The notes under the pieces: generated by a model
Database searches by the model: none
Seen by the model: the letters and a program-made list of their open reading frames with translations, nothing else
What the model was told of the DNA's origin: nothing
Made by a program: the position numbers and the translations under genes
NCBI GenBank assembly: GCA_937967425.1
Contig: CALBST010000066.1
Coordinates: 1 to 5,646 of the forward strand
From: an uncultured Caulobacteraceae bacterium
GTDB lineage: Bacteria; Pseudomonadota; Alphaproteobacteria; Caulobacterales; TH1-2
DNA length: 5,646 bases
Direction: 5' to 3'
Part shown: in pieces, positions 1 to 5,646 of the stretch
Layout of the letters: every line of letters starts with the position of its first letter
Position numbering within the stretch: position 1 is the first letter of the stretch

Positions 1-62
1 AGCGCCACGTCGATCTTTCCGATTTCACCGAAACCGCGCGGCGCAGCTGGAACACCAGCTAG
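1..62 (+). CDS. Probable C-terminal end of a convergent plus-strand gene (partial, unidentified)
   Basis: In the frame starting at base 3 the plus strand reads RHVDLSDFTETARRSWNTS and ends with TAG at 60-62. The tail is mixed and hydrophilic with mostly G/C third codon positions, as expected of real coding sequence here. The gene would converge on the minus-strand sulfotransferase, their stop codons overlapping in CTAG. The body lies outside the window, so no family can be named. A competing reading is a minus-strand gene starting at a GTG just after the sulfotransferase stop; it has no visible ribosome binding site, so I prefer the plus-strand tail, without certainty. Confidence 0.35.
   Translation, partial: RHVDLSDFTETARRSWNTS
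45..60. repeat. Perfect 6-bp inverted repeat (hairpin) at the convergent gene junction
   Basis: AGCTGG (45-50) and CCAGCT (55-60) are perfect reverse complements separated by the 4-base loop AACA. The hairpin abuts the minus-strand stop (59-61) and the putative plus-strand stop (60-62). It could act as a short bidirectional terminator or 3'-end stabiliser, but neither strand has a T tract after it, so it is not a canonical intrinsic terminator. Confidence 0.5.
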
Positions 63-1633
63 CGCGCATATCCCAATCGCTCGGCCCAATCGCTCAGCCC
101 CGGCAAAGCCGGCGCGAGCTCGCGCGCGTAGTTTTTCCAGCGCGCCACCGAGCGCGTGTAGATCGGTTGAACCACCTGCCGCGCCGAAGGCGTATTGATC
201 TTGCGCTTCAACGCTGTTTCAGCCGGCGACAACATCGCCTCCTCGAACGCCAAGCCGAGAAAAGTTGTCACCGATCGCGCCACGCGCTCAAGATCAGCAA
301 CAACATCCTCATAGCGCACCTCAAGCATGCTCAATCCGAGACGCTCACGGCAGAGCAAGCCGAGGCTCATCACTTTATCGTAGTAAGCGGCCGCCGAGTT
401 CAGATCCAGAAACTGAACCATCGCCGCGTTCATGCCGAATCGCTGCTGAAAACACGAAAGCACCACATCGCGCGGATCGCGCAACGCAAACAGGATCTTC
501 GCGCTCGGAAACACCCGGCGAATAAGCGGTAAGAAAATGATGTTCAGCGGCAGCTTGTCGACGACAATCCGTTTGCCGACCTTCGTCTCCATATTCACCC
601 GCCGCCAATACTCAACTCGTATCGCTTCAATGTCGGCGTCACTCAGGGCAGAAAGCTTGTTTGGATCGGATGCAACTTCACCCGCCGCGAGCGCAAGATG
701 CTCTCGCTCCTCAATGCAAACGAGCCCCGAATGCGCCGACAGCACCTGCTCCAAAAGCGTCGTCCCCGATCGCGGAAATCCCACCAGAAACACCGGAGCA
801 AGTTCGTCACTTGAAGGCCACGCCGAAAATTCCGCTACCTCTACAAACGCCCTCATCCGCTCAACACCCTGCGGATGATACGGCAAATGCGCCTCGCCGA
901 GATGGGCGCCGTGAATCGAAAGCAACAGCCGGTTCGCCGCCGCAAATGCCGCAAACGCTTCTGAGAAATCGTTCGTCCGATCCCGCGCCTCGCCAATCAC
1001 GCCCCAAGCCAACGCCTGATTCGTTATCGAACGCGAAGACCGGGCAACAGGAGAAGCAAACGACTCCGCAGCCGTAAAATCCTTCTCTCGCAACGCGATC
1101 GCCGCGAGCGTCAACGCCGCCACTTCGTTGCCGCGATCCAGCGCAAGCGCCCGACTTGCATGCTCCCGCGCGCGTTCGAGCTGATGCACCTTCTCCAACG
1201 CTTCAGCCAAGCCAGCATGCGCGATCGCATCGTTCGCATTGAGCGCCAACGCCTTTTCGCAAGCCCTGATCGTCGCCGCCGAGTCTCCCGCGTTGGCTTC
1301 GACAATCGCCAGATTGCGCCAAGCATCCGGCAATCCGCGTTCACCCGCTCGCGTGAAGGCCCGACGCGCTCCAGACGCATCGCCGCTTCGGCGAAGTGCA
1401 ATGCCGAGCGCGTTCAGGATATGCGGCTGCCCGGGCGCTGCCTTGTCGGCGCGTCGCAAATGAGCGAGCGCGGTCGCGACATCGTTCTGCTCCAGCGCGA
1501 CGATACCGAGCACTTGATTAGCGCCCGCATCGCTCGGTCGATCGCGCAGGACTTTCTCGGCGACCAGTCTAGCTGCGGCAAAGTCGCGCCGTGCCAATGC
1601 GGCTTGCGCCGCTTGCAGCAGCGCAGCGCTCAT
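59..1633 (-). CDS. TPR-repeat sulfotransferase (524 aa), third gene of the operon
   Basis: Predicted cytoplasmic PAPS-dependent sulfotransferase with an N-terminal TPR superhelix. Residues about 4-236 form six or seven degenerate 34-residue TPR units (for example ALNANDAIAHAGLAEALEKV, 130-149). The sulfotransferase domain spans about 279-524. Its 5'-phosphosulfate loop is VFLVGFPRSGTTLLEQVLSA (281-300), followed by acidic residues at 308-311. DKLPLN (359-364) is the conserved D-K-x-P block. LRDPRDVVLSCF (384-395) is the 3'-phosphate-binding segment, with R385 and S393 the likely contacts. A C-terminal TPSARQVVQPI (481-491) and a W/Y-rich helix match the usual end of TPR-sulfotransferases. No signal peptide or membrane helix is seen. 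The ATG overlaps the previous gene's TGA by 4 bp and no Shine-Dalgarno sequence is visible, so translation is probably coupled. The acceptor is unknown; a peptide or protein hydroxyl is plausible from TPR architecture and distant likeness to tyrosylprotein sulfotransferases. Confidence 0.93.
   Translation of the reverse strand: MSAALLQAAQAALARRDFAAARLVAEKVLRDRPSDAGANQVLGIVALEQNDVATALAHLRRADKAAPGQPHILNALGIALRRSGDASGARRAFTRAGERGLPDAWRNLAIVEANAGDSAATIRACEKALALNANDAIAHAGLAEALEKVHQLERAREHASRALALDRGNEVAALTLAAIALREKDFTAAESFASPVARSSRSITNQALAWGVIGEARDRTNDFSEAFAAFAAANRLLLSIHGAHLGEAHLPYHPQGVERMRAFVEVAEFSAWPSSDELAPVFLVGFPRSGTTLLEQVLSAHSGLVCIEEREHLALAAGEVASDPNKLSALSDADIEAIRVEYWRRVNMETKVGKRIVVDKLPLNIIFLPLIRRVFPSAKILFALRDPRDVVLSCFQQRFGMNAAMVQFLDLNSAAAYYDKVMSLGLLCRERLGLSMLEVRYEDVVADLERVARSVTTFLGLAFEEAMLSPAETALKRKINTPSARQVVQPIYTRSVARWKNYARELAPALPGLSDWAERLGYAR
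1630..1633 (-). promoter_or_regulatory. ATGA stop/start overlap, likely translational coupling
   Basis: On the minus strand the TGA of the 653-aa gene (1632-1630) and the ATG of the 524-aa gene (1633-1631) share the sequence ATGA. The bases just upstream of the ATG (GCGTATCCAAA) hold no purine-rich Shine-Dalgarno sequence, so termination-reinitiation by the same ribosome is the likely mode of translation. Confidence 0.8.
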
Positions 1634-3591
1634 TTTGGATACGCGTCAAGCACTGGGCCTAGCGCGGCCCTGAGAGGAGCAAGATAGGTCTCGAATGAGC
1701 GCCAGTCGTCGAGCCCTTTTGCACTGATCGGCTGTCGTACTTGCTCGGCGCTGGCTGTATGAACGGCGCGCCTGGTTTCGTGCGGGCGTAAGCACTGCTC
1801 CTCGAACGGCAAGCCGCAATGATCGAGCAGCGCGCGAATGTGCGACCCGGGATCGGTAACGAGCTGTTCATGGATCACGCGATACACCCGTCCCGGCAAG
1901 ACTACATCATAGTGCGCCATCAGGCGCACATAGTCCGCGTAATAGCGGCCGATATCGGTTAGGTCGTAGCTGAAATCCTGCCCCTGCGCGAAGTGTTGCT
2001 TGAAACAGGACCAGCCGCACGCCATCGGATGACGCCGGGCGTCGACAATCTTGGCGTTGGGCAGCGCCAACTGGATCAGCGCTATGTGGGTCCAGTTGTT
2101 CGGCATCTTGTCGATGAAGAACGATTTACCCGGTGTACGGCGGCGCTTGGTCGTGCGCAGATAGGTTGCGCCCATCTCGCGCAGAAGGTTGGCGTCAGCG
2201 GCCTGCAGTCCGTCGAGATAGCCCGAGGCGAAACCGCGCACGACATTGGTCAAGTCAGGCAGCTCCATCGTGCCTTCGACTTGCGAATGTGACGCCAAAA
2301 TCTGCTCTATCAGCGTGGAGCCGGAGCGCGGCAGGCCGATGATGAAAATCGGATCGGGCGCGGGATCTCCTGCACCGGCGCGCTCGGCGAAGAACTCAGC
2401 ATTGTGGCGCGCAATGCAATCATCAACAAAAGACGTCAGCGCATTCGCATCGTGAGGATAAGTTCGCGCTCGTATGGAAGCGCCTTCTGCGTAGGCGCTG
2501 AATGCGGCGGCGTTGTCGCCCCGTTGCTCAAGCGCCTTACCCAACGCGTAAAGCATCGCCACGCGATCGTCGGCCTTCAAGTCCCGTCGCGTCAGCTGCG
2601 TCCGCAACGCCCCCACTTCCGCGTCACTAAGCTTCACGGTTTTGAGATTGGCGAGCCCCCAATAGGCATCGCCCATATGCGGCGCGAGCGCCAAGCTCCG
2701 GCGATAGGCCTCGACACTTGCTTCGCTATCACCCAGTGTTTTCTGAATATGGCCGACGGTCGTCCAGGTCGCCGCGCGGTTGGGATCTTCGCGGAGCAAC
2801 TGCAGATAGATCTGCAGCGCCTCCTCGTACTCACCAGCACTGTTCAGCACCGCCGCCAGCGCCCGGCGCGCACCAGGACTGCGAGGGTCGATCCGCACGA
2901 GTTCGCGTGCTTCCTGCAACGCCTCATCAATTCTTCCCAACCCCATTAGCATCGATGCAAGATCATGGCGTGTTGGTTGGAACAGTGGCGCCAGTTCAAG
3001 CACGCGGCGCATCGTGCGCTCCGCATCCTTCACGTTGCCGCCCCTCGCGTACGCTTCGGCGAGCATACGAAGTGCAACGATGTCCGTCGGATGCTGGCGG
3101 AGAAAGTCTTGCAGCAAAGCCACAGCGCCATCGACATCATTGGCGCGCAGCTTCGCGCCCGCAGGGGCAAGGCCAGGGTCCATGTTCGCGGAGAAGCCAT
3201 GACGCAGATAGGCGCGCTGCGCGCCCGGTGCATCACCGGCCAAGCTCAGCTGATCGGCGAGGTCGCGCCAGATCGTTGGGTGCGCCGGGTTGAGAGCTAC
3301 GGCGACGCCAAACGCAACCGAGGCCGGCAGTGGCGCGTTGTCGGCCGCAAGGATCAAACCCAGCTGCCGCTGCGCACCGAAATGACCGGGATTAGCTGCG
3401 GCAAGCGGTGTGATGATCGCGCGCGCGGCCTTGATGTCTCCGCTCAGACGTAGCGCTTCACTCAGCAGCAAACTTGCATCCAGATTACTGGGCTGACTTT
3501 GCAAGGCCGTTCGCAGCAAAGCCGCAGCGCGTGCGGGATTACCACGCATGATCTGCATCGCTTCGTTCAACATGACCGGAACCGCGCTCAT
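1630..3591 (-). CDS. TPR-repeat sulfotransferase (653 aa), second gene of the operon
   Basis: Same architecture as the gene downstream but with a longer TPR array. Residues about 3-304 form roughly nine TPR units. The unit around 136-168 is the most degenerate; those at 169-304 are the clearest, with repeat ends such as LELAP, VRIDP and LALAP. A further helical segment follows to about 385. The sulfotransferase domain (about 413-653) carries the phosphosulfate loop IFIIGLPRSGSTLIEQILAS (415-434), E443 shortly after it, IDKMPNNW (493-500) and the 3'-phosphate-binding segment VDARRHPMACGWSCF (516-530). This last has R-R-H-P where many relatives have R-D-P. ASAEQVRQPI (613-622) ends the domain typically. 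No signal peptide or membrane helix is apparent. The ATG lies 6 bp after the stop of the hydroxylase-sulfotransferase gene with only a poor Shine-Dalgarno candidate, and the stop overlaps the next start as ATGA. The substrate is unknown; PAPS-dependent sulfonation is well supported by motifs. Confidence 0.93.
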   Translation of the reverse strand: MSAVPVMLNEAMQIMRGNPARAAALLRTALQSQPSNLDASLLLSEALRLSGDIKAARAIITPLAAANPGHFGAQRQLGLILAADNAPLPASVAFGVAVALNPAHPTIWRDLADQLSLAGDAPGAQRAYLRHGFSANMDPGLAPAGAKLRANDVDGAVALLQDFLRQHPTDIVALRMLAEAYARGGNVKDAERTMRRVLELAPLFQPTRHDLASMLMGLGRIDEALQEARELVRIDPRSPGARRALAAVLNSAGEYEEALQIYLQLLREDPNRAATWTTVGHIQKTLGDSEASVEAYRRSLALAPHMGDAYWGLANLKTVKLSDAEVGALRTQLTRRDLKADDRVAMLYALGKALEQRGDNAAAFSAYAEGASIRARTYPHDANALTSFVDDCIARHNAEFFAERAGAGDPAPDPIFIIGLPRSGSTLIEQILASHSQVEGTMELPDLTNVVRGFASGYLDGLQAADANLLREMGATYLRTTKRRRTPGKSFFIDKMPNNWTHIALIQLALPNAKIVDARRHPMACGWSCFKQHFAQGQDFSYDLTDIGRYYADYVRLMAHYDVVLPGRVYRVIHEQLVTDPGSHIRALLDHCGLPFEEQCLRPHETRRAVHTASAEQVRQPISAKGLDDWRSFETYLAPLRAALGPVLDAYPK

Positions 3592-3597
3592 GCTGAA

Positions 3598-5451
3598 TCA
3601 GTGCTCAGCGGCTTTCGCCGCGCGCTCCAGCATGGCCGAAATTGAAGGCAGCACCGACTCGACTTCCTTCTGTCGTCCGCGCCACTTGTCGGCACTCGGC
3701 TTCGAGACGGTGTGACGCGCCAGCGGCAATTCCCGTCCGAGCTTACGATCCCATCCCCACTCGACCGCCTTGCAGATGCGCACAACCTCAGCATTCGGAT
3801 CAGCGATAAGCGCATCGTAGCGCGCCGTGCTCCACCGATTGCCTGGCAATGCATCAAGACTATCGAGCAAAACCTGCATCGCCGACTCCCATTGCTTGGC
3901 GACGATCTGTTCAAGCGGCAAATGCCCGAGATCCCGCCAACCCGGCGTCAACAACAGCGACCATGGACGCTCGCCCGTCCAGCCCGGCAGTTCGGGATAG
4001 GTGACGAAGCGCCTAGATTCCCAGGCCTCCATCATCGAGGAGAGCACCTCGCGTGGATCGCGATAGAGATAAACGAAGCGCGCCTCCGGAAAGACCTTCG
4101 CCAGAAACGGAATCCGGAGCGCGTTCTTCGGCGTCTTTTCTAGCATGCGGATGCGACCTGGCGGCGGCGGCGCGCCGTCCCGATTGCGCAGCAACTGATC
4201 AAAGCGATCGCGCAACGTGACCACGATCTCGGGACGCGCATGGGTTTCGTCGAGGCAGTTCGAATCGAAGTTGGCGGCGAAGATACCGAGCCCTTTAACT
4301 CCTTCAATTACGCCATGGCTTTCACCACCCACTGTGTAGACGTTCGGCGCCTGAGCCAGTGTTTCAAACAACAAAGACGAGCCAGAGCGCGGCGGGTTGA
4401 CGATGAAGATCGGACGATCAAAGCGCGCATCGACCGCACCAGTCATTATGTTCGGGGCGCTTACGGGCGCCGCCGCAATGTCGGCGCGCGTTTCACCCGA
4501 CATATCATCGCGTCTGTCGCCAAGCGCTGGCGTCACGACGAGCGCCATTAGAGTGGCGTAGAGGTCGGAGCCGTTGCGCAGCTTTACTTCGCTGGCTCGC
4601 GCGGCGCGGATCTGGCCCGCGAATTCGTCCAGCGCCTTGCGATAACGCTGCCAGCCCGCCTTGGACTCGCCGTAGGTCGACCAAAGCGCCCGCCAAACAT
4701 GCGTGAAGTGCGAGCAGATGTGCGCCACCTGCGGGAATTGCGGGTGCTGCTGCGCCGCTTCGCGAAAGAGGAAGTCGACATGGCCCTGAATTTCCCACGG
4801 TGTCATCACCGCGGGCATGTTCTGGCTTTCGTACTCGAGCTGATCGAGCGTCGCGCCCGTTGGCTGGAACGGACGCGGCGTCCAACCTGGCGTTTCACGC
4901 TCGGGCAGACGGCCTTGCGCGGCTAGCCTGTAGAAGCCCTCCCCGCCAACTGTGTCGGCGACGAGGTGAATGCGCTTCTGCGTCGCGTCGTTGATGACGC
5001 GATGGCGCGAGAACGTATCGAAAATCCAGCATTCACCAGCCGCCATGTTCACGGTGAGGCCGCCACAGTGAAAACTGACCGTCGGCTGTGTCACGATCGG
5101 AACGTGGATTCGCATGCGATCGCGCCAGTAGTAGTGGATGTCGACGTGCGGAGTGACCTCAGCACCGCCGGAGAGGCGCATCAGCCGCGTACGGCCGAGC
5201 GAGGCGCCGAAGCTCGCGAGCACCTCGACCAAGTAAGGGCACTCTTTGAGATACTTCGTCGGCGCCATCTGGCCGGCGAAGGACTCATTCGCCTCTTCGC
5301 CATTGACGGAGATCAGCGGCAGGAAATCGTTGCCCTCGAAACGCTGCGGGTGTGGTAGCCAGCACTCCTCACCAAATTTGGTAACTTCCTTGGCGAGGAG
5401 CTCGGCGTCATACTTGACCGGCAATTGAATAAATCTGGCCTGCAGTCTCAT
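3598..5451 (-). CDS. Fusion of Asp/Asn beta-hydroxylase-type dioxygenase and sulfotransferase (617 aa), first gene of the operon
   Basis: Predicted cytoplasmic two-domain enzyme. Residues about 10-170 resemble the aspartyl/asparaginyl beta-hydroxylase family of iron(II)/2-oxoglutarate oxygenases. TPHVDIHYYW (100-109) gives the iron ligands H102 and D104, and DTFSRHRVINDA (145-156) gives the distal ligand H150. R160 in KRIHLVADT is the expected 2-oxoglutarate-binding arginine, and RMRIHVPI (112-119) is the conserved central strand. Residues 190-310 are helical, rich in W, H and F, and unassigned. An Ala/Pro-rich linker (about 311-343) leads to a sulfotransferase domain: phosphosulfate loop PPRSGSSLLFETLA (353-366), EKTPKN (438-443), 3'-phosphate segment YLYRDPREVLSSMMEAW (461-477), and TVSKPSADKWR (581-591). 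I chose the ATG at 5451 because GGA lies 6 bases upstream and the oxygenase homology starts there. The longer reading to 5550 begins with TTG and adds a low-complexity Cys/Arg/Gly extension. The substrate is not identifiable; hydroxylation followed by sulfonation is inference. Confidence 0.9.
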   Translation of the reverse strand: MRLQARFIQLPVKYDAELLAKEVTKFGEECWLPHPQRFEGNDFLPLISVNGEEANESFAGQMAPTKYLKECPYLVEVLASFGASLGRTRLMRLSGGAEVTPHVDIHYYWRDRMRIHVPIVTQPTVSFHCGGLTVNMAAGECWIFDTFSRHRVINDATQKRIHLVADTVGGEGFYRLAAQGRLPERETPGWTPRPFQPTGATLDQLEYESQNMPAVMTPWEIQGHVDFLFREAAQQHPQFPQVAHICSHFTHVWRALWSTYGESKAGWQRYRKALDEFAGQIRAARASEVKLRNGSDLYATLMALVVTPALGDRRDDMSGETRADIAAAPVSAPNIMTGAVDARFDRPIFIVNPPRSGSSLLFETLAQAPNVYTVGGESHGVIEGVKGLGIFAANFDSNCLDETHARPEIVVTLRDRFDQLLRNRDGAPPPPGRIRMLEKTPKNALRIPFLAKVFPEARFVYLYRDPREVLSSMMEAWESRRFVTYPELPGWTGERPWSLLLTPGWRDLGHLPLEQIVAKQWESAMQVLLDSLDALPGNRWSTARYDALIADPNAEVVRICKAVEWGWDRKLGRELPLARHTVSKPSADKWRGRQKEVESVLPSISAMLERAAKAAEH

Positions 5452-5457
5452 CGTGCG

Positions 5458-5460
5458 TCC
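5458..5460 (-). promoter_or_regulatory. Weak ribosome binding site supporting the start at 5451
   Basis: The minus strand reads CCGGACGCACG immediately before the ATG at 5451, placing GGA six bases upstream of it. The match is short but correctly spaced. The alternative ATG at 5469 and TTG at 5550 have no better-placed purine run. Confidence 0.4.
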
Positions 5461-5493
5461 GGCGCGCATTTGCGCGTATCTGTTCCCGGTTCG

Positions 5494-5521
5494 TTTATCG
5501 CCCGACGAGAGGGCGCCGCAA
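5494..5521 (-). promoter_or_regulatory. Candidate sigma70-type promoter for the operon
   Basis: On the minus strand TTGCGG (5521-5516) and GATAAA (5499-5494) are separated by 16 bases, about 43 bases before the chosen start codon. The -35 match is partial and the -10 matches four of six consensus positions, so this is a suggestion only. It is the best-spaced pair I see in the 146-bp intergenic region. Confidence 0.25.
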
Positions 5522-5556
5522 GAACAAAAGCCGGCTGGGCTGCGTGGCAAGCCGCC
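5520..5556 (-). terminator. Weak candidate terminator of the upstream gene
   Basis: On the minus strand GGCGGCT (5556-5550) can pair with AGCCGGC (5536-5530) with one G-G mismatch across a 13-base loop, followed by the T-rich run TTTTGTTCTT (5529-5520). It lies about 40 bases after the putative upstream stop, as a terminator would. The imperfect stem and interrupted T run make it doubtful. Confidence 0.2.
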
Positions 5557-5597
5557 GCCGCGCGTATGGGGAGCGAGCGGCGACCGTTGTCCTTGAC

Positions 5598-5646
5598 CTA
5601 AATCGTCTTCGCCAAAGCTTCGAGCTGGCGCGCGGTTTGGCCCCAG
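5598..5646 (-). CDS. Probable C-terminal tail of an upstream minus-strand gene (partial, unidentified)
   Basis: The minus strand entering from the window edge reads WGQTARQLEALAKTI and then TAG at 5600-5598. The amphipathic helical pattern and the codon use fit the real end of a protein. It is co-directional with the operon and 146 bp upstream of the first start codon, so it may be a preceding gene with its own transcript or an earlier operon member. Fifteen residues are too few to assign a family, and chance readthrough cannot be excluded. Confidence 0.45.
   Translation of the reverse strand, partial: WGQTARQLEALAKTI

Follow-up and report, generated by a model that had tools for sequence, protein, structure and literature searches.

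The locus analyzed here raises the question of what a bacterial polypeptide joining an oxygenase to a sulfotransferase might modify, and whether its two halves serve the same substrate. It lies on contig CALBST010000066.1 (assembly GCA_937967425.1) of an uncultured Caulobacteraceae bacterium, and the whole 5,646-nucleotide stretch is referred to below as the window. Three genes were found in the window, each on the minus strand. The first in order (3598..5451), identified by its open reading frame (ORF), Pfam matches and conservation, encodes a 617-aa fusion of a 2-oxoglutarate (2OG)/Fe(II) oxygenase and a PAPS sulfotransferase. Two TPR-sulfotransferases (TPR-STs), identified by ORF and Pfam, follow it: one of 653 aa (1630..3591), which starts 6 nt past the fusion stop, and one of 524 aa (59..1633), which overlaps the 653-aa gene by 4 nt. 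This close spacing implies that the three genes form an apparent operon led by the fusion; no match to a sigma-70-like promoter was found within the window, a result that carries little weight. The initial annotation, which made no use of the TPR-ST operon partners, described a single uninterrupted frame and gave no strand. The frame is indeed uninterrupted on the minus strand, from an ATG at 5451 to a stop that ends at 3598, and the plus-strand reading of 3598-5451 is broken by stops. A near-invariant M1 and a conserved N-terminus in 97 aligned sequences (window included) back the ATG at 5451.

The oxygenase domain spans residues 1-170 (4942..5451, minus strand, as for all features within the gene) and contains a match to PF05118 (Asp_Arg_Hydrox) at residues 65-167 (E 1.4e-16; 61.2 bits against a gathering cut-off of 22.6). 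Iron and 2OG are bound in this family by an H...H...R set of ligands. In the fusion, H102-x-D104, H150 and R160 align with the His, Asp, His and Arg of L-proline cis-4-hydroxylase, and the ligand set is invariant in the 97 sequences and in 79 fusions from genome loci. Pfam, alignment and invariance thus bear out the complete HxD...H...R domain of the initial annotation. Its description as 'Asp/Asn hydroxylase-type' holds in so far as PF05118 matches, but the label is the name of the Pfam family, hydroxylases of free proline are the closer match by sequence (E 6.7e-4, against 0.14 for human AspH) and the carboxylate of the HxD motif is kept. The nearest solved relatives are L-proline cis-4-hydroxylase, proline 3-hydroxylase and a nucleoside-antibiotic hydroxylase. 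The score against TIGR04531 (nonproteinogenic amino acid hydroxylase) was 16.7 bits, far below its cut-off of 300, and a Pfam profile scan of the 617-aa fusion gave no TPR match at E <= 0.1. A helical region (residues 171-311; 4519..4941), delimited by the secondary structure of the predicted model and by standalone relatives, belongs with the oxygenase, because most of the listed standalone relatives (~315-345 aa) match almost the whole of the 320-residue N-half query.

A linker (residues 312-343; 4423..4518), placed by model confidence and variable in length among relatives, leads into the sulfotransferase domain (residues 344-617; 3601..4422). This domain matches PF13469 (Sulfotransfer_3) at residues 347-568 (E 1.4e-24, above the curated cut-off), and the fusion also matches PF00685, again above cut-off (E 2.1e-5). 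P354-R355-S356-G357-S358, K439, R464 and S472 align with PRSGT, Lys, Arg and Ser of protein-tyrosine sulfotransferase 1 (TPST1); we take PRSGS and R464...S472 to be the 5'-PSB and 3'-PB motifs, respectively. None of the 97 sequences departs from the fusion at either motif region, at K439 or at E377, and S358T occurs once among the 79 fusions. A linker followed by a sulfotransferase with both PAPS motifs, as first described, is therefore confirmed by Pfam, the TPST1 alignment and conservation. Protein-tyrosine sulfotransferases provide the closest fold, a model-based likeness that would allow tyrosine as the sulfate acceptor. CurM sulfotransferase is among the relatives of this half; the nodulation sulfotransferase NoeE scored 17.1 bits, far below the NCBIfam cut-off of 500.

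The fusion has many relatives. Of 7998 scored candidates, 3578 match it at E <= 1e-3, and the best 120 of these span 79-100% of the query with both Pfam domains annotated on every one, which rules out a chance join or an assembly artefact. Among the matches listed, the closest relative (P0001) is 95% identical and a protein from a Hyphomonadaceae MAG (P0002) 85%. Relatives are encoded on 275 stretches of GTDB representative genomes, the best 80 of which include Hyphomonadaceae, Caulobacteraceae, Rhodanobacter, Dyella, Dokdonella, Rudaea, Arenimonas and Pseudoxanthomonas; the survey of taxonomic spread called for at the outset has thus returned many full-length relatives in Alpha- and Gammaproteobacteria. 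Occurrence is patchy: at E <= 1e-40, with fusions and standalone halves pooled, the N-half query was positive in 8 of 61 Xanthomonadales-order genomes, 11 of 150 genomes of another order and 22 of the 97 genomes of one family. Locus genes were called with our own codon-usage caller, and the 79-locus set leaves out L003, which is truncated, and L072, where no fusion was called. Eleven catalytic positions are conserved in all 79 fusions, bar the one S358T (78 S, 1 T). Distances between N-halves and between C-halves are correlated across 77 fusions (r 0.75; 0 of 999 permutations as high), with shared ancestry contributing. The architecture is already visible in databases as a Pfam combination; in the open-access literature, covered as titles and abstract starts and with little coverage of subscription papers, we found no published account of the fusion or of linkage between TPR-STs and TonB-dependent receptors (TBDRs).

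Several variants of the gene and its surroundings were observed. At L068:7070-8923 the fusion is split into two frames of 72 and 543 aa. Fusions of ~1000 aa carry a third, C-terminal domain of unknown function, DUF4915/TIGR03032 (L071:10001-13030, L215:8679-11855 and L216:7522-10533), which at L214:8300-10636 is attached to a hydroxylase half that lacks a sulfotransferase. A frequent arrangement in Rhodanobacteraceae places the fusion downstream of a thiC-like gene (by eye, 13 loci), and a ferritin-like gene adjoins it in 14 loci (Pfam checked in L024); loci with one or both neighbours include L016, L024, L035, L039 and L074.

The two halves also occur as separate genes. The N-half protein search matched 1751 of 4980 candidates and the C-half search 1897 of 2857, many of them shorter relatives and some contig-end fragments or partial fusions; standalone sulfotransferases of the fusion's own family are common. 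Twelve standalone N-halves were analyzed, defined by an open frame of < 450 aa with larger frames not counted; G302 was rejected as a thirteenth and left out, because it is a fusion truncated at the contig end (L227). A sulfotransferase gene lies in the ~18-kb locus of 11 of the 12, against ~4% per locus expected from sulfotransferase density. A split partner stands directly next to the N-half in L225, where the frames overlap in TGATG, and in L220, 15 nt apart; a TPR-ST is present in L209, L210 (almost 5 kb off), L219, L221, L222, L223 and L224, and a full fusion lies directly behind the standalone half in L228 and L229. Catalytic residues are kept in all 12 N-halves, in both split partners and in the standalone sulfotransferase of L212. 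The L225 pair is flanked by a TetR-like gene (by eye) and a ferritin-like gene, a place occupied by fused copies in relatives, so a fission of recent date may explain it, as may a frameshift or an error of assembly. The L220 pair, with identities of 37% and 47%, is more remote and is separated by a genuine intergenic gap. Split pairs were absent from the first 61 Xanthomonadales-order genomes and came from later genome samples.

That this hydroxylase type keeps recurring with sulfotransferases, whether fused, as a split pair or next door, is the strongest evidence for one substrate and supports it. Two unrelated activities, joined by chance or merely for co-expression, would accommodate the orphan hydroxylase half of L226 and the many standalone sulfotransferases, but this is highly improbable given a sulfotransferase in 11 of 12 standalone loci and catalytic residues kept in both halves of 79 fusions. 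The coupling of the two steps proposed in the initial annotation survives as one shared pathway, to which the split pairs, the hydroxylase halves with TBDR and TPR-ST neighbours (L209, L222-L224) and the co-variation of the halves all point.

A stricter version, in which the sulfotransferase caps exactly the alcohol made by the oxygenase (for example beta-hydroxy-Asp/Asn or hydroxyproline), is possible but doubtful. PF05118-type enzymes make side-chain alcohols. The fusion, the split pairs and the co-variation of the halves fit such a tandem, as does the side-chain alcohol made by AspH, described in PMC6817910. The AlphaFold2 model, although locally confident (mean pLDDT 90.9), has a pTM of 0.56 and a pLDDT below 50 at linker residues 327-338; with no rigid domain arrangement and a floppy linker, the facing active sites sought by structure prediction lack support. 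Standalone hydroxylase halves also neighbour TPR-STs, a different sulfotransferase subgroup (L209, L222-L224), so a single client may be hydroxylated at one residue and sulfated at another, and the TPST-like fold leaves tyrosine as a potential acceptor.

We then considered what the client might be from the genes around the fusion. A TPR-ST immediately adjoins it in 19 of 79 loci and a TBDR in 11, where ~1.5 would be expected; a TBDR adjoins either the fusion or its contiguous sulfotransferase/hydroxylase block in 18 loci and is absent from that position in 61. Neither a TBDR at the fusion or block nor a TPR-ST neighbour is present in 51 loci, and many Rhodanobacteraceae copies lack both; some loci of the set are cut by contig ends. 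There is no TBDR in the window, nor in ~20 kb around the close relatives L001 and L002, both of which have TPR-STs. One cluster, seen in L011, L015 and L032, comprises a TBDR, two TPR-STs, the fusion, three opposed TPR-STs and a TPR-PF05118 hydroxylase (type checked with Pfam in L018), and the order TBDR, TPR-ST, hydroxylase half is found in L209, L222, L223 and L224. Across seven genomes, 20 of 44 TPR-ST-like genes (>= 100 bits and a frame > 400 aa; TPRs not checked individually) have a TBDR plug no more than 5 kb away, against 4.1 expected (binomial p about 5e-10, a value that ignores kinship and multiple matches in one cluster), compared with 0 of 12 weaker or shorter sulfotransferase matches and 2 of 8 fusions. 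This count covers 64 of 79 sulfotransferase rows, leaving out 9 from G012, for which plugs were not listed, and 6 that were weak or fragments. Because the loci are related, the tests overstate independence.

Other features of these neighbourhoods were recorded. In the seven genomes, TPR-ST-like genes are often near TBDR genes of many subfamilies, even without a fusion. A modifier array at L219:4432-13349 holds a hydroxylase half, two TPR-STs, two TPR-PF05118 genes (home-made profile), a TPR-2OG-FeII_Oxy_5 gene and a solo PF05118 gene, with a TBDR upstream. A solo hydroxylase-like gene of ~217 aa lies on the opposite strand in 11 of 79 fusion loci (L010, L012, L013, L014, L019, L031, L034, L042, L043, L066 and L078; PF05118 confirmed for the L012 copy). 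UvrB, found near the fusion in L006 and L004, was rejected as a partner after a scan of L006, L004 being the same gene cluster. Choice-of-anchor Q proteins, several with beta-helix repeats, are encoded adjacent or close to the fusion or a hydroxylase half (L012:12567-14411, L071:7318-9858, L216:1077-6374, L214:11469-13943 and L217:10530-14372); such domains give 5-24 matches per genome in the six genomes searched, and these proteins are a possible second client class.

A search of the receptors for a common target site was unconvincing. TBDRs adjacent to sulfotransferases are spread across many subfamilies, with 12 label changes on the tree against a mean of 15.6 in 500 shuffles (minimum 11); the set excludes 20 of 80 stretches missed by a home-made profile, and its controls, for the most part large frames, were chosen by hand. 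Among gapped patterns the best, Y-x3-S-x3-N, occurs in 12 of 18 sulfotransferase-adjacent TBDRs and 3 of 42 controls (p 4e-6; corrected, 0.01 over the 2,511 patterns tested, which were preselected as frequent in the adjacent set, and 0.67 over the full 163,275 observed). Among fusion-adjacent TBDRs, 9 of 18 carry the pattern (p 4e-4 against controls), but these receptors come mostly from two families shared with the sulfotransferase-adjacent set. Its positions are scattered along the barrel and the sequences are related, and we regard it as a lead, not a site.

A linked TBDR could instead be an importer, with the fusion tailoring a natural product: it would hydroxylate and sulfate an amino acid, a siderophore or a RiPP, for example a lasso peptide. 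The free L-proline cis-4- and 3-hydroxylases and the nucleoside-antibiotic hydroxylase nearest to the oxygenase, and CurM among the sulfotransferase relatives, are in keeping with this. Table 2 of PMC10040529, for Erythrobacteraceae relatives, gives nearly consecutive numbers (1738-1748) to a lasso peptide B2 protein, two sulfotransferases, an aspartyl beta-hydroxylase, a PqqD protein and an asparagine synthase-like protein; the numbering suggests that these genes are neighbours, and their product is possibly a hydroxylated, sulfated lasso peptide. Biarylitide RiPP clusters with sulfotransferases and a predicted Asp/Asn hydroxylase are described in PMC13417212, and pairing of the two activities as separate genes may thus serve peptides in other bacteria. 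Of 60 genomes with the fusion or a half, 20 score above cut-off for the lasso B2 protease family PF13471, but every such match lies outside the fusion and half loci, as judged by contig and position (the gene calls covered ORFs of at least 60 aa, which leaves out precursor peptides). The window's two remaining genes are TPR-STs, and the TPR domain of AspH helps to bind its protein substrate (PMC6817910). We regard natural-product tailoring as a tentative alternative.

The reading that we prefer, with a probability of roughly 0.5, is that the fusion is a bifunctional cytoplasmic modifying enzyme whose likely client is an exported outer-membrane protein, with the TPR-STs as sister modifiers. Three features speak for such a substrate: the TPR partners, the TPST-like fold and, in part of the family, linkage to TBDRs; the absence of TPR from the fusion itself and the action of its nearest solved oxygenase relatives on small molecules count against it. 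From the genes, we infer enzymatic activity, a protein substrate and the client's identity as follows. The N-terminal half would hydroxylate a residue using 2-oxoglutarate, O2 and Fe(II), and the C-terminal half would move sulfate from PAPS onto a hydroxyl of that same substrate, most likely an exported outer-membrane protein, given the adjoining TBDR in some relatives. PAPS and 2OG are in the cytoplasm, and the client would be modified there, ahead of export. The adjacent TPR-STs, with TPR-PF05118 hydroxylases in relatives, would grip the same client by their TPR superhelix.

If both steps share one substrate, one chain would both make a hydroxyl and sulfate it, which would offer a way to sulfated hydroxy-amino acids; should the clients be TBDRs, bacteria would have dedicated machinery for sulfating outer-membrane receptors. 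The genes beside TBDRs hint at little-known chemical decoration of bacterial surface proteins. A broader and distinctly more speculative proposal, which we consider unlikely as it stands, is that fusion, TPR-STs and TPR-hydroxylases form an undescribed protein-modification system that writes sulfated hydroxy-residues, and perhaps sulfotyrosine too, on TBDRs and other surface proteins before export, tuning surface binding. Both the one-substrate and the TBDR readings are testable by outer-membrane mass spectrometry in cultured environmental species with these clusters.

Among known systems, human AspH combines TPR with an Asp/Asn beta-hydroxylase, its TPR domain being needed for substrate hydroxylation, and its iron is described as held by just two His, with the carboxylate ligand absent (PMC6817910); the fusion, in contrast, has no TPR, carries an HxD...H site with D104 in 79 of 79 sequences and has an attached sulfotransferase. 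L-proline cis-4-hydroxylase (4p7w) and proline 3-hydroxylase (1e5r) are 15-24% identical to the fusion, act on free amino acids (by their entry names) and are without a sulfotransferase, whereas TPST1/2 (17-19% identity in fold alignments) are without an oxygenase. RaxST of Xanthomonas, which sulfates a Tyr of RaxX (PMC6637879, PMC4216712), resembles the system proposed here, by description and not by sequence, as a bacterial sulfotransferase with a secreted peptide as substrate; it is described as encoded in raxX-raxSTAB, not beside TPR-STs or a TBDR.
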